In this document: positions 1 to 64,000 of the stretch, piece after piece
Numbering within the stretch: position 1 is the stretch's first letter
Layout: each line of letters opens with the position of its first letter
Assembly (NCBI RefSeq): GCF_000147875.1
Contig: NC_014507.1
Span: 992,001 to 1,056,000, forward strand
DNA: 64,000 bases
Source: Methanolacinia petrolearia DSM 11571
GTDB taxonomy: Archaea; Halobacteriota; Methanomicrobia; Methanomicrobiales; Methanomicrobiaceae
Direction: 5' to 3'
Notes under the pieces: generated by a model
Databases searched by the model: none
Told to the model about the DNA's origin: nothing
What the model saw: the letters and a program-made list of their open reading frames with translations, nothing else
Made by a program: the position numbers and the translations under genes

Positions 1-29
1 TCGAGCTCCGGTCAAACGAATCCGGAAAC

Positions 30-284
30 ATGAAGCTCTTCGACCTGCAGAACGGCGAGATCAGGTACGTCAACGAGAACGAACCCGCACGGCTCGTGGG
101 AAACGTTCTCGACTCGGAGACCGCCTTCGTTGCATACAGGGAGAACGACACCTTCGGGATGCTCGACCCGAAGACATACGTGAATATTGAATGTATCAGA
201 AGGCCCTGGCTCGAGGTCACCGAAGGCACCGAGGTCCGGTTCATCCGCGACAGGGAAAAAGACGCGATCATACTCCTGGGTTAG
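30..284 (+). CDS. Small conserved-looking protein of unknown function (possibly 5'-truncated by the window edge)
   Basis: An 84-residue acidic protein with no membrane segment and no motif I recognise. It ends 6 bases before the Taw2-like gene and is probably cotranscribed with it. The frame stays open upstream to the first base of the window, and no ribosome binding site is visible before the ATG at 30, so the true start may lie outside the window. Codon use matches the following genes. No function is proposed. Confidence 0.6.
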   Translation: MKLFDLQNGEIRYVNENEPARLVGNVLDSETAFVAYRENDTFGMLDPKTYVNIECIRRPWLEVTEGTEVRFIRDREKDAIILLG

Positions 285-290
285 AGAGAT

Positions 291-1181
291 ATGCGGGCCA
301 GAAAGATTCTGCTGGATTCACTTGCGGCCGCGATGGCGGACGAATGGGTTGACAAGAACAGGAAGCCCTTCGTCTCCGGCGATACGGCATATGTCCCGGT
401 AAGAACAGGCTATCCGGCCGACACACAGCTCGACGAAAGACGACCCTACAGGGGAAGGGGATACCAGATGATCGGCGATATCGCGGTCTTCCACGGTGAG
501 AGGCCGGATGATTCCGACCTGAAGGGTCTTATCGAATGGAAGAATCCCCGTGCCGTCCTGTACATAAAGAATTACAGGGAGATCATGCGGCTCCCTGAGG
601 CGGAGACGCTCTACGGCGAGTCGTGCGACGTTCTTCACAGGGAGGAAGGATACAGCTTCAGGCTCGATCCCTCGAAGGTGATGTTTGCGCAGGGCAACCG
701 CGAGGAGAAGAAGAGGATGGCAGAGTATGTCGGCATGGCTCCCACAGGGGAGAGGGTCGCCGACATGTTCGCGGGGATCGGGTATTTCACGATCCCGATG
801 GCAAAGGCCGGGGCATTCGTACACGCGATGGAGATCAATCCGGTTTCATTCGGTTACCTCAAGGAGAATATTGCCGAAAACTGTGTCGGCGAAAACGTCA
901 CGGCAGAGAACGGGGACTGCCGGGATCTCCTGAAAGGCGAATATGACAGGGCTGTGATGGGCCATTTCGATGCACCTTCGATGCTCGGCAATATCCTCCC
1001 GCATATGAAAAGCGGCGGAACGATCCATCTCCACGCAATCGACGGCGGCACTGGCGACGGCAATGACAAGATTATAGATGCCGCAGGAGAATATGGTTTT
1101 TCAGCAACAGTCACGCTCAGGAAAGTGAAAAAATATTCTCCCGGGAGCTGGCATACGGTGCAGGACGTGAGGCTTGAATGA
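291..1181 (+). CDS. taw2: Class I SAM-dependent Trm5/Tyw2-family tRNA enzyme, probably Taw2 (wyosine aminocarboxypropyltransferase)
   Basis: The protein has the Trm5/Tyw2 layout. An N-terminal region leads to the FRLDPSKVMFAQGNREEK segment near residues 123-140, followed by the SAM-binding motif FAGIGYFTIP at 160-169. The Trm5 methyltransferases have an NLP-type motif after the last core strand. Here the segment reads DRAVMGHFDAP (219-229), followed by GGTIHLH, which resembles archaeal Tyw2/Taw2. Taw2 transfers the aminocarboxypropyl group of SAM to 4-demethylwyosine at position 37 of tRNA-Phe. Its last 4 bases overlap coaBC. A Trm5 methyltransferase remains the alternative. Confidence 0.75.
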   Translation: MRARKILLDSLAAAMADEWVDKNRKPFVSGDTAYVPVRTGYPADTQLDERRPYRGRGYQMIGDIAVFHGERPDDSDLKGLIEWKNPRAVLYIKNYREIMRLPEAETLYGESCDVLHREEGYSFRLDPSKVMFAQGNREEKKRMAEYVGMAPTGERVADMFAGIGYFTIPMAKAGAFVHAMEINPVSFGYLKENIAENCVGENVTAENGDCRDLLKGEYDRAVMGHFDAPSMLGNILPHMKSGGTIHLHAIDGGTGDGNDKIIDAAGEYGFSATVTLRKVKKYSPGSWHTVQDVRLE

Positions 1182-2329
1182 AGGAAAAACTCCGGACACT
1201 TGAGAACAAGATGATAGTCCTCGGTGTTACGGGCAGCATCGCAGCGGTCGAGGTCATAAAACTCGCACGCGAACTGAGGAGAAAGGGTGCGTCGGTGAGG
1301 GGAGTCATGAGCAAAGCGGCCTGCGGAATAATCCATCCGGATGCACTCACTTATGCCTGCGACTTCCCTGCAATCACCTCGATCTCGGGCATGATCGAGC
1401 ACGTAAAATACTGCGGGATCGGCGGGGAGGCGGACCTGCTCCTGATCGCTCCTGCGACTGCAAATACGATCTGCAAGATAGCAGCGGGAATCGACGACAC
1501 GCCGGTTACTACCTTCGCCACGACCGCGATAGGAAGAGGTATGCCGGTCGTCGTAGTCCCTGCGATGCACGAGAGCATGTACAACCACCCGGCGGTCAGG
1601 GACGCGATTGCAAAGCTCGAAGGCTGGGATATTACCGTCCTCTCCCCGCTGATGGAGGAGAACAAGGCGAAGATCCCCTCGATGCAGGAGATCGTCCTTA
1701 CTGTCGAGAGGGAGCTTTCGGGAATGCCGCTTGCGGGAGAGAAGGTGCTGATCACCTCCGGAGCATGCGTCGAAGAGATCGACGATGTCAGGGTGATGAC
1801 GACGAGGTCGAGCGGAGCGATGGGCCGGGAGATGGCTCTTGCCGCGTTCAGGCTCGGTGCGGATGTCACGGTGGTGCACGGCGGGGAGGAGATCCCGCTC
1901 GTCAGGAATATCGGGATCAGGAGCGCCTCCGAGATGAGAGAGGCCGTACTGGATATCCTGGAAAACGAAAATCCCGGCTATTATGTAAGTGCTGCGGCGA
2001 TCTCCGACTTTGCACCGGAAAAATTCGAAGGGAAGATCCCGAGCGGAACTCCCACGGCGATCAGGCTGAAGACACTTCCCAAACTTGTCGACGAGGTGCT
2101 TAAGAACCCCGGGACAAAGGTCATCGCCTTCAAACTCGGCTGGAACGAGATGGAGAAGGCGAAAGAATTGATCGGGTCGGGGGTCTCCCTCGTTGCTGTA
2201 AATACCCCTGAATCGATGGGAGGGGAGACCGGCAGTTACACCCTCGTGACTTCCGGTGGCGAAAGCAGTGTTGAGGGGAAAAAAGAGGAGATTGCGGCGG
2301 CGATATGGAAAGAGATCGGGAAGCTGTAG
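1178..2329 (+). CDS. coaBC: Bifunctional phosphopantothenoylcysteine decarboxylase / phosphopantothenate-cysteine ligase
   Basis: This 383-residue protein has the two-domain Dfp architecture. The N-terminal flavoprotein half (CoaC) shows GVTGSIAAVE (16-25), a histidine at 75 where the catalytic His is expected, and PAMHESMY (128-135), the PxMNxxMW-type motif. The C-terminal half (CoaB) has VLITSGACVEEIDDVR and the following Ser/Gly-rich nucleotide-binding segment. It converts 4'-phosphopantothenate plus cysteine to 4'-phosphopantetheine. It overlaps the upstream gene by 4 bases and the pantoate kinase by 25, so the CoA genes are translationally coupled. Confidence 0.93.
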   Translation: MKEKLRTLENKMIVLGVTGSIAAVEVIKLARELRRKGASVRGVMSKAACGIIHPDALTYACDFPAITSISGMIEHVKYCGIGGEADLLLIAPATANTICKIAAGIDDTPVTTFATTAIGRGMPVVVVPAMHESMYNHPAVRDAIAKLEGWDITVLSPLMEENKAKIPSMQEIVLTVERELSGMPLAGEKVLITSGACVEEIDDVRVMTTRSSGAMGREMALAAFRLGADVTVVHGGEEIPLVRNIGIRSASEMREAVLDILENENPGYYVSAAAISDFAPEKFEGKIPSGTPTAIRLKTLPKLVDEVLKNPGTKVIAFKLGWNEMEKAKELIGSGVSLVAVNTPESMGGETGSYTLVTSGGESSVEGKKEEIAAAIWKEIGKL

Positions 2330-3177
2330 CCTTTTGCCCGGGACATATATCGGGATGGTTTAAGCCCGTATTCATAGCTGCCGAAGGCCTGCCGGGGAGT
2401 GTCGGCGGCGGGATCGTGATCGACAGGGGAGTGGGATCGACAGCCGTTCCATCGGACGAGATCAAGGTCACCTGCCTGTATACCGGCAGCGACGGATCTG
2501 TCCTGAAGACTGTCGAAGGCTCCTCGCCCGTGGAACATGCGCTTAAAACCGCAGGAATAACCGGGGAGATCGTTACGAGAAGCGATCTTCCCCCCGAGTC
2601 AGGCTTCGGCCTCAGCGGCGCCGCGATCGTATCCTCGCTTGCGGCGGCGTCACGGGTCACCGGGACCCGCCTGTCGAAAGAGCAGATATTCAGAATCGCA
2701 TACGAGACTGAAGTATCCCTCAGGACCGGCCTCGGGGACGTCCCCGCGATCGCTGGCGGAGGCTATGTATGCCGGAGAAGCCCCGGCCTGAAAGGAGAGA
2801 TCATCAGGCGCTACGATATGGAGCAGCCGATATTCGTCCTGAACTTCGGGCCGCTCCCCACAGCAGGCGTTCTCGGGGAGGAGAATGCCGTAAAGAGGAT
2901 CGAAGATGCCTATTCGGGAAGTTGCCCGGGGAGCCCTGAGGAGTTCTTCCGGACGGCAGGCGAGTTCTCCGAAAGATCCGGATTCGTCACCCCTGAAGTA
3001 TGTGATGTCCTTTCCGCCTGTGCTTCAGGGAAGATCCCGGCATTCATGACAATGCTCGGAAACGGGGTCGCTGCTTACGGGAGTAGGGCGTTCGCCGTCT
3101 TCCGGGATTTCGGAACGCCTGAAGAGATGCACATGTCGAAGACCGGATTCACCGGAGATGGAGGAGATAAAAAATGA
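2305..3177 (+). CDS. Pantoate kinase (GHMP family, archaeal CoA pathway)
   Basis: A 290-residue GHMP-type kinase with the glycine/serine-rich ATP-binding segment PPESGFGLSGAAIVS (96-110). An N-terminal GHISGWF segment is typical of archaeal pantoate kinases (PoK). Archaea phosphorylate pantoate before joining beta-alanine, the reverse of the bacterial order, and the next gene encodes the partner enzyme. The start lies inside coaBC and the end overlaps the next gene by 4 bases (ATGA). The neighbourhood makes this assignment firmer than the motif alone. Confidence 0.9.
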   Translation: MERDREAVAFCPGHISGWFKPVFIAAEGLPGSVGGGIVIDRGVGSTAVPSDEIKVTCLYTGSDGSVLKTVEGSSPVEHALKTAGITGEIVTRSDLPPESGFGLSGAAIVSSLAAASRVTGTRLSKEQIFRIAYETEVSLRTGLGDVPAIAGGGYVCRRSPGLKGEIIRRYDMEQPIFVLNFGPLPTAGVLGEENAVKRIEDAYSGSCPGSPEEFFRTAGEFSERSGFVTPEVCDVLSACASGKIPAFMTMLGNGVAAYGSRAFAVFRDFGTPEEMHMSKTGFTGDGGDKK

Positions 3178-3905
3178 TACCTGAAGATCACCCGAGATAC
3201 CGTTCGCTTGTAATGAGAGAGAGGATCGCCGATGCTGCCCTGAAAGGGATCGTGGCAATGGAGGGCGTCGGCTCCCATGGAAGAGGAGAGGCATTCGATT
3301 ACCTCATCGGGGAGAAGACGACGGAAAGTGCGCTTCTCGCGGAAAAAACCGCGGCAGCCCTATTCCTCAATGCAAAGAAGCCGGTAATATCCGTAAACGG
3401 AAATACGGCGGCACTTGCGGCAAAGGAGATCGCCGATCTCCAGAAGGCGACCGGGGCGGCAGTCGAGGTGAACCTCTTCCACCGGACGGAAGAGAGGGTC
3501 GAAAAGATAACCTCACTCCTCGAGGATGAAGGAGTTACTGTTCTTAAGGGAGAATTCGAGAGACTGCTCCCGCTCTCCCACGACAGGGCGCTATGCCTTA
3601 GGGAGGGGATCTACAGCTGCGATGTAATCCTCGTCCCGCTCGAAGACGGCGACCGCTGCTCCGCCCTTGTGGACATGGGAAAGACCGTTATTACAATAGA
3701 CTTAAACCCGCTCTCACGAACCGCGAAGACCGCGACACTCACCATAGTTGATGAGATCACGCGTGCCATTCCGAATATCACCGAAGCCTGCGGCCGGCTG
3801 GACAGCGATGAGATTAAGAAGCTAATAAGGAGTATTGACAACAAATATTTCCTCAACTCAGCAGTGAATGAGATAATGGGGAACCTCACCAATGCTATGG
3901 ATTGA
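3174..3905 (+). CDS. 4-phosphopantoate-beta-alanine ligase (phosphopantothenate synthetase)
   Basis: This 243-residue protein begins IPEDHPRYRSLVMRERI and contains HGRGEAFDYLIGE and a long Rossmann-like body (KKPVISVNGNTAALA), the pattern of archaeal PPS. It joins beta-alanine to 4-phosphopantoate using ATP, giving 4'-phosphopantothenate, which CoaBC then uses. It sits between pantoate kinase and rfcS and overlaps the latter by 14 bases. With coaBC and the kinase, three consecutive CoA genes are present. Phosphopantetheine adenylyltransferase and dephospho-CoA kinase are not in the window. Confidence 0.92.
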   Translation: MIPEDHPRYRSLVMRERIADAALKGIVAMEGVGSHGRGEAFDYLIGEKTTESALLAEKTAAALFLNAKKPVISVNGNTAALAAKEIADLQKATGAAVEVNLFHRTEERVEKITSLLEDEGVTVLKGEFERLLPLSHDRALCLREGIYSCDVILVPLEDGDRCSALVDMGKTVITIDLNPLSRTAKTATLTIVDEITRAIPNITEACGRLDSDEIKKLIRSIDNKYFLNSAVNEIMGNLTNAMD

Positions 3906-4890
3906 AAAATACAGGCCGACGAAATTTTCAGAAATAAAAGGGCAGGACGAGGTTAGAGGCCATCTCGAAGGTTTTGTAGCCAGCTCGAAACTGCCTCATC
4001 TTCTGCTCTTCGGCCCGCACGGGACAGGGAAAAGCTGTGCACTGGAGTGCCTTGCGAGGGGGATCTACGGGGAGTATTCTGCAGATAATTTAACGATAAT
4101 CGAATCGGGAGCACTGTTCCGCCACGGAAAATCATGGCTTGAGAATATGGACAAGTTCTCCCACCTGTATAAAAAAGATGAGAGCGTTCTCTCGAACTTC
4201 AAGCGTATAGTCCGCTGGTACGCCTCCATGAAGCCGTTCAACGCGGAGTTCAAGATAATCGCATTTGAAGAGGCCCACCTCCTTCCCTTCGACGCACAGG
4301 CGGCCCTGCGAAGAATCATGGAGAAATACAGTGCCACCTGCCGGTTTGTTCTGATGACGCAACAGCAGACCTCGGTCATCCCGGCAATCGCATCGAGATG
4401 TCTTCCGCTGTTTTTCAGGCCCCTCGATAACGAAGAAATAATCTCGGTTTTAAAGGAGATACCGTATGATGCGGGCGCCGGGTTCGCTATATCCGAGGAG
4501 GATCTCGAGTTCATAGCAGGCTCTGCAAAAGGGGACTGCAGAAAAGCCGTCACGTACCTCCAGCTGTTCGTAATGAAGGGAGGAAGCCTGGATCTTGCGG
4601 ATATCTCTGGTTCGGAGACCGAAATGATCGCCAGGTCGCTCTTTTCGGCAATGAAAGACCGCAACTTCCAGAAGGCAAAGGAATCAGCGGAGATGCTGAT
4701 GATAGAGTACGGGCTCTCGGGCAGTGAGGTCATATCCGAGATCTCGAAGGTCGCAAACCTCGAGTATAACGATAAGAGGATCGCAATCGCACTTGCGGAT
4801 GCGGACAGCAGGCTCTGCCATGCGGGCAATGAATTTGTCCAGGTGAACGCGGCACTTGCAGAGATAATTGCGGAGGTGTCCTTTGAGTAA
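3892..4890 (+). CDS. rfcS: Replication factor C small subunit, divergent paralogue
   Basis: A AAA+ clamp-loader small subunit of 332 residues. It starts with the family signature LWIEKYRPTKFSEIKGQ and has Walker A GPHGTGKS (41-48) and the SRC motif carrying the arginine finger (ASRCLPLFFRPL). The Walker B/DEAD box, usually LDEAD, reads AFEEAH (124-129), so the metal-binding Asp is Glu and the final Asp is His. The usual ASDERG stretch is also missing. Together these suggest the second small-subunit type (RFC2-like) found in some euryarchaea, perhaps with weak ATPase activity. It overlaps the PPS gene by 14 bases. Confidence 0.88.
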   Translation: MLWIEKYRPTKFSEIKGQDEVRGHLEGFVASSKLPHLLLFGPHGTGKSCALECLARGIYGEYSADNLTIIESGALFRHGKSWLENMDKFSHLYKKDESVLSNFKRIVRWYASMKPFNAEFKIIAFEEAHLLPFDAQAALRRIMEKYSATCRFVLMTQQQTSVIPAIASRCLPLFFRPLDNEEIISVLKEIPYDAGAGFAISEEDLEFIAGSAKGDCRKAVTYLQLFVMKGGSLDLADISGSETEMIARSLFSAMKDRNFQKAKESAEMLMIEYGLSGSEVISEISKVANLEYNDKRIAIALADADSRLCHAGNEFVQVNAALAEIIAEVSFE

Positions 4891-5602
4891 GGTCTCGGTC
4901 CACTACGACAAGGTTGCCGACGATTATGACAACCATTACGATGCCAGCAACGGCCGCGACTACTACAGCCACATATGCGACGGAGTAATATCCGCACTCC
5001 CTAAGGATGGAAAGCTCCTTGATATCGGCTGCGGCACCGGCCTGTTCATGCAGCGGTACCTTAAGACCGGGAGGGAAGCGATAGGGATCGACATCAGCCA
5101 GGGGATGATCAGGAGGGCAAAGACCAGGAAGGTCTCCGACGTCGCTCTGGGAACCGCGGAGGTGCTTCCTTTCAGGAATGAGTCCTTCGATGCGGTATCG
5201 TCGCTTCTTGCATTCTCCTATTTCCAGCACCCGGAGTCGATGCTTGAGGAGTCGTTCAGGGTACTGAAACCGGGCGGTTCGTTGTCTATCTGCACCCTCG
5301 GGAGGAATATCTTTACGTCGATGGTCCCGGCGGCATACAGGATAGGGGAAAAGCTGAACGTGAAACGGGTCGGAATGGCGTATTTCAGCGAACATTATTA
5401 CAAGGAGGAAGAGATCAAAAAACTTCTTGAAGATGTAGGATTTGTCGATACGAATGTCTTCAGGCGCTCTTTCGCCCATGTCGACCTGAGGCCGTCCGTC
5501 TATTACCTGTCAAAAAAGATGGAGCCGTTTATCGAGAGCAGGATGCCCTATCTTGCATTCAACCTGTGTGCTTCCGGGAGAAAACCGGAAAAGAAAGAAT
5601 AA
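4883..5602 (+). CDS. Class I SAM-dependent methyltransferase, UbiE/COQ5-like, substrate unknown
   Basis: About 239 residues. A SAM-binding motif I (LLDIGCGTGLFMQRYL) and an acidic motif II (AIGIDISQGMIRRA) are followed by LRVLKPGG-like FRVLKPGGSLSI, the standard methyltransferase fold. I chose the TTG at 4883 because GGAGGTG lies at 4872-4878, just upstream. An earlier TTG at 4868 would put the binding site inside the gene. It overlaps the rfcS stop by 8 bases. Its stop codon touches the target duplication of the adjacent MITE. The substrate cannot be told from sequence. Confidence 0.82.
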   Translation: MSKVSVHYDKVADDYDNHYDASNGRDYYSHICDGVISALPKDGKLLDIGCGTGLFMQRYLKTGREAIGIDISQGMIRRAKTRKVSDVALGTAEVLPFRNESFDAVSSLLAFSYFQHPESMLEESFRVLKPGGSLSICTLGRNIFTSMVPAAYRIGEKLNVKRVGMAYFSEHYYKEEEIKKLLEDVGFVDTNVFRRSFAHVDLRPSVYYLSKKMEPFIESRMPYLAFNLCASGRKPEKKE

Positions 5603-5608
5603 TTTTAT
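5601..5608. repeat. Left copy of the 8-bp target-site duplication of the MITE
   Basis: AATTTTAT at 5601-5608 is repeated exactly at 5970-5977, flanking the inverted-repeat element between them. This left copy overlaps the TAA stop codon of the methyltransferase gene. Confidence 0.85.
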
Positions 5609-5969
5609 GGCTCTTCGCTAATCTGCATGGTTATAAAGATTATATTCCACCACTTTTGACAACCCCTCGCCGCGAACTGCACAGCAGATTCGCGGATCGG
5701 CCCCGACCTCTGTGCCTCTCCATTGTGATAGGCCACTCAGGGGATATACGAGTATCCCCTGAGCGGCGAGACGCGTGACTTCATAGCGTTTTACAGAACG
5801 GAATATACAAAAAAAGTTCATGTAAAAACCAAATTCAACAGCTTAGGGGACCCTTGCCGGTCCCCTGAGCGTGCCGTATGAGGGTTATCTTAGGGCAAGG
5901 CCCCTGGGCAGGGGTCGTCCGGCGGCCGGGCCGCCGGTGCCGGAGAAAGACATGAAACAACGAAGAGCC
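5609..5969 (+). mobile_element. 361-bp MITE-like element, ISL3-type ends, copy 1
   Basis: The left end reads GGCTCTTCGCTAATC. The reverse complement of the right end reads GGCTCTTCGTTGTTTCATG, so the element has terminal inverted repeats (first 9 bases perfect). It is bounded by an exact 8-bp duplication. An 8-bp duplication and GGC-starting ends are typical of ISL3-family insertion sequences. No transposase frame is present. The core (about 5653-5943) is rich in hairpins: 5670-5695, about 5738-5763, 5841-5870 and the GC-rich pair near 5904-5940. The core matches the reverse complement of 45239-45485. The element sits exactly between two convergent stop codons. Confidence 0.85.
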
Positions 5970-5977
5970 AATTTTAT
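5970..5977. repeat. Right copy of the 8-bp target-site duplication of the MITE
   Basis: AATTTTAT, identical to 5601-5608. Its last base is the last base of the stop codon of the minus-strand gene that follows. Confidence 0.85.
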
Positions 5978-7308
5978 CACTGATTTTTATCTTTTTTCAG
6001 AAGTTCGATTACACGCATCTTCTTCTCTATCGCCCTGTCGGCGGCTCCGGCCACCTTCTTCTTCATCTCTTCGAAGTCGCCTGGCGTTTTGTCGACGACC
6101 TTCTTGACGGGAGTATAGGCAGATTCCCTGAAACGCGGCAGGAAATCAATCATCTCTCCGGAAGACAAGAGCTTGGAATCAGCCGGGCCGGACTCGACGT
6201 ACCCGATCTTCTTCATTCTCACTCCTGCCTCACCGACTATTCTTACGATCTCTTCGGCTGCGGACGGCGGTGCGACGACGAGGAGTGCATCCAGGGATAC
6301 GCCGAGATAATCGATCTCAAGATCGTCGAGCATCTTAAGGACGTCGGGATCGATCAGCGACCTGAGATTCTCCTCTTCGATTACGATCCTGACATCGGCG
6401 GTCTCGGCCATCTCGTAGACATCTCCCCGAAGGCCTCCGTTTGTGACATCGGTCATTGAGTGGATCTCGTTGAGCACATCGCTCTTTAAGAGGGCCTCGC
6501 ATGCCTTGAGGAACGAGAGGTTGATCGTTTTATCTACCACTTCAGGATACCCGGAATATATGCCTGCGGTCGCGATGGTTCCTCCGCCCGCACCTTCGCT
6601 CATCAGGATTATATCGCCGGGAACTGTCGATTTTCGTGCGGTCAGGTGTTCGGCTACGCCCACTGCACCGACACAGCCGGTGAGGCGCTCCCCTATGACC
6701 ATATCCCCGCCGATACGGAGTGTCGATCCGCTTACGAGAGGGATATCCATCATCTCGCTTACGACTGATATGCCTGCCGTATACTCGAAGATCTTTGCAA
6801 CGTCCCCGTCGTCTGCAACATGGATATCAGAGATTAGTGCGACCGGTTTCGCCCCCATGACATAGACATCCCGGAGCGTCGCACGGGTCACGTGGAATCC
6901 CGCGAGGAAAGGATAGTCGGAGAGGCGGGAATGCATCCCGTCGACGGTAGCGATTATATATTGCCCGCCTGCACTGACAACCCCTGCATCGTCCATCTCG
7001 TCGACACCAACTGCCGCCTGGCCGGAGCCGATAATCCGGGGGAACTGCCTGTGAGCGAAGAAGTCCCCCGCACCCCTCGAGCCGACGCCGAATTCGCCCA
7101 TTGAAACCCCGGACGGCTCGAAACCTGCCAGGTCGCCTTTCATCTTCAGGGAATTTTCCACCTCAAGAACGACTGCTGCGGCAAAATCATGCGCAAACCC
7201 GGGATCGCATTTTTTTATCTCGACGATCCGGTCCGCAAGCTTATCTGTGACCGAATCTCTCGCCGCACCCGATGCAATTCCGTCGCGTGCGAACTGCTCA
7301 ACATCCAT
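5977..7308 (-). CDS. AIR synthase (PurM/SelD)-related ATP-binding protein, selenophosphate-synthetase-like
   Basis: A 443-residue member of the PurM/SelD/ThiL/HypE superfamily. It has the N-terminal ATP-binding half (IATVDGMHSRL, then LRDVYVMGAKPVALISDIHV) and the C-terminal half with SMTDVTNGGLRGDVYEMAE. It lacks the glycine-rich Cys/Sec loop of true selenophosphate synthetases. About 60 N-terminal residues precede the usual fold. Proteins of this group (COG2144 type) are common in methanogens, and one branch is called methanogenesis marker protein 2. I cannot place it in a branch. The substrate is unknown. Its start region faces a hairpin repeat and thiD. Confidence 0.7.
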   Translation of the reverse strand: MDVEQFARDGIASGAARDSVTDKLADRIVEIKKCDPGFAHDFAAAVVLEVENSLKMKGDLAGFEPSGVSMGEFGVGSRGAGDFFAHRQFPRIIGSGQAAVGVDEMDDAGVVSAGGQYIIATVDGMHSRLSDYPFLAGFHVTRATLRDVYVMGAKPVALISDIHVADDGDVAKIFEYTAGISVVSEMMDIPLVSGSTLRIGGDMVIGERLTGCVGAVGVAEHLTARKSTVPGDIILMSEGAGGGTIATAGIYSGYPEVVDKTINLSFLKACEALLKSDVLNEIHSMTDVTNGGLRGDVYEMAETADVRIVIEEENLRSLIDPDVLKMLDDLEIDYLGVSLDALLVVAPPSAAEEIVRIVGEAGVRMKKIGYVESGPADSKLLSSGEMIDFLPRFRESAYTPVKKVVDKTPGDFEEMKKKVAGAADRAIEKKMRVIELLKKDKNQ

Positions 7309-7394
7309 GATGACATATCTGCTCCGATAACAGAAAAAAGTGCATGAAGTTCTTCAGGAAAACGTCATTTGAATATGATTTCCGGTTTATATGC

Positions 7395-7665
7395 AAGGAG
7401 GGGGAAGTTTCCCCCTCCCTGCAACCCTCCCCCTCATGGCGATAGGTCGCCGTCGGGATGGACGAGCATCCCTCCGGCTCCAGACTTTCTTTTCCAGTGA
7501 CAATTTAAAAGATCAAAACGTAAATGCTGAATCTTTTTCTCACCCGGCCGAGGCTACCCGGATGGGTAGCTTCCAGGCCGGGTTATCGCAATTGCGCAAG
7601 TTTGCGCAGCAAACTTAGCGCCCGGGCTGCCCCGAAGGGGCTTATGCCCCATTTCAACACTCAGA
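7395..7665 (+). repeat. GC-rich hairpin repeat, family II, copy 1
   Basis: This 438-base gap between divergent genes carries a mosaic of hairpins. They are GGAGGGGGAA/TTCCCCCTCC (7397-7418), GGCGA/TCGCC (7438-7451), GGGATG/CATCCC (7455-7472), and a cloverleaf-like block whose outer stem is CCCGGCC (7543-7549) with GGCCGGG (7576-7582) around GCTACCC/GGGTAGC. The same blocks recur near 17.8, 35.4 and 55.6 kb. A short reading frame across it is unlikely to be a gene. No terminal inverted repeats or target duplication are evident. Confidence 0.75.
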
Positions 7666-7746
7666 CTAACTCACAAATGATTAGATGAATAATTATCAAA
7701 ACAACAGAAAAAACTTCAACACCAGAAAACCCGATTATAATATCAC

Positions 7747-8565
7747 ATGAATAAAGTGCACGCAGGATCTCCCTGCGCCTGCTCAATCGGCGGGTCGGAT
7801 TCCGGGGGCGGAGCGGGGATTCAGGCCGACATCAAGACATTCAGCTCTCTCGGCGTCTGGGGCCTGACGGTTATAACCGCAGTTACGGCACAGAACCCGA
7901 AGAAAGTTTTAGCATACTGGCCTCTTCCGCATGATGCCGTACGAATGCAGATCGAAGCGGTCGTTGAAGAGTACGATGTAAAATATTTTAAGACCGGGAT
8001 GCTTGCAAACGGCGGTATAATAAAAACCGTCTCCGAATCGCTTCCAAACGATGCCAGACTCGTTCTCGACCCGGTAATGATATCCACAAGCGGGGCAACG
8101 CTTTTGGATAAAAATGATGTATCCGCACTTCTGGAAAATCTCATACCGCTGGCATACCTCCTGACCCCTAATCTTAATGAGGCAGCTTATATTACAGGTA
8201 TGGACTCCGTAAAAACAAGAGAAGAGATCGAAAAGGCCGGACAACTAATGCTGGATCTCGGGGCAAAGGCAGTCCTTGTCAAAGGCGGCCACGGGGAAGG
8301 TAATTATGCGACAGACATCCTCGTCACGGATTCGGGACTGACCGAATTCAGGGGGAGAAGATATCCTTTCGAAGTTCACGGAACCGGGTGCTGCATGTCA
8401 GCCGCAATAACATCTTTCCTTGCATCAGGCTTAAAACTTCAAGAAGCCTGTGCAAATGCCAAAAAATTTATAGAAACTGCGATAAATCAGGGCTTTTCAG
8501 GAAAGAGTAATATTATGAGTGTGAATCCTTCATTCGAAACAGGAAATTATAATAATAAATATTAA
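7747..8565 (+). CDS. thiD: Hydroxymethylpyrimidine / phosphomethylpyrimidine kinase
   Basis: 272 residues of a ribokinase-fold kinase. IGGSDSGGGAGIQADIKTF lies at the N-terminus, DPVMISTSGATLL in the middle and VHGTGCCMSAAI near the C-terminus, where the GTG(C) anion hole and catalytic residue lie. It phosphorylates HMP and then HMP-phosphate to give HMP pyrophosphate for thiamine synthesis. Many archaeal ThiD proteins carry a C-terminal ThiN domain; here the protein ends right after the kinase. An AT-rich stretch (GATTATAATATC) just upstream may be the promoter. The Lrp gene follows after 34 bases. Confidence 0.93.
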   Translation: MNKVHAGSPCACSIGGSDSGGGAGIQADIKTFSSLGVWGLTVITAVTAQNPKKVLAYWPLPHDAVRMQIEAVVEEYDVKYFKTGMLANGGIIKTVSESLPNDARLVLDPVMISTSGATLLDKNDVSALLENLIPLAYLLTPNLNEAAYITGMDSVKTREEIEKAGQLMLDLGAKAVLVKGGHGEGNYATDILVTDSGLTEFRGRRYPFEVHGTGCCMSAAITSFLASGLKLQEACANAKKFIETAINQGFSGKSNIMSVNPSFETGNYNNKY

Positions 8566-8599
8566 ATCAATATAAGAGTAAATTAAAGCAACGGGTAAA

Positions 8600-9067
8600 A
8601 TGTTGGATAAAGTCGACAATGCCATATTAAATGAACTTGCCAAAGACGGCAGAACTTCAATGGCGGATTTGGGAAAAAAACTTAATATCGCCCCATCTAC
8701 GGTTTTTAAAAGGATTGAGAAGTTAAAATCAAGCGGGATTATCCAGCGTTTCACAATTGTTGTTAATCCGGAATATTTCAAGCATTCGATTATTGTATTC
8801 CTGTCGATCTCAGTAGATCCACTTGAAAAACCGAACATCGAGCAGTATCTCCTGAGAATGGATCATATACTTGAAGTATACGAAACGCTGGAACCCAATG
8901 ATTTTCTTGCAAAAGTCAGGGTGTCGGAGATTGCCGAACTCAAGAAAGATATTCTTATTCCGCTCAGTGAACTCCAGGGAGTTCGTGAGATTAAACCGAT
9001 ACTGACCGTGAAGAAGGTAAAAGAGCAATTCTGGAATATTGAGGAGTACGATCTACATGGATATTAG
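8600..9067 (+). CDS. Lrp/AsnC-family transcriptional regulator
   Basis: 155 residues. The N-terminal winged helix reads LDKVDNAILNELAKDGRTSMADLGKKLNIAPSTV in order, the standard Lrp/AsnC DNA-binding region, with the recognition helix near residues 32-48. The C-terminal half is a RAM-like ligand/oligomerisation domain. It follows thiD by 34 bases and overlaps a small membrane-protein gene by 11, so it may be read with them. The ligand and targets are unknown. Confidence 0.88.
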   Translation: MLDKVDNAILNELAKDGRTSMADLGKKLNIAPSTVFKRIEKLKSSGIIQRFTIVVNPEYFKHSIIVFLSISVDPLEKPNIEQYLLRMDHILEVYETLEPNDFLAKVRVSEIAELKKDILIPLSELQGVREIKPILTVKKVKEQFWNIEEYDLHGY

Positions 9068-9335
9068 TGTTCTAAACAGCTGCCTTGCAATAATCACTCT
9101 TGTGCTGGGTGCTGCCCTTATCATATATATGTACCAGGCTTACAAACTTGTAAAACAGCAGAGCATCCTTCTGTTGATGTATGGTGTATTTACAATTATA
9201 ATCGGAATAGTCCTCCCGGATATTGTAGGGCTTTTCTTCCAGGAAACCTTTGCCTGGTTCTGGGCTGAGATCTTTTCAAGATGCCTCGCAATCATCGGCA
9301 TATGTGTGATAATCTATTCCATCCTCAGAGGCTGA
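9057..9335 (+). CDS. Small membrane protein, three predicted helices, unknown function
   Basis: 92 residues with hydrophobic stretches at about 8-26, 36-56 and 66-90 separated by short charged linkers (YKLVKQQS). I chose ATG 9057 because GAGGAG lies at 9041-9046; a TTG at 9039 would start upstream of it. The gene overlaps the Lrp gene by 11 bases and is followed 3 bases later by another unknown gene. The three probably form one transcript. No family is recognised with confidence. Confidence 0.7.
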   Translation: MDISVLNSCLAIITLVLGAALIIYMYQAYKLVKQQSILLLMYGVFTIIIGIVLPDIVGLFFQETFAWFWAEIFSRCLAIIGICVIIYSILRG

Positions 9336-9338
9336 ACG

Positions 9339-9776
9339 ATGCAAAACAAAACCAGTTCATTTGCAAGAGACTGGCAGTTTTTAAAGATATCCAGGAGTTG
9401 GAAGCCTCACGATTTCTCCAAAGACATTCTTGAGAAATTAATACTGGAAAACGACAGGTACATAAATGAAAAAATCTGTAACATCGTCCAGGAGCTCGGA
9501 ATAAAGGAAGGAAAAGAGATTAAGGAACGGCTTGGCAATCAAATCGAGATCAATACTGTTATAGAGGGTATCCTGCTCATATCCGGACAGGACTACAACA
9601 TCAAAAAGAACAACGATAAAACAGAGATCATTGTCTCGAAATCATTAAAATCCAAAGAGAATCCAATTGATAATTCAGATCTAATCTCAATCCCGTACCT
9701 GAAAGGGGTAATAAAATCCATAATGCCGGAATCACATTTTCTGGACTCCAGCGAAAGCCTGACAATTTATTTTTGA
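9339..9776 (+). CDS. Hypothetical cytosolic protein
   Basis: 145 residues, lysine- and isoleucine-rich, without signal peptide or membrane segment. Its middle (ELGIKEGKEIKERLGNQIEI) looks helical. No motif is recognised. It follows the small membrane protein by 3 bases, so the pair may form a regulator-plus-sensor unit with the Lrp protein; that is inference from spacing only. Confidence 0.6.
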   Translation: MQNKTSSFARDWQFLKISRSWKPHDFSKDILEKLILENDRYINEKICNIVQELGIKEGKEIKERLGNQIEINTVIEGILLISGQDYNIKKNNDKTEIIVSKSLKSKENPIDNSDLISIPYLKGVIKSIMPESHFLDSSESLTIYF

Positions 9777-9901
9777 GAACAACCTTTATTCAGATTTTTG
9801 GAGGAAATGTTTTTTCCATTTCATCTTAGTTATGAGAACAATATTTCCTACAAATGGTAAAGAAGACCAAACTATTCTTTAATTGTGAATTGCTCAAAAG
9901 G

Positions 9902-9909
9902 TATATAAA
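9902..9909 (+). promoter_or_regulatory. TATA box of the pilin gene
   Basis: TATATAAAT preceded by the purine-rich AAAAGG (a plausible BRE) lies 75 bases before the pilin ATG. Transcription would start near 9932, leaving a leader of about 50 bases that contains the ribosome binding site GAGGTGAG (9973-9980). Confidence 0.6.
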
Positions 9910-9984
9910 TCCAATAGTAAAAATAAGTATTAATAATCCGTAAATCGGGAATAATGGTTTCGGGTTTTTTATGAGGTGAGATTA

Positions 9985-10371
9985 ATGAAATTCATGACAA
10001 ATGAAGAGGGTGTATCACCGGTCATCGGTGTCATCCTTATGGTGGCAATAACGGTAATTCTGGCAGCAGTTATTTCCGTATTCGTCTTCGGACTTGCCGG
10101 GGATCTTGAGAGCAGTTCGCAGAAGGATGTTACGATCAAGACCGGAACAAATGATGACGGAGAGATCACATTCACGATATTTGCAGGAAAAAATGTTGAA
10201 CAGATAACTGATATTGCGTGGGCAAACAGTACACAAAATGAAACCTTAACTGGGAACTTTACAATCGGTTATATCAACACAACCGGCTGGAGCAAGGATG
10301 CTTCCGGAACAGTAACGTTTACAGCAGAATTTACAGACGGTAGCAAACAGATTGTTGCCAGCGTCCCATAA
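9985..10371 (+). CDS. Archaeal type IV pilin-like protein
   Basis: 128 residues. The N-terminus MKFMTNEEGVSPVIGVILM followed by a roughly 20-residue hydrophobic helix is the classical archaeal Pilin_N (DUF1628) signature. A prepilin peptidase would cleave before the hydrophobic helix, which packs into the fibre core. The rest is threonine-rich and beta-like (TFTIFAGKNVEQ), as expected for the exposed domain. ATG 9985 fits GAGGTGAG at 9973-9980; a GTG at 9976 overlaps that site. It stands alone with its own promoter; no pilus assembly genes are in the window. Confidence 0.85.
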   Translation: MKFMTNEEGVSPVIGVILMVAITVILAAVISVFVFGLAGDLESSSQKDVTIKTGTNDDGEITFTIFAGKNVEQITDIAWANSTQNETLTGNFTIGYINTTGWSKDASGTVTFTAEFTDGSKQIVASVP

Positions 10372-10386
10372 ATCTAATATCTTTAA

Positions 10387-10393
10387 TTTTTTT
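10387..10393 (+). terminator. Oligo-T terminator after the pilin gene
   Basis: A run of seven T lies 16 bases past the pilin stop codon, the usual archaeal intrinsic termination signal. Confidence 0.45.
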
Positions 10394-10510
10394 ATTCCAA
10401 TTTATCTAATTATAATCTGTTTCCAAACGATCCTTTCAGTACTGTCAATAACCTGAACAGGGAAAATCAGATCTTAAAAAGCAGTTAAATCCTGTATAAT
10501 CTTTCAGGAA

Positions 10511-11074
10511 TTATTCCATAATATATCCAAGCAGAAGCTCAAGAGCCTCTCTCTCGCGACTTCCCCCGCATTTCCGGACAAGGGAGGCATGGTGATCAAT
10601 AAGCTGCTTCAGCCACGGATCCCGGTTCATGACATATCTCGTCCCGTGCACGGTCGCCTCGATTACGCTGTTGAAACCCCTGTTTACAGGGTAAATACTG
10701 TTGTCAATTATCTCTTCGGCCACAGGGACCAGCCTGACAATCGCTGCTTCGCCCGATTCCCTCTCTATTTCGGTTTTGAAAGCAATCCATGCCGATGCAT
10801 CTTTCAGGCGCTGGACTTCCAGATCACCGTAAGTCTCATTGCAGAAAAAATCCTCAGGAAGATCGTCGAAGGCCGTTTTTACATAGATTACAGGATCATG
10901 GACGATATTGGCGACGACCCAGCCGTCCCTGCGAATGTTTTCAAGCGTATGCGTACCGTGAAAGAGAACCATCCTTAGAGAACCGTCTTTTACGATAATC
11001 CCGATAGGTGCCGCATTGTTTCTTGTCGTCGCAATGATCTCATTGATCCCTTCGCCTAAGAGTCCCATTCCCAT
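10511..11074 (-). CDS. DUF447 family protein (FMN-binding split-barrel type)
   Basis: 187 residues starting MGMGLLGEGINEIIATTRN, then APIGIIVKDG and HDPVIYVKTAFDD, as in archaeal DUF447 proteins, which are thought to have a flavin-binding split-barrel fold. The enzyme reaction is not known. It overlaps the CitG-like gene by 19 bases and is the last gene of a three-gene minus-strand operon. Homologues of both occur beside tetrahydromethanopterin genes in methylotrophs, so a pterin-cofactor role is plausible but unproven. Confidence 0.8.
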   Translation of the reverse strand: MGMGLLGEGINEIIATTRNNAAPIGIIVKDGSLRMVLFHGTHTLENIRRDGWVVANIVHDPVIYVKTAFDDLPEDFFCNETYGDLEVQRLKDASAWIAFKTEIERESGEAAIVRLVPVAEEIIDNSIYPVNRGFNSVIEATVHGTRYVMNRDPWLKQLIDHHASLVRKCGGSREREALELLLGYIME

Positions 11075-11892
11075 CCCTCGCTTATGGCAACATATATTCC
11101 TGCAATGATTATATCTGCTATCGATCCGGGATTGACACCCTTCTCAAGGCACATCATATCGAAATCATCGATCGAAAGCTCTCCTTTCTTCACCAGGCAT
11201 GCCTGCTCTCTCGCCCATTCTGCCGTTTCCTCTCCGAATTTCTTCACGATGAAGGTATCCTTTTCCCCGGAGAGAAGGGAGATGAACGCATCGGAGACTG
11301 CTTCCCTTCCCTTCCCCGACTGCTTCAGGAATTCGGCGGTTTTCTTTGTCAGCTGGAAACCGTTTGTCCACTCCGCCGCAACCATATCTTTGGGCGAGGA
11401 ATATTCCATTACATCATAAAGTGTCATCCCGTTCTTCGTCAGGTAATCGATTGCGGCTGGATCGTTTACGTCGATCTCATCGGTCTTGTTCATCCTCACC
11501 GATGTAAGCCCGAAAGCCCGGTAAAACAGAACCGCGTCATCAACGGTAGTTGAACGGATCAGTTCCAAAGCTTTTTCGATCGTCCCGCCGGCGATAAGAG
11601 GAATTAAAAGAATGAAGGCACCGAAATGCGTGTTGCCGCCGGAATGGACGTTTGTAAGGGCGACCGCATCATATATGATACCGCCGAGCCCTTTTTCAGA
11701 AGAATGAAAATCTTCGGCCTCATCAAATGCAGGCCTTGCGAGAATCGCAGACGCAAGAAAATGCTCGAGGCATGTATCATCATAGTCATGATACCGGTCC
11801 ACGTTACCGGGTTTTACCCCGGTGCAGACCTCGAGCATCATTGCAATCTGGGCGAATTCAGCCCGCGATCTCTTCTTCTCTGTTATCTTCAT
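11056..11892 (-). CDS. CitG/MdcB-like triphosphoribosyl-dephospho-CoA synthase homologue
   Basis: 278 residues. CTGVKPGNVDRYHDYDDT near the N-terminus and NVHSGGNTHFGAFILLIPL in the middle match the conserved segments of the CitG family, which makes the prosthetic-group precursor of citrate and malonate decarboxylases. A methanogen has no use for that, so the real substrate is probably another ATP- or CoA-like molecule, perhaps in cofactor synthesis. I chose ATG 11892 over the TTG just before it. It overlaps MMP9 by 35 bases and DUF447 by 19. Confidence 0.8.
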   Translation of the reverse strand: MKITEKKRSRAEFAQIAMMLEVCTGVKPGNVDRYHDYDDTCLEHFLASAILARPAFDEAEDFHSSEKGLGGIIYDAVALTNVHSGGNTHFGAFILLIPLIAGGTIEKALELIRSTTVDDAVLFYRAFGLTSVRMNKTDEIDVNDPAAIDYLTKNGMTLYDVMEYSSPKDMVAAEWTNGFQLTKKTAEFLKQSGKGREAVSDAFISLLSGEKDTFIVKKFGEETAEWAREQACLVKKGELSIDDFDMMCLEKGVNPGSIADIIIAGIYVAISEGWEWDS

Positions 11893-13000
11893 CAAACAAC
11901 CTTTTCATGATCTTCTCGGAGAGACGGCGCTTGTATCTCATGTAGTCAGCAAGCGAGATGCCCTCCTTCTTGATGCTGATATCCCTGAACATGCAGGGAG
12001 TCGAGCCCTTGCAGCACCAGGCAAGACTGCCAAAGCATGTACTCGATCCCGAAGCAAGGGGAGTGTTCTGAACCGATTCGATCTTCAGATCGTGGTACTC
12101 CTTCGGTGTCATCCCGGCTCTCTTTAGTGCAGGCATCAGCGGGCACTGCTTGACCGGCATGCAGCAGAAGGTCAGGCTCCTTAAGTCTCCTCCCCTGCAA
12201 AGCTGCTTGGGGGAATTGTACCATCCTGTCTCGTCTGCATAGGCGGATATTGCCATATCCAGATAATTCAGCGTATTGACATCCGAATTTCGTGCAAGAG
12301 ATACCATATCCGCCCCGTGCGCGAACAGGTCCTTCATCCTGTCGAACGTATTGACAGAGTTATTGGCGATCAAAAGAAGCGGGCAGCTGTTCCTTATCTG
12401 CTTTATCTTTGAGGAACCGAAGTCCATCAGGTCGACATGGAGAATGTCGGCACCTGCCTTCCATAACAGGCGTGCAAGTTCCGAATCGTCTTCGACGACC
12501 CCTGCCCTGATCTTGACCGATACCGTGACCCCGGTACTTTTCAGGGCGGATACGACCATTGCAAGTTTTTCAGTATTCTGAAGATAATACTCGCCGCATC
12601 CTGCACTGATCATCGCCGGCTGGCGGCAATGTGCGTCGATCTCGTATATCACGCCGTCGCCGAGTTCGTGTGCAATCGATACGAATGATTCAGGACTGCT
12701 GCCCCTGAGGTTGATGGCGGGTATGACATCGGTACCTGCCAGTTTTTCAATCTCTGCTTTGAGAGTTGCAGCAGGATCGGTTGAAATGAACTCTTTGCGC
12801 CCCTCTTCTTCCATAAGGGCGCTTGCATTAATTGTTGCTTCATCGATCGAGTAACCGCCGATAAAAGCCATTCCGATATTTTCTTTCCTCGCAAGGACAT
12901 AATCCGCATCCACGATCCCTGCCATTGAGGCTATTGCTATTGGTGTCTTTACAGTACGGCCGTTTACAATTAGCTCGTACCTGTCATATGGATCCATCAT
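11858..13000 (-). CDS. Methanogenesis marker protein 9 (Dus-like TIM barrel plus Cys-rich C-terminus)
   Basis: 380 residues. The first about 260 form a TIM barrel related to dihydrouridine synthases (GVTVSVKIRAGVVEDD, then ILHVDLMDFG and MVSLARNSD). The tail holds many cysteines (SLTFCCMPVKQCPLM, SSTCFGSLAWCCKGSTPC), likely metal or Fe-S ligands. This combination defines methanogenesis marker 9, a protein found essentially in methane-related archaea. Its biochemical role is not established to my knowledge. It leads the operon with the CitG-like and DUF447 genes and has AGGGAAG upstream of two adjacent ATGs. Confidence 0.9.
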   Translation of the reverse strand: MMDPYDRYELIVNGRTVKTPIAIASMAGIVDADYVLARKENIGMAFIGGYSIDEATINASALMEEEGRKEFISTDPAATLKAEIEKLAGTDVIPAINLRGSSPESFVSIAHELGDGVIYEIDAHCRQPAMISAGCGEYYLQNTEKLAMVVSALKSTGVTVSVKIRAGVVEDDSELARLLWKAGADILHVDLMDFGSSKIKQIRNSCPLLLIANNSVNTFDRMKDLFAHGADMVSLARNSDVNTLNYLDMAISAYADETGWYNSPKQLCRGGDLRSLTFCCMPVKQCPLMPALKRAGMTPKEYHDLKIESVQNTPLASGSSTCFGSLAWCCKGSTPCMFRDISIKKEGISLADYMRYKRRLSEKIMKRLFDEDNREEEIAG

Positions 13001-13027
13001 TCTTCCCTATAGGTTTGTTTTTAATAT

Positions 13028-13492
13028 CTAATGATTTTGGATGGGGCCGGAAAGAGTATACCCCCCGCCTGATCTCTCCAGTCTGATTCCCGCTGAAAAA
13101 TCTTCCTTTGAAATGCCGGCATTTTTTTTCCTGAATTCGATTACAAGATCCCATGGAAGAAGATAGGCCTCCTTCGGTTTTCCCGCCCCCGCGCGAAACT
13201 CGACTGCAAGAAAGCCCTGTCTTCCGGTCTTATGAATAAACTCCGATATCGCGTCCACCTGGTGCACACCGTCCTTGTCCTCGTGGAAATGCTGTGTGAA
13301 ATAGAGTTTCTTTCCCTTCAGCGACTTGCACTCGATCGCAAGATAATACCTCGGGTCGAGCGAATCCGAGAGAACGTCGACATACTGTGTAATGAACCGG
13401 GACTGCTTCAGCCTGTATGCATATCCCTTTGCCCCGGTTCTCTCGAAATATTCGTTGAAACATTTGACGATATCTCTTTCAAAATCACTCAT
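13028..13492 (-). CDS. PD-(D/E)XK nuclease-fold protein, Holliday-junction-resolvase/RecU-like
   Basis: 154 residues. A helix is followed by YVDVLSDSLDPRYYLAIECKS, which supplies the D...ExK catalytic pattern of PD-(D/E)XK nucleases (Asp near 38, Glu-Cys-Lys near 53-55). A Gln-rich segment follows (DGVHQVDAISEF), as seen in RecU/Hjc-type resolvases. It ends 27 bases upstream of MMP9's start and is divergent from cfbA. Whether it resolves junctions, or is a second Hjc-like nuclease with another substrate, cannot be told. Confidence 0.65.
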   Translation of the reverse strand: MSDFERDIVKCFNEYFERTGAKGYAYRLKQSRFITQYVDVLSDSLDPRYYLAIECKSLKGKKLYFTQHFHEDKDGVHQVDAISEFIHKTGRQGFLAVEFRAGAGKPKEAYLLPWDLVIEFRKKNAGISKEDFSAGIRLERSGGGYTLSGPIQNH

Positions 13493-13571
13493 TTGTATAT
13501 AATAATCTTTTGAATAAGTGAAAAATCAATTGGTAATTATTTTTTAATAAGATTGTAATACATTGTACTAT

Positions 13572-13976
13572 ATGCCAAAGATCGGATTCTTACTGGTAGG
13601 GCATGGCAGCAAAAAGCCATACAACAAACAACTCATCGACAACACGGCAAAGATCATTGCCGGCAAGGAAGCAGGATACATTGTTAAAACAGGATTCATG
13701 GAGTTCAGCGAACCGACGATCCCCGAGGCACTCGAATCTTTCAGGGGCGAGGACATCGAGATGCTCCAGGTTGTTCCTCTGTTCCTTGCAAGGGGAATGC
13801 ATATAGACAAAGATATTCCTGAAATCCTCGGTATTGAAGAGGGCGGCCACAATGGAACCTTCAAGCTTAACGACAAGGAGATTCCGCTCGTCTTCGCCGA
13901 CCCCATAGGAGAGAACGAACTGCTCGCCGATCTTATGATCGTAAACGGAAAGAAAGCAGTTGAAGACTATCTCTGA
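13572..13976 (+). CDS. cfbA: Sirohydrochlorin nickelchelatase (small CbiX type), F430 synthesis
   Basis: 134 residues, the size of the short homodimeric CbiX-S chelatases. GFLLVGHGSKKPYN carries the first metal-binding His and PLFLARGMHIDKDIP the second. CfbA inserts nickel into sirohydrochlorin, the first committed step to coenzyme F430 of methyl-coenzyme M reductase. The in-frame TTG at 13563 is less likely than ATG 13572. The downstream cfbE, cfbD and cfbB genes settle the nickel rather than cobalt assignment by context. Confidence 0.9.
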   Translation: MPKIGFLLVGHGSKKPYNKQLIDNTAKIIAGKEAGYIVKTGFMEFSEPTIPEALESFRGEDIEMLQVVPLFLARGMHIDKDIPEILGIEEGGHNGTFKLNDKEIPLVFADPIGENELLADLMIVNGKKAVEDYL

Positions 13977-14020
13977 TAATTTAAGAAAAAAATGCCTCAA
14001 ATAAAGGCAAAATCAATTTT

Positions 14021-15238
14021 ATGAAGATCCTTGTTCTCGACACGATCCATGGCGGGAAAACACTGGCGGAATACCTGAAAAGGGCCGGTCATGTCGTTGA
14101 TACCGTGGATGTCTACCGGGGCAGGGACGGATCTGTCAGCGAAGATGAAGCGGCAGGGAAAGTCTATGACCTCATCGCCGCACCGGTTCATCTCGATCCG
14201 GATTACAGGCTCCTGAATACAGGCACTGATGTAATATCTCACCACGAAGCCGTGGCCGTGGCCGCTTCGGTCCCGGAAGATACCCTGCTGATCGAGATCA
14301 CTGGTGCAAGGGGGAAGACTACTACGGCGCATGCGTTACTGCATCTCATGGAAAAAGACGGGTGCGGAATTCTTCATACATCAAAAGGAACCGTAAGATA
14401 CCCGGAGAAAGATCTGATCTTCAAAAGGAGCATCACGCCTGCAACTCTCGTTGAGGTTCTCTCTGCCGCTGCAGGAGAAAAAGAGTGCCGGTGGATCATC
14501 GCCGAGGAATCCGTCGGGGTGACCGGCCTTGGGGATCTTGGGGTACTGACTTCCGGGACAGACTACCCGATTGCAAACGGGAAAAAGTCCGCACTTGATG
14601 AAAAGATCAGGCTTCTTAAAGGCTGCAAAAAAATCCTCCTTGCCCCAGGTGTCGAAGCAGATATTCCGGGCGCATATTACTCGGACGATATCGTTGTCGT
14701 CGAAGACGATGTATGCAGGTTCGGTTATGCCGGAATTAAAGGAGAGTTTTCAAACAAACTTCTCACGGTCGAAGGCTATAAGGAGGCGCTGATGACGGCT
14801 GCGGCGGCAGGCTGCATCCTCGGCAAAGATCCTTCAGGCCTGGGTTCCTTTTCGGCACTTGAAGGAAGACTCTCCTACAGCACCCGTGACGGCAAAGGGA
14901 TAATCGACAATTCAAACAGCGGTGCAAACAGGAAGACTGCATTAACGGCATCAGCATATGCACACAGGTTTTCCCCCGGCCAGGAACAGGTGCTTGTTAT
15001 AGGTATAGAAGCCGAAAATATATGTGAAGGTTTCCCGGACGATGAGATCGCAGGCGCAATATCCGATATAATGCCTTATGCGGCTGTCGTGGTATCAAAA
15101 GATCCGGAAAATGTCAGGAAGATTATTCCGCCGGGAATAGAATTCGAAACTGCCTCTTCACTGGAAGAAGGCGCAGAAAAAGCTATGAAATACGGAACAA
15201 ACAGGATAATTATCCTGTCTGTCAAGACCTGGAGATGA
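14021..15238 (+). CDS. cfbE: Coenzyme F430 synthase (Mur-ligase-like)
   Basis: 405 residues with the Mur-ligase P-loop ITGARGKTTTAH (93-104) and the Mur-type C-terminal region. CfbE closes the last ring of F430 by ATP-dependent formation of the cyclohexanone ring from the seco-F430 side chain. It starts 44 bases after cfbA and ends 4 bases before cfbD, all on the + strand. The short N-terminal domain with HGGKTLAEYLKRAGH is typical of the methanogen group rather than of cell-wall Mur ligases. Confidence 0.9.
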   Translation: MKILVLDTIHGGKTLAEYLKRAGHVVDTVDVYRGRDGSVSEDEAAGKVYDLIAAPVHLDPDYRLLNTGTDVISHHEAVAVAASVPEDTLLIEITGARGKTTTAHALLHLMEKDGCGILHTSKGTVRYPEKDLIFKRSITPATLVEVLSAAAGEKECRWIIAEESVGVTGLGDLGVLTSGTDYPIANGKKSALDEKIRLLKGCKKILLAPGVEADIPGAYYSDDIVVVEDDVCRFGYAGIKGEFSNKLLTVEGYKEALMTAAAAGCILGKDPSGLGSFSALEGRLSYSTRDGKGIIDNSNSGANRKTALTASAYAHRFSPGQEQVLVIGIEAENICEGFPDDEIAGAISDIMPYAAVVVSKDPENVRKIIPPGIEFETASSLEEGAEKAMKYGTNRIIILSVKTWR

Positions 15239-15242
15239 AAAG

Positions 15243-16304
15243 ATGAACTATATACAGCCAAGACCAAGCTCGATCGTGGCCGCACTCTATACAGTCAGGG
15301 ATCTCGGAGTGGATCTTGCGATCCTCCACGGACCTTCGGGCTGCTCGTTCAAACATGCCCGGCTCCTGGAAGAGGACGGACTCAGGGTGCTGACAACCTC
15401 GCTTGCGGACAACGAATTCATCTTCGGGGGGCAGCAGGTTCTTGAAGATGTCCTGAGATATGCGGAAAAGGAGTTCAAACCTGAAAGGATCGCGGTTGTC
15501 GGGACATGTGTCTCGATGATCATCGGCGAGGACATGGAGGCTGCAATAATCGATTCCGGCATCGAGACTCCTGCAATAGCAGTTGACATTCATGCAGGGT
15601 TCAGGGAGAATATCGACGGTGTAATTGCCGCCCTCGAACCTGCAGCCGAGGCGGGATGGATCGATGAGGACGAACTCGAGAGGCAGAAGGGGCTCCTTAA
15701 AGCCGCAAACGAGGTGGAGAGAAAGAGAGGGGCCGCATACAAGCCTTATGTCCAGCCGTCGAGGGGAGATCTCAAGCATGTCGTCGCAGGAAGTCTCGTG
15801 GAGTCTGCATGTTCAGGCAGAAAAGGGATTGCAATACTCAATGCAAAAAAAGAGACCGCATATATGTTCGCCGACGTTCTCATCGCCCTGCATGAGAGAT
15901 GCCCGGACGCCGATATCACATATGTGGTGAACCTGGAAAACAGGGGACTTCCGAAGATACGGCGGGATGCGGAGACGATCCTATCCGGAATCAGATCTGC
16001 GGGAATCGATCCGGTTCTCTGCGGGGCACTCGACGAGTACGGTGCGAACGGCGACAGGATCGGCGAAATCATTAATGAGATCAAACCTGATTTCGCACTT
16101 ATTGCAGGTGTCCCTCATGCAATCCCGCCAGAGTACCTTGAAGGAATCGAGGTTTTCTCGGTTACGAACGGGCCGAGGCAGGTCGAACCGTTAAAGGAAT
16201 TCGGTCATGATCATGTTGTTGTCGAGATCGATCTTCACCCGAAGACACTTGGAGTCAGGGAGATCGTCCCGAGCGAATTCGGCGACACAATCAGGAGCAT
16301 CTGA
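15243..16304 (+). CDS. cfbD: Ni-sirohydrochlorin a,c-diamide reductive cyclase, NifD-like catalytic subunit
   Basis: 353 residues of a short nitrogenase-component-1-like protein. Cysteines in GPSGCSFKHAR and VVGTCVSMIIGED are placed like the Fe-S ligands of NifD/BchN homologues. CfbD, with the NifH-like reductase CfbC, performs the six-electron reduction and gamma-lactam ring closure of the nickel tetrapyrrole. No NifH-like cfbC gene lies anywhere in this window, so the partner must be encoded elsewhere. It follows cfbE by 4 bases. Confidence 0.92.
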   Translation: MNYIQPRPSSIVAALYTVRDLGVDLAILHGPSGCSFKHARLLEEDGLRVLTTSLADNEFIFGGQQVLEDVLRYAEKEFKPERIAVVGTCVSMIIGEDMEAAIIDSGIETPAIAVDIHAGFRENIDGVIAALEPAAEAGWIDEDELERQKGLLKAANEVERKRGAAYKPYVQPSRGDLKHVVAGSLVESACSGRKGIAILNAKKETAYMFADVLIALHERCPDADITYVVNLENRGLPKIRRDAETILSGIRSAGIDPVLCGALDEYGANGDRIGEIINEIKPDFALIAGVPHAIPPEYLEGIEVFSVTNGPRQVEPLKEFGHDHVVVEIDLHPKTLGVREIVPSEFGDTIRSI

Positions 16305-16309
16305 GAACA

Positions 16310-17686
16310 ATGAAGAGCTTTCTTATAACAGGGGATCGGTCGGGAAGCGGGAAGACAAGCATCACTCTTGCACTGAGTTCCATCCTCTCGGATGACTTTA
16401 CTGTCCAGACTTTCAAGGTCGCGATGGACTATATCGACCCTTCCTACCTTACAGCAGTTACGGGAAGGCCGTGCAGGAACCTCGACAGCTTTGTGATGAC
16501 TCCCGAGCAGATCAGGGACAGCTATACCAACGGATGCATCGGTGCCGAGGTGGCAGTCATCGAGGGAGTCCGCGGGCTCTTCGAGGGATCCGAGGCCCTG
16601 AACGATACGGGTTCTACGGCAAGCGTTGCCAAGATGCTCGGCCAGAATGTCATACTCGTAATCGATGCGAGGAGCATTACGAGGAGTGCGGCCGCAATTG
16701 TCATGGGATTTCTTGCTTACGACCCGGATGTAAGAATAAAGGGCGTCATCCTCAACCAGATAATCAGTGAAAAACATCTCAATAAGGCAAAGGCCGCAAT
16801 CGAAGCTGCAACGGGGATTCCTGTCATCGGCGCAATTCCGAGACGCGACGAGATGAAACTTACAATGAGGCATCTCGGGCTGATACCGTTTCTCGAAGGA
16901 AAGAAGGATGATGAATTCCTGAAAAGAGTCGATGCTGTAAAAGAGATTGTCAGCAGGAACGTCGATATCGACGCACTCTTAGATCTCGCAGGCGAATCTC
17001 CTGCACCTGTCGATGTCCCCAAAAGTTTTGTCCAGGCAAAGGAGAAGGATGTAAAGATCGGGGTAGCGGTTGACGAGGCATTCAACTTCTACTATAACGA
17101 CGTCTTCGATATCCTCGGAGCGAAGGGTGCGGAGATTGTTACGTTCAGCCCCATCCACGACAGTCTTCCCGAGGCCGACGGCTACATACTCGGCGGCGGA
17201 TACCCGGAGATGTTCGCTGGAGAACTGGAAGCAAACGACAGGATGAGAGAGGCGGTTTTGGAGGTATCAAGGAACGGCACTCCGATCTATGCAGAATGCG
17301 GCGGGCTGATCTACCTGACAGGTGAGCTCGTGCTTAAATCGGGATGGAATGATCTTGAGGCCGATAAGAGTTACGGGATGTGCGGTGTCTTTGACGGAAA
17401 GACCGTGATGCCTTCGAAGAGAGTGATCGGTTATGTCAAAGGTGTTTCCGACTCGAGATCCCCGCTTGGAGAGGCTGTCTTCAGTGGCCATGAATTCCAC
17501 CACACCGATGTCAGGCTCCCGAAGGACACGCATTACAGCTACAGGCTCAGCAGGGGTTCAGGGATTATCGGGGGATTCGACGGTGCGGTTGCCAACCGGA
17601 CGCAGGGGAGTTACACGCACCTTCACCCCCTTGCTTCGGCAGGGATGATCGGGAATTTCGTTGAGAACTGCAGGAAAAAAGAGTGA
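16310..17686 (+). CDS. cfbB: Ni-sirohydrochlorin a,c-diamide synthase
   Basis: 458 residues with the CobB/CbiA layout. An N-terminal P-loop domain (GDRSGSGKTSITLALSS) and VIEGVRGLFEG are followed by a C-terminal class I glutamine amidotransferase domain, whose nucleophile lies in AECGGLIYL. It uses glutamine and ATP to amidate the a and c acetate side chains of Ni-sirohydrochlorin. Its place next to cfbD supports the nickel pathway over cobyrinate, although sequence alone cannot fully separate them. It follows cfbD after 5 bases and ends the operon. Confidence 0.9.
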   Translation: MKSFLITGDRSGSGKTSITLALSSILSDDFTVQTFKVAMDYIDPSYLTAVTGRPCRNLDSFVMTPEQIRDSYTNGCIGAEVAVIEGVRGLFEGSEALNDTGSTASVAKMLGQNVILVIDARSITRSAAAIVMGFLAYDPDVRIKGVILNQIISEKHLNKAKAAIEAATGIPVIGAIPRRDEMKLTMRHLGLIPFLEGKKDDEFLKRVDAVKEIVSRNVDIDALLDLAGESPAPVDVPKSFVQAKEKDVKIGVAVDEAFNFYYNDVFDILGAKGAEIVTFSPIHDSLPEADGYILGGGYPEMFAGELEANDRMREAVLEVSRNGTPIYAECGGLIYLTGELVLKSGWNDLEADKSYGMCGVFDGKTVMPSKRVIGYVKGVSDSRSPLGEAVFSGHEFHHTDVRLPKDTHYSYRLSRGSGIIGGFDGAVANRTQGSYTHLHPLASAGMIGNFVENCRKKE

Positions 17687-17726
17687 GAATGGATTACATC
17701 TAAGAAGAACATCATCATTCTGCCAG

Positions 17727-17734
17727 TTTTTTTT
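17727..17734 (+). terminator. Oligo-T terminator after the F430 operon
   Basis: Eight T residues lie 41 bases after the cfbB stop, before the hairpin repeat begins. Confidence 0.45.
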
Positions 17735-17756
17735 GGATATGAAATATTCATTTGAA

Positions 17757-18125
17757 AGCTGCCTGCGAGGGCGGCATTATCGCAAGCGCAAAGCCCTGAG
17801 GTCAGGGCGGGTCCACGGAGCGGATGCGGAGCGAATTTGCGCAGGTTTTGCCTCCAAAAAGATCTTCATTTAGAAAGGGAGGTGGAGGTTTCCCCCTCCC
17901 TGTAACCCTCCCCCTCTGTGGCGATAAGTCGCCGTCGGGACGGGCAAGCGTCCCTCCGGCTCCTTTTTTTCTCACGATTATGATCAAATAAATCAATGGA
18001 TTCATTTTCCCCCGGCCGAGGCTACCCGAACGGGTAAGCGTCCAGGCCGGACTATCTCAATTGCGAAAATTCGCGTAGCGAATTGAGCATTGGGCTGCCC
18101 CGTCAGGGGCTTACGCCCATTTCAA
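17757..18125 (+). repeat. GC-rich hairpin repeat, family II, copy 2 (mosaic)
   Basis: This gap of about 525 bases between cfbB and ilvE holds three blocks. First is GCCCTGA-GG-TCAGGGC (17793-17808) with flanking GCGCAA/TTGCGC arms. Next is the pyrimidine/purine hairpin block near 17877-17965, containing GGGACG/CGTCCC. Last is the GGCCGAGGCTACCC block with a GCTGCCCCG-type tail (18013-18125). Block order and content differ from copy 1, so the family behaves as a mosaic. I see no gene in it. Confidence 0.75.
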
Positions 18126-18212
18126 AATTCTGATTAGATCAATAGGAACCGTCCTTCAATCCAAATTACACAAATCAAAAAATTGTTATCTTCAGCAGAA
18201 GAAAATAAATTC

Positions 18213-19082
18213 ATGATTATTTACCTTGATGGTGAATTCCTTCCGAAGGAAGAGGCGAAGGTATCTGTTTTTGACCACGGCCTTCTCTACGGTGACGGCG
18301 TATTCGAGGGAATCAGGGCATACAACGGCAGGGTATTCAGGCTGCACGAACACCTTGACCGGCTCTATGACTCTGCAAAGACGATCGATCTCGACATCGG
18401 GATGACGAAAGAGGAGATGGCCGAAGCAACGCTTGAGACTCTCAGGAGAAACGACCACAGGGATGCATACATCAGACTGGTCGTAACGAGAGGTGTCGGC
18501 GATCTCGGATTGGACCCCCTAAAATGCTCGAAACCAACCGTATTCATAATATCAGCCCCGTGGGGAGCGATGTACGGCGATCTTTATGAAAAAGGCCTGA
18601 AGGCGATAACGGTATCGATCAGGAGAAATGCGGCAGAAGCTCTTCCGCCTAATGTAAAGAGCCTGAACTATCTCAACAATATCATGGCAAAGATCGAGGC
18701 GAACTACAAAGGTGGAGACGAAGCCATATTCTTCGACACAAACGGCTACGTTGCCGAAGGTTCAGGGGACAATATATTCGTTGTAAAGAACGGCACGATT
18801 TTTACGCCTCCGACCATGAACAACCTCAGGGGAATAACAAGAATGGTCCTCCTCGAGATCGCCGAAGAACTTGGCATACCTGTAAAAGAGCAAAACCTCG
18901 GGTTCTTCGATCTCTATACCGCAGATGAGGTTCTTGTAACCGGAACCGCCGCCGAGGTTGCACCGGTAACACTCATCGACGGAAGAAAGATCGGAACGGG
19001 GAAACCTGGTCCGGTTATAAAACAGATGACAGCCGCTTTCAGTTCAAAGACTTCATCGGAAGGAACTGAAATATTCAAATAA
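18213..19082 (+). CDS. ilvE: Branched-chain-amino-acid aminotransferase
   Basis: 289 residues of a fold-type IV PLP enzyme. [19 protein letters not shown] lies at the N-terminus, the catalytic lysine in [11 protein letters not shown] near residue 150, and [13 protein letters not shown] with a C-terminal [11 protein letters not shown] loop binding phosphate. It converts 2-keto acids to valine, leucine and isoleucine. ATG 18213 starts the conserved IIYLDGEF segment; the TTG at 18183 is not needed. A run of eight T follows the stop codon. Confidence 0.92.
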
Positions 19083-19090
19083 TTTTTTTT
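19083..19090 (+). terminator. Oligo-T terminator after ilvE
   Basis: Eight T residues directly after the ilvE stop. The convergent regulator gene ends 7 bases further on. Confidence 0.5.
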
Positions 19091-19096
19091 AGAGAT

Positions 19097-19921
19097 TCAT
19101 GCTTTACAGATTCTCTCGGTTATAGATCTCTGTATATATTCAGCGACCGGGAATTCTGAAGAAAATATGCCCTCAAGAGATGACCCTCTCCTGATCACCA
19201 GAATATCCTCCCGGAAGTCCGCAAATATAGCGAAAACGAGCCTTGCCGAATGATCACTATACATTTTTTCATCCATAAGGCTGCTTTTGATTAATTCATC
19301 GCTTTCATAAATATTTAAGCCCCTATATGGATATTCAGAAGGATTATTGACCACAATATGAAGATTCAGTTTCTTGTTTGAACATTTGATCTCATTGATA
19401 TATTTTTTAAAAAACACGGGATCGCTGCAAAGAATAAGAACAGAATCCTTTGCGCGCCTCAGGATATAATTTATTTGATTCTCTATCGCGGATTCGCTCT
19501 GAACAGTGTACCCCGGAACTTTTGCAGGCCGGGCTTTTTTTTCGATCTCCTCAAGCATCTGGACAACCTCTTCGATTGACTGAAGAGTGTTCTTTTTGAT
19601 CCTTTCAAAAGTCCGTGCAATATCAAGTGCATGATACCGGGTCGGACTCCCGTTTATAACCCCGATATATCCTTTTTTTGTGAGATCCGAAATGATTTCA
19701 TATACACGTCCCCGGGGTATTCCCGTGAGTTCGTGAATATCCCTTGCGCTGCCCACCTGGAGCATAACGAGAACCGTATAAATTTTGGATTCATATTCGG
19801 TCATCCCCCAGGATTTCAGTCTTTCAACAATTCTTTGATCCAGTTCAAATGATCCTTTATCCGCCGGGAAATCTGTCATTCTGAAAAATATCTTGCTATT
19901 AACAGAGATATCTTTTGTCAT
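19097..19921 (-). CDS. TrmB-family transcriptional regulator
   Basis: 274 residues. The N-terminal winged helix (LKSWGMTEYESKIYTVLV, then IHELTGIPRGRVYEIISDLTKKGYI) is the TrmB DNA-binding domain. A coiled segment (TFERIKKNTLQSIEEVVQMLEEIEKK) and a PLD-like effector region follow. The start at 19921 is preceded by GGGGGAG. It is divergent from the MFS transporter gene 118 bases away, the usual place for a local regulator. The ligand is unknown; there is no sign of the sugar-binding domain needed to call it a sugar regulator. Confidence 0.85.
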   Translation of the reverse strand: MTKDISVNSKIFFRMTDFPADKGSFELDQRIVERLKSWGMTEYESKIYTVLVMLQVGSARDIHELTGIPRGRVYEIISDLTKKGYIGVINGSPTRYHALDIARTFERIKKNTLQSIEEVVQMLEEIEKKARPAKVPGYTVQSESAIENQINYILRRAKDSVLILCSDPVFFKKYINEIKCSNKKLNLHIVVNNPSEYPYRGLNIYESDELIKSSLMDEKMYSDHSARLVFAIFADFREDILVIRRGSSLEGIFSSEFPVAEYIQRSITERICKA

Positions 19922-20038
19922 TTGCTCCCCCTTTCAGGAGCACCACATATATGACGCCTGATTTGAAAAGTTTAGCCGAAACCGGATTAAAGAGCTTTTT
20001 AGCCAGGCTCATCAAAGAAAAACGGAGTTCTTACAATA

Positions 20039-21292
20039 ATGAACACGACAAAAACTCTCAAAGACAAAATAACATACTATACAACAGGCAGGGACAAATT
20101 AAAGCTCACATTTCTTATCCTTTCATCCATGATGACGATGATGGGCGGGGCGGCCGTCGCACCCTCCCTTCCGGGGATCAGCGCCTATTTTTCTGGATAT
20201 CCCGAGAGTGTAATTGCACTGGTAATAACGCTTCCTTCTCTTGCAATAGTCCTTTCCGGATGGTTTATCGGGATGATATGCGACCGCGTGGGGAAAGTCA
20301 GGCCCCTGATGATATCCCTCGCATTGTTTGCGCTATTCGGATCTTCAGGTGCATATCTCAGTTCGCTGGAGATGATACTTGTCGGAAGGGCTCTGCTTGG
20401 CATTGCGATTGCCGGTATAATGACTACCACGATTGCACTGGTATCAGACTACTATTCAGGTCCTGAAAGGATCAGGGTTATAGGATACCAGTCGGCAGCA
20501 ATGGGTATAGGAGCAATTGTTCTTGAGACTTCAGGGGGACTGCTTGCATCGTTCGGCTGGAGAGAGACTTTCCTGATCTATCTTATTGCACTGTTATTTA
20601 TTCCCGGAGTTCTTCTTACGATGAAAGAGCCGAAAAGGGAAGACAATACTTCCGGAAGTCAGGATTTCAATAAATCAAAGGTCGAAAAAAAGGGATTGTC
20701 GTTTACTCAGTTAGCCATCATATACATATCGGTCTTTGGCGTGATGCTCATGTTCTATACATTACCGACAAAGCTTCCTTACCTTCTGCAGGCTGCCGGG
20801 ATCTCCTCGACTGTTGTCAGCGGTGCACTTCTTGGAATTCCCGGCTTTATTTCGGCTTTCAGCGCCCTTTCCTGTAGCAGGCTCTATTATTATTTAAAGC
20901 GAAATTCGATAATGGCTACAGGATTCCTGCTTATTGCACTAGGTTTTTTAATCATAGGAACTGTTTCAGGCCTTATTTTTTTAATAGTTGGATTAGTGCT
21001 TGTCGGTACAGGCCAGGGGCTTTTGCTGCCGACGCTTGTCGGATGGCTGAGTGAGATCGCCCCAGCCAAAAGATACGGCACATTGTACGGGATTTATTCG
21101 GTGTTCTTCTACCTTGGACAGTTCGTATCCGGATTCGTATCACAGCCCATTATCGATATAAGCGGGACATACCAGATGGTGTTCACCCTCGGAGGACTGT
21201 ATAGTATAATGATGACTGCGGTTTTTGTATTCCTGATATTCGGTAAAAAAGTGCATGCAAAAAATAAGCAGGAATCAGATAAAATTACATGA
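20039..21292 (+). CDS. Major facilitator superfamily transporter
   Basis: 417 residues, about 12 membrane helices. The loop after helix 2 is GMICDRVGKVRPL, the MFS signature (DRxGRR-like). A second half follows a charged central loop near residue 210 (NTSGSQDFNKSKVEKK). Efflux-type drug or metabolite export is likely but the substrate is not evident. It shares an intergenic region with the TrmB regulator, which may repress or activate it in response to a substrate. Confidence 0.85.
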   Translation: MNTTKTLKDKITYYTTGRDKLKLTFLILSSMMTMMGGAAVAPSLPGISAYFSGYPESVIALVITLPSLAIVLSGWFIGMICDRVGKVRPLMISLALFALFGSSGAYLSSLEMILVGRALLGIAIAGIMTTTIALVSDYYSGPERIRVIGYQSAAMGIGAIVLETSGGLLASFGWRETFLIYLIALLFIPGVLLTMKEPKREDNTSGSQDFNKSKVEKKGLSFTQLAIIYISVFGVMLMFYTLPTKLPYLLQAAGISSTVVSGALLGIPGFISAFSALSCSRLYYYLKRNSIMATGFLLIALGFLIIGTVSGLIFLIVGLVLVGTGQGLLLPTLVGWLSEIAPAKRYGTLYGIYSVFFYLGQFVSGFVSQPIIDISGTYQMVFTLGGLYSIMMTAVFVFLIFGKKVHAKNKQESDKIT

Positions 21293-21337
21293 TATTGGAA
21301 GATATTCCGGATCTCAGATCTCTTTTCAATAACCTGT

Positions 21338-22507
21338 TCAATCAGTTTTTCCGACGAAATCGGGAACTTCTTTTGCCAGATGCAGCTTTCTTATCAGCAT
21401 AAAGCCTGAAAGGCACATCAAACCTACGGCGAAATTTATTATCCCTATGCTGAGAATGAGATCATCTCCTCCGACAGATACGAGAACCATTCCCGCACTC
21501 CCGAATAAAAGCCCGGAGCAGTTGATAAGAGAAGATGCCGAACCTGTGTCCTCTTTCTGTTGCTGGAGCATAAGGAATGTTCCCGAAGGCCTGACGCAGC
21601 TCCCGATCATTGACGCAGGAAAAAGTGCGAGTGTGAACGCAACAGGCCCGAGATCGCCGAACAGACAGATCATCACTCCGCTCACGGCCATGATGGCAAA
21701 GCAGGAGACAATGATTGTATTCCGCCTGATATACCTGGAGAGCCTGAGATAGAGGAAGGGCCCGGAGATCATGCCGACTGCGATTACGGCGAAGTAAAAG
21801 CTATACCATTGTTCAGAGAGCCCGAACTGGTTCACAAATATGTATGATGAATCTGTAATGAACGCGAGGGAGGCCGTGCTCACAAGCGAAAAAACGATAA
21901 GCAAAGATGTGAATCCCGGGTTCTTCAGGACGGTTCCCAGCCTTCCGAAGGATCTCACGATTGTACCCGTATATCGACTGGTAAGAGGCTCTTCAAGGAG
22001 AACTCCTCCCGTCAGAGAGACAATTCCTATCAGGCCGAGCATCCAGAACAGGCCCTGCCACGAAGTGTACGGAAGCATGAAGGCGCCAAGTACAGGTGCA
22101 ACTGCGGGTGAGATGACGACCATCGACTGGACTATCGCGAGTACAGATTCCTGTTTTCTGCCGGCATAGAGATCCTTGACCATGGCGGTCGCAACCGCTG
22201 ATGCAGCGCTTCCGCCGGCTGCCTGTATGGCACGGAACAGGATCGGCCTTCTCCCGTATTTATCGCTCAGCGGCCCCCAAAACAGCATTCCTGCACTGAA
22301 GACGATGAAGAAAAGTATCAGGGTAAGGTTGACGAGCATTACAGGAACCCCGAAATAGTCAACCATCCCGGGAAGAGCAGGAAGATAAAGATCTGTTGAG
22401 AGCGGAACGAATGCGGATAGGAGAACGATCAGGCCGATTGTTCCCTTCTCCCCGAGATACTTCTGGCAGATCTGTGGTTTATTCTCTTCCTGAAGTTCCG
22501 GTTTCAT
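21338..22507 (-). CDS. Bcr/CflA-type multidrug MFS transporter, apparently missing helix 3
   Basis: 389 residues. PLSTDLYLPALPGMVDYFG at the start and GPLSDKYGRRPIL after helix 2 are the Bcr/CflA hallmarks. In known members GRRPxL is followed by about 25 hydrophobic residues (helix 3) before RFxQG. Here GRRPILF runs straight into RAIQAAGGSAASAVA, so helix 3 seems deleted in frame. The remaining 11 helices look intact. With an odd helix number the topology of the rest would flip, so the protein may be non-functional, or the sequence may carry a local error. Confidence 0.75.
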   Translation of the reverse strand: MKPELQEENKPQICQKYLGEKGTIGLIVLLSAFVPLSTDLYLPALPGMVDYFGVPVMLVNLTLILFFIVFSAGMLFWGPLSDKYGRRPILFRAIQAAGGSAASAVATAMVKDLYAGRKQESVLAIVQSMVVISPAVAPVLGAFMLPYTSWQGLFWMLGLIGIVSLTGGVLLEEPLTSRYTGTIVRSFGRLGTVLKNPGFTSLLIVFSLVSTASLAFITDSSYIFVNQFGLSEQWYSFYFAVIAVGMISGPFLYLRLSRYIRRNTIIVSCFAIMAVSGVMICLFGDLGPVAFTLALFPASMIGSCVRPSGTFLMLQQQKEDTGSASSLINCSGLLFGSAGMVLVSVGGDDLILSIGIINFAVGLMCLSGFMLIRKLHLAKEVPDFVGKTD

Positions 22508-22632
22508 CCTCTGCGTCCCATGCCCGTTTGTCCTGTCAGGTTTGTTATAAATACGATATACAATTATCTAAAGAATCATTTATTGAAGATTGGTTCAATT
22601 CAGGCTATTTCATCAGGCCGATTCCAAAACGT

Positions 22633-22638
22633 ATATAA
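22633..22638 (+). promoter_or_regulatory. Probable TATA box of the tRNA-Glu gene
   Basis: TATATA lies 38 bases before the mature 5' end of the tRNA, leaving room for a short 5' leader. A second AT-rich stretch at 22651-22659 is too close to serve. Confidence 0.4.
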
Positions 22639-22675
22639 CATAATCCGCCTTACATATTAAGGCAACAATTCTTGC

Positions 22676-22748
22676 GCTGATATAGTGTAGGGGCCAATCA
22701 TGCCGGCCTTTCACGCCGGCGACTGGGGTTCAAATCCCCATATCAGCA
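22676..22748 (+). tRNA. tRNA-Glu (anticodon TTC)
   Basis: A full cloverleaf can be drawn. The acceptor stem is GCTGATA (22676-22682) with TATCAGC (22741-22747). The anticodon stem CCGGC/GCCGG surrounds the loop CTTTCAC with anticodon TTC. The T arm is CTGGGGTTCAAATCCCCAT. The discriminator is A and CCA is not encoded. No intron. The PARIS-like gene pair ends just downstream, on the other strand. Confidence 0.95.
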
Positions 22749-22820
22749 TACAAATTTTAAGAAATAATTTCTCAGTCAAACTAAACCCCAGACGAAGATA
22801 ATTGACCGTTATTTTTAGGA

Positions 22821-23813
22821 TCAAATATCTTCTGTTTTAAAAAACGATTTTTCAGTCCCTTTCCTCTGCATCTCCACCCAGGCCTTTATATTACCATACA
22901 AATCCGTTTTATAGAAATCTTCCTCGTCATAGAGCTCTAAGCAAAGCCTTTCAAGATCCCCTAAAACGACTGTTCTGCCGTTTTTCTGCGGATAATTGAT
23001 GTTTATTTCAGACAGGAGCACACACATCAAATCATGCCCGCGGCATATCTGCATAGGATGGTCGAAATATTCTTTCTTTTCAGAGATCTCCTCAGAAAAT
23101 GCAGCCAGAAAGTCTTCAGATTTGGCAGGGTTGCGCCGGCAAATAAATTCCATCAGCTTTTTTTCATTGATACTCAGGGAAGAAGGCTCGGTAAATTCCA
23201 AAAAAATATTCTTCTTCTTGCAGTTGATATGTTTAAAAACCATATTGAGGCCATATTTTTCATTAATATACAGAGATAATCCGATCAGCCGCGAACACTC
23301 GATCAGGCGCCTTAAAATATTTCCGTCCCTTATTCCCTCATTTGTTTTTCTCTGGAAATTACCACCTGCAGAACCTCTCTCGTATCTATTCAAGACCCTT
23401 TCAATCACTTTCTCAGATATTATCATTGTCTCGATATCGTGAGAGTCGGTCATGAAGATATTTTCCGGATCGTTCCCGCTATTTTCATGGAAGAAAGAGA
23501 AATCCCTGTCAACAATTCCAATAAACGAATTCCTCTTCTCATCAGGGACTTCTCCGAGGAGATTGTCTATAATGCGAAATACGTTTTTTTTGGAATTTGC
23601 AAAACGTATTTCACAGGTCTCACGATTAAAAAAACGTGAATAAAACTCATAGTCATAAGGGCCTTCGGTTATGACAAATAATTTTTCCTTCAATGAAGGA
23701 TAGTTTCTCTCCATTTTACGGATGGCACCACCAATTTCATCCGCATTCGCCCAGATCTCCTCCAGTCTGAATCTGCCTTTAGTATTACGAAACCGCATTC
23801 CGGCTTTACTCAT
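22821..23813 (-). CDS. DUF4435 / TOPRIM-type nuclease protein, AriB-like (PARIS-type defence effector)
   Basis: 330 residues. KLFVITEGPYDYEFYSRFF places a Glu (residue 50) and GIVDRDFSFF an Asp pair (102, 104) as in TOPRIM catalytic sites. FMTDSHDIETMII (120-132) is the TDxHDIE pattern of DUF4435 proteins. In the PARIS anti-phage system the ATPase AriA holds and releases the TOPRIM protein AriB, which then cleaves host tRNA. The gene overlaps the upstream ATPase gene by 8 bases and so is translationally coupled. The target of this version is unknown. Confidence 0.8.
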   Translation of the reverse strand: MSKAGMRFRNTKGRFRLEEIWANADEIGGAIRKMERNYPSLKEKLFVITEGPYDYEFYSRFFNRETCEIRFANSKKNVFRIIDNLLGEVPDEKRNSFIGIVDRDFSFFHENSGNDPENIFMTDSHDIETMIISEKVIERVLNRYERGSAGGNFQRKTNEGIRDGNILRRLIECSRLIGLSLYINEKYGLNMVFKHINCKKKNIFLEFTEPSSLSINEKKLMEFICRRNPAKSEDFLAAFSEEISEKKEYFDHPMQICRGHDLMCVLLSEININYPQKNGRTVVLGDLERLCLELYDEEDFYKTDLYGNIKAWVEMQRKGTEKSFFKTEDI

Positions 23814-25557
23814 CGACCCCTTCCCCTGAGAGATCTACTGTACAATCCCAGTTTGTGTGTATAAGTTGTGGCGAATGGGTAGCTATGAGAAAACCGGAGC
23901 CGGTGATACTTGTAATCTTCCTGATGAATTCAAGATAAAGCCTCTGCCATACGATATGCAGTGAGATTTCAGGCTCGTCAACAAGTACAAGAGTCCCCGG
24001 ATCTGTCGAAAATATGAGATCATAATACATCACCAGCTGGTTCTGCTCCCCGGAAGAAAGTTTTTCAGGCGCAACTGGTTCATTATCAGCCACCATGAAA
24101 TTAAATCCCTTATCTGCCCGAATTTCGAATGAAAGATTAAGGAAAAGCGAATTAATTATCATTATTAACAGATCGATCTTTCTTTCAAGATCTCCGAATA
24201 TCAGGCATTTCTTCTCAATATCCTCAGCATAGAGCTGAAGTGCTGCAAGTATCCCTGTATCCCCTTCAATATCCTCTCCGGTTATAAAGTTGTCCTGCCA
24301 TTCTCCCGGCTCATACGACAGGAATCCAACTTCCCTGAGTTTCTTCTGCTCCAGTCTAATCTTTGACAATTTTTCAATAATCTGTTGCGCCCCAGGAAGA
24401 ACGCCATTATCCAATTCCTGGCAGAGATCCATGAACCGTTCAGGATATGTCGAATCAAGTTCCTGTGCACTTGCAGCATAATCATTCAGCATTGCCTGGA
24501 TGCGCATCCTGATATCATCGGAATAGTTGAGAACCGTAAGTTCATAGCTCCGCCTGATCCCCCCTGCATGACTTGCCAGAAGATCTCCCTCCCTAAGTAT
24601 ATCCGATTCGGCATTTTGCCAGAGTCTCTGTGCAGATATAAGTTTTACAGGAACGGGTGGAATAATCCTGCTAAGCTCCCATGAGGTTTCCGCTTCATCA
24701 AAATTGTCAGGATTGACAGTATACTCAAGAACACTGTTGCCGGATTTCTCCAGCCTGAAATTCAATGACCATAAATCACCTACAGGAAGCTTTTTACCCT
24801 GCAATTCTCCTAAACACTTCTCAATAATAAGAGTGGTCATTTTTTCCGGTTCTGATACGGTTCCTGTGATACCGAACAGGATCTTCAGGGCTTTAAAGGG
24901 GATGTCCCTGATTTCACCGAGATTTCCGACAAAGACCGCCCGTAACAGTCTTAAAATTGTCGTCTTTCCATAACCGTTGGGGGCGGTGATTATCGATATA
25001 TTCCCGGGATTTTCCAGCGGAATTCTATAATCAAACTTTCCGAAGAGACCGAAGATCTCTATCTCCAGGGGTTTTATCCTGTTAAAGCGTAAAGGCATGT
25101 CTCTTGTAATCGCATCTGTCAGCCTCCCGAGCATCTCCTCGATGCTCTCCGAATCAGAGAGCGGGTATTCGACCCATTTATCAGCAAAAACCTTTGAGAT
25201 TACATTAACGTATTCAGAATGAAGCTTGTCGCTTCCGAGAAATATCACCCTTTCATAATTCAACAGACCATCTGATTCTGCATTTATCTCTATTGTATCG
25301 TATTCAATTCCCGATCCGGCGAATGTATCTCCTTCATAATTTTTGATCTCCTCATGCGGAAGGACAAAACCGTACCTTGGCGATAGAATCACCCTGTCAT
25401 CAGGATAGAACTTTTTTGAGTACTCACGGCACCTCTCTGCAAATCTGCCTGTGAATGCATATTCAGCCTTAACTTGCCGGGTCAAATCCAGGTTCCTGTC
25501 ACGATCCCAAATTTTCTCCTCACCGGCAGGAGTTATCACCAGGGTTTTTAATGCCAT
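23806..25557 (-). CDS. ABC-type AAA ATPase with DUF6884-like N-terminal domain, AriA-like
   Basis: 583 residues. Residues 1-150 (VITPAGEEKIW, then AFTGRFAERCREYSKKFYPDD and RVILSPRYGFVLPHEEIKNY) resemble the DUF6884 domain. The ATPase follows with Walker A APNGYGKTT (192-200), signature LSSGEQ (500-505), Walker B LVLVDEPE (523-530) and the switch THSPQ (560-564), separated by a helical arm. This is the layout of AAA_15/OLD-like defence ATPases. I do not know of PARIS ATPases carrying this extra N-terminal domain. It is the first gene of a two-gene operon. Confidence 0.8.
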   Translation of the reverse strand: MALKTLVITPAGEEKIWDRDRNLDLTRQVKAEYAFTGRFAERCREYSKKFYPDDRVILSPRYGFVLPHEEIKNYEGDTFAGSGIEYDTIEINAESDGLLNYERVIFLGSDKLHSEYVNVISKVFADKWVEYPLSDSESIEEMLGRLTDAITRDMPLRFNRIKPLEIEIFGLFGKFDYRIPLENPGNISIITAPNGYGKTTILRLLRAVFVGNLGEIRDIPFKALKILFGITGTVSEPEKMTTLIIEKCLGELQGKKLPVGDLWSLNFRLEKSGNSVLEYTVNPDNFDEAETSWELSRIIPPVPVKLISAQRLWQNAESDILREGDLLASHAGGIRRSYELTVLNYSDDIRMRIQAMLNDYAASAQELDSTYPERFMDLCQELDNGVLPGAQQIIEKLSKIRLEQKKLREVGFLSYEPGEWQDNFITGEDIEGDTGILAALQLYAEDIEKKCLIFGDLERKIDLLIMIINSLFLNLSFEIRADKGFNFMVADNEPVAPEKLSSGEQNQLVMYYDLIFSTDPGTLVLVDEPEISLHIVWQRLYLEFIRKITSITGSGFLIATHSPQLIHTNWDCTVDLSGEGVDE

Positions 25558-25617
25558 TTATCTAAAATAAGGGACTCTATAGAAATTAATGTAGCGAACG
25601 GGATGATCTAAGTTTAA

Positions 25618-26841
25618 TTAAAGCCGCGAAATAATCGTCTTCGCCGCAAGAAAACCCGTCGAAAATGCCGCCTGCAAATTATATCCCCCCGTATCTCCGT
25701 CGATATCAAGTATTTCACCTACGAAGAACAATCCGGGAACAATCTTCGACTCCATCGTTTTCGGATTAATTCCCTCAAGTGCAACCCCGCCACGGGTGAC
25801 CATCGCCTCGTCGAATTTGCCAAGTTCACGAACTTCAAACGGATATTCGGTCAGGCTCTTTATCAAAACGTTTCTCTCCTTTTTTGGAAGATGAGCACAG
25901 GTAAGATCAGGTGAAATCCCTGATATTTCGATAATCTCTCTGGCAAATCTCTCCGGGAGAGAATATTCCGAAAGGATCGTCCGGACCAGTTTTGTTCCTC
26001 CCAAATCCGTCTTTTGCGTGAAATCCTTCCTGAACTCTTCAGGATTCATACCGGTCATGAATGAGATCTTCAGGACATCAACAGGAAGAATATTCCTGGA
26101 AAAATCCAGGATTCCCGGCCCGGACAGCCCCTTATGAGTCAGAAGGATGTCACCGGTGTGATCGGCGATCTTTTTATTATCCCGGAAAAGGGATATCCGG
26201 GCATTGTTAAATGATATCCCGGACAACGAACCGAACGGGTAGCTGCTGGGATAAACGGGTGCAAGAGCAGGTGCAATTTCGGTTACAGTCTGGCTGAGAC
26301 TTTCTGCGATTTTGTACCCGTCGCCGGATGAGCCGGTCTGGGGATATGAGGCCCCCCCGGTAGAAACAACCAGATTTTTGGAATAATATTTTGCCAGAGT
26401 TGTTTCAATATTAAAACCAGTCTCTTCATTTTTTACTGATAAAACCGGCTCGCCGCACCTGATCGAAACCCCCCTCACTTCACATTCACGTAAAAGAACG
26501 GAGAGAATATCCGACGCTTTCTTTGTAGAAGGAAAAATCTTTCCGTTCTTATCCGTTTCAAACGAAACACCCCGCTTTACAAAAAAATCCACGAGGTCTT
26601 TATTGGTAAAATTCATCAGTGCAGGACGGAGAAACCTTCCGGTATTATTATAGTGAGACAAAAATTCGGATATTTCACCTTCGTGCGTGAGATTGCACTG
26701 CCCGGAACCGGTGATCAGCAGTTTTCTCCCGCAGGACGTCTTTTTTTCCAGGATCAGGACCTTTTTTCCCTCTCCCGCAGAATGGATCGCACAGAAAAGT
26801 CCTGCAGGCCCTCCGCCGACAATAATAACATCGAATTTCAT
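25618..26841 (-). CDS. FAD-dependent oxidoreductase, HI0933/aminoacetone-oxidase-like
   Basis: 407 residues. The N-terminal dinucleotide-binding motif is VIIVGGGPAGLFCAIHSA, with GRKLLITGSGQCNLTHE following, the family signature. GGASYPQTGSSGDGYKIAE lies in the middle and GEILDIDGDTGGYNLQAAFSTG near the C-terminus for FAD contact. The enzymatic role of this family is poorly defined. ATG 26841 starts right at the FAD fold and has AAGGA upstream; ATG 26871 is possible. It is single, convergent with nothing, and divergent from the serpins. Confidence 0.85.
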   Translation of the reverse strand: MKFDVIIVGGGPAGLFCAIHSAGEGKKVLILEKKTSCGRKLLITGSGQCNLTHEGEISEFLSHYNNTGRFLRPALMNFTNKDLVDFFVKRGVSFETDKNGKIFPSTKKASDILSVLLRECEVRGVSIRCGEPVLSVKNEETGFNIETTLAKYYSKNLVVSTGGASYPQTGSSGDGYKIAESLSQTVTEIAPALAPVYPSSYPFGSLSGISFNNARISLFRDNKKIADHTGDILLTHKGLSGPGILDFSRNILPVDVLKISFMTGMNPEEFRKDFTQKTDLGGTKLVRTILSEYSLPERFAREIIEISGISPDLTCAHLPKKERNVLIKSLTEYPFEVRELGKFDEAMVTRGGVALEGINPKTMESKIVPGLFFVGEILDIDGDTGGYNLQAAFSTGFLAAKTIISRL

Positions 26842-26951
26842 CAGTTCCTTAGATATAAGAAAATAATCCATTAAACATTAACTCAGGAAGGAATTTACAA
26901 TTTGTTGTAATACCGTCCGAAAAAGGCAGAAGTGATCAAAGCCCGAGTCAG

Positions 26952-26960
26952 CTTAAATAG
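26952..26960 (+). promoter_or_regulatory. TATA box of serpin 1
   Basis: CTTAAATAG, preceded by GTCAG, ends 22 bases before the serpin 1 ATG, the same distance as in serpins 2 and 3. Start of transcription should fall at or close to the ATG. Confidence 0.55.
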
Positions 26961-26982
26961 TGCAGGCGTTGAAGAGACAATA

Positions 26983-28275
26983 ATGGGAGAAAATAATATT
27001 GCTGTACCTGTAATATGCATCCTTCTTGTTTTCTGCATCTTCTTCTCCGGCTGCACGGAACAGGAATCCGTCAATACAACAAAATCAGCAAATGCACTCC
27101 GGGCTGAAGAACAGGGTGTCGCCGCTGAAAACGTGATCGACGCGAACAATATGTTCGCATTCGACATATACAGGCAAATCGCGGCTGAACAAACGGAAGA
27201 TGAAAACATCTTCCTCTCCCCCTTCAGCATTTCATCGGTGTTTGCTCCCGTATATGAAGGAGCAAGGGGGGATACGGCAGATGAGATCGGGTCCGTCTTC
27301 CACTTCCCTGAAAACACCGGTACGCTAAGGGAAGACTACCGGGAGATCAATGAAAAAATAAATACAGGTGATCCCGACTACGAGCTCAGTATTGCAAACG
27401 CACTCTGGGCCGAGAATACATATCCCTTCCTTGAAAGCTACATCAATATCACAAAGGAATACTATTCAGCGAACACCACCACCCTCGACTTCAAAAATCA
27501 TCCCGAAGAAACACGGCTGACGATCAACAACTGGGCAATGGAAAAGACAAAAGACAGGATTCAGGAACTCGTGCCTGCAGGTATGATAGACATTTATACA
27601 AGACTTGTTGTTACAAATGCAATCTTCTTCAAAGGCATATGGGCCAAAAAGTTCGATGAAAACAACACCCTTGAAGCGAATTTTACGACCGCATCAGGAG
27701 AGATTGTAAAAGTCCCGATGATGCAGAAAACGGCAGCATACGATTATGCCGAAACCGATGAACTCCAGGCAGTCAAACTGCCGTACGAGAATGAAACAGG
27801 AAATAAGCTGTCGATGATCGTCATTCTCCCGAAGGAAAACGAACTGCATTCAGTCGAGGAGACTCTCTATTTTAAAAAGATCAGGGAGGTCGAAGATTCG
27901 ATGGGATCAGAAACCGTCAGGCTGTCTTTACCAAAATTCAGGTTTGAAACAGATTATATGTTTTCCGGCATCCTGAAAAAAATGGGTGTCGTAACCGCTT
28001 TTTCAGACGAGGACGCTGATTTTTCCGGTATGGACGGGACAGGAGGATTATATATCCGTGAAGTTATTCACAAGGCATTTGTAGAGGTGAACGAAGAAGG
28101 AACCGAAGCGGCGGCGGCAACGGCAGTTGTAGTACAAACTATTGCTCCTCCGCCGGGATACAGCTTGCCTGTCTATACCTTCAGGGCCGATCACCCGTTC
28201 ATCTTCCTGATAGAGGATGACGAAACAGGTAATATTCTCTTTATCGGCAGGGTCTCAAATCCCTTAGAAAACTAA
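26983..28275 (+). CDS. Serpin 1, secreted lipoprotein protease inhibitor
   Basis: 430 residues. A hydrophobic N-terminal segment ends in FFSGC, a lipobox-like site, so the protein is probably anchored outside the cell. The serpin core has NALWAENTYPFL and TNAIFFKGIWAKKFD, and the hinge EEGTEAAAATA of inhibitory serpins. Counting as in alpha-1-antitrypsin, the reactive site would be Ile (P1) followed by Ala, with QTIAPPPGYSLP as the loop. ATG 26983 fits the signal peptide; an upstream GTG does not. First of three tandem copies and the most divergent. Confidence 0.9.
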   Translation: MGENNIAVPVICILLVFCIFFSGCTEQESVNTTKSANALRAEEQGVAAENVIDANNMFAFDIYRQIAAEQTEDENIFLSPFSISSVFAPVYEGARGDTADEIGSVFHFPENTGTLREDYREINEKINTGDPDYELSIANALWAENTYPFLESYINITKEYYSANTTTLDFKNHPEETRLTINNWAMEKTKDRIQELVPAGMIDIYTRLVVTNAIFFKGIWAKKFDENNTLEANFTTASGEIVKVPMMQKTAAYDYAETDELQAVKLPYENETGNKLSMIVILPKENELHSVEETLYFKKIREVEDSMGSETVRLSLPKFRFETDYMFSGILKKMGVVTAFSDEDADFSGMDGTGGLYIREVIHKAFVEVNEEGTEAAAATAVVVQTIAPPPGYSLPVYTFRADHPFIFLIEDDETGNILFIGRVSNPLEN

Positions 28276-28280
28276 CCATA

Positions 28281-28287
28281 TTTTTTT
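28281..28287 (+). terminator. Oligo-T terminator after serpin 1
   Basis: Seven T residues follow the stop codon before the next serpin's own promoter, suggesting separate transcripts. Confidence 0.4.
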
Positions 28288-28333
28288 CATATAACCGTGA
28301 ATAACTGCGAAAAAAATCGAAGTCAACGCCAGA

Positions 28334-28342
28334 TTAAATAAA
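28334..28342 (+). promoter_or_regulatory. TATA box of serpin 2, within a block shared with serpin 3
   Basis: TTAAATAAA ends 22 bases before the ATG. The preceding bases (CTGCGAAAAAAA, then GAAGTCAACGCCAG) are nearly identical upstream of serpin 3. Confidence 0.65.
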
Positions 28343-28363
28343 AATCAGAATAAAAGGACAGTT

Positions 28364-29662
28364 ATGAATATCAAATCTATCGTACCTTTTGCTGTTGTCA
28401 TGCTGGCATGCCTCTTCTGTGTTTTTGCAGGATGTACGGGAACACCCGGTTCTGACGGGACGGAGACGGCGACACCAACACCCACGCAGAGCGTATCACA
28501 TACAGGCTCTGCCGTAGAGAGCGTTGTTGACGCAAACAACATGTTCGCATTCGAGATATATAAGCAGCTCTCCGGTGAGAACAGCAAAGACGACAACCTC
28601 TTCCTGTCGCCGTTCAGCATATCGTCGGCACTTGCCCTGACATATGAAGGCGCGAAGGGAGAGACGGCAGACCAGATAAAGTCCGTCTTCTACTTCCCTG
28701 ACAACATTGAGACCTTAAGAAGCGGCTACCAGGAAGTAAATGCCGGAATAAACGCAGGAGATCCCGAATACGATCTCGAAGTCGCAAACGCACTCTGGGC
28801 CGAAGAGACCTACCCGTTCCTCAAGGAATACATCAACACGGCAAAGACATACTACTCGGCTAATACGACAAACCTCGATTTCATAAATCAGCCCGAAGAA
28901 TCTCGTGTCAGCATAAACGACTGGGTCGCAGAGAAAACGAACGACAAGATCGAAGACTTAATTCCCGAAGGAATGATCGATTCGATGACGAGACTCGTCA
29001 TAACGAATGCGATATACTTCAAGGGAACGTGGGTTCTCCAGTTCGACAAAAACATGACGACGGAAGCGGACTTTACAACACCGTCCGGCGAAACAGTCAC
29101 AGTAGAAATGATGAAGAGGACCGATGATGACGCAGTCTACGGCTATACAGAGACCGACGGCCTCCAGGTCCTGGAGATGCCATACGAGAATGAAAGCGGA
29201 AAGAAACTCTCGATGATCGTCCTTCTCCCGAAGGAGAACGACCTGAAAGCGGCAGAAGATGCTCTCAGCGCTGATAACTTTGAGGAGATTGAAAACTCGA
29301 TAAAATCAAAGCAGGTAAAGGTATACTTCCCCAAATTCAAACTCGAAACAGAATACCTGCTGCGTGATATCCTGATCGATATAGGAATGCCTGCTGCATT
29401 CTCCGGTTCGGCAAACTTCTCGGGAATGGACGGGACTACAAATCTCTTCATCAGCAATGTCGTGCACAAGGCCTTCGTCGAGGTAAACGAAGAAGGAACC
29501 GAAGCGGCAGCGGCAACGGCAGTAGTAATGGCATCAGGAATGTCTCCGGAAAAAGAGCCGATACCTGTCTTCAGGGCGGATCATTCGTTCATCTTCATGA
29601 TACAGGACGATGAAACAGGGAATATTCTGTTCATCGGCAGGATTTCAAATCCCGCAGAATAA
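28364..29662 (+). CDS. Serpin 2, secreted lipoprotein protease inhibitor
   Basis: 432 residues. The signal sequence ends CVFAGC (lipobox), then a Thr/Pro-rich linker (TETATPTPTQ) that would hold the serpin off the membrane. The core has LFLSPFSISSALALTYEGAK and TNAIYFKGTWVLQFD; the hinge is EEGTEAAAATA. The loop runs VVMASGMSPEKEP, giving Gly at P1 and Met at P1' by the antitrypsin count. It is very close to serpin 3 at the DNA level in long stretches, implying recent duplication or gene conversion, while the loop differs. Confidence 0.92.
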   Translation: MNIKSIVPFAVVMLACLFCVFAGCTGTPGSDGTETATPTPTQSVSHTGSAVESVVDANNMFAFEIYKQLSGENSKDDNLFLSPFSISSALALTYEGAKGETADQIKSVFYFPDNIETLRSGYQEVNAGINAGDPEYDLEVANALWAEETYPFLKEYINTAKTYYSANTTNLDFINQPEESRVSINDWVAEKTNDKIEDLIPEGMIDSMTRLVITNAIYFKGTWVLQFDKNMTTEADFTTPSGETVTVEMMKRTDDDAVYGYTETDGLQVLEMPYENESGKKLSMIVLLPKENDLKAAEDALSADNFEEIENSIKSKQVKVYFPKFKLETEYLLRDILIDIGMPAAFSGSANFSGMDGTTNLFISNVVHKAFVEVNEEGTEAAAATAVVMASGMSPEKEPIPVFRADHSFIFMIQDDETGNILFIGRISNPAE

Positions 29663-29736
29663 GATACTCTTTTATTTTTACATTGTTTCCTTCCCGTTCA
29701 TTGTTAACTGCGAAAAAAACTGAAGTCAACGCCAGG

Positions 29737-29745
29737 TTAAATAAA
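29737..29745 (+). promoter_or_regulatory. TATA box of serpin 3
   Basis: TTAAATAAA ends 22 bases before the ATG, within the same conserved block as in front of serpin 2. No ribosome binding site is visible before this ATG, which fits a leaderless transcript. Confidence 0.65.
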
Positions 29746-29766
29746 CCATAACACCAATAATCTGCC

Positions 29767-31068
29767 ATGAAGCACCTTAAACCGACGGCCATAACGGCCA
29801 TTTTTCTGGTAATTCTGTGTACTTTTTTGGCAGGATGCACCGGAACACCCGATTCTGCAGGGACAGAGACGGCAACGCCCACTCCGGTACAGAATGTAAC
29901 CGAAACAGGTTCGGCAGTCGAAAGCGTAGTCGATGCAAACGACATGTTCGCATTCGACATCTATAAGAAACTGGCATCAGAAGAAAGCAAGGACGACAAT
30001 CTCTTCCTGTCGCCGTTCAGCATATCGTCGGCACTTGCCCTGACATACGAAGGGGCGAAGGGGGAGACGGCAGACCAGATTAAGTCGGTCTTCTACTTCC
30101 CTGAAAATATCGACACCCTGAGATGTGGCTACCAGGACGTAAATGCCGGAATAAACGCAGGCGATCCCGATTATGAACTCAGCATCGCAAATGCACTCTG
30201 GGCCGAAGAGACCTACCCTTTCCTAGAGGACTACATCAATACGGCCGAGACGTACTACTCGGCCAATACTACAAACCTCGACTTCATAAACCAGCCCGAA
30301 GAGTCCCGTGTTACCATAAACGACTGGGTCGCAGGGAAGACGAACAACAAGATCGAAGACCTGATCCCTGAGGGAATGATCGATTCGATGACAAGGCTCG
30401 TCATAACGAATGCAATCTACTTTAAGGGTACATGGGTTCTCCAGTTCGATAAGAACATGACGACGGAGGCGGACTTTACGACACCGTCCGGCGAAACAGT
30501 CACAGTAGAAATGATGCAGAGAACGGACGATGACGCAATTTACGGCTATTCTGAAACCGACGACCTCCAGGTACTTGAGATGCCATACGAGAATGAAAGC
30601 GGAAAGAAACTCTCGATGATCGTCCTTCTCCCGAAGGAGAACGACCTGAAGGCGGCAGAAGATGTTCTGACCGAAGACAAGTTTAAAGAGATAACCGGTT
30701 CGATAGAATCGCAGCAGGTGAAGGTATACTTCCCCAAGTTCAAACTCGAAACGGAATACCAGCTCTCAGACACCTTAAGCGAAATGGGAATGCCGGTGGC
30801 GTTCACGGGCTCGGCCGACTTTTCCGGCATGGACGGAACAACAGGCCTGTCTATCAGCGATGTAGTCCATAAGGCATATGTCGAGGTGAACGAGGAAGGA
30901 ACGGAAGCTGCAGCTGCTACAGCTGTTGTAATGAGACTCACTGCAGTGGCAGGTGAAGATATTACCCCGGTCTTTGTTGCGGATCACCCGTTCATCTTCA
31001 TGATACAGGACGACGAAACAGGAAATATCCTGTTTATCGGAAGGATCTCAAACCCGTCTTCAGCCTGA
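29767..31068 (+). CDS. Serpin 3, secreted lipoprotein protease inhibitor
   Basis: 433 residues, with a signal ending TFLAGC and a Thr/Pro linker like serpin 2. The core sequence is almost that of serpin 2. The hinge is again EEGTEAAAATA, but the loop reads VVMRLTAVAGEDITP, so P3 is Arg and the predicted P1-P1' pair is Thr-Ala; a shift of two residues would make it Arg. The different loop suggests a different target protease. Bacterial and archaeal serpins are uncommon, and three side by side is unusual. Confidence 0.92.
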   Translation: MKHLKPTAITAIFLVILCTFLAGCTGTPDSAGTETATPTPVQNVTETGSAVESVVDANDMFAFDIYKKLASEESKDDNLFLSPFSISSALALTYEGAKGETADQIKSVFYFPENIDTLRCGYQDVNAGINAGDPDYELSIANALWAEETYPFLEDYINTAETYYSANTTNLDFINQPEESRVTINDWVAGKTNNKIEDLIPEGMIDSMTRLVITNAIYFKGTWVLQFDKNMTTEADFTTPSGETVTVEMMQRTDDDAIYGYSETDDLQVLEMPYENESGKKLSMIVLLPKENDLKAAEDVLTEDKFKEITGSIESQQVKVYFPKFKLETEYQLSDTLSEMGMPVAFTGSADFSGMDGTTGLSISDVVHKAYVEVNEEGTEAAAATAVVMRLTAVAGEDITPVFVADHPFIFMIQDDETGNILFIGRISNPSSA

Positions 31069-31180
31069 GTATTTACCTTAACCAACACTTTTTTATACCG
31101 TCATAATAAAATCCTGAACCGCCAATAAAGAAACAAAGTGAACCTGCAAAAATATTTTGACCCTGGAGGCGGATCGGAAC

Positions 31181-32254
31181 ATGAGAACGGCTGAAAGATC
31201 TAAAATCGCAAAATTATCGGATAAAAGCGGTCTTCCTCCCGGAACTCCGGTATATACAGGAGAAAGGTCGCCGGACGAGACAAAAATCAGGATCTTTCTT
31301 TATACTGAAGAAAATTATGAGGAAAAAACAGTATTAAATCTTGATGAACTAAAAGATTTCTCGGCAAAGACAGGATCCAAATGGGTGATTATCACAGGAC
31401 TGGCCAATACACAGCTGATAAATGACATCTGCGAATTTTACGGGATGCACCCCCTGACGACTGAAGACATCTTAAATACCCACCAGAGACCTAAGATTGA
31501 GTCTTTTGACGACTACATATATATCGTCATCAAAGTTATCCTGCCGATGGAGGATGAAGGCATATATTCGGAGCAGGCAAGCATAATACTCTTCAAAGAT
31601 ACGATAATTACGTTCCTCGAAAATGACGACAGGATATTCGAACCCCTGATACGAAGGCTGACCGCATCGAAAGGCCGGCTGAGAAAAAACGGCAATGATT
31701 ATCTTTTTTATGCCATCATCGACTCTGTAGTGGATGAATATTTTGAGATATTCGAGATCATAGGCGAAAGGCTGGAAAGGATCGAGGATTCGGTAATAAT
31801 ATCTCCCGAACCGGAGATCCTTGAAGACATTTATTCCGTCAGGAGGGATCTGATCTGGCTCAGAAAATCAATATGGCCGCTGCGTGATGTCGTAGCTCAA
31901 CTTTCGAGGGGGGAATACTATCTAATAAGCGACAATACCGAAATATTCCTCCGTGACGTCCACGACCACCTATCCCAGATCTCGGAAACACTGGAGACAT
32001 ACAGGGATCTTGCCGCAGGATTATTGGATTTATATCTTTCCGGGGTAAGCAACAGGATGAATGAAGTCATGAAAGTGCTTACGATAATCGCCACGATATT
32101 CATTCCGCTCACATTTATCGCAGGGCTCTACGGGATGAACTTCAGTTACATGCCGGAACTTAACCATCCTTATGCTTATCCTGGAGTTCTCCTGATTATG
32201 CTGGCAATTGCAGTTGCAATGCTGATATATTTCAGAAAAAAAAGATGGCTCTGA
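31181..32254 (+). CDS. corA: CorA-type magnesium/cobalt transporter
   Basis: 357 residues. A large cytosolic N-terminal domain is followed by two C-terminal membrane helices. The first ends with the signature GLYGMNF (here in FIAGLYGMNFSYMPEL), which lines the pore mouth; the second leads to a basic tail (YFRKKRWL). The family works as a pentamer and transports Mg2+ down its gradient. ATG 31181 follows GGAGGC; an earlier TTG-type start at 31157 is less likely. Confidence 0.93.
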   Translation: MRTAERSKIAKLSDKSGLPPGTPVYTGERSPDETKIRIFLYTEENYEEKTVLNLDELKDFSAKTGSKWVIITGLANTQLINDICEFYGMHPLTTEDILNTHQRPKIESFDDYIYIVIKVILPMEDEGIYSEQASIILFKDTIITFLENDDRIFEPLIRRLTASKGRLRKNGNDYLFYAIIDSVVDEYFEIFEIIGERLERIEDSVIISPEPEILEDIYSVRRDLIWLRKSIWPLRDVVAQLSRGEYYLISDNTEIFLRDVHDHLSQISETLETYRDLAAGLLDLYLSGVSNRMNEVMKVLTIIATIFIPLTFIAGLYGMNFSYMPELNHPYAYPGVLLIMLAIAVAMLIYFRKKRWL

Positions 32255-32269
32255 AGGATACTAACGGGA

Positions 32270-33013
32270 TCAAATATCCCCGTTCCTGTGTTCAAGATAC
32301 CATTCGTTCGCTCTCATCAGGTCCCTTGGGGTTCCTACATCGATATGGATGCCGTCGATCTTTTTATAATAAACTTTTTTTCCGCGTACAATCTGAGTCA
32401 TTATAGAATCTGTGAGCTGAAGTTCGCCTTTATATCCGGGTTTCGTATTTCTTATCGCATCAAAAATTTCAGGAGTAAAAACATATGCACCGAGTGCACC
32501 AAGGCTACTCTTTGCCTCTTCAACCGCCGGTTTTTCAACCATATCGAGAATTCGATCGCCGTCGGGGTTGATAATTCCGTGACGAGTCACATCAGCAACA
32601 TCAGCCACTCCAACGACCGTGTCAGCCGATGATTCAATATGGAAACTGATCAGGTCTTTTAAAAATGTCTTCGGGGCAAAGAAATTGTCTCCAAGGACAA
32701 CGATAAAGTCTTCTTTAATAATATGCTCGCCTGCCAGAACAGCATCTGCAAGACCTTTCCTTTCTTCCTGGACCACATAGGAGATATTGATGCCGAATTT
32801 TTTTCCCGATCCAAGATAATCAGAGAGACCGTGCTTATGAGGACTTACGACAATGACAATATGTTCGATGCCTGCAAGTTTCATTGCACGAACCACATGT
32901 TCGATTATTGCCATTTCACCGACAGGAAGAAGCTCCTTTGGTATCGCATTTGTAAACGGCCCGAGACGGGTGCCCGATCCTGCTGCGGGGATCAGCCCGG
33001 TCTTTACCAGCAT
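32270..33013 (-). CDS. Sugar-1-phosphate nucleotidyltransferase, probably UTP-glucose-1-phosphate uridylyltransferase type
   Basis: 247 residues of the nucleotidyltransferase fold, starting GLIPAAGSGTRLGPFTNAIPKELLPVG, which gives the nucleotide-binding and catalytic Arg/Lys motif. IVVLGDNFF carries the metal-binding Asp. Length and GALGAYVFTPEIFDAI suggest a short RfbA/GalU-like enzyme. It overlaps the UDP-sugar dehydrogenase gene by 10 bases, so the pair probably makes UDP-glucose and then UDP-glucuronate. The nucleotide (UTP or dTTP) cannot be proven from sequence. Confidence 0.85.
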   Translation of the reverse strand: MLVKTGLIPAAGSGTRLGPFTNAIPKELLPVGEMAIIEHVVRAMKLAGIEHIVIVVSPHKHGLSDYLGSGKKFGINISYVVQEERKGLADAVLAGEHIIKEDFIVVLGDNFFAPKTFLKDLISFHIESSADTVVGVADVADVTRHGIINPDGDRILDMVEKPAVEEAKSSLGALGAYVFTPEIFDAIRNTKPGYKGELQLTDSIMTQIVRGKKVYYKKIDGIHIDVGTPRDLMRANEWYLEHRNGDI

Positions 33014-34272
33014 ATTCCCTCTGCATCAGGAATCGACAAAATCCGCCTTCCTTCTATTATTACTCTTTTCTTCATTTTATCAAACTCCTTATCCAGCCGG
33101 GAAAATTCCGGCCATTCGGTCATAACGAGGCACCCGTCTGCATTTTCCAGTGCACCAGCTGCAGAATCGTGATATGTAATTTCCGGGAATACGGCTTTCA
33201 TATTCTCATTCGCCATAGGATCAAAGGCATGGACATCGACACCTTCCATGATCAGTCTCTCTATCGCGGGCACTGCCCTTGAATCACGGATATCATCCGT
33301 ATCCCCTTTGAACGCAAGACCGAGAACCGCGATGCGTTTTCCGTTCAGGTCACCCAGGCGTTTTTTAAGGATCTCGATAATCAGGAGCGGCTGAACCTCA
33401 TTGACTTTAAGAACCGACCGGAGGAGAACAGGGTCAACACCCTTCGACTTTGCAAGGTGGATTAAGGCAGAGACATCCTTCGGGAAACAGCTCCCGCCGA
33501 ATCCGCACCCTGCATTGAGGAAATAGGGAGATATCCTGTGATCGAGCCCTACGCCTTCCATGACCTCGTATACATCTATCCCAAAGCTTTTGCAGATATT
33601 TCCAACCTCGTTCGAGAACGAGATCTTCGTCGCGAGGAATGAATTCGATGCATATTTGATCATTTCAGCGGAAACAAGGCCTGTTCTTAGAATCCTTATA
33701 TTGAAATCAGAGTACAGCGATTCGACAAGATCGCCGGACTTTTTATCGTCACTTCCTATCACTACCCTGTCGGGATTCATGAAGTCATCAACAGCTATTC
33801 CTTCTCTTAAAAATTCGGGATTCATCGCGAATCCGATATTGGGATTGTTTCCCGAAGCGCTCATGACTGCCGGAACGACAATGCCGGAGGTGGTGCCGGG
33901 CGGAACGGTGCTTTTGACCGTAACTACATGATAGACGCCGGAATTCTTCAGTTCTCTTCCTATCGATTCCGCAGCGGATACGATATATTTCAGATCTGCA
34001 GAACCGTCCTCTCCCATAGGAGTGCCCACGCAGATAATAGAGATCTCCGAATCCCTGACGGATTCATATCCGGTGCTTGCCAAAAGATTTTTCCCTGAAT
34101 GGCGGGCAAGCAGTTCTTCAAGTCCTTTTTCATATATCGGGGGTCGGGCTGAGTTTATTGCATTGATCTTTTCTTTGTCGATATCGATAATAGTGACATG
34201 ATGACCTTTTTCAGCAAGACATGCGCCGGTTATCAGGCCTACATATCCTCCTCCGACAACGGATATTTTCAC
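33004..34272 (-). CDS. UDP-glucose / UDP-sugar 6-dehydrogenase
   Basis: 422 residues. The N-terminal NAD motif is ISVVGGGYVGLITGACLAEKG; FAMNPEFLREGIAVDDF is the conserved middle segment. The catalytic cysteine lies in NAGCGFGGSCFPKDVSAL. The C-terminal domain ends with VLGLAFKGDTDDIRDSRA. The reaction oxidises UDP-glucose twice to UDP-glucuronate, a precursor for surface glycans and protein N-glycosylation. It is upstream of, and coupled to, the nucleotidyltransferase. UDP-N-acetyl-sugar dehydrogenases share these motifs and remain possible. Confidence 0.9.
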   Translation of the reverse strand: MKISVVGGGYVGLITGACLAEKGHHVTIIDIDKEKINAINSARPPIYEKGLEELLARHSGKNLLASTGYESVRDSEISIICVGTPMGEDGSADLKYIVSAAESIGRELKNSGVYHVVTVKSTVPPGTTSGIVVPAVMSASGNNPNIGFAMNPEFLREGIAVDDFMNPDRVVIGSDDKKSGDLVESLYSDFNIRILRTGLVSAEMIKYASNSFLATKISFSNEVGNICKSFGIDVYEVMEGVGLDHRISPYFLNAGCGFGGSCFPKDVSALIHLAKSKGVDPVLLRSVLKVNEVQPLLIIEILKKRLGDLNGKRIAVLGLAFKGDTDDIRDSRAVPAIERLIMEGVDVHAFDPMANENMKAVFPEITYHDSAAGALENADGCLVMTEWPEFSRLDKEFDKMKKRVIIEGRRILSIPDAEGICW

Positions 34273-34404
34273 AATAATTCTCCTTGAAATTCCGGATTTC
34301 CTGTATTAATTATCAGTCTGATTATTCATTAATATGTTCTGATGAGATTATAAAAAACAGGAACAGATTTATTTGAATATGCATTATTATATCACTGTGG
34401 TAAG

Positions 34405-34584
34405 ATGGATAAAAATGCGGTATTAATGATGGTAATCGGCATTATACTCCTTGCTGCAGGAGTATATGGTGCATGGTACTTTGTTGAAGAACTGATATTA
34501 GTAGTCAAAGGTCTTATCGGGCTGGTAATTGCACTTTTGGGATTATTTCTGCTTATCGTCGGCATCTTTACGGTGAAAGACTGA
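34405..34584 (+). CDS. Small membrane protein of 59 residues
   Basis: Starting ATG at 34405 and ending TGA at 34584, the frame encodes two hydrophobic helices (VLMMVIGIILLAAGVYGAWY and a second LIGLVIALLGLFLLIVGIF region) with a short charged loop and tail. Codon use matches the neighbours. No strong ribosome binding site is seen. It stands alone between the UDP-sugar dehydrogenase and the vWA gene. Function unknown. Confidence 0.6.
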   Translation: MDKNAVLMMVIGIILLAAGVYGAWYFVEELILVVKGLIGLVIALLGLFLLIVGIFTVKD

Positions 34585-34674
34585 GAGCGGCGGCCAACAG
34601 ATCAATTATTATTTATATACTCCGAAAAAATATCAGAACAATAAAAGAATTGTAAAATATCCGGGAGAATTCGC

Positions 34675-35370
34675 ATGACACTTGAAGATATTGTTGAAAT
34701 TGCATATCCCCAGCAGCCGCACTGCCCGACGATCCTGATACTCGACACATCGGGATCGATGATGGTGAATGACAAAATAGCCAAGCTGAATGAAGGGATT
34801 GCACTGTTTAAAGATGAGATCGGGAAGGACGAACTTGCCAGGAAAAGAGTCGACCTTGCGGTTCTGAGTTTCGGCCAGAAAGTAAACGTGATCCAGGACT
34901 TTACATCCATAGAGGAGTTTGAACCGGAAGAGCTCGTTGCCGACGGTCTGACCCCGATGGGGGAGGCAATTAAAAAAGCCGTTGAGATGCTCGGCAGCAG
35001 GAAAGACGAGTACAAGAAAGAGGGGATCGACTACTACAGGCCGTGGATCTTCCTGATAACGGACGGAGAGCCTACCGATATGTACGAGGGCGACGAGATG
35101 TGGAAGGAAGTCACGAATCTAGTCCATGAAGGTGAAAAAGCCGGGAAATTCCTCTTCTTTGCAGTGGGCGTGGAGGATGCGGATCTTGAGACACTCGCAA
35201 AGATCGCACCCCCGACAAGGACGCCCGTAAAACTGAAGGACAACAACTTCAAAGACATGTTCCTCTGGCTCTCGAAGAGTCAGGCGAAGGTCTCTGCCTC
35301 CGGTGTCGGGGAGCAGATCGTCCTCGAAGACCCGATAATGTTTGGCTGGGCTGAGATTCCTACATTCTGA
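34675..35370 (+). CDS. von Willebrand factor A-domain protein, TerY-like
   Basis: 231 residues forming one vWA domain. The metal-ion-dependent adhesion site is ILDTSGSMMVND (Asp24, Ser26, Ser28), with a further conserved Thr in GLTPMGEAIKKA and Asp in ITDGEPTDMYEGD. The ATG is preceded by GGGAGAA. TerY-like vWA proteins accompany a PP2C phosphatase and a protein kinase in so-called TerY-P triads linked to tellurite and stress responses. Both partners follow after a repeat-filled gap of 406 bases. Confidence 0.88.
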   Translation: MTLEDIVEIAYPQQPHCPTILILDTSGSMMVNDKIAKLNEGIALFKDEIGKDELARKRVDLAVLSFGQKVNVIQDFTSIEEFEPEELVADGLTPMGEAIKKAVEMLGSRKDEYKKEGIDYYRPWIFLITDGEPTDMYEGDEMWKEVTNLVHEGEKAGKFLFFAVGVEDADLETLAKIAPPTRTPVKLKDNNFKDMFLWLSKSQAKVSASGVGEQIVLEDPIMFGWAEIPTF

Positions 35371-35372
35371 TC

Positions 35373-35389
35373 TTTTTTTGGATTTTTTT
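35373..35389 (+). terminator. Double oligo-T terminator after the vWA gene
   Basis: Two runs of seven T (35373-35379 and 35383-35389) lie right after the vWA stop, so part of its transcription may stop before the phosphatase gene. Confidence 0.45.
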
Positions 35390-35439
35390 CTTCTCTCAAC
35401 TATTTTTGAAATTCAAAGAATAATGGATTAATTGGTAAA

Positions 35440-35630
35440 GGGAGGGGGAAGTTTCCCCCTCCCTTTCACCCACCCCCTCATGGCGATATTGTCGCCGACC
35501 GAAGGGCTATCGCCCTTTCGAAACCTAATCCCATATACAAGGGAGGAGGATGTTTCCCCCTCCCTGTGACCCACTCCCTCATCGCGATAAGTCGCAGAAG
35601 GGATGGACGAACATCCCTTCAGCTCCTCTT
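35440..35630 (+). repeat. GC-rich hairpin repeat, family II, copy 3 (tandem pair of one block)
   Basis: The gap between the vWA and phosphatase genes contains two tandem, imperfect copies of the pyrimidine/purine hairpin block. The first is GGGAGGGGGAA/TTCCCCCTCCC near 35441-35464. The second starts near 35540 and ends with GGGATG/CATCCC. The cloverleaf-like block of copies 1 and 2 is absent. I see no gene here; the phosphatase promoter must lie in the last 140 bases. Confidence 0.7.
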
Positions 35631-35776
35631 TTCTTCACCAAGTTAAGAAAACGGAAGAATTGCCCGCTCCGTTACAAAAACATTCCGAAGAAAAAAATCA
35701 CAATATTTTATCCGCGATAAAAAACAGAGTATTACAATATAACACCTGAAATCATCAATATAAGGACAAATTACCA

Positions 35777-36562
35777 ATGCCCGTCTTCGGAGGAAAAACG
35801 ACAGGGAGCTCGCATATAAAAAAAGGTGTTCCCTGTCAGGATGCATTTCGCAGCGAAAAGATCGACAGCGGAGAGATCATCGTAGCTGTTGCCGACGGCC
35901 TGGGCAGTGCGGAACATTCGGAGATCGGTGCAAAAATTGCAGTAAATACTGCTGTAGACAAGATAAAATCTCTTTTCACAAACATTGACGGGTATGGAAT
36001 CCCTGCCGCAGCCCTGATGAAAAACCGGGATATAATAGCGGAAGCATTCTCTGCCTCAAGAACCGCACTAGAGGATTTTGCCGGAGATAACGGGTACCCA
36101 CTGAGAAAACTGGCATGCACCCTGATTGTAGCATTTACCTGGGAAGGCTATCTGACAACCGGCCATATCGGCGATGGTGCCGTGACTGCACTGATCGAAG
36201 ACGAGATCAGGATAATCTCAGATCCCGGCAACTCGGAATATGTAAACGAGGTAACTCCTCTGACTTCCGGGAAGATAGAAGATAATATCAGGATAAATGA
36301 AAATATCCCGGATGTCAGAGTATTCGCGGCATTTACCGACGGATGCCAGCGGGCATTTTTAGTGAGAAAAAACGGGGAATATCTCCCATATGAACCTTTT
36401 TTCCGGCCGATCTTCACCTATGCAAAAGATGTAGCTGATGAAGAAGAAGCATCAGGAGAGATCGTCAGGTTCCTTGAATCGGATAAGATGAATGAAAACT
36501 CCGATGATGACAAGACACTTGTAATAGCCGTTCCTGAAAAAGGGGAGGATCACCCCGTATGA
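35777..36562 (+). CDS. PP2C-family serine/threonine phosphatase, TerY-P triad
   Basis: 261 residues. GVPCQDAF, VAVADGLGSAEHSEIGA, LTTGHIGDGAVTAL and VFAAFTDGCQRA hold the acidic metal ligands of PP2C phosphatases in order, and DDDKTLVIA the last one. It would remove phosphates placed by the neighbouring kinase. The gene overlaps the kinase start by 4 bases (ATGA), so the two are made together. Confidence 0.9.
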   Translation: MPVFGGKTTGSSHIKKGVPCQDAFRSEKIDSGEIIVAVADGLGSAEHSEIGAKIAVNTAVDKIKSLFTNIDGYGIPAAALMKNRDIIAEAFSASRTALEDFAGDNGYPLRKLACTLIVAFTWEGYLTTGHIGDGAVTALIEDEIRIISDPGNSEYVNEVTPLTSGKIEDNIRINENIPDVRVFAAFTDGCQRAFLVRKNGEYLPYEPFFRPIFTYAKDVADEEEASGEIVRFLESDKMNENSDDDKTLVIAVPEKGEDHPV

Positions 36563-38319
36563 TCCCGGAAAAGATTGAAGTCTTCGATAACTCCGGAAAG
36601 AAGATACGGCTGATCTTTACAGGCAAAAGTGGCGGAGAAGGGGCCATATACGCCATTGAAAAGGAGAAAGATTCCTGTGCAAAGATATTTTTCAAAACCG
36701 GAATCTCCGAAGAGCTCCATGAAAAGATCAGGACGATGGTGAAATACCCGCCCGGTGGAGGACTCACGAAACCTGCAGACGAGATCTCCTCAAGTTCAAT
36801 AGCATGGCCCTCTTCGCCCCTGTACATGGCCGATAATGGCAAACGCAGATTTGTCGGCTATTCAATGCCTAAAATAGATACAGGGATGTTCAGGGAATCG
36901 CACATGTATTATGATCCCGGCGACCGGCTTAAAATGCTTGGCGGGTCATTCTCGTGGCAGTACCTCATGACAGCCGCATACAACATCTCGTTTGTCGTCT
37001 CAAAGATCCACGAAATCGGGCATTGCGTAGGGGACTTTAGCCCGAGAAATATCCTGATAGCACGAACAGCTGCGGTATCGTTCATCGACTGTGACTCCTT
37101 CCAGGTATATAACCCCGAAACCGGCAGAATCTTCTACACAAAGGTCGGAACAGGCGAACTCCTTCCCCCCGAACTGATGGGAAAAAACTTCAGGCAGGAG
37201 GAGATTACCAGGCACAACTCAGATCTCTTTGCACTGGGGATAATGATCTTCAGACTGCTCATGAACGGTGCACACCCCTACCAGGCGGCAGGAAAAGATG
37301 TCTGGGACCTCCCGACAATAGAACAGAAAACCCTGAGAGGGATCTATCCATATGTTCCGCAGAAGGGAAAGGACATCCGGCCGCCAAGATATGCATCTGC
37401 ATATGGAGTCGTCCCCCCGTGCATCAGGGACCTTTTTTTGGAATGTTTTGTCAAAGGGCATGGAGATCCGCTCAAAAGACCTTCAGCTGACGACTGGTGC
37501 AGGTGCCTCGCTGAAGAGATCAAAAAACTGAAAAGATGCGGCACAAACCCCAACCACTGGTACGGAGGGCACCTTAAGGAATGCCCCTGGTGCGAACTAT
37601 CCCGGCGTGGAGGTAAAGATCTCTTTCCCTGCACAAAAACAAAGATCAAAGCAGGAGAGAACAGGCAGATCGCCCATTCAGTCTCCGGCCCCGCCCAGAT
37701 AAAATCCTGCCTCATCCAATGCGATCCCCGGCACTTCAGTTTCAGGACGGACTCCTGCACCACTGTCAAAGGAAAAATCGAAGTGGAGATCTCAGGCTGC
37801 AAAGACGGAATACTTTCAGTCGGAAGAGACGCGGAATGGATCACCGACATCCGGAAGACAGGAGAATCAGGGAATAAAAAGACCTTTGAATTTGTCATCG
37901 AACCATCACAAATTCCCAATAAAAAAGAGGGCATCAGGAACAGGGCAAATATCCTGCTGAGGGCAGCATCCGAGACAAAAAAAATTCCCGTAGAGATTGG
38001 CTTTTTCCTTCGGCCCCTATGCGAACCGGAAATCCGAAAGATAATCCTGAGAGGAATCGATCTTAGAAACCCGGCGGAAATTCAGTTCTCATTAAGAAAT
38101 GCGGGAGAAGGAACCCTTACCGGTACCGCAGAGACGGACAGGGAATGGCTGAAGATCAGCCCGGAATCATTCTCCGCAGGAGACAGGCAGGAATTCAGGA
38201 TAAAAATTCTCCCGGAAAAATCACGCAAATCACTGATTCACGGGAATCTGATCTTCAAAACAAATGGCGGGAATCTTAAAGTTCCTCTTTTCGCTTCTGA
38301 AACTCTCTCGTGCTCCTAG
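36559..38319 (+). CDS. Protein kinase with zinc-ribbon-like segment and two BACON-like C-terminal domains, TerY-P triad
   Basis: 586 residues. The kinase domain has a glycine loop (GKSGGEGAIYAIE) and a catalytic-loop region, HEIGHCVGDFSPRNILI, in which GDFSPRN replaces HRDLxxxN. The DFG position reads IDCDSF. After about residue 330, CGTNPNHWYGGHLKECPWC resembles a zinc-binding finger. Two repeated beta-rich units, each with a D-x-E/R-W-I/L core (AEWITDI, REWLKI), follow. YegI-like kinases of TerY-P triads look alike. It is the third gene of the triad. Confidence 0.85.
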   Translation: MIPEKIEVFDNSGKKIRLIFTGKSGGEGAIYAIEKEKDSCAKIFFKTGISEELHEKIRTMVKYPPGGGLTKPADEISSSSIAWPSSPLYMADNGKRRFVGYSMPKIDTGMFRESHMYYDPGDRLKMLGGSFSWQYLMTAAYNISFVVSKIHEIGHCVGDFSPRNILIARTAAVSFIDCDSFQVYNPETGRIFYTKVGTGELLPPELMGKNFRQEEITRHNSDLFALGIMIFRLLMNGAHPYQAAGKDVWDLPTIEQKTLRGIYPYVPQKGKDIRPPRYASAYGVVPPCIRDLFLECFVKGHGDPLKRPSADDWCRCLAEEIKKLKRCGTNPNHWYGGHLKECPWCELSRRGGKDLFPCTKTKIKAGENRQIAHSVSGPAQIKSCLIQCDPRHFSFRTDSCTTVKGKIEVEISGCKDGILSVGRDAEWITDIRKTGESGNKKTFEFVIEPSQIPNKKEGIRNRANILLRAASETKKIPVEIGFFLRPLCEPEIRKIILRGIDLRNPAEIQFSLRNAGEGTLTGTAETDREWLKISPESFSAGDRQEFRIKILPEKSRKSLIHGNLIFKTNGGNLKVPLFASETLSCS

Positions 38320-38357
38320 AATTAGATTTATATGATTGAGCAGATCATATAGAGTCT

Positions 38358-38861
38358 ATGGCGAACAGGACAAAACGAATAGTAATAGTATCCCTGATTC
38401 TGGCTGCAGCACTTCTGGTATCAGGTGCATCTGCAATTACAATCAACTCATTCGATATGGATATCGCGGAAAACGGAGACACCACACTTAATTTCGATTA
38501 CTCGCTTTCAGCCCTGGAATCATTTGCAGTCTTAGTAAAAATTGCAGACCCGGCTGCAGAACTTCAAAATGCCATAGATCAAAGGACAGACCAGGAAGTA
38601 GAGGTCCTTGATGCCACATCCAGCAGTACTATACTGCTTGTTCCCGAATACATAAAACCTGAAAGCACTTCCGAAGGGACGACGTATACCACCCCTTCAC
38701 TGGATTTTTCACAGGCAGAAGATATCCTTAAGGAATACTGGTTTGCTTCGCTTATTACAATCGATCTCTCTCCCGGAATCACAACAGTCACATTTCCCGA
38801 CGGGTACAGCGAATCATTTACAAACAGCATTCAGATACCTTCGATAACACACACAATATAG
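38358..38861 (+). CDS. Secreted or membrane-anchored protein of unknown function
   Basis: 167 residues. A signal peptide (VIVSLILAAALLVSGASA, residues about 9-26) is followed by a Thr/Ser-rich beta-like chain with no cysteine. A TATA-like TTTATATG ends about 20 bases before the ATG, so the transcript may be almost leaderless. It follows the kinase by 38 bases but probably has its own promoter. No family recognised. Confidence 0.65.
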   Translation: MANRTKRIVIVSLILAAALLVSGASAITINSFDMDIAENGDTTLNFDYSLSALESFAVLVKIADPAAELQNAIDQRTDQEVEVLDATSSSTILLVPEYIKPESTSEGTTYTTPSLDFSQAEDILKEYWFASLITIDLSPGITTVTFPDGYSESFTNSIQIPSITHTI

Positions 38862-39084
38862 ATACATCTTAGATCCGCCAATATTTTTCATATATCGAAA
38901 ATTATCAGTCAATTAAAGGAGGGCAGAGTCTGACCGATCACTGATCTGCATAAATATAAATACTGCAGGTACCAGATGGAAAAGATCAACAAAATTTTTC
39001 AAATCAGGGAAATAGTAGTGCATTAAAATGCAAAAAGAAACAAATAAATGAAAATAAATTATCTGTTTATTATCAGAAGGTAAC

Positions 39085-40095
39085 ATGGCGGCAATAAAAG
39101 TTCTCATAGCTGAAGATGAAATCGTCCTGGCGATGGGAATAGAAAAATCCCTGAAATCGTTCGGTTACGAAGTGGTGGGAAAAGTAACCCGGGGGGAAAA
39201 CGCCATAATGATGGCCATCGATAAAAAACCCGATATAATACTGATGGACATCCACCTTGAAGGAAAGGTCGACGGGATAGAGGCAGCAAAAGAGATTCAT
39301 AAAAAACTCAATATCCCGATTATTTTTTTAACAGCCTTCAGCGATGAAGAGACATTTAAAAAAGCAATAGAAGCCGCCCCTTATGGATATCTCGGCAAGC
39401 CGTTCAGGCCCGATGACATGCGTACTACAATAGAGATCGCGATAAGCAGGTACAGGGCCGAAAACGCTGAAAAGGCACTTAAAATATCAGAAAAAAAATA
39501 TGAACTGATCTTCAACGCGATGATGAACGGTTTTGTACTCTATGAGTGCATAACAGATAAAACAGGTAATCCTTCTGATTTAAAGGTTCTTGACGTCAAT
39601 CCGTCCTTTGAAAGGATCATCGGGTTTAAAAAGGAAGAAATTCTTGGGAAAACCATACTTGAGGTCTTACCCGACTGGCCCGAAGAATGGATAATGGAAC
39701 TGGGAGATATCGGTTTCGGGGGAGACCAGATCAGCAGTTCCAGGTATGTAAGTCCGATAAAAAAGCACCTGCAATATAACGCTTTCAGCTCTGAACGCGG
39801 CAAAGTGGCAACTACCTTTTCGGACATCTCGGATGTTGTCAGGCTGAAACAGAATGAAAAAGAAACGCTCCTGCAGATTGAGAGAAATCTCGAACAACTG
39901 GCAATATTAAATGATGAAATCAGAAACCCGCTCCAGATTATCTCCGGTTTTACGCAGATCGACAACTGCGAACATGCAGCCAAGATCCTCGAACAGGTAG
40001 CCGCGATAGATAAACTTGTAAATCTCATAGACCAGAGATGGCTGGAATCCGAAAAGATCAGGGATTTCCTAAGGAAACACTACGATTATATTTAG
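39085..40095 (+). CDS. Response regulator-PAS protein with degenerate histidine-kinase helix
   Basis: 336 residues. Residues 1-120 form a receiver domain with the phosphate-accepting Asp55 in ILMDIHLEG and Lys in YLGKPFRPDD. A PAS domain follows (KYELIFNAMMNGFVLY, then NPSFERIIGFKKEEILGK). The last 70 residues (NLEQLAILNDEIRNPLQIISGF) resemble the dimerisation helix of histidine kinases, but the usual His is replaced by Asp and no ATP-binding domain follows. It may receive phosphate and act by protein contact rather than as a kinase. Confidence 0.85.
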   Translation: MAAIKVLIAEDEIVLAMGIEKSLKSFGYEVVGKVTRGENAIMMAIDKKPDIILMDIHLEGKVDGIEAAKEIHKKLNIPIIFLTAFSDEETFKKAIEAAPYGYLGKPFRPDDMRTTIEIAISRYRAENAEKALKISEKKYELIFNAMMNGFVLYECITDKTGNPSDLKVLDVNPSFERIIGFKKEEILGKTILEVLPDWPEEWIMELGDIGFGGDQISSSRYVSPIKKHLQYNAFSSERGKVATTFSDISDVVRLKQNEKETLLQIERNLEQLAILNDEIRNPLQIISGFTQIDNCEHAAKILEQVAAIDKLVNLIDQRWLESEKIRDFLRKHYDYI

Positions 40096-40113
40096 TTTAA
40101 TGAAAAAGTGATT

Positions 40114-41190
40114 TCAGAGATAATCATCAAACCATAATGCCTTCGGATTTCTCTTAAAGGACATCATCTTTCCTATATCCCCGGGATTTGCTGCCTGGTG
40201 ATATTTCATATATACCTTCCCGGAATCCATACCGATCACTTCGATCTTTCCGGTGGCATGCGACATCACATATCTCGCTCTTTTCGCAAGCCCCGAGAGG
40301 CTTCGTTTCGCCTTTTCATATATTTCATATGTGTTTTCCACCGGGACGGTGAAATGCCTGTTGCCTGCCGCAGGCCTGCACTGGAAGAGATAATACGGTA
40401 CATTCCCCGCTTCCGCAAGATTCGAGCAGAGCCCGGAGAGAGTTTCGGGATCGTTGTTTACACCGTTTAAAATCGGTGTCTGGTTGGCAAGAGATGCACC
40501 GGAAAGCCTGAGAAGATCCATTGCCTCCTTTGCCTCTTTTGTCAGTTCTCTCGGGTGATTGAACTGCGTCATGAAATAGAGCATCTTTCCAGATCTGCTG
40601 TTTTCCTGAATCATAGCCTGCAGAGATTCGTCACCGGTTATCCTAAACGGATTGTATGCCGGCATCTTCGTACCTATTCGTACGGATTTGACATGTTTTA
40701 TGGAAAAAAGTGCGGATACAATCTTACTCAGCCGGGATGTTGGTATCATAAGTGCATCTCCGCCCGAGAGAAGGACATTCGAGATCTCAGGGTGGCTCCG
40801 GATATAATCAATATCTGTTGAAAGATCCCTGATCTTCTCGTCTTCGGGTTTGATGAACAATCTTTTCCTGAAGCAAAAACGGCAGAAGCCGCCGCAATTA
40901 TCGCTTATCAGCATCAGCGCCGTTGCCTGGTACTTGTGCTGAAGGCCGGGTGATTTCGTATTTCTCGCCTCCATGGACGGATCAAGCGAGCCCCATTTCA
41001 CCATCTCGGCGGAGTTGGGGATTATTATTTTTTTTATCGGGTCTTCCGGGTCGTCCCAGTTTATCAGCGAAAGATAGTACTGATTCGCAAGGAAAGGAAA
41101 ATTATTCTCTACCGCTTCCAGGCCGGAGAGTCCTGCATCAAACTGCCTGTTCACCTCCGCGATGCTCGTAAGACATGCATTTTCTGTCAT
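40114..41190 (-). CDS. KamA-family radical SAM protein (lysine-2,3-aminomutase-like)
   Basis: 358 residues. The radical SAM cluster CGGFCRFCF has cysteines 99, 103 and 106, spaced CxxxCxxC. LSGGDALM and RIGTKMPAYNPFRI are typical of the KamA/EpmB group. A Lys in ATGKIEV near the C-terminus is the likely PLP site. It is shorter than the AblA enzymes that make beta-lysine and has no acetyltransferase (ablB) neighbour, so a role in osmolyte synthesis is not supported. It is convergent with the REC-PAS gene and stands alone. Confidence 0.85.
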   Translation of the reverse strand: MTENACLTSIAEVNRQFDAGLSGLEAVENNFPFLANQYYLSLINWDDPEDPIKKIIIPNSAEMVKWGSLDPSMEARNTKSPGLQHKYQATALMLISDNCGGFCRFCFRKRLFIKPEDEKIRDLSTDIDYIRSHPEISNVLLSGGDALMIPTSRLSKIVSALFSIKHVKSVRIGTKMPAYNPFRITGDESLQAMIQENSRSGKMLYFMTQFNHPRELTKEAKEAMDLLRLSGASLANQTPILNGVNNDPETLSGLCSNLAEAGNVPYYLFQCRPAAGNRHFTVPVENTYEIYEKAKRSLSGLAKRARYVMSHATGKIEVIGMDSGKVYMKYHQAANPGDIGKMMSFKRNPKALWFDDYL

Positions 41191-41354
41191 ATAACCTCCT
41201 GTAAAAGAAAAAAGGGTCTTGGATTGATTTGTATTATATGCCAGTATATAGGTCCCGAACTCCCAAAAAAGTATCTGAAAAAAGCCCTGTTTATTAAAAC
41301 AGGAAATATAACCCGGAATCAGATTTTTATCCGATAAATATCAATTACTTCACA

Positions 41355-42650
41355 ATGGCAAATAAAAAGGGTCCGAAGAAAAAGAACAAAAAAAGTAAAG
41401 GCAAAATTGTAGCAGGAGTCGCTGTCATTCTGATCGTAGTCATATCAGGGTACTCATACGAAGAAGGATACTTTCCTGACGGCTTTTACCTGGGAGAAAA
41501 GGACGAGATAACGGTCGGTGCATTCAACGTTCAGGTATTCGGAACGACAAAGGCATCCAACGATGAAGTGATGGATATCCTCTCCGATATTATATGTCGT
41601 TACGATATCGTTGCAATCCAGGAGATCAGGGACTCATCAGGAACGGCGATACTGGATCTGATGGAGAAGGTGGACAAGAAAAATCCGTCATACGCGTATG
41701 TAATCAGCGAGAGGCTCGGCAGGACTTCTTCAAAGGAGCAGTCTGCATACATCTACAATACGGCCAAAGTGAATCTCTCATCTACCCCGCAGACATATCC
41801 CGAGCCTTCAGGAACCGATCCCTTCCACAGGGAGCCTTTCATCGCCTCCTTCAGTTCGACTGAAGGCAGTTTCATTGCGACATTCGCAACCATACACACA
41901 GATCCCGACGAGGCGGAGGAGGAGATCGACGCCCTGACCGATGTCGCGGATTACTGCACGGAGATACTTCCCGAAGATGAGATGGTGATCCTGATGGGCG
42001 ATTTCAACGCCGATTGCTCGTACTTCGATGAAGACGATGCCTCCTCCCCGCTAAGATCGGGAGAATACTCGTGGCTGATAGGAAACGATCTCGATACCAC
42101 GACCAAATCGACGGACTGCACGTACGACAGGATCGTCGTTCTCGGCGACTACCAAAAATATTACACGGGAGATGCAGGCGTAATCAGGTTCGATGAATTA
42201 TACGATCTCGACCAGGACCTCACCGAAGATGTTTCGGACCATTATCCAGTTTATGCTAAATTTTATACAGAAGCAAAAGGGATCGAAGGCACGATCGACA
42301 CCATTTACAACACTGCCGGGAACAATGAAACCTGCGAGGCATGCAGCTCGGGATCAGTAGAGATCACGGGGCTGAATCTCGATGATGAGTGGGTGACGAT
42401 CACGAACACGGGAGAGAGCGATGTCGATATCACAAACTGGAGGATCACGAACTCAGGATCGAGCTATTCGTATGTATTCCCCGATGCGATCCTGGAATCA
42501 GGGGAGACCATAACTCTCTATTCAAAATCAGGAAGCAACACTGAAAACAGTTATTACTGGAACTCGGGAGAAAATATCTGGAACAACTCGGGAGATACTG
42601 CCGGGCTGTATGACGAAGACGGAAACCTTATCGACAGTTACGCTTCGTGA
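41355..42650 (+). CDS. Secreted DNase-I-like endonuclease/exonuclease/phosphatase with lamin-tail domain
   Basis: 431 residues. A lysine-rich N-terminus and one membrane helix (IVAGVAVILIVVISGYSY, about 17-34) anchor or export it. The nuclease domain has IVAIQEIRD (metal-binding Glu), IHTDPDEAEEE, VILMGDFNADCSYF and a final VSDHYPVYAKF, the DNase-I-fold signatures. The last 110 residues (EITGLNLDDEWVTITNTGESDVDITNWRI in pieces) form a lamin-tail domain. Such extracellular nucleases may digest environmental DNA or defend against it; the role is inferred. Confidence 0.88.
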   Translation: MANKKGPKKKNKKSKGKIVAGVAVILIVVISGYSYEEGYFPDGFYLGEKDEITVGAFNVQVFGTTKASNDEVMDILSDIICRYDIVAIQEIRDSSGTAILDLMEKVDKKNPSYAYVISERLGRTSSKEQSAYIYNTAKVNLSSTPQTYPEPSGTDPFHREPFIASFSSTEGSFIATFATIHTDPDEAEEEIDALTDVADYCTEILPEDEMVILMGDFNADCSYFDEDDASSPLRSGEYSWLIGNDLDTTTKSTDCTYDRIVVLGDYQKYYTGDAGVIRFDELYDLDQDLTEDVSDHYPVYAKFYTEAKGIEGTIDTIYNTAGNNETCEACSSGSVEITGLNLDDEWVTITNTGESDVDITNWRITNSGSSYSYVFPDAILESGETITLYSKSGSNTENSYYWNSGENIWNNSGDTAGLYDEDGNLIDSYAS

Positions 42651-42664
42651 TCTGCAGCAGGCTT

Positions 42665-43117
42665 TCAACGCGAGACGGACGCAATAAGCCGTGCGGTCTC
42701 CGCCGAAAGATCCTCTTTTCCCTCAATCTTCGATATATCTTTTATCGATTCGAGGATATGAACAGAACTTTCTAGAAAACTTAGTATATCTGCAGGCGCG
42801 ATATCGATCCCGTATTCGTCGACCATTACCTCACTTATCTGACGGTGATCGAGGCCCGAGATCCGCAGTTCGACGATCATTTTCACAAATTTTCTTTCCG
42901 GACACCCGCACAGCGGGTTCTGCCTGCACTTGCAGTCAAGAAAATCCTTAAAAAAATGTATAAGCTGTTCCCTTGTCCTCTTGTCGAGTTTCTGGTAATT
43001 CATGCAGGCGCTTACTGCCTCAAGAAACGGCCCTTTGAATACCAGCTCGGGAACACGGAACCCGACAATATTCTGGAGCTTCTTTGCTCCCCTGAATTTT
43101 GCCTTCGACGCGATCAA
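42665..43117 (-). CDS. Stand-alone DUF5814-like protein with CxC zinc-type motif
   Basis: 150 residues. CKCRQNPLCGCPERKFVKMIVELR followed by GLDHRQISEVMVDEYGI resembles the C-terminal part of archaeal helicases with the DUF5814 domain, with four cysteines that may bind zinc. Here the segment stands alone without a helicase. It overlaps the upstream DUF2150 gene by 4 bases. A nucleic-acid role is a guess from that resemblance. Confidence 0.6.
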   Translation of the reverse strand: MIASKAKFRGAKKLQNIVGFRVPELVFKGPFLEAVSACMNYQKLDKRTREQLIHFFKDFLDCKCRQNPLCGCPERKFVKMIVELRISGLDHRQISEVMVDEYGIDIAPADILSFLESSVHILESIKDISKIEGKEDLSAETARLIASVSR

Positions 43118-43746
43118 ATGCCGACTCCGAACTCCTCGTCGAACTTGCTGAGCGTCTTCATCGCCTCGCCCATATCGTCGACCTCGATGAGCCAGTCGTC
43201 GAACATGATCGGCTCATCCACATCGCCGCGCAGGTATTTGCCGCAGCAAGAACCGCCATCAAGCACCAAGGCACCTATATCGGCTGCAATCTCAAGAGCT
43301 TTCTCGGGATCTTCGTCTCCCACATCACGGCCGGATTTCACGAGGTCTTTGATCTCTGCAGATGGGATTTCTCCGTTGATGTATTTCCTGCACGAGAGGA
43401 ACAGGACAAGGAATCTCATCTGAACGCCCTGGAGAATGTCGGTAAGCTCGTTCTCGGGGACTTCGCCCATGATGATCTCCTCGACCTCGTTCATCTTGTC
43501 AAGAGCTGTCTTTGAATCGAAACCGTTGTTTTGGAAGATTTTTACAATCTTTAAGACCGAGACATTGAGGTCCTTGGTAAAGTTGTCAAGAGACGCAAGC
43601 CCCTCGGGCATCTCATCGGATTCGGGGTCACCTTCGAAATCCAGCTCCATGAGAGTTTTCATCCAGTTGTCCAATCTTTCCTGCGTATAGAAATAATACA
43701 GAACCGACTGTGGCTCTGGTTTATCGTCCTTCTTTTTCTTTGCCAT
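43114..43746 (-). CDS. DUF2150 family protein
   Basis: 210 residues. FYTQERLDNWMKTLMELDFEGDP at the start and GGSCCGKYLRGDVDEPIMFDDWL near the end match DUF2150, a conserved euryarchaeal family of unknown function. ATG 43746 (MAKKKKDD) is preferred to 43764. It is highly acidic beyond the basic start and is coupled by a 4-base overlap to the DUF5814-like gene. The two may act together. Confidence 0.8.
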   Translation of the reverse strand: MAKKKKDDKPEPQSVLYYFYTQERLDNWMKTLMELDFEGDPESDEMPEGLASLDNFTKDLNVSVLKIVKIFQNNGFDSKTALDKMNEVEEIIMGEVPENELTDILQGVQMRFLVLFLSCRKYINGEIPSAEIKDLVKSGRDVGDEDPEKALEIAADIGALVLDGGSCCGKYLRGDVDEPIMFDDWLIEVDDMGEAMKTLSKFDEEFGVGI

Positions 43747-43854
43747 AGTTACTAAAGATTTCAATCACTGAATTAAAGATATTTGCTTTTATCCCAATCG
43801 TATCCCACCGGACTGATGCAAAGATAATAATGATCAGGCCGTATATATTGAGAG

Positions 43855-45045
43855 ATGAAAAGGGCCGTAATGATAAGATACGGGGAGTTATTTCTCAAAA
43901 GCGAACCCGTCATGAGGCATTATGTGGGCGTCCTCACGGCAAATATAAAAAGAGCCCTTGACGCGGAAGAGATCTGCCACGAGATAACGATAACAAGAGG
44001 ACGGATCTTCGTCTATGGCGAAGATGTGGATGCGATAAATTCCGTCTTATTAAGAATATTCGGGATAGTGGGTACGAGTATTGTTATATGTACGCCGCCG
44101 GACAGGGAAACAATAGAGAAGACTGCGGCAATAGTGGCATCGCGAACCCTGAAGCCGGGCATGTCGTTTGCTGTCAGGGCGAGGCGATCGAATATCAAGG
44201 GATTCACCAGCCAGGAGCTCGCCGCATCGACGGGATCATGCATATACGAGGCGGTCGGTGACCTCAAAGTCGATCTTGACAATCCCGAATACGAGATCTT
44301 TATCGAGGCAAGATCGAACGGGGGTTTCATCTATGAAACAAGAACCCCGGGACCGGGCGGCCTTCCTGTTGGGACGCAGGGGAAGGTTCTGTGTCTTCTT
44401 TCGGCAGGAATTGATTCACCTGTGGCCGCATGGCTGGCGATGAGCCGCGGATGCATACCGGGATTTATCTACTTCGACGGCGGGGATTATTTCGGAAAGG
44501 ACACGAACAGAGCGGTTCTCGAAAACTTGCAGAATCTCTCACGGTGGTACCCGGGCAGTACGGTCGAAGCGGCTTTCATCGACATCACGCCTTTCTTTGA
44601 CAAACTTACAGACAAGTCGGCAAAGGAAGCCCTGAAGAACCGCTGCATCATATGCAAGAGGTTCATGCTCAGGCTTGCGGGGAAGTGTGCACTTGACTGG
44701 AAGTACCTTGGCCTTGTAACAGGCAACAGCATCGGCCAGGTCGCCTCCCAGACACTAGCAAATATTGGGATTCTCGGGAGTGCTGTTCCGGAAGGTATTG
44801 CATTGATCGAACCGCTGATAACGTACGACAAGGAAGATACGGTAAAAATCGCACGAAATATCGGAACATTCAGGGAGAATGCGGGAGACCTCTCTTGCGG
44901 GGTTGTTCCCTCACACCCGTCGATTGCTGCGACCCTCGCGAAGGTAATCGAGGATGAAGGGATGCTCGGAATTCCTGAACTTATCGAAGAATGCATCCCG
45001 CGTAAAACAATTTACAAAGCAAAAGACGGAAAATTGTTGGATTGA
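43855..45045 (+). CDS. thiI: tRNA 4-thiouridine synthase / sulfurtransferase ThiI
   Basis: 396 residues. It has the N-terminal ferredoxin-like and THUMP regions, then a PP-loop LLSAGIDSPVAAWLAM and CIICKRFMLRLAG with two cysteines. The rhodanese domain found in bacterial ThiI is absent, and the CIIC pair may serve in its place, as in other archaea. It adenylates uridine 8 of tRNA and inserts sulfur, and may also serve thiamine synthesis. The MITE copy 2 starts 26 bases after the stop. Confidence 0.92.
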   Translation: MKRAVMIRYGELFLKSEPVMRHYVGVLTANIKRALDAEEICHEITITRGRIFVYGEDVDAINSVLLRIFGIVGTSIVICTPPDRETIEKTAAIVASRTLKPGMSFAVRARRSNIKGFTSQELAASTGSCIYEAVGDLKVDLDNPEYEIFIEARSNGGFIYETRTPGPGGLPVGTQGKVLCLLSAGIDSPVAAWLAMSRGCIPGFIYFDGGDYFGKDTNRAVLENLQNLSRWYPGSTVEAAFIDITPFFDKLTDKSAKEALKNRCIICKRFMLRLAGKCALDWKYLGLVTGNSIGQVASQTLANIGILGSAVPEGIALIEPLITYDKEDTVKIARNIGTFRENAGDLSCGVVPSHPSIAATLAKVIEDEGMLGIPELIEECIPRKTIYKAKDGKLLD

Positions 45046-45051
45046 TTCTTA

Positions 45052-45059
45052 TTTTTTTT
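45052..45059 (+). terminator. Oligo-T terminator after thiI
   Basis: Eight T residues lie 7 bases after the thiI stop. A further run of seven T at 45065-45071 abuts the MITE end. Confidence 0.45.
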
Positions 45060-45071
45060 GTGAATTTTTTT

Positions 45072-45525
45072 GGCTTTTTGCTGTTTCATATGGGCAAGTA
45101 ATTTCGAGATAGCACACATTCTCACATACGTTCAGAGCTCAAAAATGCATCACATTTTATCATTCTCACGTGCGTTTGGATATTACATACATAACACTGA
45201 TGTATTGCTTACATACCTAACTATACCTTATTTAGGCAACCCCGGCACCGGCGGCCAGGCCGCCGGACGGCCCCTGCCCAGGGGCCTTGCCCTAAGATAA
45301 TCTTCTCACGGCACGCTCAGGAGACCGGCAAGGGTCTCCCGAGCTGTTGAACTTAGTTTGCTATGGTTATGTCCTATTCCGTACACGCCATGAGTTTACC
45401 GTACCTCGCCATTGAGAGGCCCCGGGGTCGGGGCCGATCCGTGAGCCTGCTGTGCGGCTCGCGGCGAGGGGTTGCCAAAAGTAGTGAAACTTGCTTTATT
45501 TACTCACATGAAACAGCAATGAGCC
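45072..45525 (-). mobile_element. 454-bp MITE-like element, ISL3-type ends, copy 2 (inverted)
   Basis: The left end reads GGCTTTTTGCTGTTTCATAT and the reverse complement of the right end reads GGCTCATTGCTGTTTCATGT, so the terminal inverted repeats are about 20 bases long. The core (45239-45485) read on the minus strand matches the core of copy 1. The flanking 8 bases are ATTTTTTT and AATATTTT, a degraded duplication. Extra sequence of about 150 bases near the left end is not in copy 1. Hairpin stems lie at 45315-45344 and 45440-45465. No transposase frame. Confidence 0.85.
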
Positions 45526-45556
45526 AATATTTTAAAAAAAAATTTATTTTCCCGGA

Positions 45557-46741
45557 TTATTCCCGGTTCACGACAAGGCCGTTCTCTTCCGCAACATCCT
45601 GGAAGGCCTTTGCAAGATACTCGATCTGATTATCGGTAAGCCCGAACGTGTTGTACTTCCAGACCCTTGTCGATCCGGCGATCATCCCGGTTATGCCTTT
45701 CTTCTTCAGGTCGCCTGAGAGGAAGAATCCGCGTTTTTTATGGGTCTGCGCAACCTTGTCGAACGAATCGATGGTATTGATCCTGGTCAGCGTGTGCTCT
45801 CTCGGGCACTTACTCAGGCAGACCGTTCCTTCGATCGAGAGCAGGGCGTCGGTAACGATCCTGCTGTGTTTTACCTCCTCATTCCAGTTTTCTACACGCT
45901 TCTGTACTGCCGGGAACGATGCGATGAGCCCCATGACAGTAACTCCCATCAGGGTGCAGCCCATCAGTTCGACCTCCTTTATGCCGAATGTTCTGCCGGT
46001 CACATCGCCTTTCGCCTGCGTTGTTCGGAATATTTTTTCCGCGTACTCCTCATTTGCGGCAAGAACACCGGAGGGAGCAGGAGCAGCCATACTCTTGTGG
46101 CCGGACCCGACGAGGAAGTCGGCGCCGAGATCCTTTCCGTCGACCGGCATGATACCTACAGTATACGCTCCGTTTACGAGCACCGGAACGTCATACTGAT
46201 GGGCAGCCTTCGTTATTCCTTTGATATCGTGTATATGCCCGTACTGGTAGTCGACGTGCTCGACGAACATCAGTGCAGGGGGCCTTCCGAATTTGCTGAT
46301 GACTTCTTCTATCTTCTGAGCCGCCGCGTCCGCCGTGATATGCTTATCATCGCTGAGCGGGATCTCGACCGGGATTCCGCCGGACTGCTCGACAGATACG
46401 AACTCTGTGTAATGGGAAAGAGATGTGAGGACGACCGGATCGCCCTTTGAAACCATGCTCGATGCGACCGCCTGAAAACCTCTTCTTGCACCCGGAACGA
46501 CCCTGAGCTGATCCATATTCAGCCACTTTGCACAGTCCTCATGGAACTCTGCAAGCGGCGGCTTCTTGATATAATCCAGCCTGAAGGGCTTTAGGCAGTT
46601 GTCGCAGACCGAATAGCCGTCCGCATAAGCGATAACCGCCTTATGAGCCTCGGGAGTGAGCCTTCCGCCGGCCTGGATCGGGTCGATGTTGATATACATC
46701 TCCTCGACGTCCCTTGCCTCTATCGAGCCCGTGCACTTCAT
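45557..46741 (-). CDS. O-phosphoseryl-tRNA:Cys-tRNA synthase (SepCysS)
   Basis: 394 residues of a fold-type I PLP enzyme. The PLP lysine lies in GSGHKSMAAP (Lys216). Cysteines 46 and 49 (SVCDNCLKPF) and 262 (LMGCTLMG) fit the three essential cysteines of SepCysS. It converts phosphoseryl-tRNA-Cys to cysteinyl-tRNA-Cys with a sulfur donor, replacing a normal cysteinyl-tRNA route. SepRS, the partner synthetase, is not in the window. The upstream 60-residue gene overlaps it by 4 bases. Confidence 0.92.
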   Translation of the reverse strand: MKCTGSIEARDVEEMYINIDPIQAGGRLTPEAHKAVIAYADGYSVCDNCLKPFRLDYIKKPPLAEFHEDCAKWLNMDQLRVVPGARRGFQAVASSMVSKGDPVVLTSLSHYTEFVSVEQSGGIPVEIPLSDDKHITADAAAQKIEEVISKFGRPPALMFVEHVDYQYGHIHDIKGITKAAHQYDVPVLVNGAYTVGIMPVDGKDLGADFLVGSGHKSMAAPAPSGVLAANEEYAEKIFRTTQAKGDVTGRTFGIKEVELMGCTLMGVTVMGLIASFPAVQKRVENWNEEVKHSRIVTDALLSIEGTVCLSKCPREHTLTRINTIDSFDKVAQTHKKRGFFLSGDLKKKGITGMIAGSTRVWKYNTFGLTDNQIEYLAKAFQDVAEENGLVVNRE

Positions 46742-46920
46742 TTCAGCACCTCTTCTTCAAGGATTCCTACCTGTTTCTTCAGCTTTTCAATTATCTTTGC
46801 GGCCTCTGCCTTTTGGGTCTCGTCGAGCTGATGTGTCGGGGCGGTCAGCCGGTAAAGCGCCCTGATATCGGTCAGCAGGAAGAAAGCCTGAAACATCGCA
46901 TCTACTCCTCTCCGGGACAT
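46738..46920 (-). CDS. Short helical protein coupled to SepCysS, candidate SepCysE-like bridging segment
   Basis: 60 residues (from ATG 46920), almost wholly helical. An N-terminal segment FQAFFLLTDIRALYRLT is followed by a charged helix (ETQKAEAAKIIEKLKKQVGILEEEVLK, in pieces), possibly coiled. A TTG one codon earlier and an internal ATG at 46893 are other starts. It overlaps the SepCysS gene by 4 bases, so they are made together. SepCysE bridges SepRS and SepCysS in methanogens; whether this is a shortened form of it needs a search. Confidence 0.6.
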   Translation of the reverse strand: MSRRGVDAMFQAFFLLTDIRALYRLTAPTHQLDETQKAEAAKIIEKLKKQVGILEEEVLK

Positions 46921-47091
46921 CAAATCACCTATACAATTTCATTCCGATATTGTATAACTGAATCGGGAAATAATTATCTTAAACCCGCCGGATTCACTTT
47001 CACCTCTCCCGGTAACTGGTTATAACTAAACCAGAACGACAATGAAAATAATAAGCGGATGAAGCAGAAATAAGATATCAGGATATTCAAG

Positions 47092-48231
47092 ATGAAGATC
47101 GTCCACATCGCCGACACACACCTGGGACTTGCGGGATTCAACAGGATCGACCCCGATAGCGGGATGAATCTTCGCGAGAGATTAGTCTACGACAACTTCC
47201 TCGAATCGATGAAGATTGTTGTCAGGCAGAAGCCGGATGCCGTCGTTCATGCAGGCGATCTCTTCGACAGGGTCAAACCGCGAACGCATGCATACATCGC
47301 GGTGATGTCCGCACTCAACATGCTTGAAGAGGCCGAAATCCCCCTAATTCTTATCTCCGGCAACCACAGCATGCCAAAGACCCGCTACACTCCTTCTCCT
47401 TTCGAAGTGCTCAAATATCATAGGGCGGAGGTTCATTGTGCATACAAATACAGTTATGAAAAATCAGAGGTCGGCGACACCACTTTTCACTTAATCCCGA
47501 ATATGCTGAATGCGTCGCAATACCGGGACGCATTCAACGAGATCGAGATCAGCCCGGATACATGTAATGTCATGGTGACTCATGGCCTCGCTACCACCCT
47601 CAGGGACTACCGCCTCAGGACGGTTGCTGAACACGAGATCGATTCGACGATGCTCTCGGAGGATTTCAATTATATCGCCCTCGGCCATTTCCACGGGCAG
47701 AAGCAGGTTTCCGAAAACGCATGGTACTCCGGCTCGATCGAATACTGTTCATACAACGAGATCAACGATACGAAGGGCGGCCTTGTTGTCGACACGGAAT
47801 CGGGTGAAGTTGTCCCGCTTAAACTCCCCAACACTCCTATGGCGAACCTCGGGAAGATCGACTGCGGCACCATTACCCCCTCTGAGATCACTGAAAAGAT
47901 CGCATCGATAATCGACAGGATGGAAGATCCCGCAGGAACAATCTGCCAGGTCAGGCTTGAAAACATCCTCAGGGAGAAGATGAGAAATATCAACAGGGAA
48001 GAGATGACCGCTATCAAAGACCTGGTTCTCAATCTCAGGATCACGACCGACACGATAGATCCTGTAAATCGGGGTTTTGAGGCCGAAGATCCTTCATCCG
48101 TCGATTATGTAGATGAGTTCAGGAAGTTCGTAAGGATACAGGGGCTCGAAGGTGGTCTTGAAGAAAAGGTCATAAAGACAGGCACGGGGATATTCAAAAC
48201 GGTGCTTGAGAAACACAGGGAGGCGGAATAG
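47092..48231 (+). CDS. mre11: DNA double-strand break repair nuclease Mre11
   Basis: 379 residues. The calcineurin-like phosphoesterase motifs follow in order: HIADTHLGLAGF, VVHAGDLFDRV, LISGNHSMPK, and a second set near VMVTHGL and ALGHFHGQKQ with metal-binding His. Mre11 has Mn-dependent exo- and endonuclease activity and processes DNA ends with Rad50. The gene abuts rad50 directly and is the first of four end-resection genes on one transcript. Confidence 0.95.
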   Translation: MKIVHIADTHLGLAGFNRIDPDSGMNLRERLVYDNFLESMKIVVRQKPDAVVHAGDLFDRVKPRTHAYIAVMSALNMLEEAEIPLILISGNHSMPKTRYTPSPFEVLKYHRAEVHCAYKYSYEKSEVGDTTFHLIPNMLNASQYRDAFNEIEISPDTCNVMVTHGLATTLRDYRLRTVAEHEIDSTMLSEDFNYIALGHFHGQKQVSENAWYSGSIEYCSYNEINDTKGGLVVDTESGEVVPLKLPNTPMANLGKIDCGTITPSEITEKIASIIDRMEDPAGTICQVRLENILREKMRNINREEMTAIKDLVLNLRITTDTIDPVNRGFEAEDPSSVDYVDEFRKFVRIQGLEGGLEEKVIKTGTGIFKTVLEKHREAE

Positions 48232-51027
48232 TTGATCCTTGAGAGAATAGAGTTTAAAAATTTCAAACGTTACTCCGACGAGACGATAAATTTCAATGAC
48301 GGGATCACAGGGATCATCGGCAATAACGGCTCGGGTAAGAGTACGATAGTGCAGGGAATCCTCTTCGCACTCTATGGTGTCAGGGCGGGGATCGAAGGGG
48401 ATTTCATCAACAGTTCCGGTTCGAACAGCAAGGACAAATGCTCTGTATCTCTCGACTTCCAGAAAGACGGGAACAACTACACCATTACCCGCTGGTACAG
48501 GAAAACTCCCTCCACGACCCAGCACGAGGCCCAGATTAAGATTAACGGAGGTCTCCTCGCTGACGGGGTCAGCCAGGTCGAAGCGGAGATCGAGAGGATC
48601 GTTGGCATGGCGGCCTCGGACTTCAAGAACACAATATATGCCGGCCAGAAGGATCTCAGCTCTCTTCTTGACGATTCTCCCGCGGAAAGGCAGAAATGGT
48701 TCATGAAGATGCTCGGCATCGATTTCCTGAAAAAAGAAGCCGACGCGAAGATAAAGACGCTCATCGACGAATGCAAAACGAGCATGGCAGGTCTCGGGAG
48801 CTATCTCGAAGAGAAGGAGAAAGAGAATCTCCCGGGGAGGATCGATGCTGCGGCAGCGGAGATGAAGCAAGCCGAAACAGATCTTAAAAAAACGTTCATG
48901 GAGATAAAAGATCTCGAAGGAGAAGAGACTGAACTTAAGAAAACCGCTGATTCCCTCTCCGAAAAGTGGAATAAGTACAGGGAGCTCGAAAAGGATATAG
49001 GTCTTATCTGGGAAGCGAACAGGCAGAAGTCGGATTATAGATCAGCATTCGGCAAAAAGCTGGCCGAATATGAAAAGATGCTCCCTGTATTCGAGAAACC
49101 GGCGGCTTCAGAAGAGAATTATCGCATTGTAAAAAGTGAATACAACGAATACAAGGAAAAGGAAAAGGCTCATTCAAAGATCTCATCACTGATTGAAACT
49201 CTCGAATATAAACTGAACTTTGAAAGATCCGGGCTAGACGAGATAAACAGGAAGATCAAATCGTTATCTGCTGATAAAAAGAGACACGACGAGATCCTTC
49301 CTGAAATTTCTAGGCGTAATGAGCTCCTTGAAGAATATGATAGGCTGAAAAAATGCGAAGAGGAATTCAGGCGGCTTGAGGGCAAGAGGATCGGAGTCAG
49401 GGAGCAGCTGAAGCACTACACAAAACAGGCGGAATCTTTAAGGAATGAGATCGAAAGGGCTGAAGAAAGGCTGAAAGTGATAGGCTATTCCGGAGAACTC
49501 GATTTAAAGATCGAAGAACTCGAAGCTGCGGAAAAAAGGCTCTCCAAAGAATCAATAGAACTCACAGAATTTGTCAAAACACTTGACCGCGAGAGGAAAA
49601 AACTCTCGAAGGAGCTTGAGGAGATCACCGCACTCGGGGAGGATGGAGAATGCCCCACGTGCAAGAGAAGGCTCGGAGATCAATACATGATTCTCGAAGA
49701 GTCACTGAAAACAACAATCGAATTGAATGAAAACGAATGCAGCGGACTGAAAAATAAAATCCTAAAGATACAAGCTGAGTATGAGAAGGCAATTCATAAG
49801 CTGGACAAACTGAAATCGGTCAAGAGAGAAGCCATCGGGATCATATCTGTGCTTGAGGCAAATAAGAAAAAGAGACAGGAACTCTACCTGAAGGTCGAAG
49901 AGACAATCGGAGACGAAAGCAGGTTAAACGAAGATATCTCTAAGATCTCTTTTTCAGATTCGGCAATCAGGGAAATGGAGGGATCGATAAAATCGCTGGA
50001 GGGGATCTTTTATGAATTCCGGGATATAGAGATGAGATTAAAAGAAGAACAGTCGCTCTCTTCCTGCAAGGCAGATACTGAAGGCAGGATCTCGAATATC
50101 TCCCGGAATATCGAAAACGAAAATAAAAAACTCTCGGAACTCGGGTTTGACCCTGAGAAATACAAGAGACTTGAAACGGCTTTCGAAGAAGCCGAAGCTC
50201 TCCACCAGAGATACCTCGAACTTAAACCGAAGATCGACCAGATCCCTTCGCTGAAAGATGAGATCAGGAGTCTTGAAGAAGAAATGAATCTCAACTCCAA
50301 AAAGATCTCTACGACTGAAGCAACGCTGAAATCCATGGAGATCTCTGATGAGATGGTTAAATCCGCACTCTTGAATGTCGAGGACTGCAGGAAAAGGATC
50401 AATGGAAAGAAGATCGAAGCAGGAGAACTTGAAAGCAGTATAAAGTATCTTAAAAAAGAGATCGAAAGACTGGAGAAAGAAACTGCCGATATCGAAGAGA
50501 GAAAGAAAAGATATTCGGAACTCCAGGAGAGAATGGTCGTTCTCGAAAAGACACGCGGGTTGATGAAGGAGTATATAGTATACCTCCTGAATGTTATCAG
50601 GGCAAAGATCGAGGGCGAAGTCGGACAGGTTCTTTCGGAGATCACCGGCGGCAGGTACGAAAACGTCCTCATCGATGAAAATTTCGATATCCTTGTAAAT
50701 GACCTCGGCGAGAACTTCCCCGCAAGAAGATTCTCCGGGGGAGAACAGGACGATATCGCAATAGCGTTGAGGATTGCACTGAGCAGGTATCTTGCCGATA
50801 TGCACCACATGAACGGCGGGACGTTTATGATCTTCGACGAGATCTTCGGCAGCCAGGACGAAGAGCGGCGGAACAACCTGATATCTGCTCTAAGGACGCA
50901 GGAGTCGCACTTCCCGCAGATCTTCCTGATATCCCATATCGGCGATATCCAGGGGGAGTTCTCGACGTCCCTCCTTGTAAAGATAAAAGATGACTGGAGC
51001 AGCGAGGTAATCGAGGTGTCGGATTGA
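48232..51027 (+). CDS. rad50: DNA double-strand break repair ATPase Rad50
   Basis: 931 residues. The N-terminal Walker A is IIGNNGSGKST (29-39). A long antiparallel coiled coil has the zinc hook CPTC at residues 474-477. The C-terminal ABC signature FSGGEQDDIAIALRIAL starts near 834, and MIFDEIFGSQDEERRN carries Walker B. The start is TTG directly after the mre11 stop, with GGAGGCGG just before. It forms the M2R2 complex that tethers and processes DNA ends. Confidence 0.95.
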   Translation: MILERIEFKNFKRYSDETINFNDGITGIIGNNGSGKSTIVQGILFALYGVRAGIEGDFINSSGSNSKDKCSVSLDFQKDGNNYTITRWYRKTPSTTQHEAQIKINGGLLADGVSQVEAEIERIVGMAASDFKNTIYAGQKDLSSLLDDSPAERQKWFMKMLGIDFLKKEADAKIKTLIDECKTSMAGLGSYLEEKEKENLPGRIDAAAAEMKQAETDLKKTFMEIKDLEGEETELKKTADSLSEKWNKYRELEKDIGLIWEANRQKSDYRSAFGKKLAEYEKMLPVFEKPAASEENYRIVKSEYNEYKEKEKAHSKISSLIETLEYKLNFERSGLDEINRKIKSLSADKKRHDEILPEISRRNELLEEYDRLKKCEEEFRRLEGKRIGVREQLKHYTKQAESLRNEIERAEERLKVIGYSGELDLKIEELEAAEKRLSKESIELTEFVKTLDRERKKLSKELEEITALGEDGECPTCKRRLGDQYMILEESLKTTIELNENECSGLKNKILKIQAEYEKAIHKLDKLKSVKREAIGIISVLEANKKKRQELYLKVEETIGDESRLNEDISKISFSDSAIREMEGSIKSLEGIFYEFRDIEMRLKEEQSLSSCKADTEGRISNISRNIENENKKLSELGFDPEKYKRLETAFEEAEALHQRYLELKPKIDQIPSLKDEIRSLEEEMNLNSKKISTTEATLKSMEISDEMVKSALLNVEDCRKRINGKKIEAGELESSIKYLKKEIERLEKETADIEERKKRYSELQERMVVLEKTRGLMKEYIVYLLNVIRAKIEGEVGQVLSEITGGRYENVLIDENFDILVNDLGENFPARRFSGGEQDDIAIALRIALSRYLADMHHMNGGTFMIFDEIFGSQDEERRNNLISALRTQESHFPQIFLISHIGDIQGEFSTSLLVKIKDDWSSEVIEVSD

Positions 51028-52046
51028 GAAACAACAGATTATATCGGGACGATCTCGACTCAGTCGCCGGGTACATCAACGGGATCTGCTCTGGCGAACC
51101 ACTGAAGAGGATTATCGAAGACGCCCCGATAAATCCCGAAGACTTCAGAAGCCCGGCAAATGGATTTGACTCCACCGTTGCGGCAGTCGACGGGAGCAAC
51201 GCCATGATCCTCGAATCCGGTTCCTTTTCAGTCGTTGCACTACGGGCGGTCTCGGTCGCATTCAGGGGAGGAGAACGGCTCTTCACAAAGACAACCCCCC
51301 TGAGACTTCCACGTATTTCTAAATTACATACCCATGAGGAATATCTTAACCTCTATAAGGAATGCTTTAAGAAAGAACCTAAAAATCTCATCTATGATGA
51401 ACCCTCAAGAGCTGCATCGGTCTTCAGGGATACACTGGAGTATTGGACAGCAAAGGAGACAGTTAAAGAATTAAGAAGAGGTGACTGTCTTATGTTAGAC
51501 GGCAGCCTTAAAACAAGTCATGCTACTCATCATCCTGTTATCTCAGATATAGTCGAAGATTGTAAAGAAACGGGGATCTATCTCGTCTCAGTTTCGAAAA
51601 GGACTTCGTTGACATGGAATGGATTTCCCCTCGACATCACACTCAACGCCGTTGCATCCGAATTCAGGATTAAAGCTCCTTGGTATATCGAGGTACCCGA
51701 AGAAATCATAGACCAAAAACAAAAAGATGAATGGCAAAATGGAAGAAGCTACATTATAAAACTTCACCCTGCATCGGAAATCGTTTTAAGGGCCGAAATT
51801 CCTAAAAATCTAACTGATGAATATACAGACAAAGCTCTTTCCGCCTGTGCTGAGTATTCAGGCGACGGGAGAATCCCGGGTTACCCGTATCCCCTGATGG
51901 AGGCGCACAGGGAATGCTGCATCACGCAGGAGATAACCGATATCATCAGGCAGGATGTTATCGGCAGGATTGATGAAAACGGCATCGACCGGACAAGATA
52001 CAACCAGCTCTTCGGAGACCTTCACGATGAATTTGCAAGATATTGA
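51024..52046 (+). CDS. nurA: 5'-3' exonuclease NurA
   Basis: 340 residues. The hallmark AAVDGSNAMILESG near residues 53-66 supplies the first catalytic Asp; LMLDGSLKTSH gives the second. NurA is an archaeal nuclease that works with the HerA helicase to resect DNA ends with Mre11-Rad50. The start is TTG overlapping the rad50 stop by 4 bases, with GAGGTG upstream, and the end overlaps herA by 20 bases. Confidence 0.9.
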   Translation: MRNNRLYRDDLDSVAGYINGICSGEPLKRIIEDAPINPEDFRSPANGFDSTVAAVDGSNAMILESGSFSVVALRAVSVAFRGGERLFTKTTPLRLPRISKLHTHEEYLNLYKECFKKEPKNLIYDEPSRAASVFRDTLEYWTAKETVKELRRGDCLMLDGSLKTSHATHHPVISDIVEDCKETGIYLVSVSKRTSLTWNGFPLDITLNAVASEFRIKAPWYIEVPEEIIDQKQKDEWQNGRSYIIKLHPASEIVLRAEIPKNLTDEYTDKALSACAEYSGDGRIPGYPYPLMEAHRECCITQEITDIIRQDVIGRIDENGIDRTRYNQLFGDLHDEFARY

Positions 52047-53643
52047 AACGAACGACTATTCCAAGTACAGGCTTGTCGGAAACAGCGTGCTCTCCTACAG
52101 GTTCACGGTTCCGCACAATGAAAAGATATTCGTGGGTGACATCCTCAAGATAACGGACAGTGAAAAGGACCTTGTTTTCTTTGCAAAGATAACCGATCTC
52201 CTTCATGACAGCAACTTCGCGGATTCCAAATGGGACACGAGGCCCCATACGAACCACTTCTACAATCTCGGTGAGGACGTATACATCACCGCGGAAGCCA
52301 CGCCCCTCGGGTGCATTGATAAGAGCATTGGATCAGGAGGAACCTTCAGGAAGGCCAGAACGATCCCGACCAAGTTCTCGGAAGTCTCAAAGCCCGACGA
52401 CGAGGACTTCAGGTTCCTGAAATCGGTGATGGGCGACATCGAGGTAGGCATGATGCGAACAGGGCAGGAAGTCCTGAAGGATGTTCCTGTCTCCCTGCAC
52501 AGTTCAATCCTGCCGCAGCACATGGGCGTCTTCGCTACGACGGGAATGGGAAAGAGCAACTTCATGAAGACCTTCTGTGCATCGTGCATGAAGGGGAGGA
52601 AGTTCGGCCTCCTGATGGTCGATCCCCATGGGGAATATGTTGCGGGCGGGAGGTCTTCGACAGGAGATAAGGTGACAGGCCTTCTTAACTATAGCAACGG
52701 GAGGGACGGCCTGACAGTATTCACGATAAGTGATCTGAATATCAAAAGATACAGCCTGAACAGGCTTACGCTCTCGTACGACGATTTCAGGGCGTCCGAT
52801 CTCTTCCTCCTCTACGAGCATTCGCAGGCCCAGAGAGAGCTTGTAGAGATCCTCGACGATCTCGACGGCGGAGATCTGATTGACTTCTTCATGAATACCG
52901 ATTTCTCGGAGTTCGACCCGCAGGTTCCCGAGACTTACACAGGGCCCCACATCCATATCGCATCAAGAGTCAGGAACTTCAGCCCGAGCACACTTGAAGT
53001 CATCCAGAGAAGAGTGAACTCGCTCGTCAGCAGAAATTCAAAATTCCTAAAACCAAGAACCTCCGCAATCGACGAGATCGTCACTGCACTTCACAACAGG
53101 AAAGTCGTACTGATCGACATTCCCGGGATGAGCGAACAGAGCGAGCTCCTCGTACTCTCGATAATCACAAGAAAACTTCTAAGGATTCACCAGAACGAAG
53201 AGAAATTCACAGACACGGGTTCGGACGATATAGAGAATGTCCTCATTACTATAGAGGAGGCACAGAGGGTCCTCGGGTCAGGAGCGGGAAAGACACAAAT
53301 CTTCAGGGAATGCGCAATGGAGGGCCGTAAATTTGGCATAGGTCTTTGTGTAATCACCCAGCAGCCGAAGAATATCGATCCCAAAGTTCTTGCCCAGCTC
53401 AATACATTCGTAATCATGGGGCTTGGGGACAGGAATGACAGGCAGATAGTCTCTGCGAGTGCAAAACAGGATCTCTCGGAGATGGATACCGAGATCCAGA
53501 CGCTCGATACCGGTGAGGCGATCATAAGTTCACCGAAGATCCCGTTCCCTGTCAGCACCAAAATTCACAAATTCGAAACATATGTAGCATCCCTTAATAA
53601 GAAAACACCCAAATCCCCCACTCCGGAGAGAATCGGATTCTGA
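52027..53643 (+). CDS. herA: DNA double-strand break repair helicase HerA
   Basis: 538 residues. The N-terminal HAS-type barrel region leads to Walker A FATTGMGKSNFMKTF and LLMVDPHGEY. The Walker B region is NVLITIEEAQRVLG, and the C-terminal QPKNIDPKVLAQLNTFVIMGL is typical of HerA/FtsK ATPases. It is a hexameric DNA translocase acting with NurA. ATG 52027 has GGAG at 52014-52017; earlier starts inside nurA are unlikely. Confidence 0.93.
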   Translation: MNLQDIETNDYSKYRLVGNSVLSYRFTVPHNEKIFVGDILKITDSEKDLVFFAKITDLLHDSNFADSKWDTRPHTNHFYNLGEDVYITAEATPLGCIDKSIGSGGTFRKARTIPTKFSEVSKPDDEDFRFLKSVMGDIEVGMMRTGQEVLKDVPVSLHSSILPQHMGVFATTGMGKSNFMKTFCASCMKGRKFGLLMVDPHGEYVAGGRSSTGDKVTGLLNYSNGRDGLTVFTISDLNIKRYSLNRLTLSYDDFRASDLFLLYEHSQAQRELVEILDDLDGGDLIDFFMNTDFSEFDPQVPETYTGPHIHIASRVRNFSPSTLEVIQRRVNSLVSRNSKFLKPRTSAIDEIVTALHNRKVVLIDIPGMSEQSELLVLSIITRKLLRIHQNEEKFTDTGSDDIENVLITIEEAQRVLGSGAGKTQIFRECAMEGRKFGIGLCVITQQPKNIDPKVLAQLNTFVIMGLGDRNDRQIVSASAKQDLSEMDTEIQTLDTGEAIISSPKIPFPVSTKIHKFETYVASLNKKTPKSPTPERIGF

Positions 53644-53709
53644 TTTTTGCAAATTTCTCCGAAGTAAAAAAGAAAATTTAAACCATTTTCACACCCAAAA
53701 ATATATAAA

Positions 53710-55497
53710 ATGAGGTACTTCACCGGGGATACAAGCTATTTTAAAAAGACTATGCTTCTCGGCATAATGATCGGCCTGATCTCCGGGTTCGGAGCCCTGT
53801 TTTTTTTCTGGGGACTTAAGTACGGTTCGCTCTTCTTTATGGACTGGATTGTCAACTATACCGTCCCGAGAGAGGGTCAGACCGCCGCCCAGATCGCCGG
53901 GTGGACTCCACCTATCAATATCTGGCTGATTCTCCCCGTAATATCATTTGGTGCGCTTCTCTCCGGAATTTTGGTATACACTTTCGCACCCGAGGCTGAA
54001 GGCCACGGAACGGATGCGGCAATACGTGCATTCCACAAGGAAGGAAGAATCCGCCCCCGGGTTGTTATCGTAAAGGCAGTCTCTTCAATTCTCACGATAT
54101 CCACAGGAGGAAGTGCGGGCAGGGAAGGACCGACGGCACAGATATCAGCTGGATTCGGGTCGGTGATGAGCGACGTTTTCAAGTTGTCCGAACACGAAAG
54201 AAGAATCGCGATTGCAACCGGTATCGGTGCAGGAATCGCAACGATCTTCAAGGCCCCGCTTGGAGGTGCACTGCTTGCCGCAGAGATTCTCTATTACCGT
54301 GATTTCGAATCTGAAGCGGTCGTCCCGGCCTTCCTTGCCTCGATAATAGGTTACTCGATATTCGGTTACTTCGAAGGATACGACCCGATATTTTCAGGTG
54401 CCGAAATTTCGTGGAACGTGACGCAGATCCCGTTCTTCCTGGTACTTGGAGTGTTTTGCTCTGCATTCGGTCTTCTCTATATCAAAACTTTTTATTCCAC
54501 GAGAGATCTCTTTTCAGGATTTTTCACAAAACATAATATCCCCAATCATTTCAAACCGCTCGCAGGTGCGGTAATTATCGGGCTTCTCGTTATCGCACTT
54601 GCGCACATCTCCCATGACACCATGATTGCAGCTCTCGGAGGTCTCGGAGCAGGTTACGGTTTCATCCAGCTTTCGTTATACAATATGCTGCCCCTGACTG
54701 TGCTTCTCCTCCTTCCGTTTATCAAGATCATAACGACATCACTTACGATAGGATCAGGCGGGAGCGGCGGTGTGTTCGCGCCCGGACTTGTTATAGGCGG
54801 AGCAGTAGGCGGGGCTCTGGGAATGCTGTTCCATTTCTTTATCCCTGAGATTATACCGCTTGCTACGGTTCCCGCATTCGTGATCGTCGGAATGATCTCT
54901 CTCTTCGGTGGCATATCCAATGCACCGATAGCCGTGATGATAATGGTCGTCGAGATGAGCGGCGACTTCTCGCTCCTTGTTCCTGCGATGGGCGCTGTCG
55001 CGATCTCCACCATACTCACCGGAGACAGCACGATATTCAGGGAGCAGGTCCCGACAAAGGCACAGTCCGGTGCCCACAGGGGCGAATACAACGTCGAGAT
55101 TCTGGAAGAGATTCCCGCAAGAGAGGCGATGACTAAAAAGGAAGATCTAATCTGTATCAGTCCGTCGGACTCGGCAAAAGAGGTCATTAAGATTATGGAC
55201 GAAAGTCTCCACACAGGTTTTCCGGTCATTGAGAACGGAAAACTCGTGGGAATAGTAACCCTGAGAAATATCCGGAAGGAGATGGACAATTCAGAAGATG
55301 TCGAGATAGAAGAGATCATGGTCAGGGAACTGGTAACCATCAACTCAAGCTCATCTCTTGAAAAGGCCCTGTCCGTCATGATGTCTAACGCAATACATCA
55401 TCTTCCTGTGGTGGACGACAATGATCCCGAGAAGCTTGAAGGGTTCATTACATCTACTGATATCATGCGGGCTTACACAAAAAGAATGAATCAATAA
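53710..55497 (+). CDS. ClC-family chloride channel/antiporter with CBS pair
   Basis: 595 residues. The membrane part has the ClC motifs GGSAGREGPTAQISAG (GREGP, including the gating Glu) and GSGGSGGVFAPGLVIGG (GxFxP). The soluble end from about residue 460 is a CBS pair (PAREAMTKKEDL, then VEIEEIMVRELVTIN) that can bind adenine nucleotides. The protein moves chloride, either as a channel or in exchange for protons. It stands alone with a hairpin repeat and a T-run behind it. Confidence 0.93.
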   Translation: MRYFTGDTSYFKKTMLLGIMIGLISGFGALFFFWGLKYGSLFFMDWIVNYTVPREGQTAAQIAGWTPPINIWLILPVISFGALLSGILVYTFAPEAEGHGTDAAIRAFHKEGRIRPRVVIVKAVSSILTISTGGSAGREGPTAQISAGFGSVMSDVFKLSEHERRIAIATGIGAGIATIFKAPLGGALLAAEILYYRDFESEAVVPAFLASIIGYSIFGYFEGYDPIFSGAEISWNVTQIPFFLVLGVFCSAFGLLYIKTFYSTRDLFSGFFTKHNIPNHFKPLAGAVIIGLLVIALAHISHDTMIAALGGLGAGYGFIQLSLYNMLPLTVLLLLPFIKIITTSLTIGSGGSGGVFAPGLVIGGAVGGALGMLFHFFIPEIIPLATVPAFVIVGMISLFGGISNAPIAVMIMVVEMSGDFSLLVPAMGAVAISTILTGDSTIFREQVPTKAQSGAHRGEYNVEILEEIPAREAMTKKEDLICISPSDSAKEVIKIMDESLHTGFPVIENGKLVGIVTLRNIRKEMDNSEDVEIEEIMVRELVTINSSSSLEKALSVMMSNAIHHLPVVDDNDPEKLEGFITSTDIMRAYTKRMNQ

Positions 55498-55532
55498 TCT
55501 GGATTTTTTTTAGAAAACTCTTTTTTAAATTT

Positions 55533-55800
55533 TTCAACAGGCGGCAACCCTTGCGCAGTTCGCTTCGCGAACACGCCCTGACCTCAGGGCTTGCGCTATC
55601 ACGATAACCCGGCCTGGACGCTACCCTCCGGGTAGCCTCGGCCGAGAAGATATGAATATTTAGAATCTGAAGTGGTTCTAGAGGATCAGTCGAAAAAGGA
55701 ACTCTCTTGGAGCCGGAGGGATGCTTGCCCATCCCGACGGCGACCTATCGCCATGAGAGGGAGGGTCACAGGGAGGGGGGAAACCTCCCCCTCCCTTGTA
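55533..55800 (-). repeat. GC-rich hairpin repeat, family II, copy 4 (reverse orientation)
   Basis: Between the ClC gene and fdhB, reading the minus strand, come the pyrimidine/purine block (55735-55797), GGGATG/CATCCC near 55715-55735, a spacer of about 60 bases, the GGCCGAGGCTACCC/GGGTAGC block near 55600-55645, and GCCCTGA-CC-TCAGGGC (55574-55589) with GTTCGC/GCGAAC (55559-55573). The last is shared with copy 2. The remaining 200 bases up to fdhB's end hold nothing I recognise. Confidence 0.75.
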
Positions 55801-56000
55801 CATGATGGCGGATTCAAAGTTTCCAATCTCACAGAGATAAATTAATTCAAATCAAGAAAAAAATCCAAAATTTGGGTAAAAAAGAGAAGGTGGTTTCCCT
55901 TTCCTCCTTCGGTTTATTATGAGCCTTTGTCCTGAGTTTTTGTGTTCTGAGGTTTACCTGAAAAAGTTGTGGAGGATATTCAGGTAGTTAGATTTGGTTT

Positions 56001-57245
56001 TTATTCTTTCTTCCCGAAGATGTCGAAGATCTGGTCGGTTCCCGTGTCGTTAAGGCGCTTCCTTTCGGCCGGCTCCTCAACAAGTGCAAGCACAGGAAGA
56101 TCCATGTTGACACCCGGTTCGTATCCGAACATATCCTGCATCTCAAGCTGGATTGCGTGCATGAAGAGAGCGTTGGGGATGTCCATCGCACAGAGCTCTT
56201 CACACTGCCCGCAGTTTATACATGAGTCGGCAATATGTGTGTAGCGAATCAGGTGGAACATGAAGGGTGGCGGAACCTGTCCCGGCGGAACAAGGTGAGG
56301 CTTCCTGGTCGAACATTCCACGCAGTAGCAGATCGGGCAGTTCTCTATACACTGGTAGCACTTGATACAGCGGGAGGTCTCGGACATGATATAGTCCAGG
56401 CGCTCCTTGCCTTCTCCAAGCTCCCCGAACTGTTTCGCCCTTGACTTGTCGGCAAGTTTGTACATCGAGTTCTCGATCTTCGCACGAATGTCGATTCCCG
56501 CGGGGTTCGGAGCTGCAGTCTCTATTGCACCTGCACTCTTCGCCTTTGTAACAAGATCCGCACCCTTGTCGGAGCAGATCTCGACAAATGTCGCCTTTCC
56601 TGCCTTGTCTCCGATAACTCCCCAGTTACCGCAGGCAAGATCGCACTGGCGGGGTACTTTCGTCTTACAGCGCTGGCAGTTGGAACGGCGTCCGTATCCT
56701 TCCTCTTCGAGCTCGTCGATCGAGATTCCCTTCTCGCCGCCTTCATACTCGATGATGAACTTGCCTTTGTCGATCTCTTCCTTGTGTACGGTGTCGGGGT
56801 CGACCTCGTACTTCTCAGCGATCATCCTACGTCCTACACCAGGGGCGACCGATCCACCGCAGTTCAGACCGATCATGATTACATTGTCGAGATTGATCTG
56901 CTGCCTCTTTGCAAGCTCGTACATCGCCTTTGCATCACAGCCCTTGAGCGTGATCGCGATCTTCATGTCGCGGGCACCGTTGAAGTACTTCTTTATGAGC
57001 TTCGGGAGGAGGAGCGTTCCGCAGTGAAGCGAACCGGCTGCCTTTGCAATATCCTCGGGGTCGGTGATGAACACGGGTTTTGCATCGTAGAGATCGACAC
57101 CTTTTGCAACCGTAAGGACACCGTCGACCATCTTGCTTTCAAGTGCGTACTTCAGGAGTGATGTAACAGCTCCTCCGCATTCGCCGCTCTTCAGGCATTC
57201 GGGATTCGAAGCCCATGCATATACCATATCGCCTTTTGCTGCCAT
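56001..57245 (-). CDS. fdhB: F420-reducing formate dehydrogenase, beta subunit
   Basis: 414 residues. The N-terminal GECGGAVTSLLKYALE region is typical of FrhB/FdhB. Two ferredoxin-type 4Fe-4S clusters use cysteines 293, 296, 299, 303 and 342, 345, 348, 352 (CIKCYQCIENCPICYCVEC and CINCGQCEELCAMDIP). FdhB passes electrons from formate oxidation to F420 through FAD. The gene lies 2 bases after fdhA and they surely form one unit. Confidence 0.95.
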   Translation of the reverse strand: MAAKGDMVYAWASNPECLKSGECGGAVTSLLKYALESKMVDGVLTVAKGVDLYDAKPVFITDPEDIAKAAGSLHCGTLLLPKLIKKYFNGARDMKIAITLKGCDAKAMYELAKRQQINLDNVIMIGLNCGGSVAPGVGRRMIAEKYEVDPDTVHKEEIDKGKFIIEYEGGEKGISIDELEEEGYGRRSNCQRCKTKVPRQCDLACGNWGVIGDKAGKATFVEICSDKGADLVTKAKSAGAIETAAPNPAGIDIRAKIENSMYKLADKSRAKQFGELGEGKERLDYIMSETSRCIKCYQCIENCPICYCVECSTRKPHLVPPGQVPPPFMFHLIRYTHIADSCINCGQCEELCAMDIPNALFMHAIQLEMQDMFGYEPGVNMDLPVLALVEEPAERKRLNDTGTDQIFDIFGKKE

Positions 57246-57247
57246 CT

Positions 57248-59308
57248 TCAGGCCTCCTTCTTCTTAACATTTATAGCACAGGCCTTGTACTCCGGTGTCT
57301 TCGAGACAGGGTCATACGGCGTGTTGGTAATCCAGTTCGCCCTGCATTCCCAGAAGTGGAACGGCATGAACATGACCCCCTTCTTGATGTCCGGCGTCTT
57401 TCTTGCAGGCACGTCGACCTCTCCCCTGCGGGAGTATGCAGTGACAATGTCTCCGGTCTCGATACCCATCTCTGCCGCATCCTCTTCGTTGATCTCGATC
57501 CATCCTGTCGGGCAGTCCCTGTTGAGACTCTCGCTCCTGCGTGTCATCGTTCCGGACGGCCAGTGCCAGATTGTCGCTCCTGTTGTAAGGATGAACGGGT
57601 AATCGGCGTCCGTCTGCTCGGCCGGGGGCCTGTGCTCGATCGGTGCGAATACCGACTTTCCGTCGGGCATGCCGGCGAATGTCTCGCAGTGGAGAACCTT
57701 CGTTCCGGGGTGGTCGCATGTCGGGCAGGGCCACTGGAGACCTTCCTTCTCGATACGCTCGTAGTTCATACCGCAGTACTGGGGGGTAAGTGCGGCCATT
57801 TCGTCAAATACTTCGGACGCATTTGCCCATGGGAACTTGTCGCCCATTCCCATCTTCGCGGCAAGCTCTGCGATGATCTGCCAGTCATACTTCGACTCGC
57901 CGGGACCATCCTGGGCCTTCCTCCAGCGCTGAACGCGGCGCTCCGTGTTCGTCTGTGTGCCGTCCTTTTCGGCATAGCAAACTGCAGGAAGAACGACGTC
58001 GGCGTACTCTGCGGTCTCTGTAAGGAAGATATCCTGGACAACGAGGAACTCGATGTTCTTCAGTGCCTTGTCGACGTGTGCGATATCAGGATCGGATATG
58101 ATCGGGTTCTCACCCATAAGATACAGGCACTTCAGCTTCTCGGGCTCGTCCGCGAATGTGTCGAGCATCTCGGGGATCGTAAGACCGATCTTTGCCGGCA
58201 TCTTGCAGCCCCATGCATCCTCGAACTTCTTTACGGCTGCCTCGTCGGTAACCTTCTGGTAACCGGGGAATACGTTCGGAAGTGCACCCATATCACAGGC
58301 GCCCTGGACATTGTTCTGTCCTCTCAGCGGGTTGACACCCGTGCCGGGCTTGCCCATGTTTCCTGTAAGCATCTGGAGGAAACCGACCGAACGGACGTTG
58401 TCGACACCGACAGTGTGCTGCGTAATACCGAGCGTGTATACTGCCGTTGTCTTCTCCGCTTCGTGTATCCACTGGCATGCGGTCTTTATATCGTCGACCG
58501 GAACGCCGGTGATCTTGGAAACGTTCTCAAGGCTGTACTTCTCCTGCATGACGTTCTTCTTGAACTCTTCATACCCGACGGTTCTCTTCTCGATGAAGTC
58601 CTTGTTCTCCCAGCCGTTCTGGATGATATACTGCATCATACCGTTCAGGAGGGCGATATCGGTTCCCGAGTAGTGCTGGATGTGAAGATGAGCCTGCTTG
58701 GCGGTGGGAGTCCTGCGTGGATCGCAAACGATAATCTTTGCTCCCTTCTTCTTTGCCTGCATCAGCCTGCGTCCTGCAAGCGGGTGGGCTTCGAAGTTGT
58801 TGCTGCCTATGATGAACGCACAGTTCGTATCGGCAAGATCCGAGACAGAATTCGTCATCGCTCCCGATCCGAAGATCTGTGCGAGTCCCGCAACCGTCGA
58901 TGCATGGCAGAGCCTTGCACAGTGATCGATGTTAGGAGTCTGCATTACACAGCGGCCGAACTTCTGGAGTGCATAGTTGTCCTCGTTGGATGCACGTGCA
59001 CAGCATATCACAGATGACTGCTCCCCCTTGTACTGTGCAAATTTCTCAGCAACGAGATCAAGTGCCTCATCCCAGGAAGCCTCGACAAATTTGCCGTCTT
59101 TCTTGATCATAGGCGTTTTAAGCCTGTCCGGGGCATTCACGAATTCATGGGCATATGACCCTTTGGGGCACACTCTGCCCTCGTTGACGGGGGAACGCTG
59201 GAACGGAGCCGTTCCAACAACTTTTCCGTCAACGACTACCAGGTTGAATGAACATCCCGTACCACAATATGGGCAGGTGGTCGGGACATACTTAAAATCC
59301 ATAGTCAT
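57248..59308 (-). CDS. fdhA: Formate dehydrogenase, alpha (molybdopterin) subunit, Cys form
   Basis: 686 residues. A 4Fe-4S site is formed by cysteines 12, 15, 19 and 47 (TCPYCGTGCSF). The active-site segment IDHCARLCHAST places Cys134 where some enzymes have selenocysteine, so no Sec insertion is needed. The rest follows the bis-MGD Mo/W fold. It oxidises formate to CO2 for methanogenesis. The start has GAGAGGT upstream. The long frame on the opposite strand is an artefact of codon bias. Confidence 0.95.
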   Translation of the reverse strand: MTMDFKYVPTTCPYCGTGCSFNLVVVDGKVVGTAPFQRSPVNEGRVCPKGSYAHEFVNAPDRLKTPMIKKDGKFVEASWDEALDLVAEKFAQYKGEQSSVICCARASNEDNYALQKFGRCVMQTPNIDHCARLCHASTVAGLAQIFGSGAMTNSVSDLADTNCAFIIGSNNFEAHPLAGRRLMQAKKKGAKIIVCDPRRTPTAKQAHLHIQHYSGTDIALLNGMMQYIIQNGWENKDFIEKRTVGYEEFKKNVMQEKYSLENVSKITGVPVDDIKTACQWIHEAEKTTAVYTLGITQHTVGVDNVRSVGFLQMLTGNMGKPGTGVNPLRGQNNVQGACDMGALPNVFPGYQKVTDEAAVKKFEDAWGCKMPAKIGLTIPEMLDTFADEPEKLKCLYLMGENPIISDPDIAHVDKALKNIEFLVVQDIFLTETAEYADVVLPAVCYAEKDGTQTNTERRVQRWRKAQDGPGESKYDWQIIAELAAKMGMGDKFPWANASEVFDEMAALTPQYCGMNYERIEKEGLQWPCPTCDHPGTKVLHCETFAGMPDGKSVFAPIEHRPPAEQTDADYPFILTTGATIWHWPSGTMTRRSESLNRDCPTGWIEINEEDAAEMGIETGDIVTAYSRRGEVDVPARKTPDIKKGVMFMPFHFWECRANWITNTPYDPVSKTPEYKACAINVKKKEA

Positions 59309-59344
59309 TGTACCTCTCTACAATAGAAATTTGAAAAAAAATCG

Positions 59345-59352
59345 CTTATAAA
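59345..59352 (-). promoter_or_regulatory. TATA box of fdhA-fdhB
   Basis: On the minus strand GTTTATAAG lies 37-44 bases before the fdhA ATG, giving a leader of about 12 bases. Confidence 0.55.
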
Positions 59353-59372
59353 CATTGTTAAATAAACTTATG

Positions 59373-59454
59373 AAAATCGAATGAATTTCGATTTTTTAGC
59401 ATTTGTTGAAAATTTTAACAATTTTCAAACAAGTTTACATTTTTTGTTTGTAAA
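59373..59454 (-). promoter_or_regulatory. Cluster of AT-rich dyads upstream of the fdhA promoter
   Basis: Three inverted repeats lie just upstream of the TATA box. They are AAAATCGAA/TTCGATTTT (59373-59395), TTGAAAATT/AATTTTCAA (59406-59428) and TTTACA/TGTAAA (59434-59454). They are placed like activator-binding sites. No gene lies between fdhA and the next gene. Confidence 0.5.
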
Positions 59455-59571
59455 TCCAATGTGATTAACAGAATTGGGTTTTAGTGACCTAAAAAGAGAA
59501 TTTAACCTTAATTTTCCCGTAATTCGTATTTGCGCGGCTTTATTGCACTGCTTATTTGATATGCAATATCG

Positions 59572-59913
59572 TTATTCCGAATAAAATCTCAATACAAACC
59601 TCGCGGTCACAACTAAGATTGTCAGAGAAAAGAGTATCTGCATAACATAGCCGGTGTTGTACTCACTCCACGGATTGAATATTATGATGGCGTACAGGGG
59701 TGCAAGAAGGGCCACGATATCTTTCTTTTCGTTGACAAATGCCATCCCTCCGAGAATAAATGAGGATATGATGCATCCCGCAACGCCGAGATACCCCAGA
59801 ACCGGATTTTCATTAAAGAGAAAACCGATAATGATGCCGGCAAAAGAGACCGAGGGCACTACGACCCAAATCTTTTTTTTGGCAGAGAGATCCTGCAATA
59901 CTGAAGAAACCAT
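59572..59913 (-). CDS. Small membrane protein in the formate locus, unknown function
   Basis: 113 residues with four hydrophobic stretches (around 15-33, 38-57, 65-83 and 86-107) and a basic N-terminus. It lies between the OB-fold protein and fdhA, all on the minus strand, with 56 bases before and 263 after. No family is recognised. Confidence 0.6.
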   Translation of the reverse strand: MVSSVLQDLSAKKKIWVVVPSVSFAGIIIGFLFNENPVLGYLGVAGCIISSFILGGMAFVNEKKDIVALLAPLYAIIIFNPWSEYNTGYVMQILFSLTILVVTARFVLRFYSE

Positions 59914-59969
59914 AATTAATAATTAAAATTGCATTGAAGTAATTTAAACTGATACAAATTAACCGGAAG

Positions 59970-60482
59970 TCACTCCGGCTTCTTTTTGCGATCCGTTTTG
60001 CGTATGATTACCGCATTGATTACAGGATCTCCGACAAGGACATAACGCCTTATGATCTGACCGTATACTTCGACATAGTCCTCTGTATCGACATCTTCTT
60101 TCGGGGATGTGAACATCTTCACGGATATTTCGCCGGTCCTGTCGGCAACAACATACTGCGGCCGGTTCAGGAATTTGAACAACGCTCTTTCAACCACGCC
60201 TTCTATCCTTACTACATTTCCTATCGACGAAGGGTTGATCATCTTTATCTTCGTGTTTTTCGCCTCGGCCTCGTATATAGGTTCGAGCCCTGCATACTGG
60301 CTCTGGCTCATATAGTTCAGTCCGATCGGGATCAGAATCAGGATAATAATGGAGACAATACCCCATATTAAAACAAAATAATCCCCGCTTGCCGCAAAGT
60401 AAAGGGCAAGAAGAAAGATGAGGATTGCAGCCACAATCAGGCTGACGAAAGAGATCCTCACCCGCGTCCCTTTGATTTTCAT
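59970..60482 (-). CDS. Membrane-anchored OB-fold-like protein, unknown function
   Basis: 170 residues. Two membrane helices (about 10-29 and 33-54) precede a beta-rich region (GNVVRIEGVVERALFKFLN, then GEISVKMFTSPKEDVDTEDYVEVYGQIIRRY) with the look of an OB-fold, as in NfeD-like or nucleic-acid-binding segments. It follows fdhC by 28 bases and could share its transcript. No exact family is recognised. Confidence 0.6.
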   Translation of the reverse strand: MKIKGTRVRISFVSLIVAAILIFLLALYFAASGDYFVLIWGIVSIIILILIPIGLNYMSQSQYAGLEPIYEAEAKNTKIKMINPSSIGNVVRIEGVVERALFKFLNRPQYVVADRTGEISVKMFTSPKEDVDTEDYVEVYGQIIRRYVLVGDPVINAVIIRKTDRKKKPE

Positions 60483-60510
60483 CTGAATCAGTATTTATTC
60501 TGAAACCTAA

Positions 60511-61380
60511 TTATTTGCTCGCTTCAATTTCCTTCTTGAATGCGTACCAGTACAGGACTCCTACAAAGAACAGTCCGCCTACGATGTTTCCTATGGTTAC
60601 GATGATGATGTTATTGGTCCACATCGTTACCCAGTTAAGATTTGCAATCTTCTCGGCACCTATTGAAGCGACCTGATCGGCCGTAAGGTAGGGGGCCGTC
60701 ATTATCCCCGCAGGGATGAAGTACATGTTCGCTACACAGTGCTCGAATCCTGACGATACGAAAGCCATGATCGGGAACCATATTCCGACAATCTTGCCGA
60801 TTGCATCGTCCGCACAAATTCCAAGCAGAATTGCAAGGTTAACGAGCCAGTTACAACAGATCGCCTTTAGGAATGCAGAAAACATCCCGAAGAAACCTGC
60901 ATAAGACACTTTACCTGCAGCAATGCTGACAGCGGTACCTCCAAATACGGTTGCTGTTCCGACCGAGCCCGACCAGCTTGTGAGCGGACCATAGGCCATG
61001 AAGAACGCGTAGACCAGCGATCCGATCAGGTTTCCGATATAAACCCAGACCCACAAATTCAGGACAGAAGCCCAGCTCACCTTATGGATGAAAGCTGCCA
61101 TCGGGGCAAACATCGCATCTCCGGTAAAGAGTTCTGCACCGGTAAGAACGATGATAATAAGCCCGACAGGGAAGACAGCACCCAAAACAAGTTTTGCAAT
61201 ACCTGCACCGAGCGTTGCAGATACACCTGTCGAACAGACTGTCGCCAGGGCACCTCCGATTGCGATATATGCTCCGGCCATGAATCCACGGAGAAGCATA
61301 TTCCATGCAGGCAGGCTCACCTTGTACTTGCCTGCATCTCCAGTTTTTGCTACAATAGTAACAGGGGCATGAAATACCAT
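60511..61380 (-). CDS. fdhC: Formate transporter, FocA/NirC family
   Basis: 289 residues, with six hydrophobic helices. GFMAGAYIAIGGALA, VLTGAELFTGDAMF, NLIGSLVYAFFM, and GFEHCVANMYFIPAGIM are the formate-nitrite transporter signatures. The family forms pentamers that pass formate across the membrane. ATG 61380 follows GAGGT; a TTG three codons earlier is possible. It serves the formate dehydrogenase genes 1.2 kb downstream. Confidence 0.93.
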   Translation of the reverse strand: MVFHAPVTIVAKTGDAGKYKVSLPAWNMLLRGFMAGAYIAIGGALATVCSTGVSATLGAGIAKLVLGAVFPVGLIIIVLTGAELFTGDAMFAPMAAFIHKVSWASVLNLWVWVYIGNLIGSLVYAFFMAYGPLTSWSGSVGTATVFGGTAVSIAAGKVSYAGFFGMFSAFLKAICCNWLVNLAILLGICADDAIGKIVGIWFPIMAFVSSGFEHCVANMYFIPAGIMTAPYLTADQVASIGAEKIANLNWVTMWTNNIIIVTIGNIVGGLFFVGVLYWYAFKKEIEASK

Positions 61381-61462
61381 ACTATACAACCTCTAAATGC
61401 CTTTATCTGCTTCGTGAAACGCATGCAACAAATATAGGCAATTTAAATTCATAAAATCTCCA

Positions 61463-61470
61463 TATATAAA
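61463..61470 (-). promoter_or_regulatory. TATA box of fdhC
   Basis: On the minus strand TTTATATATG lies about 85 bases before the fdhC ATG, so the leader would be near 60 bases. Confidence 0.5.
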
Positions 61471-61508
61471 TCTTTTCAAATTTTTACGTGGAAAATGCGA
61501 TTTATTTC

Positions 61509-61527
61509 CAAAAAATGCCATTTTTTG
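61509..61527 (-). promoter_or_regulatory. AT-rich dyad upstream of the fdhC promoter
   Basis: CAAAAAAT and ATTTTTTG with a 3-base spacer form a dyad about 40 bases upstream of the fdhC TATA box, placed like the fdhA dyads. The rest of the 756-base gap up to the next gene is AT-rich and shows no gene I can support. Confidence 0.45.
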
Positions 61528-62136
61528 AAGAGTTTTGATTTTAACAATTATTTACAAAATTTAAAAGTTAAGTTAAATAGGATACCATTTCATCTGGCAC
61601 GCATATTAGCAACACACATATGAATGATATAGTGATATGCAATTATGCCTAATAAAAGAGAGATCTGTTTCCAAATCGAGTCCGGAAAAACATAAAATCA
61701 CGTGGACTTCAAAATTAGAAAATTGATATAGCCCTCCGGTTCCTGAAAAATTATTGAGGACGAATAGGATACAAAAATTTCAAAAGTAAAAGATTAAAAT
61801 ATCAGTATGTCTTTTAGGGCGGCTGAATAGGAAAGATCTGTTATTTTTTAATGCGCGTCATTCGTCCGGAAGATAATTAATTTCACAAAACAAGCCCTTT
61901 CGGCAGGACACAACACCTGTCTCAAATAGATTTATCGTATGAAAGAAATAATCTATTTTTTAGTAATATTTTTAAATTAACCGGCGTATTTGACAGTAAT
62001 TATTCTTAACAAACATCAGGGATGAGACAACATATTCAGCCGGGTTTTTTTCAGTACAACAAATGAGAATGTCTATTATACCATCTTCATTATCCGGGCA
62101 TAATGAAAGGGAGTATTTTTCAAGGGGATTAAAAAA

Positions 62137-64000
62137 ATGGAATTGGAGTTAATAATCACAGGTCTGGCTTTTCTGGCTTTGGCCTGTGTTTCTGCGGCTA
62201 TCGCAACATTCGCCGGAGAAGGGAAAGAGTCATTAAACAAACTCTCATCATTCACGGGGATCTGCGGTTCGCTGCTGACTGCATCGGGATCGCTTCTGGC
62301 TTTTGCCGGAGACAGGGAGATTATTCTTGGCACCTACCCGCTTGCTCCGGGACTCGACCTCTATTTCGGGATCGACAGGCTGTCGGGAATTTTCCTTCTC
62401 CTGCTTGCAATTGTGTCGTGTGCAGTATCTCTCTACATACTCGGCGACCTGAAAGAGGGGGAAAATAAGAACCTTCAAAAACGCATCAGTACGCGAAACG
62501 CCCTGATGTACGGATTCATAATATCCATGGCGCTGGTCCTCATATCGAGGGACATCGTCGGGTTCATAATCAGCTGGGAGCTCATGGCAATATCCTCCTT
62601 TCTTCTTGTAATGTTTGAATACGAGGACGAAAAAACGCAGAGGGCCGGAATGTATTATTTTGCTATGACCCAGCTTTCGACCGTGTTCATAATTTCCGGG
62701 TTCCTTGCACTGGTTAGTGAATCGGGGAGTTATACCTTCAGCGGGATCGCTCCCGTATCGGGAGAGCCCGCGAGTCTGATCTTCTGCCTTCTTCTGGTCG
62801 GCTTTTCGATAAAGGCCGGTGTGATTCCGCTGCACAAATGGCTCCCGTATGCACATCCGGCTGCACCTTCGGCAATATCCGCACTGATGTCCGGCGTAAT
62901 GCTGAATATTGCAGTTTACGGTCTCCTGAGAGTTCTCCTTGACATCACTGAAATCGAGATCTGGTGGGGCGGGGCAATAATCGTGCTCGGCCTGCTTTCC
63001 GCCGTTCTAGGAGTCATGTACGCGATGAAAGAGTCCGATATAAAAGCGCTCCTGGCATACAGCAGCATAGAAAATATCGGGATCATATTCCTCGGAATCG
63101 GATTGTTCGTCCTCTTTACAGCCTCTTCCTATGAATTTCTCGGAATGCTCGCACTTGCAGGCTCTCTCTTTCATGCATTCAGCCACGGAATCGTCAAGTC
63201 GCTCCTGTTCATGACAGCCGGGTCCGTGGTCCATTCCGTTCATACGAGAGATATCGACGAGATGGGAGGGCTCATAAAAAGAATGCCGAATACCGGTTTC
63301 ATCTTCTTTGTCGGGGCGATCGCGATATCCGCAATTCCTCCCCTCTGTTGTTTCGCAGGAGAACTGATGATATTCGAATCACTCATCTACTCGTTCCAGG
63401 AGGTCGGAGCATATATGCGGCTTTTAATCCTGGTAATCCTCTCCCTGTTCGCCCTCACGAGTGCGATGTCCGCTGCATGCTTCGTCAAGGCATTCGGGAT
63501 CTCCTTCCTCGGGCTCCCCCGGTCAAAATGTGCCGAAGAGGCGGAAGAAGTGCATTCCGGAGCGGTAATCGGCCCCGCAATTCTTGCAGGCGTATGCATC
63601 CTCACCGGAGTATTCTCCGGGATGATTATGGACTTTGCAGGCTACCCGGGATTCCTTCCCGACATGCTCTCCGTCAGCCTTCTCTTGCTCCTGGTTGTTC
63701 TATTGGTCTACGCTTCGCTGAAGACGATCAGGCATCCTTCCGACAGGATCTCGGTGACATGGGACTGCGGAATACGAAGGCCGGCATCACGAATCGAATA
63801 CACATCCGAGGGATTTTCACAGCCCCTCGTTACAATCTTTTCGTCGATGTTCAGGACAAAGCAGTGCCTTGAAAAAGAGTATTACGATTCTGAAGGATGC
63901 ATCTTCAAATCCGGCACCGGCGGGATCAGACTCATCCGGTTTTTTGAGGAGTACATATACATCCCTGCCGGACATGCCGTCGAAAGATTCGCGGAACTCG
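62137..64000 (+). CDS. Proton-pumping membrane subunit, HyfB/HycC-like (3' part outside the window)
   Basis: The ATG is at 62137 with AAGGGGA upstream, and the frame stays open to the last base: 621 residues are visible. It shows about 14 hydrophobic helices, an antiporter-type core (ISWELMAISSFLLVMFE, IKAGVIPLHKWLPYAHPAAPS, FHAFSHGIVKSLLF) and a late TWDCG segment followed by RIEYTSEGFSQPL, as in HyfB/HycC rather than NuoL. Such subunits belong to membrane-bound energy-converting hydrogenases. Full-length relatives have about 670 residues, so little is missing. Confidence 0.85.
   Translation, partial: MELELIITGLAFLALACVSAAIATFAGEGKESLNKLSSFTGICGSLLTASGSLLAFAGDREIILGTYPLAPGLDLYFGIDRLSGIFLLLLAIVSCAVSLYILGDLKEGENKNLQKRISTRNALMYGFIISMALVLISRDIVGFIISWELMAISSFLLVMFEYEDEKTQRAGMYYFAMTQLSTVFIISGFLALVSESGSYTFSGIAPVSGEPASLIFCLLLVGFSIKAGVIPLHKWLPYAHPAAPSAISALMSGVMLNIAVYGLLRVLLDITEIEIWWGGAIIVLGLLSAVLGVMYAMKESDIKALLAYSSIENIGIIFLGIGLFVLFTASSYEFLGMLALAGSLFHAFSHGIVKSLLFMTAGSVVHSVHTRDIDEMGGLIKRMPNTGFIFFVGAIAISAIPPLCCFAGELMIFESLIYSFQEVGAYMRLLILVILSLFALTSAMSAACFVKAFGISFLGLPRSKCAEEAEEVHSGAVIGPAILAGVCILTGVFSGMIMDFAGYPGFLPDMLSVSLLLLLVVLLVYASLKTIRHPSDRISVTWDCGIRRPASRIEYTSEGFSQPLVTIFSSMFRTKQCLEKEYYDSEGCIFKSGTGGIRLIRFFEEYIYIPAGHAVERFAEL

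Follow-up and report, generated by a model that had tools for sequence, protein, structure and literature searches.

The three tandem serpin genes of Methanolacinia petrolearia DSM 11571 are best explained as coding for regulated, surface-anchored suicide protease inhibitors with separate fixed targets, a reading to which a probability of about 0.6 is assigned. The genes, referred to as S1, S2, and S3, are complete, occupy positions 26983-31068 on the plus strand of the window (the whole stretch of 64,000 nucleotides that was analysed), and show changes in their reactive loops that fit a switch of the bait after duplication followed by purifying selection, rather than an arms race.

The serpin array and its products

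The source genome, assembled as one contig of 2,843,290 bases, codes for no serpin outside this trio. As originally predicted, the array consists of three tandem lipoprotein serpins: each product covers positions 2-370 of the 370 in the PF00079 profile and carries the signal peptide and lipobox cysteine that mark archaeal lipoproteins (Table 1). The full-length domain places all three in the serpin family (PF00079, MEROPS I4), in line with AlphaFold2 models of S1 (pLDDT 82.0) and S2 (pLDDT 77.7), whose best Foldseek matches are serpins (8e-44 and 1.3e-38, respectively) and whose top matches are serpins throughout, while the best PDB match of S3 is leukocyte elastase inhibitor (1.4e-87). On every sequence test, S1-S3 are ordinary serpins. 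The models place the hinge in a strand, as in a relaxed-like form, and are uninformative on activity.

The hinge motif of inhibitory serpins is ExGTEAAAA (PMC8233489), and the inhibitory consensus E-E-G-T-E-A-A-A-A-T is found at P17-P8 of S1, S2, and S3. The hinge and loop strings quoted in the original prediction occur exactly in the sequence, and the bait loops are wholly different among the three proteins. The predicted P1 residues (Ile in S1, Gly in S2, and Thr in S3) agree with the usual count of 17 residues, a rule whose result is uncertain by about one position because family members differ in loop length by one to several residues. Export and lipidation, and with them a surface location, are predicted for all three; LAGC, present in S3, is the commonest haloarchaeal lipobox (PMC2945643), and under a strict rule a lipobox is found in 108 of 140 serpins of the order.

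For S1, a start at the ATG at 26983 is supported by a TTAAATA box that lies about 24 nt upstream, as one does in S2 and S3, the distance from box to ATG being about 24-30 nt in the three genes. The presence of such a box before each gene suggests separate, probably leaderless transcripts. Elsewhere in the window, an ATPase-like gene lies with a partner beside tRNA-Glu (22676-22748), the two resembling a defence-type pair (22821-25557); all that was found at their place in the congener G112 is a trace of one of them, 75 residues long and 47% identical. VWA-domain and PP2C-like genes (34675-36562) adjoin UDP-sugar genes and are conserved beside the serpin locus of G112.

Table 1. Features of the serpin array, in window positions; promoter and operator elements are putative.
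Feature	Positions	Strand	Basis or remark
S1, degenerate operator-like element	26914..26933	+	4 mismatches; spacing 49 not 40 nt
S1, TATA-like box TTAAATA	26953..26959	+	sequence
S1 (serpin 1), lipoprotein, 430 aa	26983..28275	+	PF00079 E = 2.6e-117
S1, lipobox FSGC	27043..27054	+	sequence; hydrophobic stretch then Cys
S1, hinge P17-P7 EEGTEAAAATA	28093..28125	+	0 nonsynonymous, 3 synonymous changes vs sister species
S1, bait P3-P6' QTIAPPPGY	28135..28161	+	identical in sister species
S2, palindromic operator	28304..28323	+	exact match
S2, TATA-like box TTAAATA	28334..28340	+	sequence; suggests leaderless mRNA
S2 (serpin 2), lipoprotein, 432 aa	28364..29662	+	PF00079 E = 8.1e-122
S2, lipobox FAGC	28424..28435	+	sequence
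S2, hinge P17-P7 EEGTEAAAATA	29489..29521	+	sequence
S2, bait P3-P6' ASGMSPEKE	29531..29557	+	protein identical in sister species; pN 0.746 vs S3
S3, palindromic operator	29707..29726	+	2 mismatches (1 in sister species)
S3, TATA-like box TTAAATA	29737..29743	+	sequence; suggests leaderless mRNA
S3 (serpin 3), lipoprotein, 433 aa, ancestral-type bait	29767..31068	+	PF00079 E = 3.2e-122
S3, lipobox LAGC	29827..29838	+	sequence
S3, hinge P17-P7 EEGTEAAAATA	30892..30924	+	sequence
S3, bait P3-P6' RLTAVAGED	30934..30960	+	protein identical in sister species

Divergence and conservation of the baits

The sister species (G111) carries the same three serpins in the same place, the array being flanked in both genomes by a flavoprotein-like gene on one side and by CorA-like and sugar-nucleotide genes on the other, while the congener G112 has a single serpin between the same neighbours, with the S3-type bait KLTAV. 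Since S3-like [KR]LTAV baits are present in G112 and also in G097, G119, and G120, S3 keeps the ancestral bait, and the single serpin of G112 indicates that the array grew by tandem duplication, with baits that switched early and then froze. Origin by duplication, as had been proposed, is thus borne out, also by the clade of S2 and S3 (support 99/98); the S1/T1 lineage sits on a long stem (0.45) with an unsettled position in the tree, and a clade of S1, S2, and S3 is not rejected (p-AU 0.2). The claim that S2 and S3 are nearly identical in long DNA stretches holds for the gene middle, where identity is mostly 83-99% per 25-codon window and the longest identical run measures 74 nt, and fails for the N-terminus, the pre-hinge region, and the loop, which are about 47-80% identical. 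Between S3 orthologs, dS falls from 0.44 in the middle to 0.15 in front of the hinge; alignment positions 500-790 hold few orthology-informative sites (500, 521, 610, 671), comparable with both other patterns, as against 155 orthology, 5 paralogy, and 10 third-pattern sites over the whole alignment. These features fit homogenisation of S2 and S3 by gene conversion that would have been confined to the middle.

The predicted excess of loop change over the body was found between the paralogs. Specifically, pN between S2 and S3 is 0.746 at P3-P6', i.e., at the random level, compared with 0.146 in the pre-hinge region, 0.095 at the C-terminus, and 0 in the hinge. On the S2/S3 stems, amino-acid changes affect 10 of 17 loop sites and 27 of 364 body sites (Fisher p 2.7e-7), whereas on the tips they affect 4 of 17 and 52 of 364 sites (p 0.29), with none within P3-P6', so that stem and tip differ (interaction p 0.016); these tests involve small counts and treat sites as independent, and restricting the body to parts without conversion signature gives a similar stem contrast (10/17 vs 17/144, p 3e-5; interaction p 0.03). 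Between the source genome and its sister species, on the other hand, the 27 codons for P3-P6' of the three genes show 0 nonsynonymous and 4 synonymous changes, which lends no support to the suggestion of ongoing diversifying selection on target choice. Change compared along the alignment with a focus on the loop, the kind of check put forward, shows an excess between S2 and S3 and none between species.

Across the order, serpins above the cut-off are present in 109 of 232 genomes, and the loops of 140 genes were compared. The eight pairs from within one genome whose bodies are 80-95% identical have 0-17% of P3-P3' in common (one pair reaches 33% when the shift is allowed more freely), while between-genome pairs have bin means of 56-92%. 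When matched for body identity, loop sharing in 42 within-genome pairs is 0.20 versus 0.39 (0/10000 resamples), although the pairs are non-independent, genus g19 supplies many of them, and paralog bodies that undergo gene conversion can seem younger than they are. Among same-genus pairs only, the contrast is 0.14 versus 0.65 at 80-90% body identity and is weak or measure-dependent in genera g40 and g34. Since the loop is not unusually variable among g19 orthologs either, duplicates differ while orthologs mostly keep their baits. Two loop classes, with a hydrophobic P2 or with a small/basic core, are paired within genomes in 25 of 42 cases against 16 expected, a count that is exploratory only, the class rule having been revised after the first result.

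Other serpins of the order depart from the common type. Genus g19 has a second one (L045, L053, L040, L044, L051, L047, L049, and L037:9157-10596) whose bait loop (..GVVVGGGVAPVFRADHPF) is about six residues shorter and whose membrane anchor has no clear lipobox. In G147 (L034:16042-17625) and G102 (L081:14521-15969), serpin genes are split by an in-frame TAG and are pseudogenes or sequencing errors, and G104 contains nine serpin fragments.

Loops that remain under diversifying selection against changing foreign proteases would account for the extreme paralog difference in many genomes and for the several P1 residues (K/A/T/V) at one position among g19 orthologs. Such an arms race is nevertheless improbable and already contradicted at the species level by the identity of all three baits in the sister species, a loop dN of 0 between G119 and G120, and tip changes without loop enrichment; no excess of bait change between orthologs was found, and an arms race at P1 was rejected with 30 orthologs of the single genus g19, among which the P1 column ranks at the 76th percentile of all columns. 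Loss of constraint after duplication, leaving the serpins as substrates, decoys, or non-inhibitory proteins, would explain why S2 and S3 differ at the random level in P3-P6'; it is most improbable, as these codons keep their amino acids from one species to the other although synonymous sites have changed, the hinge hardly varies, and the pattern is repeated in many genera. A separate question is whether the S2 bait was acquired ready-made by ectopic recombination with another serpin gene, which would be compatible with the main function. This is possible, though hardly the likelier route: S2 and S3 differ at nine contiguous residues, their middle bears a conversion signature, and a loop of similar type occurs elsewhere (GRGMSP in G071), but no gene with a matching DNA block that could have served as donor came to light, and similarity over such a short loop may be convergence.

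A palindromic element upstream of the serpin genes

A conserved element precedes the serpin genes, and its 5' part is a 20-bp palindrome, ACTNCGA-N6-TCGNAGT, that lies 40 nt before the start of S2 and S3 and may function as an operator. When up to three mismatches are allowed, 71 of 107 serpin upstream regions contain it, in 19 genera (shuffles: mean 2.75, maximum 6), and in 68 of these 71 it ends 39-41 nt before the ATG; the 39-nt upstream profile, drawn from 18 genera, has an information content of 36 bits, some of which is due to TATA. Base covariation between the palindrome arms is not significant at the serpin sites (position 4/17, p 0.42), and a covariation claim for operator position 4 was dropped for this reason. 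Because the S1 element is degenerate and that of S3 has two mismatches, joint regulation of all three genes has candidate status.

In the source genome, the putative operator at first seemed unique to serpins, a view abandoned when a looser model found it at SIMPL and other genes. The serpin-site matrix scores 5-31 upstream of readable SIMPL genes, the 99.99 percentile of the background being 1.5; the SIMPL gene (PF04402) of the source genome (L152, G000:C1:782371-782997) is preceded by the operator-like ACTTCAGTTTTTTTCGAAGT with a score of 5.0, an imperfect match like the S3 site. An order-wide search for the palindrome plus YAA, with at most one mismatch, returned 170 of 232 genomes (42 with the reversed pattern). 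At 30 operator loci, a sample taken in listing order and not at random, the genes starting just downstream include serpins, SIMPL (PF04402), and beta-propeller (PF09826) genes, together with a chagasin-type I42 lipoprotein (PF09394), a DUF333 lipoprotein, and Cys-rich lipoproteins, while some of the loci have no such gene. Specifically, the chagasin-type cysteine-protease inhibitor of G008 (L188:1066-1464; 8.8e-29) lies directly behind the operator, as do PF09826 proteins in genera g10, g14, g34, and g40 (L138, L142, L183, and L189), PF09826 being absent from the source genome as far as found. By eye, the proteins coded downstream have hydrophobic N-termini or lipoboxes.

The palindrome is hence found at a fixed promoter spacing before unrelated genes, i.e., those for serpins, SIMPL, I42, beta-propeller, and DUF333 proteins. 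Its occurrence before S2, S3, and genes for exported proteins throughout the order hints that the order has a conserved programme protecting the cell surface from proteases. More tentatively, and at somewhat less than even odds, the Methanomicrobiales may possess an undescribed order-wide regulon in which one regulator, acting on ACTNCGA-N6-TCGNAGT about 40 nt before leaderless starts, would jointly control exported serpins, the chagasin-type inhibitor, SIMPL/YggE, and beta-propeller lipoproteins as an archaeal extracellular anti-proteolysis or envelope-stress response, its serpin module having diversified by "duplicate, switch bait, then lock".

Proposed function and relation to known serpins

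In the proposed mechanism, each serpin would be exported, lipid-anchored at its lipobox cysteine, and displayed with an insertion-competent hinge, and a protease cutting the bait would be trapped covalently upon insertion of the hinge into sheet A. From one ancestral serpin carrying a [KR]LTAV bait, tandem duplication would have produced S3, which kept the bait, S2, in which P3-P6' was replaced, and S1, an older or faster-evolving copy. The early switch would have been followed by strong purifying selection on each bait, which makes it very probable that every gene has a stable target class of its own. Gene conversion may have maintained the similarity of S2 and S3 in the middle and left the baits intact. 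The operator lies just upstream of the TATA box in S2, S3, and the SIMPL gene of the source genome, so that induction or derepression of the inhibitors together with other exported proteins is probable, a response that might be triggered by an envelope under attack or stress. The genes, their hinge and lipobox, the switch and lock of the baits, and the conservation of the operator are seen in the sequences; export, lipidation, inhibition, targets, regulator, and signal are what we infer for S1-S3.

The targets could alternatively be endogenous, each serpin restraining an exported surface protease of the cell itself. There are archaeal precedents: in a sponge-symbiont archaeon, serpins lie beside S8 proteases and control of the cell's own endopeptidases was suggested (PMC6790972), and Pnserpin was tested on a native chymotrypsin-like protease (PMC5297747). 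Locked baits would suit a fixed target, and the source genome codes for an exported, C-terminally membrane-anchored S8-family protein of 836 aa (L134, G000:C1:789304-789678), which is a possible own target or an inactive homologue. Self-protection is nonetheless doubtful, because none of the neighbouring genes that were read was recognised as coding for a protease, only a single exported S8 protein turned up against three baits, and it matches only the C-terminal half of the S8 profile (157-288 of 288); co-occurrence of serpins and subtilases over 232 genomes, also considered, is not significant (odds ratio 1.47, p 0.15). On these grounds (no protease recognised among the neighbouring genes read, no association with S8, and a single partial match), the balance tips slightly towards foreign extracellular proteases, rather than those of the cell itself, as targets of the surface-anchored inhibitors; that they would come from competing or predatory cells, as first suggested, is a guess.

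Like the inhibitory archaeal serpins of Group S (Tk-serpin, Pnserpin, and aeropin; PMC8233489), S1-S3 combine the full fold with the hinge ExGTEAAAA, and they differ from them by their lipoprotein signals, tandem arrangement, and three unrelated baits. Their export and lipobox signals also set them apart from the hub-like prokaryotic serpins, for which Spence et al. 2021 proposed intracellular, housekeeping roles (PMC8233489). The sponge-symbiont thaumarchaeon Ca. N. ianthellae likewise has several serpins in one genome, many predicted to be extracellular, but there the genes frequently adjoin S8 proteases and are tied to an animal host (PMC6790972), whereas S1-S3 have no recognised adjacent protease and belong to an isolate from an oil well. 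With the woodrat SERPINA3 (PMC12646145) and SERPINB3/B4 (PMC4136820) arrays, S1-S3 share tandem duplication and subsequent functional divergence; in rodent arrays, however, rapid birth-death and diversifying selection are reported, while the baits of S1-S3 froze after the switch. Bacterial miropin and bifidobacterial serpins are exported inhibitors of environmental proteases (PMC8233489), as proposed here for S1-S3, although their known targets are host proteases. As far as the open-access subset of the literature that was searched shows, so that earlier descriptions may exist, lipoprotein tandem arrays with baits that switch and then lock in methanogens, together with a common operator, are new.

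What serpins do in free-living prokaryotes is recognised as an unanswered question (PMC8233489). A whole archaeal order now offers a testable pattern, in which duplicates gain new baits that are then fixed, and its serpins carry surface-anchoring signals and are linked by a conserved operator to other exported proteins. Three natural baits on one scaffold, the operator, and the candidate co-regulated genes provide handles on the targets and timing of archaeal serpins.
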